A stretch of 64,000 bases of DNA, from assembly GCF_003350205.1 (NCBI RefSeq), contig NZ_QLLC01000003.1:62001-126000 (forward strand), in the 5' to 3' direction. Both the position numbers and the translations under genes were made by a program. The stretch comes from Brevundimonas bullata. Its GTDB lineage: Bacteria > Pseudomonadota > Alphaproteobacteria > Caulobacterales > Caulobacteraceae. Positions within the stretch are counted from its first letter, which is position 1, and every line of letters begins with the position of its first letter. The notes under the pieces were generated by a model, which saw only the letters and a list, made by a program, of their open reading frames with translations, was not told the DNA's origin and did not search any database. This document shows, piece by piece, positions 1-64,000 of this stretch.

Positions 1-54
1 ATGAGCCAACGGATCGCTGAGCTTTTCTGCCCACGGTGAAACTGTCTGAGTCAT
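1..54 (-). CDS. N-terminal fragment of an unidentified protein, cut by the window edge
   Basis: An ATG on the minus strand at 54 opens a reading frame that stays open for 18 codons to the window edge (begins MTQTVSPWAEKLSD). A GGGGGA stretch about 10 nt upstream could serve as a ribosome binding site. The fragment is too short to assign a family. It would be co-directional with the ketoacyl synthase gene that ends at 154. A GANTC site (48-52) overlaps its first codons. Confidence 0.4.
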   Translation of the reverse strand, partial: MTQTVSPWAEKLSDPLAH

Positions 55-153
55 TCGGGCGTCGTCCCCCAGGTTCTCGACACCCGTAACGGTTTGCAAA
101 ATTTTCCGAACAGTGCAAGCGGGGCCGGAAATAATGATTCCCGTTATGTGGTT

Positions 154-1299
154 TCAGGGGCGCTTTTGCACAAAAACCGTGCCCGCCGAATAGCCGGCGC
201 CGAAGCTGCAGATCAGGCCCGTGTCGCCGGGCGCAAAGCCGTCGTGCTTCAGGTGGAAGGCGATGATCGATCCGGCCGAGGAGGTGTTGGCGTAGTCGTC
301 CAGGATGATGACGTTCTCTTCCGGCTCGGGCTCGCGGCCCAGCACCTTCTTGCCGATCAGGGTGTTCATGTTGATGTTGGCCTGGTGCAGCCACATCCGT
401 TTCAGGCCGTGCGGGTCCAGGTTCAGTTCTGCGGCGTGGTCCAGGATCATCTCCGAGACCATGGGCACCACCTCCTTGAAGACCTTGCGGCCCTGCTGGA
501 CGAACATCTTGTCGGTCAGGCCGTCGGACGACAGGGGCTCGCTGGCTCCCGTCGGCAGGGCGGCGCGGTTCAGGAAGCCGAAGTTGTTGCGGATGTTGTT
601 CGAGAAGCTGGTCTTCAGCTTCGTGCCCAGAATGTCCCAGCCGCCCGGTCCGGCCTGATCCTCGGCCTCGATGATGACGGCGGTGGCCACGTCGCCGAAG
701 ATGAAGTGGCTGTCGCGGTCCTTGAAGTTCAGGTGGGCCGAGCAGATCTCGGGATTGACCATCAGCACGGCCTTGACCGAGCCCGAGGCCACAAAATCCG
801 CCGCCGTCTTGATGCCGAAGGTGGCCGAGCTGCACGCCACGTTCATGTCGAAGGCGAAGCCCTCGATGCCCAGGGCCTGCTGCACCTCGATGGCCATGGC
901 GGGGTAGGGGCGCTGCATGTTCGACGCGGCGCAGATGACGGCGCCGATCTCGCTAACCGGCTTGCCCCAGGCCTTGATCGCGTCCTGGGCGGCCTTGACC
1001 GCCATCTCGGCCAGGATCGACAGCTCGTCGTCGCCGCGCGCGGGCAGGTGCGGCAGCATCCGCTCGGGGTCGATGATGCCCGACTTGTCCATGACGAAGC
1101 GCGACTGGATGCCCGAGGCCTTCTCGATGAAGGCCTCGGACGACGGCGTCTTCAGCTCCAACTCGCCCGCGGCGATGGCCTCGGCGTTCTCGGCGTTCCA
1201 GCCTTCCGCCCAGGCGTTGTAGGCGGCGACCAGCTCGGCGTTCGAGATCGACTGCTCCGGCGTAAACAGGCCGGTGGCGGAGATGACGGCTTTTTGCAA
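154..1299 (-). CDS. Beta-ketoacyl-ACP synthase III family protein
   Basis: A 381-residue thiolase-fold condensing enzyme of the FabH (KAS III) class, which joins an acyl-CoA starter to malonyl-ACP. The catalytic triad is visible: Cys156 in NVACSSATFG, His305 in WLHQANINMN and Asn338 in DDYANTSSAGS. It is longer than E. coli FabH (317 aa), with about 50 extra residues near the N-terminus. It may therefore be a paralogue with a different starter or a secondary lipid role rather than the housekeeping FabH, and I give no symbol. It lies 69 bp downstream of the KpsC-like gene on the same strand, so the two may be co-transcribed. Family assignment is firm; substrate is unknown. Confidence 0.9.
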   Translation of the reverse strand: MQKAVISATGLFTPEQSISNAELVAAYNAWAEGWNAENAEAIAAGELELKTPSSEAFIEKASGIQSRFVMDKSGIIDPERMLPHLPARGDDELSILAEMAVKAAQDAIKAWGKPVSEIGAVICAASNMQRPYPAMAIEVQQALGIEGFAFDMNVACSSATFGIKTAADFVASGSVKAVLMVNPEICSAHLNFKDRDSHFIFGDVATAVIIEAEDQAGPGGWDILGTKLKTSFSNNIRNNFGFLNRAALPTGASEPLSSDGLTDKMFVQQGRKVFKEVVPMVSEMILDHAAELNLDPHGLKRMWLHQANINMNTLIGKKVLGREPEPEENVIILDDYANTSSAGSIIAFHLKHDGFAPGDTGLICSFGAGYSAGTVFVQKRP

Positions 1300-1368
1300 C
1301 TTTTTAGTTCCCTAACGCTCGGCGCGCGGCGCCTCGCTGCTTGAGGGCGTCCGTTATGACGAACGACC

Positions 1369-3432
1369 TCAATAGGCCGGTGGAAGGCTCCGGTCGAGAC
1401 TGGCTTTGATGCCGCGCCACCATCTGTTGATGCGGCCACGCGGCGGGGCGGGCAGGGGATGATCGCGCGCGGCGATCAGGGCCTCGACCAGGTCCTCGGC
1501 CTCGCACGGCCAACCCTCGGGCGTGACATAGACGGGATAGCCGATCAGGGCGGCGTGGATGACGGATTGCAGGCTGGCGCGACGGACGCGGCGCTCGAAC
1601 GTCAGCTGGTCGTCGGTCAGGCCCCAGCCCGCATAGAAGGGCCGGCCATAGACGCTGACCGCCTTGCCCCGCATCAGGGCCTCGAACCCGGTCAGCGACG
1701 TCAGGGTCGCCAGCCGGTCGCAGGTGTTCAGGCAGTCGACGATGTCCAGATCGTCGGCCGAAGCGTCGACCTCCTCCATCGCCGCATGATCCAGCAGGCC
1801 GGGCCGATTGCCCGCCGTCACGTCCGGGTGGTTGCGATAAATCAGGAAGGCCTCGGGATGATCCGCCCGCGCCGCCTTCACCAGGCCCGAGTTGGTGCGC
1901 AAGTCGGGGCTACAGCCCATCATGATCGAGCGGTCGTTCTCGACCTGCCCCACGACCAGCAGGATCGGCCTGTCTTTCGGCCAGGACGCCGGGACGCCCG
2001 CGCCCTTCAGATTGTATTTCGACAGGCCCGCCTCGACCACGCGGACACGCAGGGCCTCGGCCCGCGCCGCCTGATCCGGCGACGGCTCGCCCGCCTCGAT
2101 CAGGCTCTCCAGACGGCTGGGCCGGGTCGGGTCGTAATAGACGCCTTGGTCATCGAGCGCGACGGACAAGGCGCCGAAGAAGTCGGACCCCAGGCCGCGC
2201 GAACGGATGAAGCCGTCCTCCATGCGCACGATCGGCCCCTCGAAGGCGTCGGCGGCGGCGCGGATCTGCGGCGTCTCCTTGCCCGCCCACCAGATCAGCT
2301 TGCCGCCCGTCGCTCGCGCATGGGCGACGGCGGCGGATGAACGCCAGAAGTAGCGCACCCGACCCTTGGGCGAGTTCAACAGGCGGCGCACCGGCGGGCG
2401 CTTGGCCGGGGCGAAGCCGACGGCGGCCCAGTCGCCCGCCAGCCGGTCGGCGCGGTCGCGGAGCGCCATCAGCCGTTCCAGCGCCTGCTCGGCCTCGCAA
2501 CGCTGGCCGGTCACCGGATCGACATAGCGGGTGTAGGCGATCAGCGCCGCCGCCACGACCTGATCCAGATCACGCGCCACGCCGCGCCGCCCGGTCGAAA
2601 CCGCGTCCGTCGTCAGGCCCCAGCCCGAATAGAAGGGGGCGCCGAAGCAACGCACGGGCAGGCCGCGCAGCAGGGCCTCGAACCCCAGGGCCGAGGTCAC
2701 GACATAGACTGCGTCCACCGCCGTCAGCAGGTCAGCGGGCCGCACATCGGTGTCGATCAAGGTGATGCCGTCCAGTTCGCTGGCCGGGATGCATCCCTGT
2801 TTGCGCCCCGCGGCCACCGCCGGGTGGCGCTTGACGATCAACTGGGCGTCCGGCTCGTCGCGCTGCGCCGTCGCCAGCATGTCCGAGAAGCTCTTTTCCG
2901 TCGCCAGCCCATAGCCGATGGAGGCGTCGCCAAAGGTCTGATCCACGATCAGCACCCGACGACCCGGCTTCAGCACGGCGGCATCCAGCGGCCCGCCCAT
3001 ATTGGTCTTCGACACGCCCGAGGCGATGATCCGGTCGATCAGGCCGCGCGCCCGGACCCGCATCGCCGCGTCGCACCAGTCGGGCGCCGTCTGAATCAGA
3101 TGCTCCAGCCGACTGGGCCGGGTCGCGTCGTAATAGACGCCGAGGTCGTCGACGATCAGGCTGAGACTGGTGGCTCTGCTTTCGCCGATCCCGACCGAGC
3201 GCAGGAAGCCGTCCTCCAGGGCGACATAGGGCTTGCCGTGCTTCTCCGCCCAGCGCCGCCCCGCCGCCGCTGTCGGTTTCATGCCCCAGCCCAGCACCGC
3301 CTCGGTCTGCGAGCCGGGCAGAGCCGATAGGTCATAGTCGGGCAGGAAGGCCGACAGGAAGGGGACCTTCAGCACCCCCGGCGCACAGACCCAGGCGCGG
3401 GTTTTGGAAGGTGTCGGAAGCGGTGCGGTCAT
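1369..3432 (-). CDS. KpsC-like capsular polysaccharide / beta-Kdo glycosyltransferase with two repeated domains
   Basis: This 687-residue protein consists of two copies of the Capsule_synth (KpsC/KpsS) domain. The motif EDGF(L/I)RS occurs at residues 73-79 and 405-411, each followed by a YYD-TRPSRLE block. A GFEALxRG...PFYxGWGLT block occurs at about 250-274 and 582-606. In KpsC the two domains are retaining beta-Kdo transferases that build the oligo-Kdo linker joining capsule polysaccharide to a lipid anchor at the cytoplasmic face of the inner membrane. No signal peptide or membrane segment is evident, as expected. No other capsule genes are near, so the polymer it serves cannot be named. 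The start is the first ATG in the open frame. Confidence 0.88.
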   Translation of the reverse strand: MTAPLPTPSKTRAWVCAPGVLKVPFLSAFLPDYDLSALPGSQTEAVLGWGMKPTAAAGRRWAEKHGKPYVALEDGFLRSVGIGESRATSLSLIVDDLGVYYDATRPSRLEHLIQTAPDWCDAAMRVRARGLIDRIIASGVSKTNMGGPLDAAVLKPGRRVLIVDQTFGDASIGYGLATEKSFSDMLATAQRDEPDAQLIVKRHPAVAAGRKQGCIPASELDGITLIDTDVRPADLLTAVDAVYVVTSALGFEALLRGLPVRCFGAPFYSGWGLTTDAVSTGRRGVARDLDQVVAAALIAYTRYVDPVTGQRCEAEQALERLMALRDRADRLAGDWAAVGFAPAKRPPVRRLLNSPKGRVRYFWRSSAAVAHARATGGKLIWWAGKETPQIRAAADAFEGPIVRMEDGFIRSRGLGSDFFGALSVALDDQGVYYDPTRPSRLESLIEAGEPSPDQAARAEALRVRVVEAGLSKYNLKGAGVPASWPKDRPILLVVGQVENDRSIMMGCSPDLRTNSGLVKAARADHPEAFLIYRNHPDVTAGNRPGLLDHAAMEEVDASADDLDIVDCLNTCDRLATLTSLTGFEALMRGKAVSVYGRPFYAGWGLTDDQLTFERRVRRASLQSVIHAALIGYPVYVTPEGWPCEAEDLVEALIAARDHPLPAPPRGRINRWWRGIKASLDRSLPPAY

Positions 3433-3502
3433 CAGCCGTGTCTACGGTTTGTAGAGTCTGCGCGCCACTCCCTAGCGTCCTTCTCCCGCAAGGGGGGGAG
3501 GC

Positions 3503-4324
3503 TCATAACTCCGCCAGCAAATCCTGCGCCGCCGTCAGATGCAGCCGCTCCACCATCTCGTCCTCGACGCGGATCACGCCCAGCCCCTCGGCCTCCGCCG
3601 CGGCGAAGGCGGCGACCACCCTCCGCGCCCAGGCAATCTCTTCCGCAGTCGGCCCGAACGCCGCATTGGCGCCCTCGATCTGCGACGGGTGGATCAGACT
3701 CTTGCCGTCAAAGCCGTACAGTCGCCCTTGCGCGCATTCGGCCCCAAAGCCAGCCTCGTCCTTGATCCGGTTGAAGACCCCGTCGATGGCGCTCAGGCTG
3801 TTGGCCCGTGCATGGGCCACGACCGCCGCCAGCCAGGGCTTCAGCGGCTCGCGGTCGGGAGACGCGCCCGTTTTCAGGTCCTTGGCCAGATCGTTGACGC
3901 CCAGCATCAGCCCCTTCAACGCCCCGCCCGCCTCGGCGATGTCCCGCAGGTCCACCAGGGCGCGCGGCGTCTCGATCATGGCCCACAGCTCGACGCTGGG
4001 GCGCATCGCGTCAGACAGGGCGCGCACGGTCGCGGCGTTCTCGACCTTGGGGGCGACGATCAGGTCTACCGGCGTATCCCGCAGCGCCGCCAGGTCGTCG
4101 TCACCCCAGGGGGTGTCCAAGCCGTTGATCCGCACGCCCAGGCGCGGCCCGAAGCCGCCTTCGCGCGCCGCCGCGACCGCCGCCGCCCGCGCCTCGGCCT
4201 TCATCTCGGGCGCAACCGCGTCCTCCAGGTCCAGCACCGCCACGTCGCAGGCCAGGCCGCGCGCCTTCTCCACCGCGCGGGCGTTGGAGGCGGGCAGGTA
4301 GAGGACGCTGCGCGCGCGGTTCAT
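3503..4324 (-). CDS. HpcH/HpaI aldolase family CoA-ester lyase (CitE-like)
   Basis: A 273-residue TIM-barrel enzyme of the citrate lyase beta subunit / malyl-CoA lyase family. Visible signatures are LDLEDAV (31-37), RING (65-68, CoA/substrate loop), PKVE (92-95), MIETP (116-120, Glu118 a likely Mg ligand) and GVNDLAKDL (142-150, Asp145 the second ligand). There are no citrate lyase alpha or gamma subunits nearby, so it is more likely a stand-alone lyase of malyl- or methylmalyl-CoA type than part of a citrate lyase. Its ATG overlaps the stop of the upstream fRMsr gene by 4 bp, which implies translational coupling. Exact substrate unknown. Confidence 0.88.
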   Translation of the reverse strand: MNRARSVLYLPASNARAVEKARGLACDVAVLDLEDAVAPEMKAEARAAAVAAAREGGFGPRLGVRINGLDTPWGDDDLAALRDTPVDLIVAPKVENAATVRALSDAMRPSVELWAMIETPRALVDLRDIAEAGGALKGLMLGVNDLAKDLKTGASPDREPLKPWLAAVVAHARANSLSAIDGVFNRIKDEAGFGAECAQGRLYGFDGKSLIHPSQIEGANAAFGPTAEEIAWARRVVAAFAAAEAEGLGVIRVEDEMVERLHLTAAQDLLAEL

Positions 4325-4815
4325 GCAGCAAAGACCTTGGCCATCAGCCGCTCCAGCGCCTCGGCGTCCACGGCGTTGAAGGCGGCTTTCTCCGTCGCGT
4401 CCACGTCCAGCACGGCGATCAGGCCGCCTGCCGCATCCAGCACCGGCACGACGATCTCGCTGGCCGAGCGGCTGTCGCAGGCGATGTGGCCGGGGAAGGC
4501 GTGGACGTCCTCTACCACCTGGGTCTGGCGGTCGCGCGCCGCCGCGCCGCAGACGCCGCGCCCGAAGGGAATGCGCAGGCAGCCCAGCGTCCCTTGATAG
4601 GGCCCGACGACCAGTTCCTGCGGCTTGGCCTCGTCCACGACGTAGAAGCCGGTCCAGAAGAAGGCGGGAAAGGCGTCGGCCAGCATGGCGGCCACGGTCG
4701 CCATCCGGGCCGTCCGGTTCGGCTCGCCGTCCAGCACGGCCAGAATCTCGGCCTCGACCTCGGCGTAGCGTTCAGCCTTGTCGGCGGGGCGGTCGTCACG
4801 GGCGATGTAGGACAT
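4321..4815 (-). CDS. msrC: Free methionine-(R)-sulfoxide reductase, GAF domain (fRMsr)
   Basis: A 164-residue single GAF domain protein that reduces free L-methionine-(R)-sulfoxide in the cytoplasm. The three redox cysteines typical of the YebR/MsrC family are present: Cys79 in GTLGC, Cys89 in GRGVCG and Cys113 in HIACDS. I chose the ATG at 4815 over the one at 4842 because AAGGAGA lies 6 nt before it. The gene overlaps the CitE-like gene by 4 bp (ATGA). The pairing of an oxidative-repair enzyme with a CoA lyase is unexplained. A LexA-type box lies about 80 bp upstream but fits the opposite strand better. Confidence 0.9.
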   Translation of the reverse strand: MSYIARDDRPADKAERYAEVEAEILAVLDGEPNRTARMATVAAMLADAFPAFFWTGFYVVDEAKPQELVVGPYQGTLGCLRIPFGRGVCGAAARDRQTQVVEDVHAFPGHIACDSRSASEIVVPVLDAAGGLIAVLDVDATEKAAFNAVDAEALERLMAKVFAA

Positions 4816-4894
4816 GGCGGCTCTCCTTCGGGAGATCGCCATATAGGCTCAGACCTTGCTGCACAAAGGGCGGGCGACGCGCGGCGAGAAAATA

Positions 4895-4909
4895 GAACAA
4901 AAAGCGAAC
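4895..4909 (+). promoter_or_regulatory. LexA (SOS) box, GAAC-N7-GAAC
   Basis: GAAC at 4895-4898 and GAAC at 4906-4909 are separated by exactly 7 nt. This is the reverse complement of the alphaproteobacterial LexA consensus GTTC-N7-GTTC. A TTGACT hexamer (4912-4917), a candidate -35 element for the plus strand, begins 2 nt after the box, so bound LexA would block it. The first downstream plus-strand gene is the small ORF at 4987. The box is also about 80 bp upstream of msrC on the other strand, so control of msrC cannot be excluded. Confidence 0.65.
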
Positions 4910-4986
4910 AATTGACTTGAGGGTGTCACAAGCCGTGCGTAGCTTCCTTCAAGCCTGCCTGGGCGGGCTGTTTCGGGAGAGTGGGG

Positions 4987-5166
4987 ATGAACAGTGCATC
5001 GCAGGCGGATGAGAACTTCGCGCGGCGTCTGGCATGGCTGGATCGCGAACTGGCCCTGCGGGTCGAGGAGGCGCGCGCCGGTGATCCCGGCAACCGGGCT
5101 CTGGCCGTGGGTCTGTTGATCGGGCTGGTCGCGGGCATGACGCAGGGCGGGTCGACCCCGTCATGA
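4987..5166 (+). CDS. Small protein with a possible membrane segment, candidate SOS-induced
   Basis: A 59-residue ORF starting at ATG 4987, with GGGAGA ending 6 nt upstream. Codon use is like that of neighbouring genes, which supports coding. The N-terminal half is charged and helical (about residues 7-30, rich in Arg, Glu and Leu). The C-terminal half carries a short hydrophobic stretch, ALAVGLLIGLVAGM, that could be a membrane segment. I do not recognise the family. The LexA box 77 bp upstream suggests damage induction. In Caulobacter, small inner-membrane proteins such as SidA block division after DNA damage; analogy to those is inference only, with no sequence similarity claimed. Confidence 0.5.
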   Translation: MNSASQADENFARRLAWLDRELALRVEEARAGDPGNRALAVGLLIGLVAGMTQGGSTPS

Positions 5167-5345
5167 GCGTGATGCGTCAGCCGTCGCTGGAGCGTCTGCT
5201 GGAGGATATCGACTGGTCGCGCTGTTCGGGGCGGGACCTGCATCGCCTGGCCGAAGGCGCGGCGCAGGCCGCGATGCGAGGAGAGGGTGGTAGGCCCGGA
5301 GGGACTCGAACCCCCAACCAGACCGTTATGAGCGGTCGGCTCTAA
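5163..5345 (+). CDS. Second small ORF, translationally coupled, running into the tRNA gene
   Basis: A 60-codon ORF that overlaps the stop of the preceding small gene by ATGA. The first 40 or so codons have normal high-GC3 usage (MSVMRQPSLERLLEDIDWSR...). Codon quality then falls, and the last 20 codons are read through the antisense strand of the tRNA-Ile gene (5288-5363), where the stop also lies. It may be a real short protein with an eroded 3' end, or only a coupled non-functional frame. No family recognised. Confidence 0.3.
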   Translation: MSVMRQPSLERLLEDIDWSRCSGRDLHRLAEGAAQAAMRGEGGRPGGTRTPNQTVMSGRL

Positions 5346-5363
5346 CCATTGAGCTACAGGCCC
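5288..5363 (-). tRNA. tRNA-Ile2, anticodon CAU
   Basis: The minus strand folds into a 76-nt tRNA including an encoded CCA end. The anticodon arm is GACCG-CUCAUAA-CGGUC, giving anticodon CAU. CAU can be Met or lysidine-modified Ile2. The acceptor stem GGGCCUG/CGGGCCU contains the C4-G69 and C5-G68 pairs that TilS uses to recognise tRNA-Ile2, so I call Ile2. A possible promoter on the same strand is TTGCAG (5403-5408), 16 nt, TAGGCA (5381-5386). Confidence 0.93.
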
Positions 5364-5546
5364 CCGAAGCAGGGATGACGTGCCTAGCAGGGGATGCGCT
5401 CGCTGCAAAGCCGCCCCGGACCTGTCACGCTTTTCATGTCGATGAATGGAACCTGCTCTGGGGGCTTTTGCGTTTGTTCAGGTTGAAACGGCCAAGGTAG
5501 GTCGTGGCTGGCGAACACGTCCGGCCAATGGATTTCCACGGAGACG

Positions 5547-6299
5547 ATGATGACCCGCACCGCACGCGCCCTGATGCTGGGCACGGCCCTGATGACCCTG
5601 GCGGTTCCCGCCGTCTCCCTTGCCCAGACGGGCGCTTCTCCGATGCAGATGCACGCCATGGCGCAACAACCCGCTCTCAACCTGTCGGCCTTTGGCGAGG
5701 TCAAGGTCGCGCCGGATCAGGCGACGATCAACTTCGGCGTCGTCACCGAGGCCGCTACGGCCCAGGAGGCCATGACCCAGAACGCGCAGCAGATGACCCG
5801 CGTCGTCGCCGCCCTGCGCCGCGCCGGGATCAACGAGCGCGACATCCAGACCTCGGGCCTGAACCTGTCGGCGCAGTACGACTATCAGCAGAACGAACCG
5901 CCCAAGCTGCGCGGCTATCAGGCGACGAACCGCGTCACCGTGATCATCAACGACCTGACCAAGGTCGGCACGACCGCCGACGCCGTGGTCGCGGCCGGCG
6001 TCAACCAGATCGACGGCATCGCCTTCGGCCTCAAGGACGCCAAGGCCGCCGAGGATCAGGCGCGCCAGCTGGCCGTGCGCGCCCTGCAGGACAAGGCGCG
6101 GCTGTATGCCCAGGCTCTGGGCGTCCAGTTGGGCGGGGTCCGCACCCTGACCGAGGGCGGCGGCTATATGCCTGAACCGCCGCGTCCCATGTACGCCCGC
6201 GCCATGGCCATGGACGCAGGAAGCGCCTCGACCCCGGTGTCGGCTGGCGAACTGACGGTCCGCATCGACATCAGCGGGACCTACGACATCGGCCGTTGA
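5547..6299 (+). CDS. SIMPL domain (DUF541, YggE-like) exported protein
   Basis: A 250-residue protein with a clear signal peptide: two Arg near the start, a hydrophobic core around residues 8-24 and a likely cleavage after SLAQ. The mature part is a SIMPL/DUF541 domain, starting LNLSAFGEVKVAPDQA and containing IQTSGLNLSAQYDY. The E. coli relative YggE is periplasmic and linked to oxidative stress protection; molecular function is not established. GGAGACG precedes tandem ATG codons at 5547 and 5550, so either may start. A strong terminator follows at 6322. Confidence 0.88.
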   Translation: MMTRTARALMLGTALMTLAVPAVSLAQTGASPMQMHAMAQQPALNLSAFGEVKVAPDQATINFGVVTEAATAQEAMTQNAQQMTRVVAALRRAGINERDIQTSGLNLSAQYDYQQNEPPKLRGYQATNRVTVIINDLTKVGTTADAVVAAGVNQIDGIAFGLKDAKAAEDQARQLAVRALQDKARLYAQALGVQLGGVRTLTEGGGYMPEPPRPMYARAMAMDAGSASTPVSAGELTVRIDISGTYDIGR

Positions 6300-6321
6300 T
6301 CGGCTGAAGCGGTGGTGAGGG

Positions 6322-6352
6322 AAGGGCCTGCCGGCGACGGCGGGCCCTTTTC
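6322..6352 (+). terminator. Rho-independent terminator after the SIMPL gene
   Basis: AAGGGCCTGCCG and CGGCGGGCCCTT form a 12-bp stem (one G-U pair) around a GCGA loop, followed by TTTTCG. It sits 23 bp after the SIMPL stop and before sppA. Confidence 0.8.
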
Positions 6353-6448
6353 GCGTTTCATTACCGCCCCTTCATTTGACGGCCACCATCCGCGCTTTAT
6401 GCTCGCGGCAGGCCGCGCGTGGCCACTGACGGGACGGCCGCCTTTTTC

Positions 6449-8236
6449 ATGAAACAGTTCTTCCTGACCATGCTCGGCGTCTTCGCCGGGCTCGTGGCCT
6501 TCTTCATCGTCCTGCCGATTGCGGCCCTGCTGTTCTTCGCGGCGGCGGCCGGAGCCTCCAAGCCGACCGCGCCCGCCAACTCGGTGCTGGAGCTGGACCT
6601 GCGCGAAGGGCTGACGGATCAGCAGCCGACCAATCCGTTCGCTGCTTTCGGCGGTTCGGGCCTGTCGGTGATCCACATCGTCGACACTCTGGCCCAAGCC
6701 GAGAAGGACGCCAGCGTCAAGGTGCTGCTGGTCCGCGCGCCGGAGGGCGGCATGACCCCCGCCGCCGCCGACGAAGTGCGTCAGGCGATCCACCGCTTCC
6801 GCGCCTCGGGCAAGACCGTCATCGCCCACAGCCAGGGCTTCATGCCGATCGGCGCGGTGGTCTCCAGCTATATGGTCGCCGCCAGCGCCGACCAGCTGTG
6901 GATACAGAACACCGCCAGCTTCCAGGCTGTGGGCCTCTCCAGCGACAGCCTCTTCCTGGGCCGCGCCTTTGAGAAGTACGGCGTCAAACCCGAGTTCGAG
7001 CAGCGCTACGAGTACAAGAACGCCGTCAACGAATATACGCAGAGCGACTATACCGCCCCGCACCGCGAGGCGATGACGGCCTGGATGACCTCCATCTACG
7101 ACGGCGCCCTGGCCAATACGGCGCGCGACCGCAAGACCACGCCCGAGGCGTTGAAAGCGACCATCGAGGCCGGCCCCTATTCGGCGGAACAGGCCCTGTC
7201 GCTGAAGCTGGTCGACAAGATCGGTCAGGTCGAAGAGGCCGAAGCCGCCGCCAAGGCCAAGGCCGGCAAGGACGCCAAGATCATCAAGTTCGGCGACTAC
7301 GCCTCCATGCAGGGCGCACGCAACGGCTCGGGCAAGTCGGCCATCGCCATCGTCGGCGGCGAGGGCGCGATCATGACCGGCCGCGGCCAGGGCGCCTCGC
7401 CCTTCGGCTCTGGCTCTGACATCCGTTCCGACGATACGGCCAAGGCCATCTATGACGCCATCGAGGACAAGAGCGTGAAGGCCATCGTCTTCCGCGTCTC
7501 CTCGCCGGGCGGTTCGCCCGAGGCCTCGGAACAGATCCTGGCCGCCGTGCGCGCGGCCAAGGCGGCGGGCAAGCCGGTGGTCGTCTCCATGGGGGCCTAT
7601 GCGGCCTCGGGCGGCTATTGGGTCAGTTCGGAAGCCGACTGGATCGTGGCCCAGCCCTCGACCCTGACCGGCTCCATCGGCGTCTTCGGCGGCAAGTTCG
7701 TGCTGGCCGACGCCCTGGGTCGTTTCGGCGTCGACATGCGCGGACTCAAGGTCGGCGGCGACTACGCCGATGCCTTCTCGCCGGTGCAGGGCTTTGACCA
7801 AGCCCAGCGCGCCGCCTTCGCCGCCTCGATGGATCGGGTCTACGAAGACTTCGTGGCCCGCGTGTCGACGGGCCGCAAGCTGCCGGTCGAGCGGGTGCGG
7901 GAAATCGCCAAGGGCCGGGTCTGGACCGGAGCCCAGGCCAAGGGTCTGGGTCTGGTCGACGAACTGGGCGGTCTGAACGAAGCCGTCATCAAGGCGCGCA
8001 AGCTGGCCAATATCCCGACCAGCGAATCGGTGCGGTTCAAGCGCTTCCCGACGCCGCAGTCGCCGTGGGAAGCCTTGGCCTCGGCCTTCGGCGCCTCCGG
8101 TCAGGCGGCAGAGACCATGGTCTCGGTCGGTCAGGTCATGGGTGATCCGGCGGCCCAGGCCGTGCTGAACCGGGTCGAGGCCGAGCGGATGCGCAGCCGC
8201 GGCGCCGTGGTTCTGGCCGATCAGCCGGCCTTCTGA
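6449..8236 (+). CDS. sppA: Signal peptide peptidase SppA, 67-kDa type
   Basis: A membrane-bound serine protease that degrades cleaved signal peptides. From ATG 6449 the product is 595 residues, with one N-terminal membrane segment (about residues 5-35). It has the tandem Peptidase_S49 domains of the long SppA form. The general-base lysine is Lys190 in YEYKNAVNEYT of the first domain and the nucleophile is Ser387 in GAYAASGGYW of the second, matching the Lys-Ser dyad split between domains in E. coli SppA. An in-frame GTG at 6419 would add 10 residues, but MKQFFLT is the typical family N-terminus. Confidence 0.93.
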   Translation: MKQFFLTMLGVFAGLVAFFIVLPIAALLFFAAAAGASKPTAPANSVLELDLREGLTDQQPTNPFAAFGGSGLSVIHIVDTLAQAEKDASVKVLLVRAPEGGMTPAAADEVRQAIHRFRASGKTVIAHSQGFMPIGAVVSSYMVAASADQLWIQNTASFQAVGLSSDSLFLGRAFEKYGVKPEFEQRYEYKNAVNEYTQSDYTAPHREAMTAWMTSIYDGALANTARDRKTTPEALKATIEAGPYSAEQALSLKLVDKIGQVEEAEAAAKAKAGKDAKIIKFGDYASMQGARNGSGKSAIAIVGGEGAIMTGRGQGASPFGSGSDIRSDDTAKAIYDAIEDKSVKAIVFRVSSPGGSPEASEQILAAVRAAKAAGKPVVVSMGAYAASGGYWVSSEADWIVAQPSTLTGSIGVFGGKFVLADALGRFGVDMRGLKVGGDYADAFSPVQGFDQAQRAAFAASMDRVYEDFVARVSTGRKLPVERVREIAKGRVWTGAQAKGLGLVDELGGLNEAVIKARKLANIPTSESVRFKRFPTPQSPWEALASAFGASGQAAETMVSVGQVMGDPAAQAVLNRVEAERMRSRGAVVLADQPAF

Positions 8237-8345
8237 GGCGTTTCCTGACCGAGCCGTGATGTCGCAGTCCATTGACCGTTCAGGTCGATGGACCGACATT
8301 GAGGTTCGGGCGTTCCTTCATCGGCGCGCCATGAAAGGCAGTTCC

Positions 8346-8669
8346 ATGATTCAGTCCGACCCCTTCGCCCAGATCGGCTTCAACGCCCGGCGCCGCACCG
8401 GCGGCGGCTTGATGGCGCCCTTCGTCTGGTTCGGCGGGCTGGTGGCTACGGCCCTCGCCCTGACCGTGGGTGCGGTGCTCGCCGTGCTGACCGCCGCCGC
8501 CGTAGCCGTGATCGCCTTGATCGCGGGCGTGGTCGTCTTCTTCGCCGGTTTCGCTTTCCGCGCCCGTCGCGCCCGCACGGCCAAGGCGCGTCAGGACGAA
8601 GGCGTGATCGACGCCCAGAAGGTCGGCGACACCTGGGTCGCCTACGGCTGGGAACGCGAAGGGCGCTGA
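8346..8669 (+). CDS. Small hydrophobic membrane protein
   Basis: A 107-residue protein from ATG 8346, chosen because AAAGGCAG lies 5-12 nt before it; an in-frame ATG at 8331 is an alternative. The N-terminus contains DPFAQIGFNARRRTGGG. It is followed by one long or two tightly packed hydrophobic segments (about residues 20-65), then a basic Arg-rich stretch and a hydrophilic tail ending YGWEREGR. No family recognised. It lies 9 bp before the amidase gene, so it is probably co-transcribed with it; function unknown. Confidence 0.7.
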   Translation: MIQSDPFAQIGFNARRRTGGGLMAPFVWFGGLVATALALTVGAVLAVLTAAAVAVIALIAGVVVFFAGFAFRARRARTAKARQDEGVIDAQKVGDTWVAYGWEREGR

Positions 8670-8678
8670 TCGGGCGTC

Positions 8679-9440
8679 ATGCTGAGCTTCACCGACGCCC
8701 CGTCGCCTAATTTCAACGCCCGGCGCGGGCTGCCGGACATGCTGGTGCTGCACTACACCGGGATGCAGACGGCTGATGAGGCCGTCTCTCGGCTTTGCGA
8801 TCCCGCCGCCGAGGTCTCGGCCCACTATGTCGTCAACGAGAACGGCGTGATCCTGCGCCTGGTGCCGGAAGAGCGCCGCGCCTGGCACGCGGGCCGGGGC
8901 GTCTGGCAGGGCGAGACCGACGTCAACGCCGCCTCCATCGGCATCGAGATCGTCAATCCGGGCCACGAGTTCGGCTATCGCGCCTTTCCCGAGGCGCAAG
9001 TTCAGGCGGTGATCGCCCTGATCGCGGATATTCGCTCGCGCTGGACCATTTCCGATTCCCGCATCATCGGCCATTCCGACACGGCGCCGGACCGCAAGCA
9101 GGACCCAGGCGAGTTGTTCCCGTGGAAGCGTCTGGCCGAGGCCGGCCAGGGCCTGTGGTTCGATCCTGCGCCCGAACGCATCGCCGCCCTGGGCGCGGAC
9201 CTGTCGCCGGGCGACGAGGGGTTGGGCGTCATCGTCCTGCGCTCGGGCCTGCACCGGCTGGGCTACGGGCTGAAGCCGGGCGGCGAATACGACGATGAAA
9301 CCCGCCTGACCGTCGAGGCTTTCCAGCGCCACTGGCGGCCCGACCGCATCGACGGCGTCGCCGACGGCGAGACCCGCGCCCGCCTGGTCGGTCTGCTGCA
9401 ACTGGCCTCGGTGGAGAGCGTCACCGGCGTTCTGGACTAA
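8679..9440 (+). CDS. N-acetylmuramoyl-L-alanine amidase with a peptidoglycan-binding domain
   Basis: A 253-residue protein that should cut the MurNAc-L-Ala bond of muropeptides. The Amidase_2 domain spans residues 15-150, with zinc ligands His25 in LHYTG, His132 in GHSD and Asp142 in KQDPGE, and Glu90 in the catalytic region. A PG_binding_1 domain follows (about 185-245, LRSGLHRLGYGL...). Domain order matches AmiD/AmpD-like enzymes. No signal peptide or lipobox is visible, which points to a cytoplasmic recycling role like AmpD, although the wall-binding domain would suit the periplasm. Localisation is therefore uncertain. Confidence 0.88.
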   Translation: MLSFTDAPSPNFNARRGLPDMLVLHYTGMQTADEAVSRLCDPAAEVSAHYVVNENGVILRLVPEERRAWHAGRGVWQGETDVNAASIGIEIVNPGHEFGYRAFPEAQVQAVIALIADIRSRWTISDSRIIGHSDTAPDRKQDPGELFPWKRLAEAGQGLWFDPAPERIAALGADLSPGDEGLGVIVLRSGLHRLGYGLKPGGEYDDETRLTVEAFQRHWRPDRIDGVADGETRARLVGLLQLASVESVTGVLD

Positions 9441-9443
9441 AAT

Positions 9444-9587
9444 TCTCCCTCCCCTTCATGGGGAGGGTGGTCGCGAAGCGACCGGGTGGGGAGGGCGAGG
9501 CGAACGTGCGTCGTGTCTGACTTGCTGAAGCGCCCCCACCCGACTTCGCCTGCGGCTCAGCCACCCTCCCCATGAAGGGGAGGGAGA
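9444..9587. repeat. Long palindromic repeat, family B copy 1
   Basis: The element has perfect terminal inverted repeats of about 27 nt: TCTCCCTCCCCTTCATGGGG and on to GGTGG at the left, and its reverse complement at 9561-9587. Each end is itself a small CCCC-GGGG hairpin. The second copy, at 23423-23571, shares the arms and the inner GTCGCGAAGCGACCGGGTGG block in inverted orientation. It fills the gap between the amidase gene and the rnpB promoter. Confidence 0.85.
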
Positions 9588-9596
9588 AAGCAGACG

Positions 9597-9625
9597 TTGA
9601 CCTTCGCCGCGTTCGCGCGCACTTA
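9597..9625 (+). promoter_or_regulatory. rnpB promoter
   Basis: TTGACC (9597-9602), a 17-nt spacer and CACTTA (9620-9625) make a good sigma-70-type promoter. It would start transcription about 7 nt downstream, at the first base of the RNase P RNA P1 helix (9632). Confidence 0.6.
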
Positions 9626-9631
9626 GCCCCC

Positions 9632-10008
9632 GCCAGACGGTCGGGCGGTCGCGGCGAGAGCTTGCTCTTGTCGAGGAAAGTCCGGGCTCCACGGTGAAGA
9701 GGCGGCGGGTAACTCCCGCCCGGGGTGACCCGAGGGATAGCGCCACAGAAAGCAAACCGCCTGGGCTCCGGCCCGGGGAAGGGTGAAAGGGTGGGGTAAG
9801 AGCCCACCGCGTCGGCGGCAACGTCGGCGGCATGGCAAGCCCCGCCTGGAGCAAGACCGAATAGGGACGTCGCGCGGGTTCGCTCGCAGGGTTCACCGCC
9901 CGAGGCGTCCGGGTAGGTCGCGAGAACCGTCCAGCAATGGGCGGTCCAGAGGAATGATCGTCGCCGCCTTTCGGGGCGGAACAGAACCCGGCTTACAGGC
10001 CGTCTGGC
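9632..10008 (+). ncRNA. rnpB: RNase P RNA, bacterial type A
   Basis: The catalytic RNA that trims tRNA 5' leaders. The universally conserved 5' block GAGGAAAGTCCGGGCTCC is at about 9674-9691, and the partner ACAGAACCCGGCTTACAG lies near the 3' end (9981-9998). The ends pair as helix P1: GCCAGACGG at 9632-9640 with CCGTCTGGC at 10000-10008. Length is about 377 nt. The GGGTGAAAGGGTGGGGTAAG segment (9780-9799) and AGGAATGATCGTCGCC near the 3' side are also characteristic. A T-run follows directly. Confidence 0.96.
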
Positions 10009-10019
10009 ATTTTTTTCTT

Positions 10020-10061
10020 GGGCCTATCGCCCTTCGGGCTACTTGAGGCCCGTTTTGTTTT
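10020..10061 (+). terminator. Terminator after rnpB
   Basis: A stem pairing GGGCCT with AGGCCC encloses an inner GCCC-TTC-GGGC hairpin and is followed by TTTTGTTTT. A first T-run (10010-10016) directly after rnpB may also contribute. Confidence 0.6.
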
Positions 10062-10092
10062 GGGCCTACCGGCTTGAGGCCCGCTGTCTCCT

Positions 10093-10294
10093 CCCTCTCC
10101 CGGTGGGAGGGGGCTTGAGCGCACGAGAGCCGGAGGCGATCGTTCTTGCGCGAAAGGGTGAGGGGCTGGCGTTTCAGTCGGCGCAGGCCGTCGCGCCACG
10201 GCCTTCGGCCGACTTTGCTCGCGAACCCTCACCCTTTCGCCTTTGCCAATCGCTGCGCTCTTGGAGGCTCAAGCCCTCTCCCAGCGGGAGAGGG
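10093..10294. repeat. Long palindromic repeat, family C copy 1
   Basis: A 202-bp imperfect palindrome bounded by CCCTCTCCC...GGGAGAGGG hairpins. The inner GGCTTGAGCGCACGAGAGCC and CGAAAGGGTGAGGGGCT blocks are mirrored as CCCTCACCCTTTCG and CTCAAGCCCTCTCCC at the right. A closely similar copy lies at 38579-38779 between murB and ddl. Confidence 0.85.
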
Positions 10295-10436
10295 CGGCAT
10301 TAACCCCTGCGTTGAAAACATGGCGGAAAAAGCCGTCCACAGGCTGTGAATACTCTTGATGTTGCTTGTATGTTCTCATTTTACACTTGCTGAAGCGTTC
10401 GTCGAACTGCAAATCTGGTTAAAGGGTGTCAACTAA

Positions 10437-10471
10437 TCCCATTGAGGCCCATCTGATCCCATGCTATCCCA
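10437..10471 (-). promoter_or_regulatory. MraZ operator: four 5-bp boxes spaced by 10 bp
   Basis: TCCCA, GCCCA, TCCCA and TCCCA start at 10437, 10447, 10457 and 10467. On the minus strand they read as TGGGN direct repeats separated by 5 nt. This is the known MraZ recognition pattern (TGGGN-N5 repeats) in front of the mra operon of E. coli. Four copies are present rather than the usual three. It lies 33 bp upstream of the GTG at 10504, so MraZ probably autoregulates the whole cluster. Confidence 0.82.
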
Positions 10472-10503
10472 CAGCCTCATGAGTAGGGGCTGTCGCCCGA
10501 CGC

Positions 10504-11034
10504 GTGGATGTTTCAACGGACTTCAGGGGCGGGCCGAGCGGCTCGATTGGGCAAAGCGTGTTTCTCTCGACCTACGAGAAGCAGCTGGACGGCAAGCGCC
10601 GTCTTTTGATCCCCCAGGAATTCCGCACGGCCGAAAACGGCGCGGAACACGGCGTTTTCTGCTTCCCCTCCATCGAAGCCGACTGCCTGGAAGCGGGCGG
10701 CGACAAGCTGTTTGCCGAATACCGCGCCGTTATCGAAAGCCTGCCCTTCGGCGATCCCTACCGTTCGGCGCTGGAAGCCTCGATCTTCGGCGAGCAGAAG
10801 CCGCTGACCTATGACTCGGGCGGCCGCATCACTCTGCCGGAACATCTGTGCGCCGAGGTCGAGCTGTCCGACACGGTCGTCATCTACGGCGTCGGCGAGC
10901 GCTTCCAGATCTGGAACAAGGACAAGTGGGCCGCGCACCGCGCGGAGCAGCGCCGCATGGCGCGCGAGGGCCTGAAGCAGTTCGGTGAAATGCGCCGTCA
11001 GGCCGCGGTCGCCAAGACCGGAGGCGCGGCATGA
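10504..11034 (+). CDS. mraZ: Transcriptional regulator MraZ
   Basis: First gene of the dcw cluster, a DNA-binding regulator built of two SpoVT/AbrB-like swapped-hairpin repeats. The first repeat is [22 protein letters not shown]; the second includes [16 protein letters not shown], each with the family's basic DNA-contact pattern. From GTG 10504 the product is 176 residues. A second GTG at 10558 gives 158 residues and would begin VFLSTYEK, where most MraZ proteins start, so the true start may be 10558. The stop overlaps rsmH by 4 bp. It should bind the four-box operator just upstream. Confidence 0.9.
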
Positions 11035-12008
11035 CGTCGCCTCACGCGCCCGTCCTTCTGGCCGAAGTTCTTGAAGCCTTGAACCCGCAGCCCGGCGACG
11101 TCGTCATCGACGCCACCTTCGGCGCCGGCGGCTATACCCGCGCCATCCTGGATCGCGGCGCCCAGGTCATTGGTCTGGATCGCGATCCGACCGTTCAGCC
11201 GCACGCCGACGCGGTGGCCGCCGCCTATCCCGACCAGTTCCAGCTGATCCGCACGCCCTTCTCGGGTCTGTCCGAAGCCTTCGCCGAGAGCGGCAAGGCC
11301 CAGCTGGACGGCGCCGTCTTCGATATCGGCGTCTCGTCGATGCAGCTGGATCAGGCCGAGCGCGGCTTCTCCTTCATGCGTGACGGGCCGCTGGACATGC
11401 GCATGGGCGATACGGGGCCTACCGCCGCCGACATCGTCAACACCTGGGATCACGGGCCGCTGGCCCATATCTTCAAGCAGTACGGCGACGAGCGTCAGTC
11501 GGGCCGCGTCGCCACGGCCATCCTGCGCCGCCGCGTCGGGCAGCCGTTCAGCCGCACCCTGGATCTGGCCGAGGTGGTCGAAAAGGCCCTGGGCGGTCGT
11601 CGCGGCGCGCCGATCCATCCCGCGACCCGCGTCTTCCAGGCCCTGCGCATCGCCGTCAACGACGAGCTGGGCGAGCTGGAGCGCGGTCTGGAAGCCGCCG
11701 AGGCGACGCTGGCGCCGGGCGGGCGTCTGGTCGTCGTCACCTTCCATTCGCTGGAAGACCGCATCGTCAAGGCCTTCATGACCGAGCGCACCGGCAATGC
11801 GCCCGGTGGCTCGCGTCACGCTCCGGTCGCGGTGGAGCTGCGCAAGCCCAGCTTCGACCTGATGTTCAAGGGCGCGCGCGAGGCGGGCGAGGCCGAGCTG
11901 GCCGCCAACCCTCGCGCCCGTTCGGCCAAGCTGCGCGCGGCGGTCCGCACTGAGGCTCCGGCCTGGGGCGCGATCGAGGGTCGGGCCGGCAAGGGCAAGC
12001 GCGCATGA
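11031..12008 (+). CDS. rsmH: 16S rRNA (cytosine(1402)-N(4))-methyltransferase RsmH (MraW)
   Basis: A 325-residue SAM-dependent enzyme that methylates N4 of C1402 in 16S rRNA, tuning decoding at the P site. The N-terminal [19 protein letters not shown] and the SAM-binding [14 protein letters not shown] (28-41) are canonical, as are [16 protein letters not shown] and the [15 protein letters not shown] block near residue 240. It overlaps mraZ by ATGA at its start and ftsL by ATGA at its end, the usual tightly coupled dcw arrangement. Confidence 0.97.
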
Positions 12009-12421
12009 TCGCCGTGCCCGTCCCGGTCAAGCGCCTGTTCGACTGGAAGGTCCGCGGCGTGCGCTGCGTCGAGATCATCGGCGTGGTCTGCGTCGCCGCC
12101 CTGGTCTTCTCGGTCTATATCGCCAAGGCCGCCGCCGCGCGCGAAAGCGCCGAGATCAGCCGCATCGAGAGCGAGATCCGCGAGAACCGCCAGCGGGTCC
12201 GCCTGCTGCGCGCCGAGGCGACCCGGCTGGAGCAGCCCGCCCGGCTGGAGGCCCTGTCGCGTGAAATCGGCCTGGGGCCGGTCGATGTCCGTCGTCAGGC
12301 GGTCGAGGCCGGTCTGCCCGCCATCGCGCCGCCGCCGGTCGTCGCCGCTGCGCCCGCGCCTGTGGCGGTTGCGCCCGTCGCGCCTGCTGCTGAACCCGTG
12401 GCCGAGGGGAGTCTGCATTGA
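12005..12421 (+). CDS. ftsL: Cell division protein FtsL-like
   Basis: A 138-residue bitopic inner-membrane protein at the ftsL position between rsmH and ftsI. It has a short cytoplasmic N-terminus, one membrane segment (about 22-43, [19 protein letters not shown]) and a periplasmic coiled coil (about 45-90, rich in Glu, Arg and Leu). In the divisome FtsL pairs with FtsB and activates FtsWI. The tail after residue 103 is a low-complexity Ala/Pro/Val stretch not found in E. coli FtsL. Assignment rests on topology and gene order, since FtsL sequences diverge strongly. Confidence 0.88.
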
Positions 12422-14223
12422 GCGTGCATGATCACCACGGCATGGACTATCGCCGTCCCGCGCCGGGCCGTCCGCAGCCGCGCGCTCAAGGCCCGTCGGT
12501 CGGCGGTCTGTTCGCCGCCTGGGGGCGCTGGGTCGCCTCGGGCGTCTGGTGGATGGAGCACTCGTTCGAGCGCGCCCGCGCCGACGGCCGCCCGGAAGAA
12601 GACACCCGCGTTCGCATCTTCCTGATTTTGGCGGTGTTTTCCGCCATCTTCGCCTGTCTGGCCCTGGGCGCGGCCCACGCGGCCCTGTTCGCGCCGCGCG
12701 GCGCGGCGGGCGCGGGCTTCAACGCCAACGCCCTGACGCGCGCCGATCTGGTGGATCGCAACGGCCAGCTGCTGGCCACCAACATCACCCACTACGGCCT
12801 CTATATCGACCCGCGCGAGATCTGGGACCCGGCCAGCGCCAAGGTCCAGCTGCGCCGCGCCGTGCCGCGCATCTCGGCCAAGCGCCTGGACCGCGTGCTC
12901 AGCGGCGACCGTCGTCTGCTGGCCCTGAACGGCCTGACCCCGTCCGAGCGCAGCGCGGTTCACGCCCTGGCTCTGGGCGGCGTCTCGTTCGAGCCCGAGG
13001 ATCGCCGCGTCTATCCGCTGGGCACCTCGGCGGCCCACCTGATCGGTCGCGCCGACACGGGGGGCGAGGGCGTGTCGGGCTCGGAACTGGCCTTTAACCA
13101 GGAGATCCGCGCGGCGGGCGCCGCCGGCGAGGACTTCCAGCTGTCGATTGACCTGCGCGTCCAGGGCGTGGTCGAGAACGAGCTGGCCGCCGCCGCCGAG
13201 GCCGCCGGGGCCAAGGGCGCGGTCGCCGTGGTCACTGACGTTCAGACCGGCGAAGTCCTGGCCATGGCCAGCTGGCCGACCTACGACGCCAATCGCCGCA
13301 ACAGCGCACCCGAAGAGGCCCTGCTGAACCGCGTCACCTCGGCCCACTATGAAATGGGCTCGGTGTTCAAGAGCTTCACCGTCGCCGCCGGCATCGACAC
13401 GGGCCGCGCCGACATGAACACCCTGTTCGACGCCTCCCAGGCCCTGCAGATCGGCAAGCGCCGCATCAAGGACTTCCACGCCACCAACAAGGTGCTGACG
13501 CTGGAAGAGGTCTATCTGCACTCGTCCAACATCGGCACCTCGCGTCTGGCCGTCGAAATGGGCGGCGACGTGATGCGTGAATACTTCCAGCGGTTGGGCC
13601 TGCTGGACGCGGCGCCGATCGAACTGAAGGAATCGGCCCGTCCGTCGCACATCCGCAAATGGGACGACTCGACCCTGGCTTCGCTGTCCTTCGGCTACGG
13701 CATCATGGTCACGCCGATCCAGTATGTGGCCGCCTACGCCTCCCTGGCCAACGGGGGCCGCTATGTGCCCCTGACCCTGCGCAAGGGCGGCCTGCCCAAC
13801 GCCCGCACGCGTCAGGTCGTCTCGCCTGAGACCTCGGCCACCATGCTGGACCTGATGCGCCGCAACGTGACGCGCGGCTCGGGCCGATTCGCTGATGCCG
13901 CAGGCCTGCGGGTCGGCGGCAAGACGGGCTCGGCCAACAAGCTGGTCAACGGTCGCTATGACCCGACCCACGCCGTCGGCTCCTTCGCCGCCGTCTTCCC
14001 CGCCGACGGCCCGGTGACGGCCAAGCGCTATACGATCTTCGTTCTGGTGGACGAGCCGTCCTCCTATCCGCGCACCGGCGGCTATGTCGCCGCGCCCGCC
14101 GTCGGCAAGATCGCCGACCGCATCGCCCCCTTCCTCGGCGTCGAGCGCAAGGCTGACCGCTGGTCCACCGCCCTGGGCGAAAAGATCCCCGAATTCCAGG
14201 ACGTCGAGGGCGACGGCCGATGA
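12418..14223 (+). CDS. ftsI: Peptidoglycan D,D-transpeptidase FtsI (PBP3)
   Basis: A 601-residue septal transpeptidase. One membrane segment spans about 66-92, followed by the PBP dimerisation domain and the transpeptidase domain. The penicillin-binding motifs are Ser315-V-F-Lys318, SSN (369-371) and KTG (502-504). A TTG at 12418 is the likely start: GAGGGGAG lies 7 nt before it and it overlaps the ftsL stop. Later GTG (12424) and ATG (12442) codons lack such a site. The stop overlaps the murE start by 4 bp. Confidence 0.95.
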   Translation: MSVHDHHGMDYRRPAPGRPQPRAQGPSVGGLFAAWGRWVASGVWWMEHSFERARADGRPEEDTRVRIFLILAVFSAIFACLALGAAHAALFAPRGAAGAGFNANALTRADLVDRNGQLLATNITHYGLYIDPREIWDPASAKVQLRRAVPRISAKRLDRVLSGDRRLLALNGLTPSERSAVHALALGGVSFEPEDRRVYPLGTSAAHLIGRADTGGEGVSGSELAFNQEIRAAGAAGEDFQLSIDLRVQGVVENELAAAAEAAGAKGAVAVVTDVQTGEVLAMASWPTYDANRRNSAPEEALLNRVTSAHYEMGSVFKSFTVAAGIDTGRADMNTLFDASQALQIGKRRIKDFHATNKVLTLEEVYLHSSNIGTSRLAVEMGGDVMREYFQRLGLLDAAPIELKESARPSHIRKWDDSTLASLSFGYGIMVTPIQYVAAYASLANGGRYVPLTLRKGGLPNARTRQVVSPETSATMLDLMRRNVTRGSGRFADAAGLRVGGKTGSANKLVNGRYDPTHAVGSFAAVFPADGPVTAKRYTIFVLVDEPSSYPRTGGYVAAPAVGKIADRIAPFLGVERKADRWSTALGEKIPEFQDVEGDGR

Positions 14224-15680
14224 GCGCCCTTCGTTTGTCAGAACTGCTGCGTCGCGACGTGAGCTCGGACCCCGAGATCACCTCGGTCACGTCCGACAGC
14301 CGCAAGGTCGCGCCGGGCGCCCTGTTCGTGGCCCTGCCGGGCTCGACCGCCGACGGTCGCGCCTTCATTCCTCAGGCGCTGGCAAAGGGCGCCGCCGCCA
14401 TCCTCGCCCCGTCCGACACCCCGGCGGGCGCCGCGCCCCTGCTGGTGACTTCGGGCGACGTGCACCGCGCCTATGCCCTGGCCGCGCGAAGCTTCTACGG
14501 CGCCCAACCCAGGACCTGCGTCGCTATCACGGGCACCAACGGCAAGACCTCGGTGGCCAACTTCTGCCGCCAGATCTGGGCGGGCCTCGGCCACAAGTCG
14601 GCCAGCATGGGCACCCTGGGCGTGGTCGGTCAGAAGGGCGAGCAGACCTACGCCCTGACCGGCCCCGGCCTGACCAGCCCTGACGCCGCCGAAGCAGCGC
14701 GCCTGCTGGCCGAGCTGGCCGCCAAGGACGTGACCCACCTGGCGCTGGAGGCCTCGTCGCACGGCATCGACCAGCGCCGTCTGGACGGCGTGGCCATTCG
14801 CGCCGCCGGCTTCACCAACCTGACCCAGGACCACCTCGACTATCACGGCGACATGGCCGCCTATCGCGCCGCCAAGCTGCGTCTGTTCGAGGCCCTGCTG
14901 CCGCGCGGCCGCACCGCCGTTCTGAATGCGGACTCTGACGCCTATTCCGCCTTCGCCTCGGCCTCGATCATGGCGGGACTGGGCGTCATGGGCGTGGGCG
15001 AGCGCGGGCGCGACCTGTCGCTGATCGCGCGCCGGGCCACGCCGGAAGGCCAGCGCCTGACCATCGACGCGCGCGGCCGCATCCACGACATCCTGCTGCC
15101 GCTGGCCGGGGCCTTCCAGGCCTCGAACGCCCTGGTCGCGGCGGGCCTGTGCATCGCGGGCGGTGAAGACCCCGACCGCGTCATCCCCGCCATGGAGTTC
15201 ATTCGCGGCGCCCAAGGCCGTCTGCAACGCATCCCCGGCGAAGGCGCGCGCGGCGGCGAGGTCTATGTCGACTACGCCCACACGCCTGACGGTTTGGAGA
15301 CAGTGCTCAACGCCCTGCGCCCGCACGCGACCGGCCGTCTGATCGTCGTCTTCGGCGCCGGCGGCGACCGCGACCGCGCCAAGCGGCCGATGATGGGCGA
15401 GATCGCCGGCCGTCTGGCCGACGTGGCCATCGTCACCGACGACAATCCGCGTTCCGAAGACCCCGCCGCCATCCGCGCCCAGGTCCGCGCCGGCTGCCCT
15501 GACGCGCTGGAGATCGGCGACCGCCGCGAGGCCATCCGCCACGCCGTATCGCTGATGCGCGAAGGAGATGTGGTCGTGATCGCCGGAAAAGGGCATGAAC
15601 AGGGACAGATCGTCGCCGGGGTGATCCATCCCTTCGACGACGCCACCGAAGCGACTGAAGCCCTGCGCGATCATGCCTGA
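14220..15680 (+). CDS. murE: UDP-MurNAc-tripeptide synthetase MurE (meso-DAP adding)
   Basis: A 486-residue Mur ligase adding the third residue to UDP-MurNAc-L-Ala-D-Glu in the cytoplasm. The ATP loop is ITGTNGKTS (103-111) and the central-domain EASSHGI motif is at 177-183. The DNPR motif (408-411, in VTDDNPRSEDP) marks meso-diaminopimelate specificity, as expected for a Gram-negative. It overlaps ftsI by ATGA and murF by 8 bp. Confidence 0.97.
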   Translation: MSALRLSELLRRDVSSDPEITSVTSDSRKVAPGALFVALPGSTADGRAFIPQALAKGAAAILAPSDTPAGAAPLLVTSGDVHRAYALAARSFYGAQPRTCVAITGTNGKTSVANFCRQIWAGLGHKSASMGTLGVVGQKGEQTYALTGPGLTSPDAAEAARLLAELAAKDVTHLALEASSHGIDQRRLDGVAIRAAGFTNLTQDHLDYHGDMAAYRAAKLRLFEALLPRGRTAVLNADSDAYSAFASASIMAGLGVMGVGERGRDLSLIARRATPEGQRLTIDARGRIHDILLPLAGAFQASNALVAAGLCIAGGEDPDRVIPAMEFIRGAQGRLQRIPGEGARGGEVYVDYAHTPDGLETVLNALRPHATGRLIVVFGAGGDRDRAKRPMMGEIAGRLADVAIVTDDNPRSEDPAAIRAQVRAGCPDALEIGDRREAIRHAVSLMREGDVVVIAGKGHEQGQIVAGVIHPFDDATEATEALRDHA

Positions 15681-17127
15681 CACCCAAACCCCGCTCTGGA
15701 CCGCCGAAGCCATCGCCTCGGCGACCGGGGGGACACTTCACGGACCCGACGCCGCCCAAGACATTGGCGTCTCGGGCCTGACCTACAACAGCCGCGAGAT
15801 CGCCCCCGGCGACCTGTTCCTGGCCCTGCACGGCGCCCGCGACGGGCATGAGTTCGCCGCCGCGGCTTTCGCCGCCGGGGCGACCCTGGCCCTGGTCGAT
15901 CGTCCCGTCGAGGGCGGGCCCTATGTTCTGGTTCCCGACACGCTGAAGGGGCTGGAGGCCATGGGCGTCGCCGCCCGTGACCGCGCCCGCCTGCGCGGCG
16001 CCGTCACCGGCAGCGTCGGCAAGACCAGCGTGACCCAGGCGATCAAGGCGGGGCTCGACTTGGCCGGTTCGGCCCACGCCTCGATCAAGAGCTATAACAA
16101 CCACATCGGCGTGCCGCTGACCCTGGCGCGGATGCCCCACGGCACGGATCGCGCGGTGTTCGAGATCGGCATGAATGCGCCGGGCGAGATCGGGCCTCTG
16201 TCGAAGTTCGTCCGTCCGCACGCCGCCTGCGTCACCACGGTCGGCCCGGTCCATATTGAGGCCTTCGCTGACGGCGAGGCCGGTGTGGCGCGCGAAAAGG
16301 CCACCATCTTCGAGGGCCTGATCCCCGGCGGCGTGGCCGTGATCAACGCCGCTGACGCCCATGCCGATCTGGTGCGTCAGGCGGCGGTCGCGGCTGGCGC
16401 CGTGGTGCAGACCTTCGGCTCGGGCGCCGGCGCCGACGCCCGCCTGCTGGGCTTCAAGGCCGACACCGAGGGCGCGCGCGTCACCGCCGAGATCGACGGC
16501 CATCGCCTCGACTACCGGCTGGCCCAGTCGGGCGTGCACTGGGGCTTGAACAGCCTCTGCGTCATCCTGATGCTGGGGGCGCTGGACGTGTCGCTGGATA
16601 CGGCGCTTCAGGCGCTCGCCGGCTTCCAGCCTCTGGCGGGACGCGGCCAGCTGAAGACCGTCGCCATCCCCGGCGGCGCCTTCACCCTGATCGACGAGAG
16701 CTACAACGCCAATCCCCTGTCGATGAAGGCGGGCTTCCTCAGCCTGGGGGCCAGGCCGGTCCCTGAGGGCGGACGCCGTATCGTCGTCCTGACCGACATG
16801 CTGGAACTGGGCGAGCACAGCCGCGCCCTGCACGAAGGCCTGATCCAGCCCATCGCCGCCGCCGGTCTGGACGTGGTCCACGCCGCCGGGATGGAGATGC
16901 GCCGTTTGCACGACGCCCTGCCGCCGTCGCGGCGCGGCCTGTGGCGCGCCACCGCCGCCGAACTGGCCGCCGAGGCGAACAAGCTGGTTGGCCCCGGCGA
17001 CATCGTCATGGTCAAGGGCTCGAACGGGTCCAAGGCCTCGCTGGTCGCGGCTGCGCTTGCAAATCTCGGCTCAGCCGATCAAGGCAACAACCCCTCAGGC
17101 AGCGGCGCGCCGCGCGCGACGCGATAG
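15673..17127 (+). CDS. murF: UDP-MurNAc-pentapeptide synthetase MurF
   Basis: A 484-residue Mur ligase that adds D-Ala-D-Ala to UDP-MurNAc-tripeptide. The N-terminal domain carries TYNSREIAPGDLFLAL. The ATP loop is VTGSVGKTSV (111-120), with the usual MurF Gly-Ser-Val variant of the Mur loop. The ESYNANPLSMKAGF block near residue 340 is typical. The start overlaps the murE end by 8 bp, and mraY starts 12 bp after the stop. Confidence 0.96.
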   Translation: MPDTQTPLWTAEAIASATGGTLHGPDAAQDIGVSGLTYNSREIAPGDLFLALHGARDGHEFAAAAFAAGATLALVDRPVEGGPYVLVPDTLKGLEAMGVAARDRARLRGAVTGSVGKTSVTQAIKAGLDLAGSAHASIKSYNNHIGVPLTLARMPHGTDRAVFEIGMNAPGEIGPLSKFVRPHAACVTTVGPVHIEAFADGEAGVAREKATIFEGLIPGGVAVINAADAHADLVRQAAVAAGAVVQTFGSGAGADARLLGFKADTEGARVTAEIDGHRLDYRLAQSGVHWGLNSLCVILMLGALDVSLDTALQALAGFQPLAGRGQLKTVAIPGGAFTLIDESYNANPLSMKAGFLSLGARPVPEGGRRIVVLTDMLELGEHSRALHEGLIQPIAAAGLDVVHAAGMEMRRLHDALPPSRRGLWRATAAELAAEANKLVGPGDIVMVKGSNGSKASLVAAALANLGSADQGNNPSGSGAPRATR

Positions 17128-17139
17128 GGTCACTCAAGA

Positions 17140-18249
17140 ATGTTCTACCTGCTCTATCTCTACTACGCGGACATTGCGCAGGAATATCCGCTGCTGCACC
17201 TGATCCAGTATCAGACGGTGCGCGTCGCCCTGGCCATGGCCACGGCCATGATCGTCGCGGTCGCCATGGGCAGCCGCTTCATCAACTGGATTCGCGCCAA
17301 GCAGGGCCGGGGCCAGCCGATCCGTGAGGACGGCCCGGTTTCGCACCTGTCCAAGGTCGGCACCCCGACCATGGGCGGGCTGATGATTCTGGCGGGCATC
17401 GGCGTGGCGGTCTTCCTCTGGGGCGACCTGACCAATCCCTATATCTGGATCGTCTCTGGCGTGACGGCGGCGTTCGGCGTGCTGGGCTTCATCGACGACT
17501 ACGCCAAGGTGACCAAGCAGACCTCGGCGGGTCTGACCTCGAAACAGAAGCTGGCGGCCCAGGCGGTCGTCGCCGTGATCGCCGGCGTGCTGACCGTGGT
17601 CTGGATGACTTATTCCCCGACCTCGCCGGGGCTTGAGACCTCGATCGCCTTTCCCTTCCTGAAGGCGGTCCTGCTGAACATCGGCTGGTTCTATGTGGCC
17701 TTCGCCGCCTTCACCATCATCGGCTTCTCCAACGCCGTGAACCTGACCGACGGTCTGGACGGTCTGGCCATCGTGCCGGTGATGATGGCGGCGGGCGCCT
17801 TCGGCATCATCTCCTATCTGGTCGGCAACTTCGTCTTCGCCGAGTATCTGCAGGTTCACCACGTGCCCGGCTCGGGCGAGCTGGCCATCTTCTGCGCCGC
17901 CATGATCGGCGGCGGCATGGGCTTCCTCTGGTACAACGCACCCCCGGCCAAGATCTTCATGGGCGACACCGGCTCGCTGGCCCTGGGCGGCGCGCTCGGC
18001 TCCATCGCCGTGGCCACCAAGCACGAACTGGTGCTGGGCATCGTCGGTGGCCTGTTCGTGGTCGAGGCGGCCTCGGTCATGATCCAGGTCGGCTACTTCA
18101 AGCTGACCGGCAAGCGCATCTTCCTGATGGCCCCGATCCACCACCATTTCGAAAAGATGGGCTGGCCGGAATCCACCGTCGTCATCCGTTTCTGGATCGT
18201 CGCCGCCATGCTGGCGCTGCTCGGTCTGGCCACGCTGAAGCTGCGCTGA
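17140..18249 (+). CDS. mraY: Phospho-MurNAc-pentapeptide transferase MraY
   Basis: A 369-residue polytopic inner-membrane enzyme (about ten membrane segments) that transfers phospho-MurNAc-pentapeptide to undecaprenyl phosphate, giving lipid I. Signatures: [10 protein letters not shown] (74-83), the Asp pair in [10 protein letters not shown] (118-127), [25 protein letters not shown] and [11 protein letters not shown]. Length and motifs are normal for the family. Only 4 bp separate it from murD. Confidence 0.97.
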
Positions 18250-18253
18250 TCCC

Positions 18254-19738
18254 ATGATCCCGGTTCCCGGCTTCGAGGGCAGACGCGTCGCGGTCTTCGG
18301 CCTGGGCCGGTCCGGGATCACCGCCGCGCGCGCGCTTCAGGCCGGCGGCGCCGTCCCCGTCCTGTGGGACGACGGCGTCTCGGGCCGGATGCAGGCCGAG
18401 GCGGAAGGCTTCCTCGTCGAGGACCTGACCCGCGCCGACTGGTCGGGCTTCGCCGCCCTGGTCCTGTCGCCGGGCGCGCCCCTGACCCATCCCAAGCCGC
18501 ACTGGACCGTCGAGCGCGCCCATGCAGCGGGCGTGCCGGTCATCGGCGACGTCGAGCTGTTCGCCCGCGCCCTGGACGCCCTGCCCAAGGACCAGCGCCC
18601 CCGCGTCGTCGCCATCACCGGCACCAACGGCAAGTCCACCACCACGGCCCTGATCGGCTGGGTGCTAAAATCGGCGGGCCTTAGCGTTCACATCGGCGGC
18701 AATATCGGCATCGGCGTCCTGGCCCTGCCGGCCCCGACGCCCGACGCCGTCTATGTCATCGAGGTCTCGTCCTATCAGTTGGACCTGACCACGACCTTCG
18801 CGCCCGACGTGGCCATCCTGACCAACATCAGCCCCGACCATCTGGACCGCCACGGCGGCATGGAGGGCTATGTCACGGCCAAGCAACGCATTTTTCAGGC
18901 GCAAGGGCCGGGGGCGCTGGCCCTGGTCGGCGTGGACGAGGCCTGGGGGCAGGGGATCGCGGCGGACCTGCGGGCGCAGGGAAGGCGGGTCTGCACAGTT
19001 TCCACCCTTTCCGTCATCCCGGGGCCGGACGCGCAGCGTTCGGAACCCGGGACCCAGACGGTTGCTCATGTCGCCGAGGCCTGGGTTCCGGGTTCGGCTA
19101 CGCCGCCCCGGAATGACGGCATGGAAGCCGCGCCCGGCAGGCTGAGTCTCGACGGCCAGCCCGTCGCCGACCTCTCCGCCGCCCGCTCGCTTCCCGGTCG
19201 CCACAACGCCCAGAACGCCGCCTTCGCCTACGCCGCCGCCCGCGCGCTCGGCGTGTCGCACGACGCGGCGGTCGACGGCCTGCTGACTTTCCCCGGTCTG
19301 GCGCACCGGATGGAGGCCGTCGGCCGCCTCGACGGCGTGCGCTTCATCAACGACTCCAAGGGCACCAACGCCGACGCCGCGCGTCAGGCGCTCGCCTCCT
19401 ACCCCTCCGTCTTCTGGATCGCAGGCGGCAAGGCCAAGGAGGGCGGCATCGAAGCCTTACGCGACCTTTTCCCCCACGTCGCCAAGGCCTATCTGATCGG
19501 TGAGGCCGCCGAGGCGTTTGCTGAGACCCTCGGCGACACCCCGCACATAGTCGCCCACACCATGGAGCGCGCCGTCGAAATGGCCGCCGCCGACGCCGCG
19601 AAAGCCGGGGGCGAGCAGGTGGTCCTGCTGTCGCCCGCCTGCGCCAGCTTCGACCAGTTCCCCGATTTCGAGGTGCGGGGCGAAGCCTTCCGCGCCGCCG
19701 TCCTGGCGCTGGGCGCGAAAGCGGAGCCCACCGCATGA
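18254..19738 (+). CDS. murD: UDP-MurNAc-L-alanine--D-glutamate ligase MurD, carrying an in-frame palindromic insert
   Basis: A Mur ligase adding D-Glu to UDP-MurNAc-L-Ala. The ATP loop ITGTNGKSTT (121-130), EVSSYQLD (170-177) and RFINDSKGTN are all present, so the enzyme looks functional. At 494 residues it is longer than E. coli MurD (438). Part of the excess is about 36 residues (roughly 253-289) encoded by a 109-bp imperfect palindrome (19011-19119) of the same family as intergenic repeats at 20935 and 55335. The insert falls where E. coli MurD has a variable surface loop of the central domain, before the LSL..GxHNxxNA block. The stop overlaps ftsW by 4 bp. Confidence 0.96.
   Translation: MIPVPGFEGRRVAVFGLGRSGITAARALQAGGAVPVLWDDGVSGRMQAEAEGFLVEDLTRADWSGFAALVLSPGAPLTHPKPHWTVERAHAAGVPVIGDVELFARALDALPKDQRPRVVAITGTNGKSTTTALIGWVLKSAGLSVHIGGNIGIGVLALPAPTPDAVYVIEVSSYQLDLTTTFAPDVAILTNISPDHLDRHGGMEGYVTAKQRIFQAQGPGALALVGVDEAWGQGIAADLRAQGRRVCTVSTLSVIPGPDAQRSEPGTQTVAHVAEAWVPGSATPPRNDGMEAAPGRLSLDGQPVADLSAARSLPGRHNAQNAAFAYAAARALGVSHDAAVDGLLTFPGLAHRMEAVGRLDGVRFINDSKGTNADAARQALASYPSVFWIAGGKAKEGGIEALRDLFPHVAKAYLIGEAAEAFAETLGDTPHIVAHTMERAVEMAAADAAKAGGEQVVLLSPACASFDQFPDFEVRGEAFRAAVLALGAKAEPTA
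19011..19119. repeat. Palindromic repeat, family F, inside murD and translated
   Basis: The left arm CCGTCATCCCGGGGCCGGAC through CGGAACCCGGGACCCAG pairs with the right arm CTGGGTTCCGGGTTCGGCTA through CCGGAATGACGG. Related copies with CGTCAT...ATGACG ends lie between ftsW and murG and between the response regulator and kinase genes. The murD frame stays open through it. Confidence 0.82.
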
Positions 19739-20916
19739 GCCAGAGCTACAGCCATCCCTTTTCGCGCAATGATCAGAGCCTGATCGCGCGCTGGTTCTGG
19801 ACCGTGGATCGCGGCCTGCTGGGCGCGGCCCTGACCCTGGTGGCGCTCGGCGTATCGCTCAGCTTCGCCTCCAGCCCCGCCGCCATCCTGGCTGATGAAT
19901 CGATCACCGATCCCTTCCACTATTCCTGGCGGATGATCGTCTGGGCTTCGATGGGCACGACCGTCATGCTGACGGCGTCGCTGTTGTCGCCGCGCGGCGT
20001 GCGGCGGATCGCGGTCCTGGCCCTGTTCGGCGCCATCGTGGTCATGGCGGCCCTGCCGTTTATCGGCGACACGGTGAAGGGCGCCGCGCGCTGGGTGAAC
20101 CTCGGCCCGTTCAGCCTGCAGCCGTCCGAGTTCGCCAAGCCCGGTCTGATCGTCTTCGCCGCCTGGATGTTCGCCGAGGCCCAGAAGGGGCAGGGGGTTC
20201 CGGGCGTCAGCATCGCCTTCGGTCTCTGGGCCCTGACGGTCGGCCTGCTGCTGATCCAGCCGGACATCGGCCAGACCTTGCTGATCACCACCACCTTCAT
20301 GGCCGTCTTCTTCATGGCCGGGGTGCCGCTGAAATGGGTGGCGGTCATCGCCGCTATGGGCGCGGGCGGGGTGGTGTCGCTCTATTTCACCTTCAGCCAC
20401 ATGCGCGACCGCCTCAGCCGCTTCCTGTCGCCCGAGACGACCGACACCCATCAGATCGACCGCGCCTCCGAGGCCATTCGCGCCGGCGGCCTGGTCGGAC
20501 GCGGCATCGGCGAGGGGGTGATGAAGCGCCGGGTGCCCGACCTGCACACCGACTTCATCTATTCGGTCGGCGCCGAGGAGTTCGGCCTGATTCTGTCGCT
20601 GTTTATGATCGGCCTCTACGCCTTTATCGTCATCCGCGGGATGAAGAAGGCGATGAAGCTGAACGACCCGTTTGAGCAGACGGCGGCGGCGGGCCTCTTC
20701 ATGCTGATCGGGCTGCAAGCCTGCATCAATGTGGCGGTGAACCTGAACCTGATCCCGACCAAGGGCATGACGCTTCCCTTTATCAGCTATGGCGGCTCGT
20801 CGATGATGGCCATGGGCCTGACCATGGGCTTCGCCCTGGCCCTGACGCGTCGTCGTCCGGGGGCCTATGAGCCGGGCTCCAACATCTCCCCGCCGCGTCG
20901 TCGCCTGCTGCCCTGA
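19735..20916 (+). CDS. ftsW: Lipid II polymerase FtsW (SEDS family)
   Basis: A 393-residue SEDS glycosyltransferase that polymerises lipid II at the septum together with FtsI. About ten membrane segments are visible. Signature stretches are ARWVNLGPFSLQPSEFAKPG (about 119-138), the large periplasmic loop with IDRASEAIRAGGLVGRGIGEG, and the C-terminal GMTLPFISYGGSSM. Start overlaps the murD stop (ATGA). A palindromic repeat lies between this gene and murG. Confidence 0.96.
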   Translation: MSQSYSHPFSRNDQSLIARWFWTVDRGLLGAALTLVALGVSLSFASSPAAILADESITDPFHYSWRMIVWASMGTTVMLTASLLSPRGVRRIAVLALFGAIVVMAALPFIGDTVKGAARWVNLGPFSLQPSEFAKPGLIVFAAWMFAEAQKGQGVPGVSIAFGLWALTVGLLLIQPDIGQTLLITTTFMAVFFMAGVPLKWVAVIAAMGAGGVVSLYFTFSHMRDRLSRFLSPETTDTHQIDRASEAIRAGGLVGRGIGEGVMKRRVPDLHTDFIYSVGAEEFGLILSLFMIGLYAFIVIRGMKKAMKLNDPFEQTAAAGLFMLIGLQACINVAVNLNLIPTKGMTLPFISYGGSSMMAMGLTMGFALALTRRRPGAYEPGSNISPPRRRLLP

Positions 20917-20934
20917 CGCGCCTTCGTCATCCCG

Positions 20935-21021
20935 GAAGCCCGAAAGGGCTATCCGGAACCGCTCCATACGCCGCGTTTGTGGCGGTCCCGGCTCTTCGCC
21001 TGCGGCTACGGCCGGGATGAC
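20935..21021. repeat. Palindromic repeat, family F, between ftsW and murG
   Basis: CGTCATCCCGGAAGCC at the left mirrors GGCCGGGATGAC at the right, enclosing further inverted blocks around GCGTTTGTGGC. It is 87 bp long and breaks an otherwise compact gene series. Confidence 0.72.
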
Positions 21022-21040
21022 TATCTGATTTGAGGTTCTC

Positions 21041-22132
21041 ATGACTGAGAAGAACAAGGTGTGCGTCGTCGCCGCCGGGGGCACTGGCGGCCATATGTTT
21101 CCCGCCGAGGCCCTGGCCCGCGAACTGGCCTCGCGCGGCTGGCGCGTGGTGCTTGCCACCGATGCGCGCGGCGAGCAGTACGCCCACGCCTTTCCCGCCG
21201 AGGAACGTCTGGCGCTGGACGCCGCCACCGGCAGCGGCCCCGTCGGCCTGCTGAAGGCGGGCCTGGCCATCCTCAGGGGGGTGGGCCAGGCGCAGTCGGC
21301 CTTCGCCCGAATCGGCGCGGACGTGGTCGTCGGCTTCGGCGGCTATCCGTCCGCCCCTGCCCTGGTCGCCGCCGTGGCGACGCGCCGTCCGACCCTGATC
21401 CATGAGCAGAATGCGGTTCTGGGCCGCACCAACCGGATGCTAGCCCCGGCGGTCGGCACGGTGGCCTCGGCCTTCCCGACCCTGGGGCGCGCCCCCGCCA
21501 AGGTGAAGGCCCGCGCCAGGCTCGTCGGCAATCCGGTGCGCCCCGACATCCGCGCTCTGTTCGACCGCGCCTATGTCGCTCCCGCTGGCGATGGCCCGAT
21601 CCATGTCCTCGTCACCGGCGGCAGCCAGGGCGCGCGCATCCTGTCCGAGACCGCGCCCCGCGCGCTGGCGGCCCTGCCCGAGGCCATCCGCAAGCGCCTT
21701 AAGGTCCAGCAGCAGTCCCGCCCCGAAACCCTGGAAAGCGCGCGTCAGATATATTTGGAGGCCGGCATCAACGCCGAGGTCGCCCCCTTCTTCCGCGACA
21801 TGGCCGACCGCCTGTCCAGGGCGCATCTGGTCATCGGCCGCGCCGGGGCCTCGACCTGTTCGGAACTGGCCGTCGCGGCGCTTCCGTCCGTGCTGATCCC
21901 GCTCAAGATCGCCATGGACGACCACCAGACCCTGAACGCCCGCGCCCTGTCCGACGCCGGCGCCGCCCGCGTCATCGCCGAGGACGACGTGACGGTCGAC
22001 AGCCTGACCGCCGCTCTCAGCGATATCCTGTCCGACCCGACGAAGCTGACCGCCATGTCCGTCGCCGCCCGCTCGGTCGCCATCCCCGACGCCGCCGCTC
22101 GCCTGGCCGACCTGGTCGAAGCCGCCGCCTGA
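21041..22132 (+). CDS. murG: UDP-GlcNAc--lipid I GlcNAc transferase MurG
   Basis: A 363-residue GT-B glycosyltransferase peripheral to the inner membrane that turns lipid I into lipid II. The N-terminal glycine loop GGTGGHMFPAEALA (13-26), GFGGYPS, HEQNAVLGRTNR and the C-terminal RAGASTCSELAVAALPSVLIP nucleotide-sugar site are canonical. TTGAGG ends about 6 nt before the ATG. It is the last gene of the first dcw half; murC is displaced by about 14 kb. Confidence 0.97.
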   Translation: MTEKNKVCVVAAGGTGGHMFPAEALARELASRGWRVVLATDARGEQYAHAFPAEERLALDAATGSGPVGLLKAGLAILRGVGQAQSAFARIGADVVVGFGGYPSAPALVAAVATRRPTLIHEQNAVLGRTNRMLAPAVGTVASAFPTLGRAPAKVKARARLVGNPVRPDIRALFDRAYVAPAGDGPIHVLVTGGSQGARILSETAPRALAALPEAIRKRLKVQQQSRPETLESARQIYLEAGINAEVAPFFRDMADRLSRAHLVIGRAGASTCSELAVAALPSVLIPLKIAMDDHQTLNARALSDAGAARVIAEDDVTVDSLTAALSDILSDPTKLTAMSVAARSVAIPDAAARLADLVEAAA

Positions 22133-22140
22133 TCCGCGTC

Positions 22141-22280
22141 TTTCCTCCCTGTTCGCGGAGCGAAGGGGGAGGTGGATCGGACGTGAAGCGGACGAGACGG
22201 AGGGGGCGACTCGACGTCGACCCTCTGTGCCGCCCCCTCCACCGCAAAGCGGTCCCCCTCCCCACGATGTGGGGAGGAAA
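22141..22280. repeat. Long palindromic repeat, family A copy 1
   Basis: Bounded by TTTCCTCCC... and ...GGGGAGGAAA, with inner GGAGGTGG mirrored by CCCCCTCCACC and a central GACTCGACGTCGACCCTCTG. Related copies lie at 48375-48504 and 57196-57348, and a minimal hairpin of the same ends at 34668-34694. Confidence 0.8.
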
Positions 22281-22322
22281 GAGGGCGTGGCCGTGCGCGG
22301 AGAAGCTGGTTAGGCTGCGCTC

Positions 22323-23453
22323 ATGCCCCAGTTCGTGACCAACCTGACCAACAAAGTCTTCGCCCTGTGGAACCAGTTCTACTGGCTGCCGGAATGGGCG
22401 GTGATCACCATCATCACCGCCGTCTTCGTCTTCATCGGCTGGGCGGCGAACCAGGTGGTCTTCGCCCTGCTCAAGCTGGCCGTGCGCAAGCGCGACCTGT
22501 TCTGGAAGGGCATGGTCGGCCGCGCCCGGCTCAAGGTCCGCATCGCGGTGATGATCATCGCCCTGGCCCTGGCCGTCACGGTGTCGCCGCTGGACCCTGA
22601 ACCCTCTTTGTTCATCCGCCGGACCCTGCTGTTCGCCTTCATCCTGGTGTGCGGCTGGATGATCGCTGGCGCGGTGGACATGGGGGCCATCGTCCATCTG
22701 CGTAAGTTCAACATGGAGGCCGAGGACAACCTCTACGCCAGGAAGCACGTCACCCAGACGCGCATCCTGCAACGCGTCGCCGCCATCCTGATCGGCCTGG
22801 TCACGCTGGGGCTGGCCCTGCTGACCATTCCGGGCGTGCGCCAGTGGGGCATGTCGCTGCTGGCCTCGGCGGGCGTGGTCGGCATCGTCGCCGGTCTGGC
22901 GCTGCAACCCTTCCTGACCAACCTGATCGCCGGCATCCAGATCGCCACGGCCCAGCCGATCCGCCTGGACGACGCCGTCATCGTCGAGGGCGAGTGGGGC
23001 CGGGTCGAGGAGATCACCTCGACCTATGTCGTGGTCAAGCTGTGGGACTGGCGGCGGATGATCCTGCCGCTGACCTATTTCATCCAGAAGCCGTTCCAGA
23101 ACTGGACCCGCGACAACGCCAGCCTGATCGGCGTCGCCTTCCTCTATGTGGACTATGAGGCGCCGATCGACCGGCTGCGGGTCAAGCTGGAGTCCATCGC
23201 CCACGCCTCGCCGCTGTGGGACGGCGACGTGGTTTCCTTGCAGGTCACCGACATCACCGAGCGGGTCGCCCAGGTCCGCTGCCTGACCAGCGCCAGAAAC
23301 GCCTCGCTCGCCTTCGACCTGCGCTGCGAGGTGCGCGAGAAGATGCTGGCCTTCATGCGCGATGAATGCCCGCAGGCCTTGCCGCGGGATCGGGTGGACC
23401 TGGATCGGAACGGGCGCGACCTTCTCCCTCCCCGACACGGGGAGGGTGGCTGA
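22323..23453 (+). CDS. Mechanosensitive ion channel, MscS family
   Basis: A 376-residue inner-membrane channel of the MscS superfamily, likely a pressure-relief valve. There are about four N-terminal membrane segments, then the pore-lining helix and beta domain: SLLASAGVVGIVAGLALQPF (about 177-196) followed by NLIAGIQIATAQPIRLDD and a VEEITSTYVVVKLWDWRR stretch. The C-terminal cytoplasmic domain is shortened relative to some homologues. The last ten or so residues (DLLPPRHGEGG) and the stop codon are encoded by a family B palindromic repeat, so the native C-terminus has probably been altered by repeat insertion. Confidence 0.9.
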   Translation: MPQFVTNLTNKVFALWNQFYWLPEWAVITIITAVFVFIGWAANQVVFALLKLAVRKRDLFWKGMVGRARLKVRIAVMIIALALAVTVSPLDPEPSLFIRRTLLFAFILVCGWMIAGAVDMGAIVHLRKFNMEAEDNLYARKHVTQTRILQRVAAILIGLVTLGLALLTIPGVRQWGMSLLASAGVVGIVAGLALQPFLTNLIAGIQIATAQPIRLDDAVIVEGEWGRVEEITSTYVVVKLWDWRRMILPLTYFIQKPFQNWTRDNASLIGVAFLYVDYEAPIDRLRVKLESIAHASPLWDGDVVSLQVTDITERVAQVRCLTSARNASLAFDLRCEVREKMLAFMRDECPQALPRDRVDLDRNGRDLLPPRHGEGG

Positions 23454-23571
23454 GCCCGAAGGGCGAGGCCGGGTGGGGGCGCTTTCGCTGATCAAAGCGC
23501 CGCGCCCAGTATCGCCACGCCCTCCCCACCCGGTCGCTTCGCGACCACCCTCCCCGTGACGGGGAGGGAGA
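23423..23571. repeat. Long palindromic repeat, family B copy 2
   Basis: Terminal inverted repeats TCTCCCTCCCCGACACGGGG and its near complement at 23552-23571. The inner blocks GGTGGCTGAGCC and GGTCGCTTCGCGACCACC match copy 1 in reverse orientation. It overlaps the end of the MscS-like gene and fills the gap to a convergent gene. Confidence 0.85.
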
Positions 23572-23577
23572 GGCGCT

Positions 23578-24021
23578 TCAGTCCTGCATCCGCTCGCGCC
23601 CGATCCGCACAGCCTCCGCCGTGCTGACCGCATCAATCGCCCGCGCATCGGCTCCGCACGCCACCGCCGCCAGTTCCGCTGCATCCCCGCCGGGCGCGAT
23701 GACGTAGGGCGCTGACTTCGTCGGCGTGATCGGCCCCTCGGTCCCGTCCGCCTTCAGCGAGGCGAAGTCGAGCCGGTCCGCCGTCTGGGCCGCGCAGTCG
23801 AACCGCCACCAGGACCAGCCGCCGACATAGGCCGCGTCGCCGATGACTATGTCCTCCTCGCTGATCTGCAGCGAGCGCATCCGCACCCCGTCGGCATCGG
23901 GCATGACCGAGGCCACGTCGGCGAAGATGGCGAAGCGCCCGACGCCGGTCAGGACCAGACGATGCTCTGTGGTCGGCTGCGGGGCGGCCAGGAGGTTCAG
24001 GATCAGCAAGGCGAGGGTCAT
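23578..24021 (-). CDS. Predicted exported hypothetical protein
   Basis: A 147-residue product with a short signal-like N-terminus (MTLALLILNLLAAPQP). The mature part contains two motifs, GVGRFAIFADVASV and WWRFDCAAQTADRLDF, plus a second Cys in AAVAC. This pattern resembles small periplasmic proteins of the surface-adhesin E type, but the match is weak and I would leave it as hypothetical. It is divergent from the GT26 gene (start codons 47 bp apart) and converges with the MscS-like gene across a repeat. Confidence 0.65.
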   Translation of the reverse strand: MTLALLILNLLAAPQPTTEHRLVLTGVGRFAIFADVASVMPDADGVRMRSLQISEEDIVIGDAAYVGGWSWWRFDCAAQTADRLDFASLKADGTEGPITPTKSAPYVIAPGGDAAELAAVACGADARAIDAVSTAEAVRIGRERMQD

Positions 24022-24068
24022 GCCGCCTTCGTAACCGGGTGTTGACCGCCAGACGATAGGCTTCGTCC

Positions 24069-24824
24069 ATGACGCGCTTCATGACGCTGGATTTCACCGA
24101 CGACGACGGCCCCGCCCTGCTGGATCGGGTGACGAGGCTGGCGCGTGGTCCCTATGCCTACGTCGTCACGCCCAATGTCGATCATGTCGTCAAGCTGATG
24201 GAAGGCCGGGTGGACCGCGAGGTCTATCAGGGGGCCGACCTCAAGCTCTGCGACAGCCGCATCCTCGGCCATCTGGCCCGGCTGCGCGGCAAGCGGCTGG
24301 CGGTCTATCCGGGCTCGGACATGACCGCGGACCTGCTGGCCTCCGACGCCGCCGAACAACTGGCCATCGCCGTCTTCGGCCCTGATCGCGCCGCTTTCGA
24401 CGATCTGGCCGCGCGCTACCCGAAGGCGCGCCTGAGCTTCCTGGACGCCCCGGTTCTGACGCCCGGCGCACCCGCCTGGGACAGGGCCGTGGGGGAGGTC
24501 CTAGCCGCCGATTGGGACGTGCTTCTGACCTGCATCTCCTTTCCGAAGCAGGAGCGGTTCGCCCATGCGCTTCGGATGGCCGGTCGTCCCCATGGCGTGG
24601 CCCTGTGCGTGGGCGCATCGGTCGATTTTCTGACGGGTCGTCAGCAACGCGCGCCGCGCCTGTTCCAGAAACTCTCGCTGGAGTGGCTCCATCGCCTGCT
24701 CAGCCAGCCCCGCCGGATGTTCCGTCGCTATGTGGTCGAAGGACCAGCGATCCTGAGCTGGTTCATACGGATCGAAGTGCTGGGGTCTCGCGCGCCACGA
24801 TCTGCTCGGCCTGGTTCAGGTTGA
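24069..24824 (+). CDS. WecG/TagA/CpsF family glycosyltransferase (GT26)
   Basis: A 251-residue GT26 transferase. Such enzymes add ManNAcA or a related sugar to a lipid-linked acceptor at the inner face of the membrane. The family features are [10 protein letters not shown] near residue 35, the LKLCDSR acidic block (about 58-64), the [14 protein letters not shown] region (about 157-170), [17 protein letters not shown] and a C-terminal amphipathic [17 protein letters not shown] stretch for membrane association. Its last 62 bp overlap the 3' end of the convergent smc gene. No pathway partners are adjacent. Confidence 0.88.
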
Positions 24825-27800
24825 CGCTGACCAGCTGGCTCATGCCGCGCTCGGGCATGGTGACGCCGTACAGGCGGTCCATGCGGCTCATCGTCACCGG
24901 GTTGTGGGTGATGACGATGAAGCGGGTGTCGGTGCGGCTGCGCATCTCGTGCAGCATCCGGCAGAAGCGGTCGACGTTGGCGTCGTCCAGCGGCGCGTCC
25001 ACCTCGTCCAGCACGCAGACGGGCGCCGGGTTGGCCAGGAAGACGCCAAAGATCAGCGCCGCCGCCGTCAGGGCCTGCTCGCCGCCCGACATCAGGCTCA
25101 TGACCGACAACCGCTTGCCGGGCGGGCAGGCGTAGATTTCCAGACCGGCCTCCAGCGGATCGTCGCTCTCGACCAGCTTCAGCTCGGCCTGGCCGCCGCC
25201 GAACAGAGCCTCGAACAGGGCCTTGAAGTTGGCGTTGATGACGTCGAACGCCGCTGTCAGCCGCTCGCGGCCCTCAGCGTTCAACTCGTCGATGCCGTCG
25301 CGCAGCTTGGCGATGGCCTGGGTCAGGTCGATGCGTTCAGACTTCATGGCGCCCAGACGTTCGCCGTATTCGGCGGCCTCTTCCTCGGCGCGCAGGTTGA
25401 CCGCGCCCAGTGCCTCGCGCTCGCGCTCCAGCCCGGATAGCAGGCTCTCGGCGCCGGCCGTGTCGGGCGGACGGGCGATGGCGTCGTCCAGCAGCTTCTG
25501 GCCCAGTTCGTCCGGCGACATCTGCGCCGTCTCGCGCAGGGTGGCTTCAGCCTCGACCAGACGTTCAGAGGCCGCCTCGGCGCGGACGGCCAGACCGGCG
25601 CGGGCCTCGCGCGCGGCCCCGGCGGCGGCCTCGGCGGCGCGGCTGGCGCGGTCGCTGTCGCCCGCCGTGCTTTCGGCCAGGGACAGGGCCTCGGCGGCGG
25701 CGCTCTTGCGCGTCTCGGCGGCGATCAGGGCGTCCATCAGGGCGTCGCGCTGCTCGGCGAAGCCCTGGGGCGCGATCTCGGCCTGTTTCAGCAGGGCTGA
25801 GGTCCTGTCGGCGTCCTTGCCCAGGGCCGCGACGCGGGCGGCGCTGTCCTTGGAGCGCCCGGCCCAGCCGGCGTGGGCGCGGCTCAGGCTGCCCAGGCGC
25901 TGTTCGCGTCCGGCGCGGTCTCTGGCCTCCTCGTCGCGGGTCGAGCGTGCGGTCTGGGCCGCCTGCCGCGCCGCATCCGCCGCCACGCGAGCCGCAGCCA
26001 GTTCGTCGCGCAGTCCGGCGATGGTCTCCGACGGCGCCTCGACGCTCTGCGCGGCCTCCAGCGCGGCCTTGGCCTCGGCCACCTCGCCGTCCAGACGGGC
26101 GACGATCTCGTCCAGCGCCTGGGCGCGGGCCTCGCGACGGGTCTGGTCGCGCATCAGGCTTTCGACCCGGTCGCGAGCTGACGTCACGGCCTTGTCGGCG
26201 GCGAAGGGCTTGAGGCGGGCGGTCTTGACCGCCTCCTCGGCGGCGCGGAAGGCCTCGGTCGCGGCCTTCTGAGCCGCCTGAGCCGCCTCCAGCGCGGGCT
26301 TGCCCGTGTCGATCTCGGCTTCCAGCTCGGCCAGCCGCGTGCGCTGGGCCAGACGCACCGCAGCGGGGCGCGGGGCCTCTGCGCGGCTGACGAAACCGTC
26401 CCAACGATAGAGGTCGCCCTCGACCGTCACCAGGCGGGCGCCGGTCGGCAGGGTCTTGGCCAGACGCGGCGCATCGGACTGGCTGGCGACGACGCAGAGG
26501 GCCAGACGCGCGGACAACTCGGCGGGGGCGGTCACATGGGCGGCCAGCGGGGCCAAGCCCTGCGGCCAGACCGGCGACGTCGCCTCGGCGCCGGCCCAGT
26601 GGGCGGCGGCGCGGGCGTCCAGGGCGGCGTCCAGATCATCGCCCAGGGCCGCCGCCAGCGCCGCCTCGTAACCCTTGGCCGCCGACACCTTGTCCAGCGC
26701 CGGCGGATGGTCGCGCTTGCCGGTGACCAGCAGTTGCGCCAGGCCCCGCGCCTCGGTCTGCAAGCGGCCCAGCCGGTCCTCGGCGGCGCGGGCCGCCGTG
26801 CGGGCCTCGGCCTCGGCGCGGGCCAGGTCGCCGCGCGCGGCTTCGGCGGCCTCGACGGCTTCGCGGGCGGCGGTCAGGTCAGCCTGGGCGGTTTCGAGGG
26901 CGGTGCGGGCGACGGCCAGTTCTGGCGTTTCCAGCGGACCGAGGGCCTCGCGTTCGCGCTTGGCCTGTTCGAACTGGCCGACGACGCGGGCCAGTCGAGC
27001 CTCGGCGTCGCGCTTCCTGGCGGTCTCGGCGTTGGCGCGGGCCTCGACAGCGGCCAGGGTCCCGGCCAGTCGTTCGACCTCGCCGTCGGCGGCCTTGCGC
27101 GCGTCTTCGGCGACCAGCAGCGCCTTCTCCAGCTCCGGCCCGCGCTCAGGCGCGGCGGCGATCTCGGCCTTGAGCCTGGTCAGTTCGTGGTCCAGCCGGT
27201 CCAGCTCGCGCTTCGCGTCGGCGGCCATGCCCTCCTCGCGCTCGACGTCGGCGCTGATGCGCGCCGCTTCGGCCTGCAGCCGGTCGACCTCGGCGCGGGC
27301 GGCCTGTTCGGCCATGTCGAGGCGGTCGCGCTCCAGCGTGGCCCTGTGGAGCAGGGCGCCGGCGACGGCGTCTTCCTCGCGCGCGGGCTTCATGGCGTCT
27401 TGCGCTTTCAAAGCCTCGGCCTCGGCCCTGGTCGCAGCGGCGCCGGCCTCGGCCACGGCGCGGTCGGCGTCGCGCAGTTCCTGGGCCGCGACTTCCGCCG
27501 CCGCCTTGGCGTCATTCCAGCGCACGTAGAGCAGGGCGGCTTGCAGGGCGCGGATCTCGGCCGAGATCTTCTTGTACTTCTCGGCCTGACGCGCCTCGCG
27601 CTTCAGCCGGTTCAGCGCAGTTTCAAGCTCGCGACCGATGTCGTCCAGCCGGTCGAGGTTGGCCTCCGCCGCCTTGAGGCGCAGCTCGGCCTCGTGCCGC
27701 CGGGTGTGCAGACCGGACACGCCGCCGGCCTCTTCCAGAATCCGCCTCCGGTTCTGCGGCTTGGCGGCGATCAGTTCGGAAATCTGGCCCTGACGCACCA

Positions 27801-28227
27801 GGGCGGGGGAGTTGGCCCCGGTCGAGGCGTCGGCGAACAGCAGCTGGACGTCGCGGGCGCGGACCTCCTTGCCGTTGATGCGATAGGTCGAGCCCTGGCC
27901 CCGGTCGATGCGGCGCGAAACCTCCAGAACGGGGCTGTCGGTAAAGGGCTGGGGCGCGCGCTTCTGGGCGTTGTCGATGGTCAGGACGACTTCGGCGTGG
28001 CTGCGCGGCGGACGGCCTGCGGCCCCGGCGAAGATGACGTCGTCCATGCCCTGGCCGCGCATGGCCTTGGCCGAGTTGGCGCCCATGACCCAGCGCAGGC
28101 TTTCCAGCACATTGGACTTGCCGCAGCCGTTCGGCCCGACCACCCCGGTCAGGCCAGCCTCGATTTGAACTTCCGCCGCGTCGACGAAGGATTTGAAGCC
28201 GACGAGCTTCAGTCTCTGGAACTGCAT
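24763..28227 (-). CDS. smc: Chromosome segregation protein SMC
   Basis: A 1154-residue condensin ATPase that extrudes DNA loops and aligns chromosome arms. The Walker A motif is GPNGCGKSN (31-39). Two long Ala/Glu/Arg-rich coiled coils flank a central hinge (about 510-640). The C-terminal head has the signature LMSGGEQAL (1045-1053) and Walker [14 protein letters not shown] (1070-1082). Length and layout are normal. It is convergent with the GT26 gene (62-bp overlap) and is preceded at 10 bp by the DsbA-like pair on the same strand. Confidence 0.97.
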
Positions 28228-28237
28228 CGGCGGGGGC

Positions 28238-28909
28238 TTAGCGCCCCTTGAGCAGCGGGTCTATGGCCGCCGACAGGGTTTCGAGCGAATGGTCTGAGGC
28301 GCGCACGCCGTTGACGAAGAAGGACGGGGTGCCTTCGACGCCTGCCGCCACGGCGGCTTCGACATCGCGTTGCAGGGCCTGCCCCGTGGCGGGGTCGCCC
28401 AGGCAGGCTTCGATCTGGGCCTGGGTGCGTCCGCTGACGCTGATGGCGCCGGTGTACCAGTCACGGGCGTCGCCGCTGGCGAAGGCGGCGGATTGAGCGG
28501 CCATCAGGTAGTGGGCCACGTCAAAGAACTTGCCCGGCGCGGCGCAGCGCCCGATGGCGGCGGCGGTGGCCGCCACCTGGACCGGCTGGGTCGGCAGGTC
28601 GCGGAACACCAGCCTGACCTTGCCCGTGTCGATATAGCGGGCCTTGAAGGCCGGGAGGACATCATTGGTCCAGGCCGCGCAGTGGCTGCAGGTGAAGGAG
28701 GCGTACTCGATCACCGTCACCGGGGCGTCGGCGCGACCCAGCACCCGGTCCGCGGCGGTCACCGCCGGAACGGCGGCCAGGGTTGCGGTCGTCGCCTTCG
28801 CCGAAGGCGTGTCGGCGGCGAAGGCGGCAGGCGCGACGGCCAGCACGACGACCGTCGCCAGGACGGTCGAGGCCAGGGTTTTGAGCATATCCGGTCGCGC
28901 CTGCTTCAT
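28238..28909 (-). CDS. DsbA-family thiol:disulfide oxidoreductase, exported
   Basis: A 223-residue periplasmic thioredoxin-fold protein (Thioredoxin_4 group, like BdbD/DsbG relatives). It has a signal peptide (hydrophobic core about 11-30, ending AFAADTP), the active site C74-S-H-C77 in [10 protein letters not shown], and the cis-Pro loop [10 protein letters not shown]. An ATG at 28909 or 28888 may start it; no clear ribosome binding site separates it from the upstream gene, suggesting coupling. It is a tandem paralogue of the adjacent lipoprotein; EYAS-TC-HC and the KVR-VFR segments are shared. Confidence 0.88.
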
Positions 28910-28912
28910 CAA

Positions 28913-29542
28913 TTACTTGGCCAGTTCCGCGTCGATGGCTTCCGACAGGCCCGACAGGCTGCTGTCGACGACCTTGGTGCCATTGACGATGAAGGTCGGG
29001 GTGCCGGTCACGCCGGCGTCGAGGCCGGCCTTGATGCGGTTGCTCATCTCTTCGATGGCGGCCTTGTCGCTGATGCAGGCCTCGGTCTGCTCCTGGGTCA
29101 GACCGGCGGCGGCGGCGGTGCGGAACAGGGTGGTGCGCGGAGGAACGCCGGCCGCCCATTCCTTCTGGCTGGCCATGATGTCGTGCATGACGTCGAAGTA
29201 TTTGTCTTCACCGGCGCAGCGCGCGATCAGGAAGCCGGCGACGGCGATGTCCTGCGGCGGGGTCGGGAACTCGCGGAAGACATAGCGGACCTTCTTGGTG
29301 TCCACATACTTGGTCTTGAACTCGGGCCAGACTTCCTCGTTCCAGACGGCGCAGTGGCCGCAAGTGACCGAGGCGTACTCGACGACCGTGACCTTGGCGT
29401 CGGCGCCGGCGCCCAGGGCCATGTCGCCCTTGGCCTCGCCGCCGGTCTTGGCGGTACAGCCGGCGACGGTCGCCATGGCGGCCAGGGCGGCGGCGGTCAG
29501 GGCCGCGCGGCGGCTCATCGAAGCGTAACGGAACGTAGCCAT
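28913..29542 (-). CDS. DsbA-family thiol:disulfide oxidoreductase, lipoprotein
   Basis: A 209-residue thioredoxin-fold protein with active site C61-G-H-C64 (VTCGHCAVW) and cis-Pro loop TGTPTFIVNG. The N-terminus has SRRAALT followed by a hydrophobic core and the lipobox VAGC with lipid Cys29, so it is probably a membrane-anchored periplasmic lipoprotein; the SRR start also hints at Tat export. AAGGAC lies before the ATG at 29542. It ends 3 nt before the start of its soluble paralogue. Two GANTC sites lie 33-46 bp upstream. Confidence 0.88.
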   Translation of the reverse strand: MATFRYASMSRRAALTAAALAAMATVAGCTAKTGGEAKGDMALGAGADAKVTVVEYASVTCGHCAVWNEEVWPEFKTKYVDTKKVRYVFREFPTPPQDIAVAGFLIARCAGEDKYFDVMHDIMASQKEWAAGVPPRTTLFRTAAAAGLTQEQTEACISDKAAIEEMSNRIKAGLDAGVTGTPTFIVNGTKVVDSSLSGLSEAIDAELAK

Positions 29543-29575
29543 GGATCGTCCTTGGGCGAGGGTGTGACTCTGAAG

Positions 29576-29588
29576 GATGGCGCGATTC
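29576..29588. promoter_or_regulatory. Pair of GANTC (CcrM) sites upstream of the DsbA-like operon
   Basis: GACTC at 29576-29580 and GATTC at 29584-29588 lie within 13 bp, 33-46 bp upstream of the start at 29542. They are plausible CcrM/GcrA-responsive positions, but there is no other support. Confidence 0.35.
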
Positions 29589-29642
29589 CCTTGGACGCGC
29601 GCGATCCGCTTAGTTGTCGAGAACAGGTGCGGCGAAGGTTTG

Positions 29643-30206
29643 TCAACGGCGGTCGTTTTCGGGGGGCTGCGACAGCACCGCGCGACCCAGCTTGCGCAGG
29701 GCGGCTTTCAGGCTGTCCGGCGCATCCTCGACCGAGGTGGCCAGTTCGGCCTCAACCGAGGCGGGCAGGGGCGGCAGGACCCTCATGCCGCGCGCCCTCG
29801 GCTTGGCGCCGGCGACGGGCAGGGGCTTGACCGGCCCCTGGGCGATGCGCAGCCGCTCGACCGATCCGGCGCCGAGAAACAGGTTCACCCGCTGGATGAT
29901 GTCTTCGGACTGATGCTGCACCAGCAGGGCGGCGGGACCGGCCACGCGCAGTTCCAGCGTGCCGCCGGCGGTCCCTCTACCCTTGGTCAGCTTCTGCGGG
30001 CGGGTGACGCGCGCCAGGCGCTCGCCGACGATCTCGACCCAGCGGGGCTCCAGCGCCCCCGCGCCGCGCCCGAACTGGGCGTCCAGCTTCTTGATCAGCG
30101 GGGCCAGCGACCGACCCGCCGGGGGCGGCGGGCGCAACGGCGGGCGCGTCCGGCGTCGGGCCAGGATTTCGCGGGCTTCGCTTTCGGTGGGCAGAGGACG
30201 ACGCAT
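29643..30206 (-). CDS. DUF721 domain protein
   Basis: A 187-residue product from ATG 30206 (MRRPLPTESEAREILARRR). The DUF721 (DciA-like) domain spans about 30-115, including LAPLIKKLDAQFG, WVEIVGERLARVTRPQKL and LELRVAGPAALLVQHQ. DciA proteins load the replicative helicase in bacteria lacking DnaC, so a replication role is possible, but the family is broad. The Pro/Arg-rich linker and C-terminal tail are unconserved. It is divergent from mutY with only 21 bp between start codons. Confidence 0.85.
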   Translation of the reverse strand: MRRPLPTESEAREILARRRTRPPLRPPPPAGRSLAPLIKKLDAQFGRGAGALEPRWVEIVGERLARVTRPQKLTKGRGTAGGTLELRVAGPAALLVQHQSEDIIQRVNLFLGAGSVERLRIAQGPVKPLPVAGAKPRARGMRVLPPLPASVEAELATSVEDAPDSLKAALRKLGRAVLSQPPENDRR

Positions 30207-30227
30207 TCGTCCTATATAGCTCGACCC
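30207..30227. promoter_or_regulatory. 21-bp divergent gap with a palindromic TATATA
   Basis: TATATA (30213-30218) lies 6 nt from the DUF721 ATG and 9 nt from the mutY ATG. As a -10 element it would serve both directions and give leaderless or nearly leaderless mRNAs. No Shine-Dalgarno sequence is visible for either gene. No convincing -35 is seen, so this is tentative. Confidence 0.35.
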
Positions 30228-31250
30228 ATGCCTGACGTCTCTTCCCTCCGCGCCGCCCTGCTTGATTGGTACGACGCCCATGCGCGCAGCCTGCCGTGGC
30301 GCGCCCCGCCGGGGTCGGGGATGCGCACCGATCCCTATCGGGTCTGGCTGTCCGAGGTCATGTTGCAACAGACCACGGTCCCGCACGCCGCCCCCTATTT
30401 CGAGCGCTTCACCGCGCGCTGGCCGACCGTCAGCGATCTGGCCGCGGTCGAGGATTCCGACCTGATGGCCGCCTGGGCCGGGCTGGGCTACTACGCTCGC
30501 GCCCGCAACCTGCTGGCCTGCGCCCGCGCCGTGGCCAACGAGCACGGCGGCGTCTTTCCCGACAGCGAGGCGGCGCTTCTGGCCCTGCCGGGCGTGGGCG
30601 CCTATACCGCCGCCGCCGTGGCCGCCATCGCCTTTGACCGGCCCGCCAATGTCGTGGACGGCAATGTCGAGCGGGTCATGAGCCGCCTGTTCGCGGTTCA
30701 GACGCCTCTGCCCGCCGCCCGACCCGAGTTGAAACGTCTGGCCGCCCTGTTCGTCAGCGACGAGCGTCCCGGCGACTGGCCCCAGGCCCTGATGGATCTG
30801 GGCTCGGGCGTCTGTCGGCCCAAGTCGCCGTCGTGCGAGCTTTGCCCTCTGGCCTTCGGCTGCGAGGGCTTGAAGACCGGCGAACCGGCCCGCTACCCGC
30901 TCAAGGTCAAAAAGGCGGAGCGACCGCATCGCCTGGGTCACGCCTTTGTCCTGCGCGACGGCGAGGGCCGGATCGGTCTGGTGCGACGGCCCGATAAGGG
31001 GCTGCTGGGCGGCATGGTCGGCCTGCCGACCTCGGACTGGAGCGCGACGCCGGACTTTATGGCCCCCGTCGACGCCGACTGGGTCGAAGTCGGAGCGGTC
31101 GAACATGTCTTCACCCACTTCAGCCTCACCCTGACGGTTCACGTCGGGACGGGGGGCGGCGACTTCCTCTGGACCGAGGCGGAAGACGCGCTGGCCTCTC
31201 TGCCGACGGTGTTCAGGAAGGCGCTGGAACGGGGACTGGCCGGCCAATAG
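30228..31250 (+). CDS. mutY: A/G-specific adenine glycosylase MutY
   Basis: A 340-residue base-excision enzyme removing adenine opposite 8-oxoguanine. The HhH-GPD domain has catalytic Glu43 (LSEVMLQQTT) and Asp144 (VVDGNVERV), with the helix-hairpin-helix LPGVGAYTAAA between. The [4Fe-4S] ligands are the C-x6-C-x2-C-x5-C set in GVCRPKSPSCELCPLAFGC. A C-terminal NUDIX-like domain (about 235-335) recognises 8-oxoG. Start at ATG 30228 fits the family N-terminus. Confidence 0.96.
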   Translation: MPDVSSLRAALLDWYDAHARSLPWRAPPGSGMRTDPYRVWLSEVMLQQTTVPHAAPYFERFTARWPTVSDLAAVEDSDLMAAWAGLGYYARARNLLACARAVANEHGGVFPDSEAALLALPGVGAYTAAAVAAIAFDRPANVVDGNVERVMSRLFAVQTPLPAARPELKRLAALFVSDERPGDWPQALMDLGSGVCRPKSPSCELCPLAFGCEGLKTGEPARYPLKVKKAERPHRLGHAFVLRDGEGRIGLVRRPDKGLLGGMVGLPTSDWSATPDFMAPVDADWVEVGAVEHVFTHFSLTLTVHVGTGGGDFLWTEAEDALASLPTVFRKALERGLAGQ

Positions 31251-31256
31251 CTTCTC

Positions 31257-31286
31257 GATCCTCCCCCATGATCATGGGGGAGGATC
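31257..31286. terminator. Perfect 30-bp palindrome, likely bidirectional terminator
   Basis: GATCCTCCCCCATG is followed immediately by ATCATGGGGGAGGATC, a perfect dyad. It lies between mutY and the convergent debranching enzyme gene. There is no long T-run on either strand, so it may act with Rho or be a minimal relative of the longer GGGGAGG palindromes. Confidence 0.55.
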
Positions 31287-31296
31287 AAAGGGGCCG

Positions 31297-33444
31297 CTAA
31301 CCCGCCACCCGCAGGTTGACCACGCCGCTCTTCTCGTGGGGCATGACGACGACCCGGCCGTCCAGGCGCTGGAAATTCAGGTCGATGACGCCGCCCCCGA
31401 CCTCCAGATCGCTGACGGTCAGCCGGTCCAGGCCGATCGGGAGGGCGGGTTTGGTGACTTCGACCAGACTTTCGGCGGCGTTGATCGACACGCCGAGCAC
31501 GGCCTGCAGCATCAGGAAGACCGACCCCGCCGCCCAGGCCTGGGGCAGGCAGGCGACCGGATAGGCGATGGGCGGCTCGCCTGTCTCGCGGATGAAGCCG
31601 CAGAACAGCTCGGGCAGGCGAAGGTGGAAATGCGACGCCGCGCCAAACACCTCGCCCAGCAGCATGGCGACCGCCCGCCGTTCGCCGTAGCCGGCCATGC
31701 CCGCCGCCGCCATGGCCGTGTCGTGCGGCCAGACCGAGCCGTTGTGATAGCTCATCGGATTGAAGCGGGTCTGGCCCTTGCCCAGGGTCCGCAGGCCCCA
31801 GCCCGATCGGAACTCGGCCGTCAGCATCCGCCGCGTCACCCGATGCGCCCGCTCCTGCGTGGGCAGGCCGCTGAACATCAGATGCCCGGCGTTGGAGCCG
31901 ATGGCGCGGCACTGCTCGCCGTCGCCGTCCAGGGCGATGGCGTAAAAGCCCTCGTCCTCCATCCAGAAGCGATCCTCGACCAGGGCGCGCACCGTCTCCG
32001 CTCGCGCCTGCCATTGTGGCGTCCGCTCGTCTCCCAGATGGGCGCCCATCTCGGCCAGGGCCTTCCAGGCGGCGAAGGCGTAGCCCTGGACCTCCAGCAG
32101 GGCGATCGGTCCCTTGGGGAAGCGACCGTCGGCGTAGAAAATCGAGTCCTCGCTGTCCTTCCAGCCCTGGTTGGCCAGGCCTGTATCCGCCGCCCGGGCG
32201 TAGTCGATCAGGCCGTCGCCGTTGCTGTCGCCGTAGTCGGTCATCCAGCCCGCCGCCGCGATCAGGTTGGGCCACAGGGCGCGGATGGTCTCCAGATCGC
32301 CGGTGCGCTTGGCGTAGGCGCCGGCCAAGGCGATGAACAGGCAGGTGGTGTCGACCCCGCCGTAATAGAGGCCGAACGGCACTTCGCGCAGCGCGCTCAT
32401 CTCGCCGCCGCGCGTCTCGTGCATGATCTTGCCGGGGGCGCAATCCATGAAGGCGTCGACCTCGGTCGCCTGACGCGCCGCCAGATAGGTCAGGACCCCC
32501 TTGGCCAGGCTGGGGTCGATCCACAGCATCTGCCAGGCGGTGATGATGCCGTCCCGCCCGAACGGGGTCGAGAACCACGGCACCCCGGCGTAAGGATAGG
32601 GGCCGGTCGGCAGGTCGGTGGTCAGCAGGGCCACGTCCGTCCTCGACTGGGTCAGCCAGTCGTTGACGCGCGGATTACGCGGGGCCTGGACGCTGGCGCC
32701 CCGCCTCAGCCGCCGACGCATGGCCAGCCTCGCCTGGATGGCGTTCCAGCGCCAGCGGTCCTTGTCGGGCGCATCGCAGACGTCGAGCCCGCATTCGATG
32801 AACAACTCCAGCTTCTTGCCCTTGGGCAGGCTGAACATGAACTCGGCCCGGTTGGGGCTGAGCCGCGCCGGCGGCTCGGAAAAGGCCAGGCAACTGGTCC
32901 TCAGAACATCATCCAGCCCGGTGTAGCCGAAGGTGACGCGGCGCCCGTCCATGACCGGGGCGTGGATCTCGCCGCGCGCCGCCCGCTGCGTGCCGCGCAC
33001 CTGAAAGATGTCGGCGAAGTCGGCCCCGAACTCGAAGGCCAGAGGCAGCAGGATGTCCTCGATGCCGTGGTTGACCATCCGCACCCGCTCGAACAGCCTC
33101 TTGTCCCAGAGAAAGCGCCGTCGCTCCAGATGCAGCACCCCCGCCGGGGCGGAACGCCCGCCCATGGGGGGCAGGGGGCGGTTGGTCGAATGGCAGGTGA
33201 AGAAGACATTGTCCTCGGTCACGCCGGAACTGAGCCGCGACGGCCGCGCCCGACCCACCGTCAGGACGAAGTGCGACAGCAGCCGCGTGTCCTGATCGAA
33301 CAGGCCGTCCGCGCCGCTCTTCACATCGCCCCAGTGGTCCGCGACCAGAAAGGTGTCGCGATCCTTCAACGCCATCAGGGTTTCCAGCCCGTCCTGGTCG
33401 TTGTTGTCGGCGGCGGTGGTCTGGACTGAATAGGCGTCGTCCAT
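31297..33444 (-). CDS. Amylo-alpha-1,6-glucosidase-like glycogen debranching protein
   Basis: A 715-residue cytoplasmic protein. The N-terminal GDE_N domain (about 30-240) begins ALKDRDTFLVADHWGDV. A six-hairpin glycosidase domain follows, with PWFSTPFGRDGIITAWQ near residue 305, YYGGVDTTCLFIALAGAYAK and DSNGDGLIDYARA. Proteins of this type act on alpha-1,6 links or related sugars, but true substrate is often unknown. It starts 31 bp after the GT4 gene on the same strand, so the two are likely one operon for glucan or glycoside metabolism. Confidence 0.88.
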   Translation of the reverse strand: MDDAYSVQTTAADNNDQDGLETLMALKDRDTFLVADHWGDVKSGADGLFDQDTRLLSHFVLTVGRARPSRLSSGVTEDNVFFTCHSTNRPLPPMGGRSAPAGVLHLERRRFLWDKRLFERVRMVNHGIEDILLPLAFEFGADFADIFQVRGTQRAARGEIHAPVMDGRRVTFGYTGLDDVLRTSCLAFSEPPARLSPNRAEFMFSLPKGKKLELFIECGLDVCDAPDKDRWRWNAIQARLAMRRRLRRGASVQAPRNPRVNDWLTQSRTDVALLTTDLPTGPYPYAGVPWFSTPFGRDGIITAWQMLWIDPSLAKGVLTYLAARQATEVDAFMDCAPGKIMHETRGGEMSALREVPFGLYYGGVDTTCLFIALAGAYAKRTGDLETIRALWPNLIAAAGWMTDYGDSNGDGLIDYARAADTGLANQGWKDSEDSIFYADGRFPKGPIALLEVQGYAFAAWKALAEMGAHLGDERTPQWQARAETVRALVEDRFWMEDEGFYAIALDGDGEQCRAIGSNAGHLMFSGLPTQERAHRVTRRMLTAEFRSGWGLRTLGKGQTRFNPMSYHNGSVWPHDTAMAAAGMAGYGERRAVAMLLGEVFGAASHFHLRLPELFCGFIRETGEPPIAYPVACLPQAWAAGSVFLMLQAVLGVSINAAESLVEVTKPALPIGLDRLTVSDLEVGGGVIDLNFQRLDGRVVVMPHEKSGVVNLRVAG

Positions 33445-33475
33445 GCTCTACCTAATGACCAGAGAGGCGAAGGGT

Positions 33476-34585
33476 TCAGGCGCGGACGGCGAAACTGCGT
33501 TCCTCAAGCAGCGGCAGGATAGGGTCGCCATCCAGAACGTGCGCCGCGAACGGGCGTCGGGCCAGAAGGTCGCCGTAGACGTCGAGATAGCGCCGGGCCA
33601 TGGCCGTGGCCGAGAAGCGCAGATCGAAGCGCGCCCGGATCGCCTCGCGGTCCAGTTCGTGCGCCTTTGCAGCGGCGGCGACCGCCTGCTCCATGGTGTC
33701 GACCAGGAACCCGGTGGCCCCATCCTCGATGATCTCGGGCGTCGAGCCGCAGCGGAAGGCCACGACCGGCGTGCCGCAGGCCAGGGCCTCGATCATCACC
33801 AGACCGAAGGGCTCGGGCCAGTCGATAGGGAAGAGCAGAGCCTCGGCCCCGCCGAGGAAGGCCGACTTCTGATGGTCGCCGATCTCGCCGACGAACTCGA
33901 TCATCGGACTTGCCTCAACGAGCGGCTTGATGATCGTCTCCCAATAGGTCTTGTCCGCCGCATCGACCTTGGCCGCGATCTTCAGCGGCTTGCCCAGGCG
34001 CGTGGCGATCTCGATGGCGCGGTCGGGGCGTTTCTCGGGCGAGATGCGGCCCAGGAAGGCCAGATAGCCCTGCGAGGTGGGCGAGAAGCGATAGAGGTCG
34101 CCGGGCATTCCGTGCTGCACCGTGGCCTTCCAGTTGGCGTGCGGCAGGGGGCGGCGCTGATCGTCCGAGATGGAGACCAGACCGAACTCGGGCCAGCGCT
34201 CATAGACCTCGGGCAGATCCTTCAGGTCCAGCCGTCCGTGCAGGGTGGTGATCGTCTTGTCCGCCAGATCCCGGAAGAAGGGGAAATGCAGAATGTCGGT
34301 ATGGAAATGGATGACGTCGAACGTGTCGGCGCGGTCCAGAACGGCGGCCAGCAGGGTCATGTGCGCGGCCAGGTCGGACTTCAGCGGCTCGGGGTCCAGC
34401 CGGATCGCCTGATCGCGCACCGGGATCAGCCGCGCCCGCGTCTCGGCCTCGGCGCTGGCGAACAGGGTGACGTCGTGACCCAGTTCGACCAGGGCGTCCG
34501 TCAGGTGGGCGACCACCCTTTCCGTGCCCCCGTAGAGGCGCGGCGGCACAGCCTCATATAGGGGCGTGACCTGAGCAATCTTCAT
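33476..34585 (-). CDS. GT4-family glycosyltransferase
   Basis: A 369-residue GT-B transferase starting at ATG 34585, with AGGAG 7 nt upstream. The N-terminus KIAQVTPLYEAVPPRLYGGT and the GRISPEKRPDRAIEIA block near residue 185 are typical of GT4. The donor site is WPEPFGLVMIEALACGTPVV (about 258-277), with the EX7E pattern. Acceptor unknown. It is followed by the debranching enzyme gene. A GGAAC-N17-TGTT sequence upstream (34626-34651) resembles the EcfG stress promoter with one mismatch. Confidence 0.88.
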   Translation of the reverse strand: MKIAQVTPLYEAVPPRLYGGTERVVAHLTDALVELGHDVTLFASAEAETRARLIPVRDQAIRLDPEPLKSDLAAHMTLLAAVLDRADTFDVIHFHTDILHFPFFRDLADKTITTLHGRLDLKDLPEVYERWPEFGLVSISDDQRRPLPHANWKATVQHGMPGDLYRFSPTSQGYLAFLGRISPEKRPDRAIEIATRLGKPLKIAAKVDAADKTYWETIIKPLVEASPMIEFVGEIGDHQKSAFLGGAEALLFPIDWPEPFGLVMIEALACGTPVVAFRCGSTPEIIEDGATGFLVDTMEQAVAAAAKAHELDREAIRARFDLRFSATAMARRYLDVYGDLLARRPFAAHVLDGDPILPLLEERSFAVRA

Positions 34586-34667
34586 GATCGGACTCCTGCG
34601 CCCCCGATGGCGCACTGCAGTCCTCAACACGGGTCGATGAACGGGGGTTCCAGCTTGGCCGGACAAC

Positions 34668-34694
34668 TTTCCTCCCCATGAAATGGGGAGGAAA
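34668..34694. repeat. Short perfect hairpin, minimal form of family A ends
   Basis: TTTCCTCCCCAT, loop GAA, then ATGGGGAGGAAA: a 12-bp perfect stem between ccrM and the GT4 gene. The arms are identical to the outer arms of the family A repeats, so it looks like a solo end or collapsed element and probably ends ccrM transcription. Confidence 0.7.
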
Positions 34695-34704
34695 GCGTTC
34701 AGCC

Positions 34705-35814
<1,110 letters not shown>

Positions 35815-35821
35815 TTATGGT

Positions 35822-35880
35822 GAATCCTTACGGTTAAGGCGGAGTAACCAAACTTAAGATCCCGACTGATCGATAGAATC
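35822..35880 (-). promoter_or_regulatory. ccrM promoter region with two GANTC sites
   Basis: GAATC occurs at 35822-35826 and 35876-35880, and TTAA at 35834-35837 and 35854-35857. The TTAA pair is not at the 7-nt spacing of a full CtrA box, so only half-sites can be claimed. Paired GANTC sites before ccrM are known in Caulobacter, where methylation damps ccrM expression. Confidence 0.5.
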
Positions 35881-36027
35881 CTTCTCCCCTTGCGGGAGAA
35901 GGTGGCCGAGCAGCGCGAGGTCGGATGAGGGGTTGTGCGACGTTAAAACAGCCCGCCGTCAAACCTTGGCGAGACCCCTCATCCGTCAGGCTCCGCCTGC
36001 CACCTTCTCCCGCAAGGGGAGAAGGGA
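35880..36027. repeat. Long palindromic repeat, family D
   Basis: CCTTCTCCCCTTGCGGGAGA through AGGTGG at the left is mirrored by CCACC through TTCTCCCGCAAGGGGAGAAG at the right, with inner GATGAGGGG/CCCCTCATC. It lies between divergent ccrM and murC, and its right edge provides the purine-rich AGAAGGGAAGAAGAAG before the murC frame. A half copy (CCTTCTCCCGCAAGGGG) sits at about 3480-3496. Confidence 0.82.
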
Positions 36028-36072
36028 AGAAGAAGTATGCAAATCGCATCCCGTCTGAGCTATGAGGCGGGG

Positions 36073-37518
36073 ATGATCGCACGCCTTCGTCCCGTTCCGT
36101 TCGCCCTTGGGCCTGTCCACTTCGTCGGTATCGGCGGCATCGGCATGAGCGGCATCGCCGAGATCATGCTGAAGATCGGCTATCAGGTGTCCGGCTCGGA
36201 CGCCAAGGCCAGCGCCAACACCGAGCGGCTGGAGCGCCTGGGCGCCCGCATCTACATCGGCCATGACGCCGCGCACGTGACCGAGGGCGTCTCGGCGGTG
36301 GTCTATTCCACGGCGGTCAAGGCCGCCAACCCTGAACTGGTCGTCGCCCGCGAGCGTCGCATCCCTCTGGTCCGCCGGGCCGAGATGCTGGCCGAGCTGA
36401 TGCGGCTGCAATTCTCGATCGGCGTCGGCGGCACCCACGGCAAGACCACGACGACCTCGATGGTCGCGGCCCTGCTGGACGCGGCGGGCATGGACCCCAC
36501 CGTGGTCAACGGCGGCATCATCAACGCCTACGGCACCAACGCCAAGGTGGGCGAGGGCGACTGGATCGTGGTCGAGGCCGACGAGAGCGACGGCAGCTTC
36601 CTGCGCCTGAAATGCACCGTGGCGATCATCACCAATATCGACCCTGAACACCTGGACCACTACGGCGACTTCGACGCGGTCAAGAAGGCCTTCTGCGACT
36701 TCATCGAGGACATTCCCTTCTACGGCTTCGGCGTGGTCTGCCTGGACCACCCGGAAGTGCAGAAGCTGGCGGCCCAGATCGACAACCGCCGCCTCGTCAC
36801 CTACGGCCTGAACCCCCAGGCGATGGTCCGCGCCGAGAACGTGCAGATGTCGCCCGACGGCGCCCGTTTCGACGTGGTGGTGCAGGGCCAAGGTCTGGCC
36901 GCCCTGGACGAGCCGATCCGGATCGAGGGCCTCTATCTGCCCATGGCCGGCTGGCACAATGTCTCCAACTCCCTTGCGGCCATCGCGGTCGCCCGTGAAC
37001 TGGGTGTGGACGACGACGCCCTGCGCGCCGGTCTGGCCGGCTTCGGCGGGGTCAAGCGCCGCTTCACCACCACGGGCGTCGTCGGCGGCGTGCGCGTCAT
37101 CGACGACTATGGCCACCACCCGGTCGAGATCGCCGCCGTGCTCAAGGCCGCCCGTCAGGTGGTCCAGTCGGCGGACAACCCCGGCCGCGTCATCGCCGTG
37201 GTCCAGCCGCACCGCTACACCCGTCTGCGCGACCTGATGGAGGAGTTCTCGACCTGCTTCTCGGACGCCGACGCTGTCCTGGTCGCCGACGTCTATCCGG
37301 CGGGCGAACAGCCGATCGAGGGCGTGGACAAGCACGCCCTGGCCGATGGCATCCGCCGCTATGGCCACCGCAACGTCGCCGCCCTGGAAAACGCCGCCGT
37401 CCTGCCGCGCGTCATCAAGGATGAAGCCAAGCCGGGCGATCTGGTCGTCCTGCTGGGCGCAGGCGATATCACCAGCTGGGCCTACGCCCTGCCGGCGCAG
37501 CTTGAGGCGCTTGCCTAG
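36073..37518 (+). CDS. murC: UDP-N-acetylmuramate--L-alanine ligase MurC
   Basis: The first Mur ligase, 481 residues from ATG 36073. The N-terminal [20 protein letters not shown] (13-32) binds UDP, the ATP loop is GTHGKTTTT (120-128), and [11 protein letters not shown] and [10 protein letters not shown] are present. I chose 36073 because the conserved region begins directly after it and GAGG lies 5 nt before. An in-frame ATG at 36037, just downstream of the palindromic repeat, would add 12 residues. This gene opens the second dcw half. Confidence 0.95.
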
Positions 37519-37530
37519 ACCATTTGCTCC

Positions 37531-37660
37531 CGCTCATCCCGGCGGACGCCGGGATCCAGTGAGAGCTTCACGACGCGCCTTTGCCGCCCTACATCGGGCA
37601 GAACGCCAAACGGCTGGATGCAGCCAAAGAACTGGATCCCGGCGTCCGCCGGGATGAGCG
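37531..37660. repeat. Palindromic repeat, family E copy 1
   Basis: CGCTCATCCCGGCGGACGCC plus GGGATCCAGT at the left is mirrored by ACTGGATCCC plus GGCGTCCGCCGGGATGAGCG at the right. It separates murC from murB. A second copy at 62137-62270 has the same arms and a related core ending GCAGCCAAAG. Confidence 0.85.
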
Positions 37661-37669
37661 GATTAACAG

Positions 37670-38578
37670 ATGTCCTGGACTGACACCCTCCCCACCGTGC
37701 GCGGCAAGCTGCTGCTGAACGAACCGCTGGGCCCCTACACCTGGTTCCGCGTGGGCGGGGCGGCGGACGCCCTCTTTATTCCGGCGGACGCGGAAGACCT
37801 GGCCGACTTCCTCAAGGCCCTGCCCGAAAGCGTCCCCGTCACCATCATCGGCGTCGGCTCCAACCTGATCGTGCGCGACGGCGGGGTCGAGGGCGTGGTG
37901 ATCCGTCTGGCGGGCCGCGCCTTCGCCGCCATCACGACCGAGGGCGAGACCATCACCGTCGGCGCCGGCGCATTGGATTCCATGGTGGCCAAGGCCTCCG
38001 CCAAGGCGGGCATCGCCGGGCTGGAGTTCTACGCCGGCATCCCCGGCACCATCGGCGGCGCCCTGACCATGAACGCGGGCTGCTATGGCGCGGAAACCAA
38101 GGACGTTCTGGTCTCGGCCTGGGGTCTGAACCGTCAGGGTCAGCGGGTCGAGCTGACGCTGGCCGACTTCGGCTACACCTACCGCCATTCCAACGCCCCG
38201 GCCGACATCATCTGGATGGAGGCTGTCTATCGCGGCGCGCCCGACGCGCCCGAGGCCGTCACCGCCCGCATCAACGAGATCACCAGCCGCCGCGAGACGA
38301 CCCAGCCGATCCGTGAAAAGACCGGGGGCTCGACCTTCAAGAACCCTGAAGGCCATTCCTCGTGGAAGCTGGTCGACGAGGCGGGCTGGCGCGGCAAGCT
38401 GCGCGCCGAAACCGGCGGCGGCGCCAAGTTCAGCGAACTGCACGCCAACTTCATGATCAACCCCGGCGAGGCCACCGCCGCCGACATCGAAGCCCTGGGC
38501 GAAGCTGTGCGCGCCGATGTCCTGGCCAAGACCGGCGTCCAGCTGGACTGGGAAATCAAGCGCATCGGCCGCCGCTAA
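37670..38578 (+). CDS. murB: UDP-N-acetylenolpyruvoylglucosamine reductase MurB
   Basis: A 302-residue FAD enzyme that reduces UDP-GlcNAc-enolpyruvate to UDP-MurNAc. The FAD-binding segment includes [14 protein letters not shown] (23-36) and [36 protein letters not shown] is the typical type II (short loop) MurB block. The C-terminal catalytic stretch is [19 protein letters not shown]. Only repeats separate it from murC and ddl. Confidence 0.96.
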
Positions 38579-38779
38579 CCCTCTCCCGGCGGGAGAGGGC
38601 TTGAGCGCACGAGAGCCGAAGGCGATCGTTCTTGCGCGAAAGGGTGAGGGGCTAAGGTGTCAGTCGGCGTCCGCCGTCGCGGCGCGGCTTGCGCCGACGG
38701 TTGTCGAGAACCCTCACCCTTTCGCCTTGCCAATCGCTGGCGCTCTCGGAGGCTCAAGCCCTCTCCCATCGGGAGAGGG
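38579..38779. repeat. Long palindromic repeat, family C copy 2
   Basis: A 201-bp palindrome with the same arms and inner blocks as the copy at 10093-10294 (GGCTTGAGCGCACGAGAGCC, CGATCGTTCTTGCGCGAAAG, CCCTCACCCTTTCGCC). It starts directly after the murB stop codon. Confidence 0.85.
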
Positions 38780-38883
38780 GCTCTACCGCAGGAAGGCGCT
38801 TAAATTCCCCTCCGTCCCGCTATCGTTTCCAACCGGTTAACCGTATTCAGGGCATAGGGGCGGGCTAGTAGTCGGATCGTCCC

Positions 38884-39819
38884 ATGCGCGCGCCCCTGAA
38901 CACTCTTCACGTCGCTGTCCTGATGGGCGGCCTGTCGTCGGAACGCGAGGTTTCGCTGTCGTCCGGTCGCGGCTGCGCCGACGCCCTGGAAGGGCAGGTC
39001 GCCAAGGTCACGCGCGTCGACGCCGGGCGCGATCTGGCCCAGGTCCTGACCGCCCTGAAACCCGACGTCGTCTTCAACGCCCTGCACGGCGAATGGGGCG
39101 AGGACGGCTGCGTCCAGGGCATCCTCGAGACCCTGCTCATCCCCTACACCCACTCCGGCGTCCTGGCCTCGGCTCTGGCCATGGATAAGGATAAGTCCAA
39201 GGCCGTGCTGCGGGCGGCCGGCGTCGTCGTGCCCGGCGGCGGCCTGTTTGATCGCAAGGCGGTGGCGGCGGACCACGTCATTGCGCCCCCCTATGTGATC
39301 AAGCCGAACGCCGAGGGCTCCTCGGTCGGCGTCTATGTCATCCAGCCGGGCGACGCGCCCTGCGCCATCGTCGGCGACGACAGCTGGACCTATGGCGACC
39401 TGGTCATGGTCGAGCCCTTCATCGCGGGCAAGGAACTGGCCGTCACGGTGCTGGGCGAGGCCGCCGGCCCGCGCGCCCTGACCGTCACCGACATCACCCC
39501 GACCAAGGGCTTCTACGACTACGAGGCCAAATACGCGCCGGGCGGTTCCAAGCACGTCCTGCCCGCCGAGCTGCCCGCCCACGTCTTTGACAAGGCTTTA
39601 CGTCAGTCCGAGCTGGCCCACACGGCCATGGGCTGCCGCGGCGTGTCCCGATCCGACTTCCGTTATGACGATGTTAACGACGTTCTCGTTCTTCTGGAGG
39701 TCAACACCCAGCCCGGCATGACGCCGACCTCGCTCAGTCCCGAGCAGGCGGCCTATGTCGGGATGGCGTATCGTGATCTGGTTCGGTGGATGGTGGAGGA
39801 CGCCTCATGCCCGCGGTAG
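38884..39819 (+). CDS. ddl: D-alanine--D-alanine ligase
   Basis: A 311-residue ATP-grasp ligase making the D-Ala-D-Ala dipeptide used by MurF. Visible motifs: VAVLMGGLSSEREVSLSSG (9-27), ALHGEWGEDGCVQGIL, PYVIKPNAEGSSVGVY (ATP site) and LEVNTQPGMTPTSLSPEQA (Mg ligands Glu and Asn). The 3' end carries a near-consensus CtrA box (39663-39678) in unusual codons, and the last 13 bp overlap ftsQ. Confidence 0.95.
   Translation: MRAPLNTLHVAVLMGGLSSEREVSLSSGRGCADALEGQVAKVTRVDAGRDLAQVLTALKPDVVFNALHGEWGEDGCVQGILETLLIPYTHSGVLASALAMDKDKSKAVLRAAGVVVPGGGLFDRKAVAADHVIAPPYVIKPNAEGSSVGVYVIQPGDAPCAIVGDDSWTYGDLVMVEPFIAGKELAVTVLGEAAGPRALTVTDITPTKGFYDYEAKYAPGGSKHVLPAELPAHVFDKALRQSELAHTAMGCRGVSRSDFRYDDVNDVLVLLEVNTQPGMTPTSLSPEQAAYVGMAYRDLVRWMVEDASCPR
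39663..39678 (+). promoter_or_regulatory. Near-consensus CtrA box inside ddl, before ftsQ
   Basis: TTAT (39663), 7 nt, TTAAC (39674-39678) differs from TTAA-N7-TTAAC by one base. It lies 129 bp before the ftsQ start. The local codons (TAT GAC GAT GTT AAC GAC GTT) are unusually AT-rich for this gene, consistent with selection on the DNA. Caulobacter drives ftsQA from a CtrA-controlled promoter in the same position. Confidence 0.55.
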
Positions 39820-40661
39820 TGCGTGGCGGTCGGCGACAGGGTTCGACAAAAGGCAAGGGGCAGGGGTCCCGCAAGGCGCCGGCCACGCCGGGCAAGGTCG
39901 CCGCCATCGGTCGGCTGGACCTGTCGCCGCGCGCGGTCCTGATCTCCATCGTGGCGGGCGTCGTCGTTCTGGGCGGGGTCCTGGCCACGGGCGCGCGGGC
40001 CGAGCGCATCTCCAACTCGGTCTCCAACAAGTTCGACAGCGTCACCTCGGGCATGGGTCTGAAGGTGAAGCAGGTCCACGTCACCGGCGCCTCGCCTGAG
40101 GCCCGCGCCGCCATCCAGCAGGCCGTCGGCGTCCGCGCCGATCAGCCCATCGTCAGCCTCGACCTCAACGCCGTGCGCGACCGGGTCCAGGCCGTGGGCT
40201 GGGTCAAGGAGGCGCGCGTGGTGCGCCTGTTGCCCGACACCCTGATCGTCGACGTCAAGGAACACGACCGCCTGGCCGTCTGGCAGACCGGCGGCCACGC
40301 CTATGTCATCGACAGCCGGGGCCAGGTGATCCAGGGCGCCGACGCCGGTCGCTATCCCAAGCTGCCGCTGGTGGTGGGCAAGGGCGCCGATCAGACCGCA
40401 TCTGAAATCCTGCCGCTGCTAGTCCAGCGCCCGCGCCTGATGGCCCGCATCGAGGCCCTGGTCCGCGTGGACGAGCGCCGCTGGGACCTGCGGCTCAAGG
40501 ACGGCAGCCTGATTCAACTGCCCGCCGTTGATCAGGATTCCGCCCTGATCCGTCTCGACGCGCTGGACCAGCGCGAACGCCTTCTCGACCTGGGCTTCGC
40601 CCGGGTCGATCTCCGCACGCCCGAGGAGGTCGCCGTCCGGCCCTCCGAAGGCGCCGTCTGA
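39807..40661 (+). CDS. ftsQ: Cell division protein FtsQ
   Basis: A 284-residue bitopic divisome protein. It has a basic, Gly-rich cytoplasmic tail (about 1-42), one membrane segment (about 43-62, AVLISIVAGVVVLGGVLATG), a POTRA domain (about 85-155, VKQVHVTGASPEARAAIQQA) and the FtsQ beta domain. GGAGGA 7 nt before ATG 39807 fixes the start, overlapping ddl by 13 bp. It recruits FtsBL and links early and late divisome proteins. Confidence 0.94.
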   Translation: MPAVVRGGRRQGSTKGKGQGSRKAPATPGKVAAIGRLDLSPRAVLISIVAGVVVLGGVLATGARAERISNSVSNKFDSVTSGMGLKVKQVHVTGASPEARAAIQQAVGVRADQPIVSLDLNAVRDRVQAVGWVKEARVVRLLPDTLIVDVKEHDRLAVWQTGGHAYVIDSRGQVIQGADAGRYPKLPLVVGKGADQTASEILPLLVQRPRLMARIEALVRVDERRWDLRLKDGSLIQLPAVDQDSALIRLDALDQRERLLDLGFARVDLRTPEEVAVRPSEGAV

Positions 40662-40686
40662 ACCAAATATCCAGGACACGATCATC

Positions 40687-42012
40687 ATGGCCGGACGCAG
40701 CCGAGACACGAACACGGATCAAGCCAAGGGCGCCCCGCGCGCCCCGGCCGTGGCCGCGCTCGACCTGGGCCAGTCTAAGGTCGCCTGCTTCATCATGAAG
40801 CCCGAGGGCGTGCGCCACGCCGACCGCACCATCCGCGTCGCAGGCGCCAGCCATGTCCAGTCGCGCGGCGTGCGCGGCGGGGCCATCGTCAACATGGACG
40901 AGGCCGCCCAGGCCATCGGCCACGCGGTCGAGCGCGCCGAGCGCGCCGCCGGCTCGCCCGTCTCCGGCGTCATCGTCACCACGGCCATCGGCCAGATGGC
41001 CAGCCACCGCGTCCAGGCCCGCGTCTCGCTGGGCGCCCATCCGATCAGCGACGGCGACCTGGCCCGCGCCATCGGCATGGCCCTGGCTCAGATCCGCCTG
41101 CCCAACCGTCGCCCGATCCACGTCCTGCCCATCGCCTGGTCGGTGGACGGGGCGCGCGGCGTCCATGATCCGCGCTCCATGCGCGGCGGCTCGCTGGGCC
41201 TCGACCTGCTGGTCGTCTCCATGTCCGAAGGTTCGTTCGGCGCCCTCAGCCACTGCCTCGAACTGGCCCACCTTGACCTGCAAGGCGTCGCCGCCGCCCC
41301 CGTCGTCTCCTCGCTCGCCGCGCTGGAAGAGGACGAGATGGAGCTGGGCAGCGTCTGCATCGACATGGGCGGCGGCTCGACCTCGGCGGCGGTCTGGGGC
41401 GGGCGCAGCCTGCTGCACATCGAATCGCTGAACGTCGGCGGCGACCACGTCACCGCCGACATCGCGCGCGGCCTGTCGACCTCCAAGGTCGGCGCCGAGC
41501 GCCTGAAGACCCTGCACGGCTCGGCCATGGCCAGCGCCAACGAAGACCGCGAGATGCTGGAGGCCCCGCCGCGCGGCGAGGACCCGTCCGCCGGCCCCGT
41601 CATCGTCCCGCGCGCCATGCTCAAGACCGTCATCGCCCCGCGCGTCGAGGAAACCCTCGAACTGCTGCGCGACCGGCTCAAGCACGCCGGCGTCGGCATG
41701 GACCCAGGCGCGGGCATCGTCCTGACCGGCGGCGCCAGCCAGCTGAACGGCGTGCGCGAACTGGCCGTGCGCGTCTTCGACCGCCCGGTCCGCCTGGGCA
41801 AGCCGCAACGCGCGCCCCACCTGGCCGACGCCGCCTCGGGCCCGGCGTTCTGCTCGGCGTCGGGCGTCCTGCTGCGCGCCGCCTACGGCCCGCGCGAGGC
41901 GGTCTCCGCCCGCAAGCTCATGTCCCGCCAAATCACCGCCGCCGACGCCCCCAAGGTCCACCGCGGCGGCATGGTCGCCCGCGCCGCCGGCTGGTTGCGC
42001 GACAACCTTTAA
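40687..42012 (+). CDS. ftsA: Cell division protein FtsA
   Basis: A 441-residue actin-like ATPase that tethers FtsZ to the membrane. The first phosphate loop is AALDLGQSKVACFI (about 23-36), the 1C/SHS2 domain covers about 105-185, and SVCIDMGGGSTSAAVW holds the second phosphate loop. The C-terminus ends in an amphipathic AAGWLRDNL helix for membrane binding. AGGA precedes the ATG. Unusually, ftsZ does not follow directly: a 3-kb receptor gene lies between. Confidence 0.96.
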   Translation: MAGRSRDTNTDQAKGAPRAPAVAALDLGQSKVACFIMKPEGVRHADRTIRVAGASHVQSRGVRGGAIVNMDEAAQAIGHAVERAERAAGSPVSGVIVTTAIGQMASHRVQARVSLGAHPISDGDLARAIGMALAQIRLPNRRPIHVLPIAWSVDGARGVHDPRSMRGGSLGLDLLVVSMSEGSFGALSHCLELAHLDLQGVAAAPVVSSLAALEEDEMELGSVCIDMGGGSTSAAVWGGRSLLHIESLNVGGDHVTADIARGLSTSKVGAERLKTLHGSAMASANEDREMLEAPPRGEDPSAGPVIVPRAMLKTVIAPRVEETLELLRDRLKHAGVGMDPGAGIVLTGGASQLNGVRELAVRVFDRPVRLGKPQRAPHLADAASGPAFCSASGVLLRAAYGPREAVSARKLMSRQITAADAPKVHRGGMVARAAGWLRDNL

Positions 42013-42481
42013 AACGTCCGCCGGCATGAAGCCCCGACACATAGCGTGTGGGGGATGGTGATATTTGCGGGCTGCAAAACGCCTGCCTGAGAGTGCGCTG
42101 AACAGGCCGACCATTTGCGCCCTATGCCCAGGCGTGTCGTCTCCGCCTTGTGACCGGGGCGGTGCAGGTTGGCGCGCGCACCCGAACAGTTCAAATCAAC
42201 CAGCGTTCGTCGAATTCGTGATCTGACGGTTCCGTTTTCTGAGGGTGCAAGAAGGGAACCGCTTCTCTAGGCATACCGAAGTTATTGAAAGCCATAGTTA
42301 GGCGAACAATGTTTGCTGGTGGCCGGCTGTATTGTGTCGAAACTGCTACATATTGTCGTTTAGCGGGCCAATTTTAGCCAATATGCTGGATTTCTTCGTT
42401 ATTCTGACTAGGGAACACATGTGGCGCTCGGAGCGCCCGAGGCGGACCGCGCCGAGTATCTTTAGTTGGGGTAGTAGAAGT
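42013..42481 (+). other. AT-richer 469-bp leader between ftsA and the TonB-dependent receptor gene
   Basis: No gene is seen here. The first 200 bp are GC-rich and include an imperfect CCCC...ACAC/GTGT...GGGG hairpin right after ftsA (42034-42056). From about 42190 the base composition drops markedly compared with all neighbouring genes (for example TTTAGCGGGCCAATTTTAGC at 42359). GGCGCT-CGG-AGCGCC (42423-42437) could form a small leader hairpin. The receptor promoter should lie in this stretch, but I cannot place it. Confidence 0.5.
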
Positions 42482-45451
42482 ATGAGTTTGAAGCGTAATC
42501 ACCTGTTCGGAACCACGGTCCTGGCAGGCTTTATCGCCATGTCGGCGCCCGCCGCTGTTCATGCTGCACCTGCAGCGCAGGACCCGGAAGCCACTGAACT
42601 GGGTGAGGTCGTCGTCACCGGCTCGCGTATTGCGCGTCCCAACCTCGAGCAGCCGGCTCCCGTTTCCACGATCACCGAACAAGCTATCATCAACTCTGGT
42701 ACGACGAACCTTGGAGACATCCTAGCTGAACTGCCGGGCATGGGGCGGACTAACACCGTTCGCGCCAACGCCGACAGTGGCGGCGATCTCGTGGGGCTCA
42801 ATCAGGCCAACCTGCGCAGCTTGGGCGCTGCGAGGACGCTGACCCTGGTCAACGGCAAGCGTCACGTCGGTGGTTCCGCCGGCAGCACCGCCGTGGATCT
42901 GAATGCTGTCCCGACGGCTCTGGTCAAGAGCATTGAAGTCGTGACTGGCGGCGCCTCGGCCATCTACGGCTCGGACGCTGTGTCAGGCGTTGTGAACATC
43001 ATTCTCCGTGACGATTTCGAAGGCGCGCAGATTGGCGCATCCTACGGCATCGGCGACGGTAGTCTGAATGAACGTTGGGCGATTGATGCGACGATCGGCG
43101 GCAATTTTGCAGGAGGGCGAGGAAACGTCGCCTTCAGCCTGTTCGCCGACGGTACAAGCCGCGTCATGGCGACGGAAGTTCCCGAGTTGGCTCTGCGTGC
43201 CGGTACCGTCCTAAATCCTGATGATCCCACGGGTTTGCCTGGCAACGGCAAGCCCAACCGGCTCTGGGCCAACTATATCGGCAGCGACTGGATCGACGAA
43301 CGCGGCGTTTTCTTTAACGGCGTCACTGGTGAGGCTTTCGGCTTTAAAGCCGATGGAACTCTGGTGAACCAGCCGGCACGTACCGGCGAGAACAGCGCCG
43401 CGTTTGGCTCGTTCGGCGAATATTGCGATACCTGCTTCTTCCCTGACGACTGGATTGTTGTGATCCCGAAGTCGGAACGTGTCGGCTTCAACACGGTCGC
43501 TCACTATGACCTGCTACCCAATGTTCGCGCCTATGTGGACGCCAAGTACATTACGTCCAAGTTCGACGACAACTATCAGCCGTCGTTCCGCTTCTTTAGT
43601 GACAGTGTCGCCGAAGACAACGCCTTCCTGACGCCTGAGATGCGCGCGGCGGCCGGCGCCGATCTTGCTGCGGGCAACATGTTCGTCAACCGCTTCCTGG
43701 GCGACACCAACGGTCGTGCATCCAGCGTTGAACGTACCACGATGCGGATCGTCGGCGGCCTGCAAGGTGACTTCGACGCTCGGTTCGCCGAGATCGACTG
43801 GGACCTGTCATACAACTACGGACGGACGACCAACCACTTCAAGTCCTTCGGCACGCTGATCCCCGGCAACTACGCCGCTGCGCTCGATGCTGTTCAAGGA
43901 CCTGATGGGATTGTCTGCCGTTCGTCGCTTCCGGGTGAAGATCCGGTTGCAGGCACTACGGGCGCACCCTGCGTGCCCTATAATCCCTTCATTGCGCAGA
44001 ACACGCCTGAAGCGCTCGCCTATGTCACACATGACTCGCAACGCGAGCATAAGCTGACTCAGAAGGTGGTTTCGGGCATCATCTCTTTCGACACCTCGCG
44101 CTTCCTAAACCTGCCCGGCGGCGCGATTGGTGTTGCCGGCGGCTTCGAGTTCCGTGAGGAAAGCAGCGCTAACATCAACGACGCCTTCGTCAAGACAGGC
44201 TTGAGCGAAAGCGCACCGCAACCCGACGCCATCGGCGGGTTTGACGTTTCAGAATACTTCGCCGAAGTGAATTTGCCGCTTCTGGCGGATATGCCGTTCG
44301 CCTACCGCCTATCGGTTGACGGCGCCTATCGCCTAGCGGACTATTCACACTCGGGCGAAGCTGAGGCTTGGAAGGTTGGCTTCCTCTACGCCCCGATCCG
44401 GGACGTCTCGTTCCGCGGCACCTATGGTAAGGCCGTTCGCGCGCCGAACATCACGGAAGCCTTCCTGCCGATAACTGCCGGCTTCGAAGACGTCTCCGAC
44501 CCTTGTGATGTGGCGCGTATCAACGGCAACCCCAACCGCGCCGCCAACTGCGCTCTGGACACCGAAATTCCGCAACTGCCGTGGAATTCAAGCACGAACG
44601 CCTCGATCAAAGCGGAGACGGGTGGCAATCCGAACCTGAAGCCGGAAACCTCTGAAAGCTTCACGGCAGGCGTGGTGCTGCAACCGCGTTGGGTTTCGGG
44701 GCTGGCTCTGACGATCGACTACTTCAGCATCGAGATCGAAGACGCGATCGCTCAAATCGCCCCCCAGACGATTATTAACAACTGCTACGATTCCCCGGGC
44801 GGGCTGGCTGAGCAGTTCTGCAGCATGTTCGACCGCAACACCGATCCGAATAGCAACTTCTTCGGTAATATCAGCATGCTTCGCAATCAATTTGTGAACA
44901 CGTCGAAGCTGGAGACGAGCGGATGGGATATTAATCTGTCCTACGCCGCGAGCCTGGATAATTGGGCTGAGAAGGTCTCGTTCCTCAACTGGGCTCAAGG
45001 CGATCTGGGGATCAATATGAAGGCCACCCACCTGGAGAAGTATAATACCTTCCAATTCCAGGACCGGCCTGACGTGATCAACATGAACCGCGGCGAACTG
45101 GGCAACCCGGTTTGGCGCCTGACGTCCAGCGTCAACTGGACGCGCGGCCCGCTGCAACTGGGTTGGGAAGCTCGCTTCGAAGACGAAGTCGCGACGTACG
45201 AGACCACCCGGACTCTGAACCCCTCTGCTGCGGAAAGCACCAACATTCCGTACATCGGCGCGAAGGTCTATCACGACTTCATCGCCCGTCTGCGTCTTGA
45301 GGGCGGTGTCCTCTATGCGAACGACACCGAGCTCTACATCGGCATCAACAACGCATTTGACGTGCGACTGCCTTACAGCGTCGGGTTCGACAGTTCGCAA
45401 TATGAGCTGTTTGGCCGCCAGATCTTTGGCGGGGTGCGCATCAGCTTCTAA
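42482..45451 (+). CDS. TonB-dependent outer-membrane receptor
   Basis: A 989-residue protein from ATG 42482. Signal peptide about 1-29 (ending AAVHAAPAA), a TonB-box region with ELGEVVVTGSRIARP, then a plug domain (about 60-170) with GDILAELPGMG, LVNGKRHVGG and SAIYGSDAVSGVVNIIL. The rest is a 22-strand barrel ending in Phe (FGGVRISF), as outer-membrane proteins do. It imports an unknown substrate using TonB energy. Base composition is lower in GC and codon choice looser than in the flanking fts genes, which suggests late arrival. It has its own terminator and sits between ftsA and ftsZ. Confidence 0.93.
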   Translation: MSLKRNHLFGTTVLAGFIAMSAPAAVHAAPAAQDPEATELGEVVVTGSRIARPNLEQPAPVSTITEQAIINSGTTNLGDILAELPGMGRTNTVRANADSGGDLVGLNQANLRSLGAARTLTLVNGKRHVGGSAGSTAVDLNAVPTALVKSIEVVTGGASAIYGSDAVSGVVNIILRDDFEGAQIGASYGIGDGSLNERWAIDATIGGNFAGGRGNVAFSLFADGTSRVMATEVPELALRAGTVLNPDDPTGLPGNGKPNRLWANYIGSDWIDERGVFFNGVTGEAFGFKADGTLVNQPARTGENSAAFGSFGEYCDTCFFPDDWIVVIPKSERVGFNTVAHYDLLPNVRAYVDAKYITSKFDDNYQPSFRFFSDSVAEDNAFLTPEMRAAAGADLAAGNMFVNRFLGDTNGRASSVERTTMRIVGGLQGDFDARFAEIDWDLSYNYGRTTNHFKSFGTLIPGNYAAALDAVQGPDGIVCRSSLPGEDPVAGTTGAPCVPYNPFIAQNTPEALAYVTHDSQREHKLTQKVVSGIISFDTSRFLNLPGGAIGVAGGFEFREESSANINDAFVKTGLSESAPQPDAIGGFDVSEYFAEVNLPLLADMPFAYRLSVDGAYRLADYSHSGEAEAWKVGFLYAPIRDVSFRGTYGKAVRAPNITEAFLPITAGFEDVSDPCDVARINGNPNRAANCALDTEIPQLPWNSSTNASIKAETGGNPNLKPETSESFTAGVVLQPRWVSGLALTIDYFSIEIEDAIAQIAPQTIINNCYDSPGGLAEQFCSMFDRNTDPNSNFFGNISMLRNQFVNTSKLETSGWDINLSYAASLDNWAEKVSFLNWAQGDLGINMKATHLEKYNTFQFQDRPDVINMNRGELGNPVWRLTSSVNWTRGPLQLGWEARFEDEVATYETTRTLNPSAAESTNIPYIGAKVYHDFIARLRLEGGVLYANDTELYIGINNAFDVRLPYSVGFDSSQYELFGRQIFGGVRISF

Positions 45452-45479
45452 GGCTGACGCTGCCGACTAATGGGGAAAG

Positions 45480-45505
45480 GGGGTGCCCGTCGGGCGCCCC
45501 TTTTT
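45480..45505 (+). terminator. Rho-independent terminator after the TonB-dependent receptor gene
   Basis: GGGGTGCCC, loop GTC, GGGCGCCCC (9-bp stem with one G-U pair), then TTTTT. It isolates ftsZ from the receptor gene. Confidence 0.88.
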
Positions 45506-45540
45506 CTTTGGTTGAATGTGGAAAAATCCAGCTACGCTTG

Positions 45541-45665
45541 GATTCGAAGCCTTTCACAGACTCCGACTCATAGTAGGTCGGTAACACTCCGTTAACGCAA
45601 AAGGGGTTTTCCTTAACGCGCTCATAACCAATGCGATTCGGCGGGGATTTCGCACTGGGGTTAAC
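45541..45665 (+). promoter_or_regulatory. ftsZ control region: four GANTC sites and three TTAACG motifs
   Basis: GANTC sites: GATTC 45541-45545, GACTC 45559-45563, GACTC 45565-45569, GATTC 45635-45639. TTAACG occurs at 45592, 45613 and 45661; the first two are 21 bp apart. CcrM methylation with GcrA, and CtrA, are known to control ftsZ in Caulobacter. The TTAACG motifs are CtrA half-site-like but not at 7-nt spacing. The ftsZ ATG is at 45697. Confidence 0.6.
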
Positions 45666-45696
45666 GGGCAGGGTCGGAAAGTTCGGAACAACAATC

Positions 45697-47268
45697 ATGT
45701 CTCTCTCGCTGGTGAAGCCGCAACACACGGAACTGAAGCCCCGGATCGTCGTCTTCGGCGTCGGCGGCGCGGGCGGGAACGCCGTGAACAATATGATCGA
45801 CGCCGGCCTTGAAGGGGTCGAGTTCGTCGTCGCCAACACCGACGCTCAGCATCTGAGCTTCGCCAAGACCGACCGTCGCATCCAGCTGGGCGAGACCATC
45901 ACCCAGGGCCTCGGCGCCGGCGCCCACCCCGAAGTCGGCATGAACGCCGCCGAGGAAAGCGCTGACGAAATCCACGCGCACCTGGACGGCGCGCACATGG
46001 TCTTCATCACCTGCGGCATGGGCGGCGGCACCGGCACCGGCGCGGCCCCCGTCATCGCCAAGTGCGCCCGCGACCGCGGCATCCTGACCGTCGGCGTCGT
46101 CACCAAGCCCTTCACCTTCGAAGGCCGTCACCGCATGCGTCTGGCGGACTCTGGCGTCGCCGAGCTGCAACGCTACGTCGACACCCTGATCGTCATTCCG
46201 AACCAGAACCTGTTCCGCGTCGCCAACGAGCGCACCACCTTCGCCGACGCCTTCGGCATGGCTGACCAGGTCCTCCACTCGGGCGTCCGTTCGATCACCG
46301 ACCTGATGATCCTGCCGGGCCTGATCAACCTCGACTTCGCCGACGTCCGCGCCGTCATGTCCGAAATGGGCAAGGCGATGATGGGCACGGGCGAGGCCAC
46401 GGGCGACGACCGCGCCCTGCTGGCGGCTCAGAACGCCATCGCCAACCCGCTGCTGGACGAGACCAGCCTCAAGGGCGCCAAGGCCGTGCTGGTCAACATC
46501 ACCGGCGGTCTGGACATGACCCTGCTGGAAGTGGACGAGGCCGCCAACGCCATCGCCGCCGAAGTGGACGGCGACGCCAACATCATCTTCGGCGCCGCCT
46601 TTGACCCGGCCCTGGACGGCAAGATCCGCGTCTCGGTCGTCGCCACCGGCATGGATGAGGCCGTGATCCAGAAGATCGAACCCCAGGGTTCGGCCTTCTC
46701 GGACCGTCGCCCCAATACGACGATGGCTCCGCGTCAGCCCGAAGTCCGCATCGACCCGGTTCGCGAAACGGCCCGCGCGCCCGAGCCGGCCCCGGTCTAT
46801 GAGGCGCCCGCCGCCCGCTCCGCGCCCGAGCCGCGCCCTGAGCCGGTGATCCACGACGCGCCCCGCAATCTGGAGCCGATCATCGATCCGTGGGTCGAGG
46901 AATACGAATCCGGCGCCGTCCGCGCTCAGCCGGCGGCCGCTTCGGCCGAGCAGGGCGACCTCTACTTCGACCGCGGGCAGCAACAGCAGCCGCAAGCCCG
47001 TCCGGCCCCGCGCCGCGAAGAGCCGGTCGCTGAAGAAGAATACTACGACGACCGCGATCACCGCCGCAGCGGCTGGAGCCTGTTCGGCAAGAAGCGCCAG
47101 CAGCCGCAACAGCAGCAGCCGTCCTACGCACCGCAGCCGTCGTCGAACCGCACGACCCAGCAACTGCGCCAGTCCCAGTCGGCCCAGCCGACCCAGGAGT
47201 ATCAGGCCGGCCACGCTGAAGACGACGACCTGGAAATCCCGTCCTTTCTTCGCCGCCTCGCGAACTGA
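45697..47268 (+). CDS. ftsZ: Cell division protein FtsZ
   Basis: A 523-residue tubulin-like GTPase that forms the Z ring. [14 protein letters not shown] (21-34) and the signature [11 protein letters not shown] (109-119) bind GTP; the [15 protein letters not shown] block contains the T7 loop. After the core (about 1-320) comes a long disordered linker rich in Pro, Gln and Arg (about 335-505), typical of Caulobacterales, then the C-terminal peptide [12 protein letters not shown] that binds FtsA and other partners. ATG 45697 matches the family start; upstream in-frame codons lie in the control region. Confidence 0.97.
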
Positions 47269-47288
47269 TCGGACCAAACGCTGATCGA

Positions 47289-47321
47289 AACGCCCCGGAG
47301 CCTGGCTCCGGGGCGTTTTGC
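47289..47321 (+). terminator. Rho-independent terminator after ftsZ
   Basis: AACGCCCCGGAGCC and GGCTCCGGGGCGTT form a very strong stem around a tiny loop, followed by TTGCTTT. It ends 20 bp or so after the ftsZ stop. Confidence 0.9.
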
Positions 47322-47468
47322 TTTGTGGCGCTACACGGTCGGCTGTCGCCAGACCGAAACATTTCGAAACCCATCTTTCATTTCGCGCTTGAGCCGTCGT
47401 GGTTAAACGACAGACGAGGCGAACTCCGCACCCGTTGCGCGGAGCCGCGCAACACAGAGAGCTTCCCC

Positions 47469-48368
47469 TTGTCGGTCCGTAACGACCATCACGAACAGAC
47501 CATCGTCGCCCCGGCCATCTGCGCCGGCGTCGGCGTTCACACCGGCCAGCGCGTCAAGCTGGTCGTGCGTCCGGCCGCGTCCGGGACGGGCATCACCTTC
47601 GTGCGCACCGACATCACCGACCGCGACAACCGCATCCCCGTCTCGGGCGAGGCTGTCGTAGACGCCCGCCTGAACACCATGATCGAGAACGCGGCGGGCG
47701 TGCGCCTGTCGACCATCGAGCACCTGATGGCCGCCCTGTGCGCGCTGGGCGTGTCCAACGCCGTGATCGAGGTCGACGGCCCCGAACTGCCGATCCTGGA
47801 CGGCTCGGCCCTTCAGTTCGTGCAACTGCTGGACCGCGCCGGTTTCCGCCGTCAGGAAGCTCCGGTTCGCTACATCGAAATCCTCAAGCCGGTTCGGGTG
47901 GAGGAGGGCGACAAGTCCGCCGTCCTTCTGCCCTGCGACCGCTATGAGATGCGCTTCGAGATCGACTTCCCGACGCCGGTCATCGGCAATCAGGTGGTGG
48001 ACTTCGTCGTGGACGAGGCGACCTTCCGCTCGGATATCATGGCCGCCCGCACCTTCGGCTTCGCCCACGAGGTCGAGGCGCTGCGTCAGGCCGGTCTGGC
48101 GCGCGGCGGCAGCCTCGAAAACGCCGTGGTCATCGACGGCGACGAGATCCTGAACCCCGGCGGCCTGCGCATGGAACGCGAATTCGTGCGCCACAAGGCC
48201 CTGGACGCCATCGGCGACCTCTACGTCCTCGGCGCCCCCCTGCTGGGCCGCTACGAAGGCGTCAAGGCCGGCCACGCCCTGAACAATAAACTGGTCCGCG
48301 CCCTGCTGGCCCAGCCCGACGCCTGGCGCGAAACCACCCGCGTCTTCGACATGGCGATGGCGGGCTAA
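47469..48368 (+). CDS. lpxC: UDP-3-O-acyl-N-acetylglucosamine deacetylase LpxC
   Basis: A 299-residue zinc enzyme committing UDP-GlcNAc to lipid A. Zinc ligands are His85 (TIEHLMAAL), His242 and Asp246 (RHKALDAIGD); the catalytic His269 is in KAGHALNNK. The frame contains no ATG near the conserved start; TTG 47469 (then SVRNDHHEQTI) matches the family N-terminus. About 200 bp separate it from ftsZ, with a terminator in between, so it should have its own promoter. Following ftsZ with lpxC is the common proteobacterial order. Confidence 0.95.
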   Translation: MSVRNDHHEQTIVAPAICAGVGVHTGQRVKLVVRPAASGTGITFVRTDITDRDNRIPVSGEAVVDARLNTMIENAAGVRLSTIEHLMAALCALGVSNAVIEVDGPELPILDGSALQFVQLLDRAGFRRQEAPVRYIEILKPVRVEEGDKSAVLLPCDRYEMRFEIDFPTPVIGNQVVDFVVDEATFRSDIMAARTFGFAHEVEALRQAGLARGGSLENAVVIDGDEILNPGGLRMEREFVRHKALDAIGDLYVLGAPLLGRYEGVKAGHALNNKLVRALLAQPDAWRETTRVFDMAMAG

Positions 48369-48374
48369 TCACGC

Positions 48375-48504
48375 TTTCCTCCCCATTTCATGGGGAGGTG
48401 GCGCGGCGCGTTAGCGACGTGACAGAGGGGGCGTCTCGACGTCAGCCCTCTGTGTCGCCCCCTCCACCGCTACGGGGTCCCCCTCCCCATGGAATGGGGA
48501 GGAA
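48375..48504. repeat. Long palindromic repeat, family A copy 2
   Basis: TTTCCTCCCCATTTCATGGG and GGTGG at the left are mirrored by CCTCCCCATGGAATGGGGAG at the right. The core GTCTCGACGTCAGCCCTCTG matches copy 1. It fills the gap between convergent lpxC and pgeF. Confidence 0.85.
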
Positions 48505-48507
48505 TGA

Positions 48508-49278
48508 TCAGGTGAGCGCAATCGTCGAGATCAACCGCCCGAAATCCGGCTCCCTCGCCAGAAACGCCCGCCGGTTCGAGTAGAACCGCACCGCGTCCGC
48601 GCGTGTATCGTCGCCAGTCCAGGCGGCGTCGCCGACGCCGGCCTGCTCGAGCCGCCACAGGACAAAGCCGGGCAGGTCGAACAGGCGCTTGTCCTCAGTC
48701 GCGCCGGGCGCGAAGAACCGTTCGCTGCCGGGGTCGTGGTGGGCGAAACGGTCCTGATAGTCGGCCCCGACCTCATAGCTGGCCTGAGCGATGCAGGGGC
48801 CGACCACGGCGACCATGCGCTCGGGCCGCGCGCCGAGGGCCTCCATGGCCGCCACCGTCGAGTGGATGATCCCGCCAAGCGCCCCCTTCCAGCCCGCGTG
48901 GGCCGCGCCGACCACCCCGGCCTCGGCGTCGGCGAACAGGACCGGCGCACAGTCGGCGGTCAGGACCGAAGCGATGGGGCCGCGCACGGCGCTGACCACG
49001 GCGTCGCCCTCCGGCCGTTCGCCATTCCAGCCGGCTTCGGCCACGCGGGCCACGGCGGAGTGGATCTGATAGCAGCCGCACAGGTCGTCCAGTCCGCCGC
49101 CCATCCATTCGGCGACGCGGCGGCGGTTCTCGGCCACGGCCGCCGGATCGTCATTCGAACCGACGCCCGCGTTCAGCCCGGCGTAGATCCCCTCCGACAC
49201 GCCGCCCTCGCGGGTGAAAAAGCCGTGGCGCACCCCGGCCTTGTCGAGCAGGGGGTGGGTGATGGGGTTCAGGCTCAT
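48508..49278 (-). CDS. pgeF: Peptidoglycan editing factor PgeF (multicopper-like laccase domain)
   Basis: A 256-residue protein of the YfiH/PgeF family. E. coli PgeF removes wrongly inserted L-Ser from muropeptides, and family members bind zinc. The metal/active-site set is His73 (CYQIHS), Cys110 (LTADCAPVL) and His127 (AHAGWKG). GLNAGVGSNDDPAAVAENRRR is a family signature. Its start overlaps the stop of the small HhH gene by 4 bp. Its placement near mur genes fits the wall-quality role. Confidence 0.92.
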   Translation of the reverse strand: MSLNPITHPLLDKAGVRHGFFTREGGVSEGIYAGLNAGVGSNDDPAAVAENRRRVAEWMGGGLDDLCGCYQIHSAVARVAEAGWNGERPEGDAVVSAVRGPIASVLTADCAPVLFADAEAGVVGAAHAGWKGALGGIIHSTVAAMEALGARPERMVAVVGPCIAQASYEVGADYQDRFAHHDPGSERFFAPGATEDKRLFDLPGFVLWRLEQAGVGDAAWTGDDTRADAVRFYSNRRAFLAREPDFGRLISTIALT

Positions 49279-49520
49279 GCGGCCTCCAGCGACGAACGGG
49301 CGGCGGCGACAGCGGCTTCGACCGCCTTGCGCGCCTGGGGGCTGTTCTTCCAGCAGGTCGAGCCGACACTGGCGGCGGCGCCGGCGCAGACGACGGCGGG
49401 ATCGGCCTGGGCCAGGCGTTCAAAGCCGCCCAGGCCCTGTTCCTCCAGCCTCTCGACCACCTTGGGCCCCACGCCCTTTACGGACAGAAGAATGGCCCGT
49501 TCCTGCTCGGAAAAACGCAT
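49275..49520 (-). CDS. Small helix-hairpin-helix domain protein
   Basis: An 81-residue protein from ATG 49520 with GGGAG 6 nt upstream. A single HhH motif (LLSVKGVGPKVVERLEEQG, about residues 11-29) suggests DNA or nucleic acid contact; a Cys pair (VCAGAAASVGSTC) follows, and the tail is Ala-rich and helical. The family is unassigned. It overlaps pgeF by ATGA and lies 33 bp after the MidA-like gene, so it belongs to a lgt-midA-HhH-pgeF run. Confidence 0.75.
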   Translation of the reverse strand: MRFSEQERAILLSVKGVGPKVVERLEEQGLGGFERLAQADPAVVCAGAAASVGSTCWKNSPQARKAVEAAVAAARSSLEAA

Positions 49521-49552
49521 CGTACACTCCCTGCGGACACAGGCCGCAGTCC

Positions 49553-50626
49553 TCAGAAACCCGGCAGGGCCAGCGAACGGGGCGAGAAGATCGCCGCCGC
49601 CTTGAACAGTTCGCCCATCTGGTCCGGCGCGGTCAGGCGGTCCAGCTGGCGCTGGATAACCGGGGCGGCGTCGGGGCGGGCCTGCATCAACTTCTGGGCG
49701 CGGGCTTCGATCCCCAGGGCCTTGAGGAAGGCGCCCTGGCTGACGCAGCCGGTAACGTCGGCGCCGCTGCGCACGGCGGCCTCCAGCACCAGCGGATAGT
49801 CGGCCCACTGCGTCAGGTCGGCCTCGCCCGGCGTCGACAGCGGGTCGACCTTCTGGTGTCGTCGCAGACCCTGCAAGGTGTCGCCTGCGCCCGGTTTGCT
49901 GCGGCCATAGTCTATCAGCAGGGCAGCGCCCGAGGCCGCCTTGACCAGCGCGGCCAGGTCGCGCGCAAAGGCCGCCTGCTGTTCCGAAATCTCGACCACC
50001 TGGCCCGGCTCGACCTCGTACTCGGGGCGCTCGAAGCCGCCGGAGATGGCGACCAGGCCGAAGGTCAGCTCATTAGCATCGGTGACGCCGACGCGGCGCT
50101 CGGCCCAGCCGCCATCGGTCTTCATGAACTGGCGCGCGGGCATGCAGTCCAGCACCTCGTTGCCGATCAGGATGACGGGGGCGTCGGTTTCGATCTGGTG
50201 CAGGGCGCTGCGCCAGCGCGGGTGAACGTCGGCGTCGGCCAGCCGCCGCGCCTGTTCGGCCCGTAGCGGCGCGCTGGGCTCGATCAGGATCAGGTCCACG
50301 GCCTCAAGGAAGCCGGGGACCAGCCGCGCCGCCCGCAGCACGTCGGACATCAAGGTCCCGTCGCCCGGCCCGACCTCGACCAGCCGCACCCGCTCCGGCG
50401 CGCCCAGGCGGCTCCAGACCTCGATGGCCCACAGACCGATCAGTTCGCCGAACATCTGGCTGACCAAAGGCGCGGTGATGAAGTCGCCCCCTTCGCCCAG
50501 CGCGGGCCGGGTCGAATAATAGCCGCCCTTGGGGGCGTGCAGGCAGCGCGTGACATAGTCCGCCACCGTCATCGGCCCGGTCAGCACGATCTCGCGGACC
50601 AGCCGGTCCTTGAGCGTCTCCGCCAT
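49553..50626 (-). CDS. SAM-dependent methyltransferase, MidA/NDUFAF7 family
   Basis: A 357-residue class I methyltransferase. The SAM site is RLVEVGPGDGTLMSDVLRA (about 80-98); the N-terminal MTVADYVTRCLHAPKGGYYS and GDFITAPLVSQMFGELIG blocks are diagnostic. The mitochondrial homologue NDUFAF7 methylates an arginine of complex I subunit NDUFS2, so a role in NADH dehydrogenase assembly is plausible, though unproven in bacteria. It lies 6 bp after lgt. Confidence 0.92.
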   Translation of the reverse strand: MAETLKDRLVREIVLTGPMTVADYVTRCLHAPKGGYYSTRPALGEGGDFITAPLVSQMFGELIGLWAIEVWSRLGAPERVRLVEVGPGDGTLMSDVLRAARLVPGFLEAVDLILIEPSAPLRAEQARRLADADVHPRWRSALHQIETDAPVILIGNEVLDCMPARQFMKTDGGWAERRVGVTDANELTFGLVAISGGFERPEYEVEPGQVVEISEQQAAFARDLAALVKAASGAALLIDYGRSKPGAGDTLQGLRRHQKVDPLSTPGEADLTQWADYPLVLEAAVRSGADVTGCVSQGAFLKALGIEARAQKLMQARPDAAPVIQRQLDRLTAPDQMGELFKAAAIFSPRSLALPGF

Positions 50627-50632
50627 GATGCC

Positions 50633-51505
50633 TTACGCCTCCGCCACGACCGGCTTCTTCAGCGCCCGCCAGATCAGCCAGGCGCCGACCAGCATCATCG
50701 GGATCGACAGGATCATGCCCATCGTCAGGCCCAGGGGCAGGTGCTCCAGACCGGCGTCCGGCTGACGCACGTTCTCCAGCGCGGCGCGGCAGACGCCGTA
50801 GCCCAGCAGGAACAGGCCGGTGACGAAGCCCGGATGCTTCAGCATCTTCCACTTCCAGATCGCCAGCGACAGGATGATCAGCAGCAACAGGCCCTCAAGC
50901 CCGGCTTCATACAGCTGGCTCGGGTGGCGGGGTTCGTTGCCGGCGGGGCAGAAGCCGTACATCTGCTCGATGCGGGCGTTGCAGAAGCGGATGGCCCAGG
51001 GCACCGTCGTCTCACGGCCCCACAACTCGCCGTTGATGAAGTTGGCGATGCGCCCAAACAGCAGGCCGACCGGCGCGACCGGCGCGATCAGGTCGCCCAG
51101 GCTCAGCGGATTGATCTTCTGGCGGTTGGCGTAGAGGGCGATGGCGACGACAACGCCCAGGAAACCGCCGTGGAAGCTCATGCCGCCGGTCCATAGCTGC
51201 AACAGCTCCAGCCGCTCGCCCCAGCTGTCGCCGGTGAACAACTGGGCGAACATCGCCGGCTTGTAGAAGAGGGCGTAGCCGAAACGCCCGCCCAGGATGA
51301 CGCCCAGCGTGATCCACAGCACCAGGTCGTCCAGTTGCGGTCCCGTCACCGGCGGCTTGCCGGGCGACCACAGCCGCTCCGTCTTGGCCAGGCGCGAGGC
51401 GTACCACCAGCCCAGCACGATCCCGGCGACATAGGCAAGGGCGTACCAGCGGATGGGCAAGGGGCCGAGATGGATCAGAACAGGGTCGAATTCGGGGAAG
51501 GGCAC
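50633..51505 (-). CDS. lgt: Prolipoprotein diacylglyceryl transferase Lgt
   Basis: A 290-residue polytopic inner-membrane enzyme that attaches diacylglycerol to the lipobox Cys of prolipoproteins. Conserved features: the first-segment YALAYVAGIVLGWWYA, GGRFGYALFY, GGMSFHGGFLG (catalytic His region), the signature RIANFINGELWGR and RHPSQLYEA. Normal length. It serves the several lipoproteins in this window. First gene of a leftward run lgt-midA-HhH-pgeF. Confidence 0.97.
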   Translation of the reverse strand: MPFPEFDPVLIHLGPLPIRWYALAYVAGIVLGWWYASRLAKTERLWSPGKPPVTGPQLDDLVLWITLGVILGGRFGYALFYKPAMFAQLFTGDSWGERLELLQLWTGGMSFHGGFLGVVVAIALYANRQKINPLSLGDLIAPVAPVGLLFGRIANFINGELWGRETTVPWAIRFCNARIEQMYGFCPAGNEPRHPSQLYEAGLEGLLLLIILSLAIWKWKMLKHPGFVTGLFLLGYGVCRAALENVRQPDAGLEHLPLGLTMGMILSIPMMLVGAWLIWRALKKPVVAEA

Positions 51506-51627
51506 AGGGCCTCCGTCAGCGCCGTTTGGGACCGAAAATCTCTAGCAAGAGAGACTGCATTCGTCGCGCGCTTTTCCAGCGAAGCAGTTTATAGCCGGTT
51601 CGGACGGAAAGGTTTCGTTCACCCAAT

Positions 51628-51646
51628 TTAAGACGCCATTAACCAT
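51628..51646 (+). promoter_or_regulatory. Full-consensus CtrA box upstream of ubiK
   Basis: TTAA (51628-51631), exactly 7 nt, TTAACCAT (51639-51646) is a complete match to the Caulobacter CtrA consensus. It is 33 bp before the ubiK-like start and about 123 bp before lgt on the other strand, so ubiK is the likely target. Confidence 0.75.
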
Positions 51647-51678
51647 ATACTGGTGCGGCAGAGACGCGAGATTTCATC

Positions 51679-51966
51679 ATGCAGACGCGCAATCCGATCC
51701 TCGACGAGTTCGCCAAGCTGACCACCGGCGCCATGGGCCTGGCCCAGGCTGCGGGCGACGAGGCCAAGGCCGCCTGGCGCGCCCAGACCGACCGCTTCGT
51801 CGCCGAGATGGATCTGGTCCGTCGCGACGAGTTCGACGTGCTGAAAGACGAGATCGCCGCCCTGCGCGCCGAGATCGCTGAGCTTAAGGCTCAGAAATCG
51901 CCCGCGAAAAAAGCGTCGAGCGGAACGTCCACAGCTGCGGTGCCTGACGCCGATACAGCCGGTTGA
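51679..51966 (+). CDS. ubiK: UbiK-family accessory factor (BMFP domain)
   Basis: A 95-residue protein of the UbiK/YqiC family. The N-terminal amphipathic helix QTRNPILDEFAKLTTGAMG binds membranes. A coiled coil (about 49-77, VRRDEFDVLKDEIAALRAE) drives trimerisation. In E. coli it helps the UbiJ-K scaffold of ubiquinone synthesis. The tail after residue 78 is Lys/Ala/Ser-rich and variable. A perfect CtrA box precedes it, which is unexpected for a quinone factor and may indicate a cell-cycle role. Confidence 0.88.
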   Translation: MQTRNPILDEFAKLTTGAMGLAQAAGDEAKAAWRAQTDRFVAEMDLVRRDEFDVLKDEIAALRAEIAELKAQKSPAKKASSGTSTAAVPDADTAG

Positions 51967-51969
51967 GCC

Positions 51970-52038
51970 GAATCTCCGAACACGTTTACCGTTCGTTTGC
52001 AGGTCGTGAGTCGCGACCCCTGAGTAAGAATGTGAATC
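51970..52038. promoter_or_regulatory. Three GANTC (CcrM) sites upstream of ybjN
   Basis: GAATC 51970-51974, GAGTC 52008-52012 and GAATC 52034-52038 fall in the 76 bp between the ubiK stop and the ybjN ATG. This density is far above chance for a GC-rich genome and points to methylation-responsive control. Confidence 0.45.
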
Positions 52039-52042
52039 CCTG

Positions 52043-52546
52043 ATGGATGCAGCCCGACCCGAAGAGGTCGACGTTCCCTACGACCCCCTGGATGTCGTGG
52101 AGCATGTCCTCAACGCGGAGAACCTGCCGTTCGACCGCACGGACGACGGCGACCTCGCCTTCGCCCTGGCCGGCGACTGGAAGGACTATGAGCTGTGGTT
52201 CGCCTGGCGTCCCGAGGGCGACTGCCTTCAGCTGTGCTGCGCCCTGGATCTGCGGGTCATGAAGACGCGCCGCGCCGCCGCCTATGAACTGGTGGCGATG
52301 ATCAATCAGCGCACCTGGCTGGGGCATTTCGAGGTCTGGCCGGACGAGGGCGAGATCGTCTTCCGTCATTCGCTGGCGCTGCCGCACAGCGAACGCCCGA
52401 CCCTGGCCCAGGCCGCGTCCATGATCGACGCCGCCATCGAGGCCGCCGACCGCTACTACCCCGCCTTCGACTTCATGGTGCGCGGGTCCAAGAAGCCGCA
52501 GGAGGCGATCGACGCCTGCCTGTTCGAAACCGTCGGCACCGCCTGA
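52043..52546 (+). CDS. YbjN domain protein
   Basis: A 167-residue protein with a YbjN domain (about 10-145): PYDPLDVVEHVLNAENLPFD at the start, then a beta-rich DLAFALAGDWKDYELWFAWR, RRAAAYELVAMINQRTWLGHF and IDAAIEAADRYYPAFDFMV. YbjN is a putative sensory or chaperone-like regulator with tetratricopeptide-chaperone-like fold; its exact role is unknown. It ends 1 bp before proC, so the two are one operon. Three GANTC sites lie upstream. Confidence 0.88.
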   Translation: MDAARPEEVDVPYDPLDVVEHVLNAENLPFDRTDDGDLAFALAGDWKDYELWFAWRPEGDCLQLCCALDLRVMKTRRAAAYELVAMINQRTWLGHFEVWPDEGEIVFRHSLALPHSERPTLAQAASMIDAAIEAADRYYPAFDFMVRGSKKPQEAIDACLFETVGTA

Positions 52547-52547
52547 C

Positions 52548-53357
52548 ATGGCCAAGGGCGGGAAGATGGGGCCTGTTGTCCTGCAAGGCGTAGGGCGGCT
52601 GGGCTCGGCCATCCTCGAAGGCTGGCTGAAGACCGGTGCCGTCGATCCCGCCGACCTCATCATCCTGACGCCCTCCGAAAAGCCCGCTTCCGAGGCGGCG
52701 CGGGCTCTGGGCGCGCGCATCAATCCGCCGCTGGAAACGCTGAAGGACGCCCGCGCCTTCGTCATCGGGGTCAAGCCCGCCAAATGGTTCGAGGCCTCGC
52801 GCCCCATCCTGCCGCATCTGGCCCCCGACGCCGTGATCGTCTCGGTCATGGCCGGGGTGAAGGGCGAAACGATTTCCGCAGGCTTCGACGGCCGCTCTGT
52901 CGTGCGCATCATGCCGACGACCGGCGTGGCGAAGGCCCAGGGCGTGGCGACCATCTGGGCCGCCGATGACGCCGCCCGCGCCGTGGGCGAGGCCCTGTTC
53001 GCCCCCATCGCCGAGACCGTCCATCTGGACGACGAAGCGGCCATGCACGCCGCGACCGCCGTCTCCGGCTGCGGTCCCGCCTACTTCTTCGCCTTCACCC
53101 GCGCCCTGGCCCAGGCCGGGGTCGCGGAAGGCCTGACGCCAGAGGCCGCCGTGCGGCTGGCGCGCGCCACCCTGCGCTCCGCCGCAGCGGGCGTGGAAGG
53201 CGCCGAGGCCCTGGACGCCCTGATCGACCGCGTGGCCTCGCCCGGCGGCGTGACCCAGGCCGGTCTTGTGGCCCTGAACGCAGACGGCGCCCTCGACCGG
53301 GCGGTCGAGAGCGCCGTTCAGGCGGCTGTGGCCAAGTCGACCGAGCTTAGCGGCTGA
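52548..53357 (+). CDS. proC: Pyrroline-5-carboxylate reductase
   Basis: A 269-residue NAD(P)H-dependent enzyme, last step of proline synthesis. The N-terminal Rossmann segment is VVLQGVGRLGSAILEGWL (about 10-27), where GVGRLG replaces the more usual GxGxMG. VIGVKPAKW, IMPTTGVAKAQG (Pro-binding in the family is MPNTP), SGCGPAYFFAF and the C-terminal VASPGGVTQAGL signature are all seen. The start is directly after the ybjN stop. Confidence 0.95.
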   Translation: MAKGGKMGPVVLQGVGRLGSAILEGWLKTGAVDPADLIILTPSEKPASEAARALGARINPPLETLKDARAFVIGVKPAKWFEASRPILPHLAPDAVIVSVMAGVKGETISAGFDGRSVVRIMPTTGVAKAQGVATIWAADDAARAVGEALFAPIAETVHLDDEAAMHAATAVSGCGPAYFFAFTRALAQAGVAEGLTPEAAVRLARATLRSAAAGVEGAEALDALIDRVASPGGVTQAGLVALNADGALDRAVESAVQAAVAKSTELSG

Positions 53358-53375
53358 CCCTTAGCGCCTAGCCCC

Positions 53376-53867
53376 CTAGCGAACGACGTAGCGCCCTTCA
53401 GCCAGGTTGCGCGCCAGCCGGTTGAACGCAGTGCCGGCGTCCTGCCAGGTGCTGTAGCCGCGCACGTCAGCAAGATTGGTCGAGTAGTAGTCGTACTTGA
53501 CCGGCTGAACTTCGCCCGAAGCGGTCGTGATCGTGCCCTCTATGGCGGCGCCGCCCAGCGAGATGCTGCGCATCATGTCGAGACCGGGCTTGAGGGCGGC
53601 CTGCTGCATCGTCGGACGGTTCGGCTTCAGGTCAGTGATGACCAACTCGATCCGGGCGCCGTCCAGAGCCTGTTGCGCGTTCAGGACGCGTTCGACGGTG
53701 CGGGCCAGGTCATCGGCCTGCTGCTGGACCTCACGCTCGCCCAGTTCAGCGGCGGTCTTGGCGAAGTCGGGGCTGACCTTGACGACGACGGCTGACGGTT
53801 GAGCGGCCACAGCGCCGGCCAGGGCCATAGCGGCGGTGAGCGGTGCAAGGAATGCGAAATGACGCAT
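53376..53867 (-). CDS. Exported hypothetical protein
   Basis: A 163-residue product from ATG 53867 (AGGAGA 7 nt upstream). Signal peptide about 1-22, ending AVAAQPS. The mature protein alternates beta strands and a helix with VQQQADDLARTVERVLNAQQ, then IELVITDLKPNRPTMQQ and a C-terminal WQDAGTAFNRLARNLAEG helix. This looks like a small periplasmic alpha/beta domain, but I do not recognise the family. It is convergent with proC and precedes the histidine kinase gene's 3' side. Confidence 0.7.
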   Translation of the reverse strand: MRHFAFLAPLTAAMALAGAVAAQPSAVVVKVSPDFAKTAAELGEREVQQQADDLARTVERVLNAQQALDGARIELVITDLKPNRPTMQQAALKPGLDMMRSISLGGAAIEGTITTASGEVQPVKYDYYSTNLADVRGYSTWQDAGTAFNRLARNLAEGRYVVR

Positions 53868-53948
53868 GATAGGTCTCCTGATCCAGGCCCCCCTGGAACA
53901 GTGGCAAGATGGTCCTGATTTTACAGTCACGCTAGAGGCCGCGAAGAT

Positions 53949-55292
53949 TTATCCCGGCAGGCGGATTGACGCCTTCAAGCCGCCCAGGTCGCTGCGGCTC
54001 AGGGTGATGTCGCCGCCGTGACCGCGCGCCACGTCGCGGGCGATGGCCAGGCCCAGACCCACGCCCTTGCTGTTCTGATTGCGCGAGGCGTCCAGCCGGG
54101 AAAAGGGCCGGAAGGCCTCTTCGTGCATGTCCTCGGGGATGCCCGGACCGTCGTCCTCGACCGCGATCTCCAGCCCGCCGGAGGGCAGGGGGCGGGCTGA
54201 CAGCCGCACATGCTCGCCATGGACGGCGGCGTTGCCGGCCAGATTGTTCAGGGCGCGGCGGAAGGCGAGGGGGCGCAGCTGGGCGTCCAGTTCATCGGGC
54301 GTCTCGACCGTGACCTCGGCGCCGGCGCGGCGGGCGTCCTCGGCGGCGCGGCGCAGCATCTCGGGGACCGACACCGCCTGGATCGCTTCACCTGCCTCGC
54401 CGCGCGCAAAGGCCAGGTATTCGTCGATCATGTGCTCCATCTCGTCCAGATCGCCCTTCATCGCCTCGGCCCGCTTGAAGGGCGGGGCCAGGGCCAGTTC
54501 GAGGCGCAGACGGGTCAGGGGCGTGCGCAGGTCGTGGCTGACCGAGGCCAGCAGGGCCGTGCGCTGCTCGATATGGCGCTGGATGCGGGCGCGCATGTCC
54601 AGGAAGGCGCTGGCGGCGGCCCGCACCTCGCGCGCGCCGTGGGGCTTGAAGCGCGGCACGGTCTCGCCTCGACCAAAGGCCTCGGCCGCGTCGGCCAGAC
54701 GTTCGATGGCCCGTACCTGATTGCGGATGAACAGCACCGCCACTCCCAGCAACAGCACGGTGGCGACTGTCAGCCACAGGACGAAGATGTGGGCCTGGGT
54801 CGCCACGGCCCGTTCGCGCGGGGCGATGACGCGCAGCACCCCGCCCGGCTCCTGCACCCGGATATCGACATAGGCGGGATAGCGGGTCGTATCGTACCAG
54901 AAGGGCTGATCCAGCCGCGAGGCCAGGGCCTTCTCCAGGGTCCGGTCGACGACGCCCAGCGCCCCGCGCCGCTGTTCCTTGGGCAGGACGGCGCCTTCCT
55001 GAAACGCGATGGACAACTGCATCGACCGTTCGGCCCGGTCGGCGATGACGGTCAGGTTCTGCGGCGTCGGTTGGTCGCGATAGCTCTCGGCGGCCCAGGC
55101 CACGTCCCCGGCCAGGCCTTCGGACAGGCGCGCGGTCACGGCCTGCCAGTGGGCGTCGAAGAAGGCCCAGGTCACGGCCCCCTGCATGATCAGGACCGGC
55201 AGGACGATGATCAGCAGCGACCGCCCCCACAGCGAGGAGGGCAGGCGGCGCTTGATCATCCGCGCCCAGACGTTGAAGGGCAGCAGCCTCAT
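53949..55292 (-). CDS. Sensor histidine kinase, EnvZ-like
   Basis: A 447-residue inner-membrane kinase. Two membrane segments (about 23-45 and 168-190) bracket a periplasmic sensor (about 46-167). A HAMP domain (about 190-242) follows, then HisKA with phospho-His253 in SVSHDLRTPLTR, and HATPase_c with NLAGNAAVHG (N box), DDGPGIP (G1) and GVGLGLAIARD (G2). Partner is the OmpR-type regulator upstream; a family F palindrome splits the pair by 193 bp. Confidence 0.95.
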   Translation of the reverse strand: MRLLPFNVWARMIKRRLPSSLWGRSLLIIVLPVLIMQGAVTWAFFDAHWQAVTARLSEGLAGDVAWAAESYRDQPTPQNLTVIADRAERSMQLSIAFQEGAVLPKEQRRGALGVVDRTLEKALASRLDQPFWYDTTRYPAYVDIRVQEPGGVLRVIAPRERAVATQAHIFVLWLTVATVLLLGVAVLFIRNQVRAIERLADAAEAFGRGETVPRFKPHGAREVRAAASAFLDMRARIQRHIEQRTALLASVSHDLRTPLTRLRLELALAPPFKRAEAMKGDLDEMEHMIDEYLAFARGEAGEAIQAVSVPEMLRRAAEDARRAGAEVTVETPDELDAQLRPLAFRRALNNLAGNAAVHGEHVRLSARPLPSGGLEIAVEDDGPGIPEDMHEEAFRPFSRLDASRNQNSKGVGLGLAIARDVARGHGGDITLSRSDLGGLKASIRLPG

Positions 55293-55334
55293 TTTAGGGG
55301 CCTGGATAGGGTGTGCAATCGTGTTGCTATTCTC

Positions 55335-55452
55335 ACGTCATTCTCGGGCCCGTCCCGAGAATCCAGAAACACGCCGCTCGATAGTGAAGCTCGTCGCTTC
55401 GACCCGTCGAGGTCGCGGTTCTGGATCCCCGGCACAAGGCCGGGGATGACGG
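55335..55452. repeat. Palindromic repeat, family F, between response regulator and kinase genes
   Basis: ACGTCATTCTCGGGCCCGTC and GAGAATCCAGAA at the left mirror TTCTGGATCCCCGGCACAAG and GCCGGGGATGACG at the right. Same CGTCAT/ATGACG ends as the copies in murD and before murG. Confidence 0.78.
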
Positions 55453-55485
55453 CAGAGGAGAGCGAGGGAGCGAGAAGCAAAGCCC

Positions 55486-56217
55486 TCAATCCGGGGCCAG
55501 CATATAGCCGACGCCGCGCACGGTCTGCAGATAGCGCGGGTTCTTGGGGTCGGCCTCCAGCTTGCGGCGCAGGCGCGTCACCTGGACGTCCACGGCGCGC
55601 CCGGTGATATCGGCGGTGTCGGGCGACAGGTTCATCCGCTCGACCGGCGAATGGGCGTGGATGGCCAGGGTCTTCAACAGTTGCGCCTCGGCCTCGGTCA
55701 GGCGTTGCAGCACGCCGTCGCGGGTCAGCTCCAGCCGCTCCATGTCGAACACCGCCGGTCCCATGTGGATTTCGCGCGGCGTCAGCGGCTTGCCGCCGGT
55801 GCGGCGCAGGATGGCCTCGATCCGCAGCGCCAGCTCGCGCGGATCGAAGGGCTTGGACATATAGTCGTCAGCCCCGCGTGACAGGCCCTCGATCCGGTCG
55901 TTGGGGTCGCCCTTGGCCGTCAACAGCAGGACCGGGGTCTTGGACAGGGCCGCCTGGCTGCGGATCCAGGTGGTCAGGTCGAACCCGCTCTCGCCGGGCA
56001 TCATCACGTCCAGCACGATCAGGTCGAACTCGATCAGCTCCACCAGCCGTCGCGCCGCGCCCGCGTGGGCGGCGCCGGTGACGCGATAGCCCTCGCGCGC
56101 CAGGAACTCTTTCAGCAGTTCGCGGATTCTGTCGTCGTCATCGACCACGAGCAGATGGCGACCCGTGCCGGGTGCTGCGACGGGGCCGGAACGGCTGGAA
56201 GAACGGGTGTCAGTCAT
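55486..56217 (-). CDS. OmpR/PhoB-family response regulator
   Basis: A 243-residue two-domain regulator. Receiver domain about 21-135: acidic pocket VVDDDDR (24-30), phospho-acceptor Asp70 in IVLDVMMPG, and the conserved Lys in DYMSKPFDP. The winged-helix Trans_reg_C domain (about 150-240) has LTEAEAQLLKTLAIHA, VDVQVTRLRRKLE and TVRGVGYML. An extra N-terminal Ser/Pro/Gly tail of about 20 residues is present. It should control genes with its EnvZ-like partner downstream; stimulus unknown. Confidence 0.95.
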   Translation of the reverse strand: MTDTRSSSRSGPVAAPGTGRHLLVVDDDDRIRELLKEFLAREGYRVTGAAHAGAARRLVELIEFDLIVLDVMMPGESGFDLTTWIRSQAALSKTPVLLLTAKGDPNDRIEGLSRGADDYMSKPFDPRELALRIEAILRRTGGKPLTPREIHMGPAVFDMERLELTRDGVLQRLTEAEAQLLKTLAIHAHSPVERMNLSPDTADITGRAVDVQVTRLRRKLEADPKNPRYLQTVRGVGYMLAPD

Positions 56218-56305
56218 GCTTTGGGCGATCCTGCCGAACGCAAGGCGTTGACGGCGGCGGGAGAGAAGAGTGTAACCGGATCACATCCCCGGGAGACGTT
56301 ATTCA

Positions 56306-57184
56306 ATGGCCTTCGTTCCTTTCGACGATCGTGACGGCTGGATCTGGTTTGACGGCGCATTCGTGCCCTGGCGGGACGCGAAAACGCACGTTCTGACCCA
56401 TGGCCTTCACTACGGCTCGTCGGTGTTCGAGGGTGAGCGTATGTACGGCGGCGAAATCTTCAAGCTGACGGCGCACAGCCAAAGGCTGAAACGCTCGGCC
56501 GAGCTGCTGGACTTCGACATTCCCTACAGCGTGGCCGAGATCGACGCGGCCTGCAAGGAAACCTGCGAAAAGAACGGCCTGAGCGAGTGCTACATCCGCC
56601 CGGTGGCCTATCTGGGCGCCGAACAGCTCAGCGTCTCCTCGCTGAACAGCAAGGTCCACCTGGCCATCGCCGCCTGGGAATGGCCCAGCTATTTCGACCC
56701 CGAGGTCAAGAAGAAGGGCATCCGTCTGGAGTGGGCCAAGTGGCGCCGCCCCGACCCGGCCACGGCCCCGTCGACGGCCAAGGCCGGCGGCCTTTACATG
56801 ATCTGCACCATGTCCAAGACGGCGGCTGAAAAGCGCGGCTTCGCCGACGCCATGATGCTGGACTGGCGCGGCTATGTCGCCGAGGCCACCGGCGCCAACG
56901 TCTTCTTCGTCCAGAACGGCGTCCTGCACACGCCGCGCGTCGACCACATCCTGGACGGCATCACCCGCCAGACCATCATCGAGATGGCCCAGGCCAAGGG
57001 CATCGAGGTCGTGGTCCGCGACATCCTGCCGGAAGAACTGTCCAACTTCTCGGAATGCTTCCTCACCGGCTCGGCCGCCGAGGTCACGCCCGTCAGCGAG
57101 ATCGGCGACTACCGCTTCACGCCCGGCGACCTGTCGCTGACCCTGATGGACGACTACGGCAAGCTGGTCCGCGGCCAGCTGTAA
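56306..57184 (+). CDS. ilvE: Branched-chain amino acid aminotransferase
   Basis: A 292-residue class IV PLP aminotransferase for the last step of Leu, Ile and Val synthesis. PLP lysine is Lys159 in PSTAKAGGLY. THGLHYGSSVFEGERMY (31-47), EATGANVFFV, and FLTGSAAEVTPV (phosphate-binding) are class signatures. Divergent from the response regulator gene (88 bp). GGGAGA lies 9 nt before the ATG. Related to the leucine-type dehydrogenase at the far right of the window in substrate range only. Confidence 0.95.
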   Translation: MAFVPFDDRDGWIWFDGAFVPWRDAKTHVLTHGLHYGSSVFEGERMYGGEIFKLTAHSQRLKRSAELLDFDIPYSVAEIDAACKETCEKNGLSECYIRPVAYLGAEQLSVSSLNSKVHLAIAAWEWPSYFDPEVKKKGIRLEWAKWRRPDPATAPSTAKAGGLYMICTMSKTAAEKRGFADAMMLDWRGYVAEATGANVFFVQNGVLHTPRVDHILDGITRQTIIEMAQAKGIEVVVRDILPEELSNFSECFLTGSAAEVTPVSEIGDYRFTPGDLSLTLMDDYGKLVRGQL

Positions 57185-57195
57185 GATGGATAGCC

Positions 57196-57348
57196 TTTCC
57201 TCCCCACGCGTGGGGAGGGGGACCGCGCAGCGGTGGAGGGGGCGACTCGACATCGGGTGGTCGAAGCGCGTGATCAGCTGACGGCGCCGCCGCCCCTCCG
57301 TCTCGACCGCCTTGCGGTCGAGCCACCTCCCCATGGAATGGGGAGGAA
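57196..57348. repeat. Long palindromic repeat, family A copy 3
   Basis: TTTCCTCCCCACGCGTGGGG at the left and CCTCCCCATGGAATGGGGAG at the right bound the element; inner GGTGGAGGGGGCGACTCGAC resembles the other copies inverted. It lies between convergent ilvE and the DUF4349 gene. Confidence 0.8.
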
Positions 57349-57359
57349 GAAAACTGCGA

Positions 57360-58283
57360 TCAGGCGGAGGGCTCACCCTCCGCCTTTTTCTTGCGCGCCG
57401 CCTCGGCGGCTCGGCGCTGCGCGGCGCGTTTCTGACGCCAGCGCCACCCCAGCCACGCCAGCGGCGCGAACACCAGCAACAGCGGCAGGGCCCCGGCCAG
57501 CAGCATGATCAGCGCGCCCAACGTCGACATGAACAGATAGGCCGCCTGGCCCAGGGCGTCGGTGACAGGCCTCAGGGCGCTGTCGGGCGCCAACTGCCCC
57601 GCCGCCCGATAGGTCACGTCCAGCTTCGAGGTCTGCACCCGCGTCCGCATGACCGCCAAAGCCGAACGCGTCGCGTCCAGTTCGCCCTGCACCCGCGCCA
57701 GTTCACGCTCGACCTGCAGCAGTTGCTCCAGCGGGCCGCTGCGCGTGGCCAGAAGCTGCTGCAGCCGGTCGCGCAGGGTCTCCATCGCCCGCATCCGCGC
57801 CTCTGTGTCGACCAGTTGCCGGGTCAGGTCCTCGCTCTCGACGGCCTGTTCGGCCACCCGGCCGCCGACCCCCTTGGCCTCGCCGTCCAGCGCCGCGCGG
57901 AAACGGGCGACGTAGGCGGGCGTGGCGCGCATCTCGAGGCGGGCCTCAACGGAATCGCGACCGACCCGGCTGGAGTTCGAACCGATCACCTGACAGGCCG
58001 ACGCGCCGGCGGCTGTGCAGGCCTGTTCATGCTTCGCCATGAGGCGCGTCGCCGCTTCGGCCGGAAGCTCCAGCCCGAAGCGATAGGCGTAGGCGATGCT
58101 GGGCGCCACAACCGGCGCAGCGCTGCTGGTCGCGGCCGTCGGCGCTGAAGCCGCCGCATCGGCTGGCGGCGCCGCCTCCATCAGGGCCACGTCCACCGCT
58201 TCGTCGGCGTACTGGCGCGACCCGTCCTGACACCCCGCGAGCAGGGCGCTCGCCGCCGTCGCCCAGATCAGTTCCTTGCGCAT
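57360..58283 (-). CDS. DUF4349 lipoprotein
   Basis: A 307-residue lipoprotein from ATG 58283 (GGAGAGG upstream). Signal peptide with lipobox LLAGC. A low-complexity Ala/Pro linker precedes the DUF4349 domain (about 60-255), which holds a long coiled coil (DLTRQLVDTEARMRAMETLR, LLQVERELARVQGELDATR). A C-terminal membrane segment (about 258-285, ALIMLLAGALPLLLVFAPLA) and basic tail end it. Two Cys (CTAAGASAC) may form a disulfide. Function of DUF4349 is unknown. Confidence 0.88.
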   Translation of the reverse strand: MRKELIWATAASALLAGCQDGSRQYADEAVDVALMEAAPPADAAASAPTAATSSAAPVVAPSIAYAYRFGLELPAEAATRLMAKHEQACTAAGASACQVIGSNSSRVGRDSVEARLEMRATPAYVARFRAALDGEAKGVGGRVAEQAVESEDLTRQLVDTEARMRAMETLRDRLQQLLATRSGPLEQLLQVERELARVQGELDATRSALAVMRTRVQTSKLDVTYRAAGQLAPDSALRPVTDALGQAAYLFMSTLGALIMLLAGALPLLLVFAPLAWLGWRWRQKRAAQRRAAEAARKKKAEGEPSA

Positions 58284-58425
58284 CCGACCTCTCCCCATTT
58301 GATGACGTAACGGCGATTGGCCGCCTGCATAACGGCGAAGTTTAGACTGCAGCGAGGCTTCGGCGCGGCAGGACGCCGCATGCGCACTTGACCAGAAGCC
58401 GCGCGGTAGCGTTCAAGCAGATTTT

Positions 58426-58467
58426 AAAGGCGGCTCTCGGCCGTCGGTCGCTCCCGGAGCCGCCTTT
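58426..58467 (+). promoter_or_regulatory. 11-bp stem-loop covering the nucleoside transporter ribosome binding site
   Basis: AAAGGCGGCTC (58426-58436) pairs perfectly with GAGCCGCCTTT (58457-58467), leaving a 20-nt loop. The 3' arm includes most of GGAG (58456-58459) and ends 3 nt before the ATG at 58471. The stem would hide the translation start. No T-run follows, so it is not an ordinary terminator. Confidence 0.5.
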
Positions 58468-58470
58468 CCC

Positions 58471-59745
58471 ATGTTCACCCTCCTGAACCTCCAGAGCCTG
58501 TTCGGCCTGGTCGTCATCATCGCCCTCTGCTGGGCGGTGTCCGAGAACCGCAAGGTCTTCCCCTGGCGGTTGGCGATCGGCGCTGTGGCGGTTCAGGCGG
58601 CCCTGGTGCTGGCGACCTTCGCCATTCCGGGCTCGCAGGTGGTGCTGGACGGCATCAACAATGCGGTGAAGGGGCTGGAACTGGCCACGGAAGAGGGGAC
58701 CAAGTTCGTCTTCGGCTATTTGGCCGGCGGGGCTCAGCCCTATGCCGTCGCCAATGAGGGCGCCCTGTTCACCTTCGCCTTCAAGGTTCTGCCGCTGATC
58801 CTGGTGATCTCGGCCCTGTCGGCCCTGCTGTGGCACTGGAAGATCCTGAAGTGGATCACCCTGGGCTTCGGCTTCCTGTTCCAGAAGACCATGGGACTGG
58901 GCGGCGCCTCGGCCCTGGCGGTCGCGGCCAACGTCTTCCTGGGCATGATCGAAAGCCCCATCGTCATCCGCGCCTATCTGGACAAGCTGACCCGGTCGGA
59001 AGTCTTCCTGATGATGGTGGTCGGCCTGGCCACTGTCGCCGGCTCGACCATGGTGGCCTACGCCACCATCCTGGGCCCGGTCCTGACCAATGCGGCGGGC
59101 CACGTCCTGGTCGCCTCCATCGTCTCGGCCCCGGCGGGCATCCTTCTGGCCCGCATCATCATCCCCGAGAAGCCGGGGCAGGGCGGGGCGGTCGCCGACT
59201 ACAACTCGGCCCTGAAATACGACGGGGCCGTGGACGCCATCGTCAAGGGCACCTCGGACGGCCTGATGGTGGTGCTGAACATCTCGGCGGTGCTGATCGT
59301 CTTCGTGGCCCTGGTGGCTCTGGCCAATGTCATGCTGGGCGCCTTCTGGATCGGCGGCGAGCAACTGAGCGTCGAGCGCATCCTCGGCGTGCTCTTCTCG
59401 CCGGTCGCCTGGCTGATCGGGGTGGAATGGGCCGACGCCCATACCGCGGGCTGGCTGCTGGGCGTCAAGCTGACGCTGACCGAGTTCGTCGCCTTCATCA
59501 AGCTGGGCGAGGTGCCCGCCGGCGACATGAGCGAGCGCACGCGGATGCTGATGACCTACGCCCTGTGCGGCTTCGCCAACATCGGCTCGGTCGGCATCAC
59601 CGTCACCGGCCTGTCGGTGCTGATGCCCGAGCGCCGCGAAGAGGTTCTGGGTCTGGTGTGGAAGGCCCTGTTCGCCGGCTTCCTGGCCACCCTGATGACC
59701 GCCTGCATCGTCGGGGCCATGCCGGCCTCGGTGTTCGGCCAGTAA
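58471..59745 (+). CDS. Concentrative nucleoside transporter (NupC/CNT family)
   Basis: A 424-residue polytopic symporter importing nucleosides with H+ or Na+. The Nucleos_tra2_N domain lies at about 8-80, the gate domain follows, and the C-terminal domain is at about 205-420. GMIESPIVIRAYLDKLTRSE, MVVGLATVAGSTMVAYATIL, SDGLMVVLNISAVLIVFVAL and ALCGFANIGSVGITVTGLS are CNT core motifs. A stem-loop just before its start suggests translational control. It is followed by a GST gene at 33 bp. Confidence 0.94.
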   Translation: MFTLLNLQSLFGLVVIIALCWAVSENRKVFPWRLAIGAVAVQAALVLATFAIPGSQVVLDGINNAVKGLELATEEGTKFVFGYLAGGAQPYAVANEGALFTFAFKVLPLILVISALSALLWHWKILKWITLGFGFLFQKTMGLGGASALAVAANVFLGMIESPIVIRAYLDKLTRSEVFLMMVVGLATVAGSTMVAYATILGPVLTNAAGHVLVASIVSAPAGILLARIIIPEKPGQGGAVADYNSALKYDGAVDAIVKGTSDGLMVVLNISAVLIVFVALVALANVMLGAFWIGGEQLSVERILGVLFSPVAWLIGVEWADAHTAGWLLGVKLTLTEFVAFIKLGEVPAGDMSERTRMLMTYALCGFANIGSVGITVTGLSVLMPERREEVLGLVWKALFAGFLATLMTACIVGAMPASVFGQ

Positions 59746-59778
59746 AGCGTTTTCCAGAAACTGAGGGGGTATCGTCGG

Positions 59779-60396
59779 ATGAAGCTCTACACCTCGCATC
59801 GCGCGCCCAACCCGCGCCGGGTCCGCTGGGTCATGGCCGAGAAGGGCGTCGACAACGTTGAGTTCGTCGAGATCGACCTGCTGGCCGGTCAGCACCGCAC
59901 GGCGGACTATCGCGCCAAGGTCGGCGTGCCCCACGTCCCGGCGCTGGAACTGGACGACGGGACCTGCATCTCGGAATCCATCGCCATCTGCCGCTATCTG
60001 GAGGCCCTGTATCCAGAGCCCAACCTGTTCGGTCACGACGCAAAGGAACAGGCGCTGATCGAGATGTGGACCCGCCGCTGCGAGATCTACCTGGCCAATC
60101 CGATGATGCTGAATGTCCGCTTCAGCCACCCGGCCCTGGCCGCTCTGGAAGCCCCTCAGCCGCAGGTGGCGGAATACAGCCGCGTCGGCGCCGAGAAGTT
60201 CATGCGTCTGCTGGACCGCCAACTGGCCGAGCACGCCTTCATCGCCGCCGACCGCTTCACCATCGCCGACATCGTCGCGGCGGTCGGTTTGGACTTCGCC
60301 CGTCTGGTCAAATACCGCCCGCCGGAAGAGTTCACCCATCTGGCCCGCTGGATGGAGGATTGCCGCGCCCGCCCGGCGGCCAAGGCGGGCGTCTAA
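59779..60396 (+). CDS. Glutathione S-transferase family protein
   Basis: A 205-residue GST. The N-terminal thioredoxin-like domain (about 1-80) starts MKLYTSHRAPNPRRVRWVMAEKG and contains the cis-Pro loop GVPHVPALELDDG and SESIAICRYLE (glutathione site). The all-helical C-terminal domain includes ERFTIADIVAAVG-type ADRFTIADIVAAVGLDFARL. Substrate unknown. Downstream of the nucleoside transporter on the same strand. Confidence 0.92.
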   Translation: MKLYTSHRAPNPRRVRWVMAEKGVDNVEFVEIDLLAGQHRTADYRAKVGVPHVPALELDDGTCISESIAICRYLEALYPEPNLFGHDAKEQALIEMWTRRCEIYLANPMMLNVRFSHPALAALEAPQPQVAEYSRVGAEKFMRLLDRQLAEHAFIAADRFTIADIVAAVGLDFARLVKYRPPEEFTHLARWMEDCRARPAAKAGV

Positions 60397-60436
60397 GCGC
60401 TTTTCGGACGCTGTTCGTCATGCCAAGCTGTGCGGC

Positions 60437-60712
60437 ATGAACAGAGCTTTCACGATCACCCTCGCCCTGGGTCTCGCCGTCTCCGCCGCCGCCTGCACCG
60501 AAAGCCGGCGCGCGCGCAATGACGCGACCTTCAGCGACCGCCCGGCGGACATCACCTGCTGGACCTATGGCGTCGAGACCTTTAAGGGCCGCTCGACCGG
60601 CAAGGTCGAATACAACGACGGCGGCCGCATCGCCTTCGTGGACGCCGCCAACGGCCGCTACACTACGGTCGACGGCGAATGCCGGGTGGTTTACGCCGCG
60701 CCTGCGAAGTAG
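60437..60712 (+). CDS. Small putative lipoprotein
   Basis: A 91-residue product from ATG 60437, 40 bp after the GST gene. Signal peptide MNRAFTITLALGLAVSAAAC with a plausible lipobox (SAAAC, Cys20). The mature part has two more Cys (TCWTYG and ECRVVY) that may form a disulfide and a beta-rich pattern GKVEYNDGGRIAFVDAANGR. No family recognised. Convergent with the thioesterase gene (6-bp gap). Confidence 0.7.
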   Translation: MNRAFTITLALGLAVSAAACTESRRARNDATFSDRPADITCWTYGVETFKGRSTGKVEYNDGGRIAFVDAANGRYTTVDGECRVVYAAPAK

Positions 60713-60718
60713 GCGGCC

Positions 60719-61153
60719 TCAGTCGCGCGGCGTGAACTTCCGAATCACGCCCGAGAAGGTCATCAGCAGCCGCTCGCCCGTGTTGATCTGGCCGCGCACG
60801 AAGATCAGGCTCTTGCCGGCCTTCGTCACCTGGCCGGTCGCTTCGATCAGTTCGCCAACATAGGCGCCGTCGATGAAGGTGGAATCCAGCTGCACCGTCA
60901 CGCCGGACGCGCCCTCCATCTCCTGATAGGCGATCTGGAACATGGCGATGTCGGCGAATGTCATCAGGCAGCCGCCGTGCATGCGCCCCCCGGCGTTCAT
61001 ATGCTTCTGCTCGGCCCGAAAGGCGCAGCGCATATGGCCGTCGGAGTCCAGCTTGCCGTAAAAGGGACCCACCACCACGTCGAAGGTGTCATGCAGGTCA
61101 TAGGTCTGCCAGCCGGCGAACTCGCCTTCGGTGACTGTGATTTTCGCGACCAT
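60719..61153 (-). CDS. PaaI-family hotdog thioesterase
   Basis: A 144-residue single hotdog domain acyl-CoA thioesterase. The helix motif HMNAGGRMHGGCLMTFADIAMF (about 50-71) carries the usual HGG..F.D pattern of PaaI-like enzymes, followed by strands VTVQLDSTFIDGAYVGELIEA and KSLIFVRGQI. Substrate unknown. Divergent from the DUF3253 gene (start codons 47 bp apart). Confidence 0.9.
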   Translation of the reverse strand: MVAKITVTEGEFAGWQTYDLHDTFDVVVGPFYGKLDSDGHMRCAFRAEQKHMNAGGRMHGGCLMTFADIAMFQIAYQEMEGASGVTVQLDSTFIDGAYVGELIEATGQVTKAGKSLIFVRGQINTGERLLMTFSGVIRKFTPRD

Positions 61154-61200
61154 GCCGATTACGCCTTCTTTCCGATCTTGCGGTGCAGCATATAGACCCT

Positions 61201-61521
61201 ATGAGCGATCCAATCGAAGCGGCCATTTTTGAAAAACTGGCCAAGGCCGACCCCAAGAACGTCGGCGGCAAGAGCATTGAACCCTCGGACGTGGCCAAAG
61301 AGCTGCAGCCCGAGCAGTGGCAGCGGATGCTGCCCAAGGTACGCGCCACGGCCCTGGGCCTGATGCGTCAGGGCAAGCTGACCATCACCAAGAAGGGCAA
61401 GGCGGTCGACCCCAACGCCTTCAAGGGCGTGATTCGTCTGCGCCTGCCGACCGAGGCCGAGACGGCTGCAGCCTTGGCGGCCCTGCCGCCGGTCGAAAAA
61501 TCGGATGACGATTTCGACTGA
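61201..61521 (+). CDS. DUF3253 protein
   Basis: A 106-residue protein from ATG 61201 (MSDPIEAAIFEKLAKAD). The pattern SIEPSDVAKELQPEQWQRML, then VRATALGLMRQGKLTITKKGK, matches the DUF3253 winged-helix-like family, often a small DNA- or RNA-contact fold of unknown role. An in-frame GTG at 61183 could extend it by six residues. Its last 17 bp overlap the uracil-DNA glycosylase gene, so the two are co-transcribed. Confidence 0.82.
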   Translation: MSDPIEAAIFEKLAKADPKNVGGKSIEPSDVAKELQPEQWQRMLPKVRATALGLMRQGKLTITKKGKAVDPNAFKGVIRLRLPTEAETAAALAALPPVEKSDDDFD

Positions 61522-62122
61522 ACCGGACACCGGCCCGGAGAACGGCCTGGCCGACGTCTTGGCCGACATCCGCGCCTGCCGGGCCTGCCTGGGTCATCTG
61601 CCCCACACGCCGCGCCCGGTGGTCATGGTCGCGCCCGAAACGCGCCTGCTGATCTGCGGCCAGGCGCCGGGGCGGCGGGTGTATGAGAGCGGTCTGCCCT
61701 TCACCGACCCATCCGGCGTCCGTCTGCGCGACTGGATGGGCGTCGATGAGGCGACCTTCTACGGCGATCCGCGTCTCGGCGTCGCCGCCCAGGCCTTCTG
61801 TTTTCCCGGCACGAACCCGAAGGGCGGCGACTACCCGCCGCCGCGTCGCTGCGCCGAGCTGTGGCGGCCCCGGCTGCTGGCCGAACTGCCGAACGTCGAG
61901 CTCACCCTGCTGGTTGGCGGCTACGCCCAGACTTGGGCGCTAGGCGACCGGGCCAAGTCCAACATGACCGAGACCGTCCGCGCTTGGCGCGACTCCGCCC
62001 CCGCCATCCTGCCCCTGCCGCACCCGTCCTGGCGCAATACCGCCTGGCTGCGCAAAAACCCGTGGTTCGAGGCCGAGGTTCTGCCCTACCTTCGCGAGCG
62101 GGTCCGAGTCATTCTCGGGTGA
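61505..62122 (+). CDS. Uracil-DNA glycosylase family protein
   Basis: A 205-residue UDG-superfamily protein. Motif 1 is ICGQAPGRRVYESGLPFTDP (about 56-75), the GQAPG version typical of family 4-5 relatives and YgjP-neighbour UDG-like proteins. Motif 2 is LPHPSWRN (about 176-183). A CRACLGHL Cys pair lies near the N-terminus, but the full four-Cys iron-sulfur set of family 4 is not obvious. Enzymatic activity on uracil is therefore not certain. Overlaps the DUF3253 gene. Confidence 0.87.
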   Translation: MTISTEPDTGPENGLADVLADIRACRACLGHLPHTPRPVVMVAPETRLLICGQAPGRRVYESGLPFTDPSGVRLRDWMGVDEATFYGDPRLGVAAQAFCFPGTNPKGGDYPPPRRCAELWRPRLLAELPNVELTLLVGGYAQTWALGDRAKSNMTETVRAWRDSAPAILPLPHPSWRNTAWLRKNPWFEAEVLPYLRERVRVILG

Positions 62123-62136
62123 CGACCTTTCTAATC

Positions 62137-62270
62137 CGCTCATCCCGGCGGACGCCGGGATCCAGTGCTTTGGGCATCATGAAGCTGAGTTGGGACTTGA
62201 TCGCTGCCGTGTTCGCCAGCCTTGCGCGTGCAGCCAAAGCACTGGGCCCCGGCGTCCGCCGGGGTGAGCG
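62137..62270. repeat. Palindromic repeat, family E copy 2
   Basis: CGCTCATCCCGGCGGACGCC and GGGATCCAGTGCTTTG at the left mirror CAAAGCACTGGGCCCC and GGCGTCCGCCGGGGTGAGCG at the right. The ATG at 62179, the best start for the following lipoprotein gene, lies inside it. Confidence 0.85.
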
Positions 62271-63294
62271 AGTAGGAAGGGCGGCGCTTTTCGCCCTAGT
62301 CCTGTCCGCCTGCGCCACGCCCCATCTTCAGACGCCCCAGACCCCGCCCAACGGTTTCAACGGCCCGCGCATCGAGGCCGGAACCCTGGGCCGCGGCGTC
62401 TTCGTCGTGCAGGACGGAGCCCGGCTGCCCTATCTGCGCTGGAGCCCCGAGAGCGGCCAGCAGCCCTGGGCCGTCATCGTCGCCCTGCATGGCTTCAACG
62501 ACCACTACGCCTCCTTCCGACTGGCCGGGCCGTGGTGGGCCACGCGCGGCATCGAGACCTGGGCCTATGATCAGCGCGGCTTCGGCCTGTCGCCCCATCG
62601 CGGCGAGTTCGCGCCGGAAAGCCTGACCAGCGCCGACCTGCGCACCATCGTTTCGCTTGTCCGCGCCGAGCGCCCGAACGCCCTGATCGTGGTGGCGGGC
62701 GAAAGCATGGGCGGCTCCTCGACCATCGCCGCCTTTGGGGGCGAGGCCCCGCCTGACGCCGACCGGGTCGTCCTGCTGGCCCCCGGCGTCTGGGGCTGGT
62801 CCAGCCAGAGCCCGTTCAACCGGGCGGGCCTCTGGGCCGCCGCCCGCCTGATGGGCCCCAAGACGGTCGAGCCCCCCGCCTTCGCCGTCCGCAACATCCG
62901 CGCCTCGGACAATACGCTGGAGCTGATCCGCAACGGACGCGATCCGCAGAGCATCCTCTCCACCCGCTTCGATTCCATGCACGGCCTGGTCGATCTGATG
63001 GAGGCGGCCTCGATGCGTCTCGGCGCGATCGAGAAACCGACCCTGCTGCTCTACGGCGCCCACGACCAGATCGTGCGCAAGGGGCCGATGCGCCTGGCGC
63101 TGGAGCGGGCGGGCGAGCGGCCCAACCTGCGCACCGCCTACTATCCGAACGGCTGGCACATCCTGAACCGCGACCTGCAAGGCGAGGTCGTCTATCGCGA
63201 CGTCGAGGCCTGGCTGCGCGACGCCGCCGCCCCCCTGCCGTCCGGGGCCGGGCCGGTGCTGCCGGCGCTGCGGGCTGATCCCAAGGCGCGCTGA
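62179..63294 (+). CDS. Alpha/beta hydrolase lipoprotein (monoacylglycerol lipase-like)
   Basis: A Hydrolase_4-type enzyme, 371 residues from ATG 62179. Catalytic Ser176 in AGESMGGSS, Asp296 in YGAHDQIV and His327 in NGWHILN form the triad. A lipobox LSAC (Cys45) follows the hydrophobic AALFALV stretch, so the product is probably a membrane-anchored lipoprotein. No ATG, GTG or close TTG lies nearer to the lipobox than the family E repeat, so the first 30 or so residues, including the charged n-region, appear to be encoded by the repeat. Start uncertain. Confidence 0.85.
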   Translation: MKLSWDLIAAVFASLARAAKALGPGVRRGERVGRAALFALVLSACATPHLQTPQTPPNGFNGPRIEAGTLGRGVFVVQDGARLPYLRWSPESGQQPWAVIVALHGFNDHYASFRLAGPWWATRGIETWAYDQRGFGLSPHRGEFAPESLTSADLRTIVSLVRAERPNALIVVAGESMGGSSTIAAFGGEAPPDADRVVLLAPGVWGWSSQSPFNRAGLWAAARLMGPKTVEPPAFAVRNIRASDNTLELIRNGRDPQSILSTRFDSMHGLVDLMEAASMRLGAIEKPTLLLYGAHDQIVRKGPMRLALERAGERPNLRTAYYPNGWHILNRDLQGEVVYRDVEAWLRDAAAPLPSGAGPVLPALRADPKAR

Positions 63295-63387
63295 GTCTTT
63301 TCCTGACGCGAAACCGTCATGCTTGCCGTTTAGGCGGGCGCGGCGTATCTCCTCGCGCAATAAAAAATACCCCAGGAAAGGCCTGTC

Positions 63388-64000
63388 ATGGGCAAGACGC
63401 TGTTTGATTCCCCCTCTTTCGCGAACCATGAAGGCGTCCACGCCTTCCATGACGAGAAAACCGGCCTGAAGGCCATCGTCGCGGTTCACTCCACCGCGCG
63501 CGGCCCCGCCGTCGGCGGCACCCGCATGTGGAACTACGCCACCGCTGAGGAAGCGCTGGAAGACGTGCTTCGTCTGTCCAAGGGCATGAGCTACAAGAAC
63601 GCGGTCGCCGACCTCGAAATGGGCGGCGGCAAGTCGGTCATCATCGGCGACAGCCGCACCCAGAAGTCGCCGGAGCTGTTCCGCGCCTTCGGTCGCTTCC
63701 TGAACGGCCTGGGCGGCAACTACTACGCCGCCGAAGACGTCGGCACCTCGGTCGAGGACATCGCCGAGGCCCGCAAGGTCACGGAATACGTGCTCGGCCT
63801 GAAGGACGGCCCGGAAGCCTCGGGCGACCCCAGCCCCGTCACCGCCGAGGGCGTGTTCCGCTCGAACTTGGTCGTGGCCCGTCGCCTGTTCAAGCAGGAC
63901 GACATGACCGGCCTGACGGTCGCCATCCAGGGCGTGGGCCACGTCGGCGCCTATCTGGCCGAGAAGCTGCACAAGGCCGGCGCCAAGCTGATCATCACCG
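63388..64000 (+). CDS. Leu/Phe/Val-type amino acid dehydrogenase, N-terminal part
   Basis: An open frame of 204 codons running off the window. ATG 63388 has AGGAAAGG upstream. The N-terminal ELFV dehydrogenase domain shows GPAVGGTRMW, LSKGMSYKNAVADLEMGGGK (catalytic and substrate lysines) and NYYAAEDVGTSVEDI. The start of the NAD-binding domain, VAIQGVGHVGAYLAEKL, is also present. These features match leucine dehydrogenase rather than glutamate dehydrogenase. It would reversibly deaminate branched-chain amino acids. A candidate promoter is TTGCCG-N16-GTATCT at about 63329-63356. Confidence 0.93.
   Translation, partial: MGKTLFDSPSFANHEGVHAFHDEKTGLKAIVAVHSTARGPAVGGTRMWNYATAEEALEDVLRLSKGMSYKNAVADLEMGGGKSVIIGDSRTQKSPELFRAFGRFLNGLGGNYYAAEDVGTSVEDIAEARKVTEYVLGLKDGPEASGDPSPVTAEGVFRSNLVVARRLFKQDDMTGLTVAIQGVGHVGAYLAEKLHKAGAKLIIT

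Follow-up and report, generated by a model that had tools for sequence, protein, structure and literature searches.

Repeats of the CGTC-REP superfamily are predominantly dimeric and mostly found in alpha-proteobacteria (Di Nocera et al. 2013, PMC3733652). A unit combines a CGTC tag, for which TGTC and CCTC variants are permitted, with an 8–9-bp stem beginning with AT, a 4–5-nt loop and a CCA tail, and no dedicated transposase is described for the superfamily (PMC3733652). In-frame REPs within genes are already known, CGTC-REPs included (PMC3733652; RPE review PMC10969869): some dimers lie in frame inside conserved genes, and differing REPs occupy about the same recB site in two Xanthomonas species (PMC3733652). 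Di Nocera et al. also assigned RPE-4 and RPE-6 of Rickettsia to this superfamily; together with RPE-1, these are palindromic repeats that sit in frame in functional genes, where the extra residues are apparently tolerated (PMC3733652, PMC10969869). REPINs, which are mobilised by RAYTs, consist of two inverted REPs and a spacer and span ~100–130 bp.

The locus described here lies in the dcw cluster of Brevundimonas bullata. An initial annotation had likened a palindrome inserted in murD to the Rickettsia palindromic elements, a comparison that turned out to be apt: the insert has the tag, stem, tail and dimer layout of the CGTC-REPs and, judging from the open frame, encodes extra residues within a protein gene, as RPEs do.

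A CGTC-REP dimer within the murD reading frame

The window, i.e. the whole stretch of 64,000 nt that was analysed, belongs to a genome of 3.41 Mb in 85 contigs. Its dcw cluster shows the ordinary order murE, murF, mraY, murD, ftsW and murG (names other than murD refer to ORFs read by eye), and the murD product scores 358 bits against TIGR01087, the MurD equivalog model with a cut-off of 212. MurD is an essential enzyme. The 109-bp imperfect palindrome that had been noticed in its gene was confirmed at the same coordinates and residues (Table 1); it starts with CCGTCATCCCGG and ends with CCGGAATGACGG, and the ORF of 494 aa remains unbroken across it.

This type F insert is built from two REP units that face outward, with the CGTC tags outermost and the CCA tails turned toward the spacer. 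Both stems (ATTCCGGG / CCCGGAAC and ATCCCGGG / CCCGGGAC) are 8 bp long and begin with AT, and at stem position 1 an A stands opposite a C on the strand shown, which corresponds to a G–T wobble on the other strand. The loops, at 14 and 22 nt, exceed the usual length, which is a known exception rather than a reason for exclusion from the CGTC-REPs, as PMC3733652 gives other lengths for CGTC-1 of Bradyrhizobium. Folded as single-stranded DNA, the insert reaches −36.7 kcal/mol, whereas shuffled sequences average −26.8 (z −3.4); one shuffle in 200 equals its stability. A search for inverted repeats with exact seeds did not recover the palindrome because its arms are imperfect. Rfam gave no match at the element and thus no RNA family there; elsewhere in the window, positions 9633–10011 match RNase P RNA of bacterial class A (RF00010, 296 bits).

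The AlphaFold2 model of MurD, whose whole predicted fold matches solved MurD structures, has a mean pLDDT of 85, and the sole run below 50 covers residues 254–286. The insert is accordingly modelled as a low-confidence segment, predicted to be a disordered linker that joins two strands, with the rest of MurD looking normal, which bears out the loop location proposed at the outset; the linker is probably exposed at the surface.

Table 1. Features of murD, its insert and the related palindromes (positions within the window)
Feature	Position	Strand	Description
murD	18254..19738	+	UDP-N-acetylmuramoyl-L-alanine:D-glutamate ligase; 494 aa, single open frame
MurD beta-strand, residues 245–251	18986..19006	+	Just 5′ of the insert; DSSP on AlphaFold2 model
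Type F insert	19011..19119		CGTC-REP dimer, imperfect palindrome; in frame as MurD residues 253–289
Left REP unit	19012..19056	+	CGTC tag 19012–19015; stem 19016–19023 / 19046–19053; 22-nt loop; CCA tail 19054–19056; from sequence, by the motif definition of PMC3733652
Spacer	19057..19081		25 bp, separates both REP units; from sequence
Right REP unit, inverted	19082..19118	-	CGTC tag 19118–19115; stem 19114–19107 / 19092–19085; 14-nt loop; CCA tail 19084–19082
MurD beta-strand, residues 287–293	19112..19132	+	Overlaps and follows the insert end; DSSP on AlphaFold2 model
Degenerate palindrome	20926..21022		Intergenic, ftsW/murG; same superfamily as the murD insert, kinship judged from sequence
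CGTC-REP dimer	55335..55451		Intergenic; 7-nt loops

Repeat copies in the genome and in other genes

In other Brevundimonas species, the MurD loop also houses two further repeat types, B and A. Type B is a GCTC-tagged REP dimer with 4-nt loops, its tag lying outside the listed CGTC-REP variants, and has matches in 119 of the 131 genomes searched; type A, with CCTTCTCCCC ends, is a palindrome family unrelated to the F and B REP dimers. The expectation that related copies would exist elsewhere in the genome was borne out for all three, with 37 DNA matches for F (E ≤ 1e-3), 60 for B and 78 alignments for A, although palindromes match on both strands and the actual places are therefore fewer. Scanning the window together with 91 loci of its genome yielded 80 REP units with 8-bp stems and CCA tails, 42 of them CGTC-tagged and 30 GCTC-tagged. 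These genome-wide copies already refute, and leave a practically negligible probability to, the notion of an ordinary length-variable MurD loop whose palindrome is a chance product of high GC; long element-free loops with a fold z near 0 do occur in the genus, as this notion would have it, yet both the fold statistics and the dozens of genome matches contradict it.

The two intergenic palindromes of the window (fold z −3.6 and −4.9) had been assigned to the same family as the murD insert. Both are indeed palindromes of the same superfamily, but they do not share its subfamily. The window also holds a type A palindromic repeat at 35880–36025, which is the genome's top full-length hit for the A query (79%), and two more type B REP dimers at 37530–37661 and 62137–62269, with GCTC tags seen in the latter.

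Of 90 repeat loci inspected in the source genome, only murD and ribD are clear in-frame cases, and most copies are therefore intergenic. In ribD (C19:25910–26059, L287, minus-strand ORF), a type A repeat lies in frame in the C-terminal reductase domain (PF01872, 161 bits). Type A repeats also occur in frame near residue 220 of a ligase-associated DEXH box helicase (TIGR04121) in at least two other Brevundimonas species (L335 and L357, the former assigned by the family model), and open frames of ~880 aa elsewhere suggest more helicases with such an insert; the corresponding helicase of the source genome is empty at this site. In L348 (G114 C50), a terminase-like protein of phage-type appearance by eye, for which a family-model search gave no hit, a type A repeat precedes an 'IDPAAT' motif in frame.

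Loop states across the genus and their turnover

MurD was searched in the genomes of 131 Brevundimonas species; gene regions were fetched and the loop was extracted from 124. Following hand correction of the automatic classes in 12 rows, three species carry type F (the source genome, G035 and G092), 18 type B, 16 type A, 17 a single A-derived hairpin of 23 bp and 70 no element. The prediction that the insert would be absent from most relatives while its flanks align thus held across these 124 loops, and none of nine loops from Caulobacter, Phenylobacterium and unclassified Caulobacteraceae records contained an element. B. diminuta ATCC 11568 (L035) is among the carriers of type A, and the B. 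bullata row L032 among those of type B. B inserts are translated as ...AHPRESGDPV...NWVPAFAGMSG and A inserts contain ...PPSPARGEG, while the A-type hairpin alleles read PSPPRGEG, some of them decayed. The DNA-fold z of the loops is about −5 to −11 for A and B, about −2.5 for F and near 0 where no element is present.

Two observations from this survey stand apart. One is a MurD loop of 375–387 nt (ITTRTPPEYIDPTGG...GRFIIVDATGG and similar), which resembles repeat-bearing loops in length and lacks a palindrome signal (L127, L132–L134, L140, L141, L146, L150, L153, L156 and L211). The other is L034 (JAFKFS010000174.1), a bin titled Bordetella sp. with a dcw cluster of Brevundimonas, so that the organism name looks wrong.

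The frame is kept in 36 of the 37 full inserts, which are read through without a stop. The exception is L178 (G003 C1:2438951–2441121, from a one-contig genome that is 89% complete): its murD, with a type A element, is interrupted by a frame shift, for which an assembly indel in the homopolymer-rich element is the probable cause. Type B copies across the source genome have lengths in all three residues modulo 3 and often contain stops in the other orientation; the copies found in murD are therefore a filtered set. Removal of the insert after transcription or its skipping during translation, by an intron-like or bypass element, would account for an essential enzyme tolerating large inserts, but an open frame in 36 of 37 cases would then be unneeded and no RNA family matches the element, leaving this explanation very improbable.

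With 12 comparisons pooled, the inserts show a dN/dS of 0.64 and the remainder of MurD one of 0.13. Synonymous divergence is lower inside the inserts than outside; DNA-level constraint, homogenisation or recent exchange therefore acts as well. The repeat-derived peptide is under little amino-acid constraint, and there is no sign that the repeat acquired a role in MurD. It is possible to see in the maintained palindromic arms, the low synonymous divergence and the use of one MurD site by several repeat types a functional module—the repeat peptide or an mRNA hairpin co-opted to regulate MurD or the expression of the dcw operon. We regard this as unlikely, given that more than half of the species do without any element, that states flip between sisters, that the repeat types have unrelated spacers and encode unrelated peptides and that the segment is predicted to be disordered and evolves at the high ratio above.

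How often the loop has changed can be read from a murD tree built without it, a quick tree whose topology recombination may affect: the five loop states require at least 38 changes. Type B alone takes 17 changes for 18 rows, close to random placement, and at least 15 of these are forced by well-supported branches. Sister pairs of unlike state comprise F and B (L111/L114), A and hairpin (L118/L177), A and B (L190/L126) and B and A (L151/L144). Loop states are scattered likewise on a tree built from the adjoining mraY and ftsW region, which has fewer rows and gives approximate counts, as the B row L032 is labelled N by the motif filter. At murD, the spacers of B form nine groups at 75% identity, a cut-off above the 95th percentile (69%) between background copies, and four to five groups at looser cut-offs; with about nine groups, several captures are needed.

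At the same time, some of this turnover bears the marks of exchange. L111 and L114 are ~87–99% identical along murD with the exception of 19000–19190, L114 and L115 share a nearly identical element and flank, and the B copies of G105, G004, G046 and G085 are 86–91% alike, compared with ~78% to other copies in G105. Exchange is the best explanation for part of the similarity among the murD elements. That turnover might be due mostly to homologous recombination that moves the MurD loop laterally between species, instead of to fresh insertion, is a tentative reading with an appreciable chance of being right; the spacer groups and the distinctness of A, B and F speak against it insofar as several separate captures had to come first. 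Exchange and insertion at the loop are not mutually exclusive. The hairpin alleles point to a route of loss. Those of L173, L174, L176 and L177 are identical to one of the two terminal hairpins, left or right, that full A elements of related species carry; this fits a deletion between the two ends of an A element, the direction of change being presumed.

Taken together, it is highly probable that common intergenic palindromic repeats land in, or are exchanged into, a tolerant MurD loop, that selection retains the in-frame, stop-free copies and that the peptide is mostly a passenger. A CGTC-REP dimer, a non-coding repeat usually located between genes, would have entered a surface turn of the central domain, to be translated as ~37 disordered residues, as the open frame implies. 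Because this turn tolerates inserts, the common palindromic repeats of the genome—F, B and A—could have occupied it repeatedly across Brevundimonas. Gain may proceed by insertion or short homologous exchange, and loss or shrinkage by deletion between both terminal hairpins, which would leave 'PSPPRGEG' behind as an in-frame scar. Copies that shift the frame or bear stops would be purged by purifying selection on the essential enzyme, and the surviving peptide would be mostly passenger sequence in a permissive turn, presumably neutral for the enzyme. The earlier idea that a repeat had become part of an essential enzyme stands as far as the in-frame insert goes, its translation being deduced from the frame; it does not stand as a single event, since the site has been reoccupied with fast turnover. 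On balance, we favour the broader reading that repeats have landed in, or been exchanged into, this one loop again and again: within the genus it would many times have captured palindromic repeats of at least three types, drawn from two or more unrelated families, which were deleted to in-frame scars and continually swapped, making mobile non-coding repeats a regular source of loop sequence.

Comparison with described repeat systems

REPINs resemble the murD insert in their paired, inverted REPs and overall size. The insert lacks a GTAG tag, however, and the Y1/RAYT transposase domain PF01797 has no match in the source genome and was found in only four of 131 Brevundimonas genomes, leaving its classification as a RAYT-mobilised REPIN unsupported.

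The likeness to the CGTC-REPs of PMC3733652 is far closer, extending from the tag, the 8-bp AT-starting stem, the CCA tail and the dimeric arrangement to the mostly alpha-proteobacterial hosts. What differs are the 14–22-nt loops of F against 4–5 nt (longer ones being noted for Bradyrhizobium), the GCTC tag of the Brevundimonas B copies and the host gene, murD, with three alternating repeat types in one genus. The literature searched, in which subscription journals are mostly uncovered, contained no report of palindromic repeats in murD or of REP families in Brevundimonas; the novelty lies in an essential dcw gene as host, in unrelated repeat families alternating at one site, in the fast turnover and in the collapse scars.

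In-frame palindromic repeats have hitherto been discussed mostly as oddities of Rickettsia. Compared by description, the RPEs share with the murD insert their in-frame position and tolerated residues, whereas the Brevundimonas hosts are free-living and GC-rich, and place several repeat types at one gene site where RPEs spread one type over many genes. Brevundimonas MurD offers a natural series that is densely sampled and comes from free-living bacteria: empty loop, three full dimer types and collapsed hairpin, often between sisters. It opens the hypothesis of a neutral passenger, the route of deletion and the movement of CGTC-REPs to direct tests in a well-characterised enzyme.
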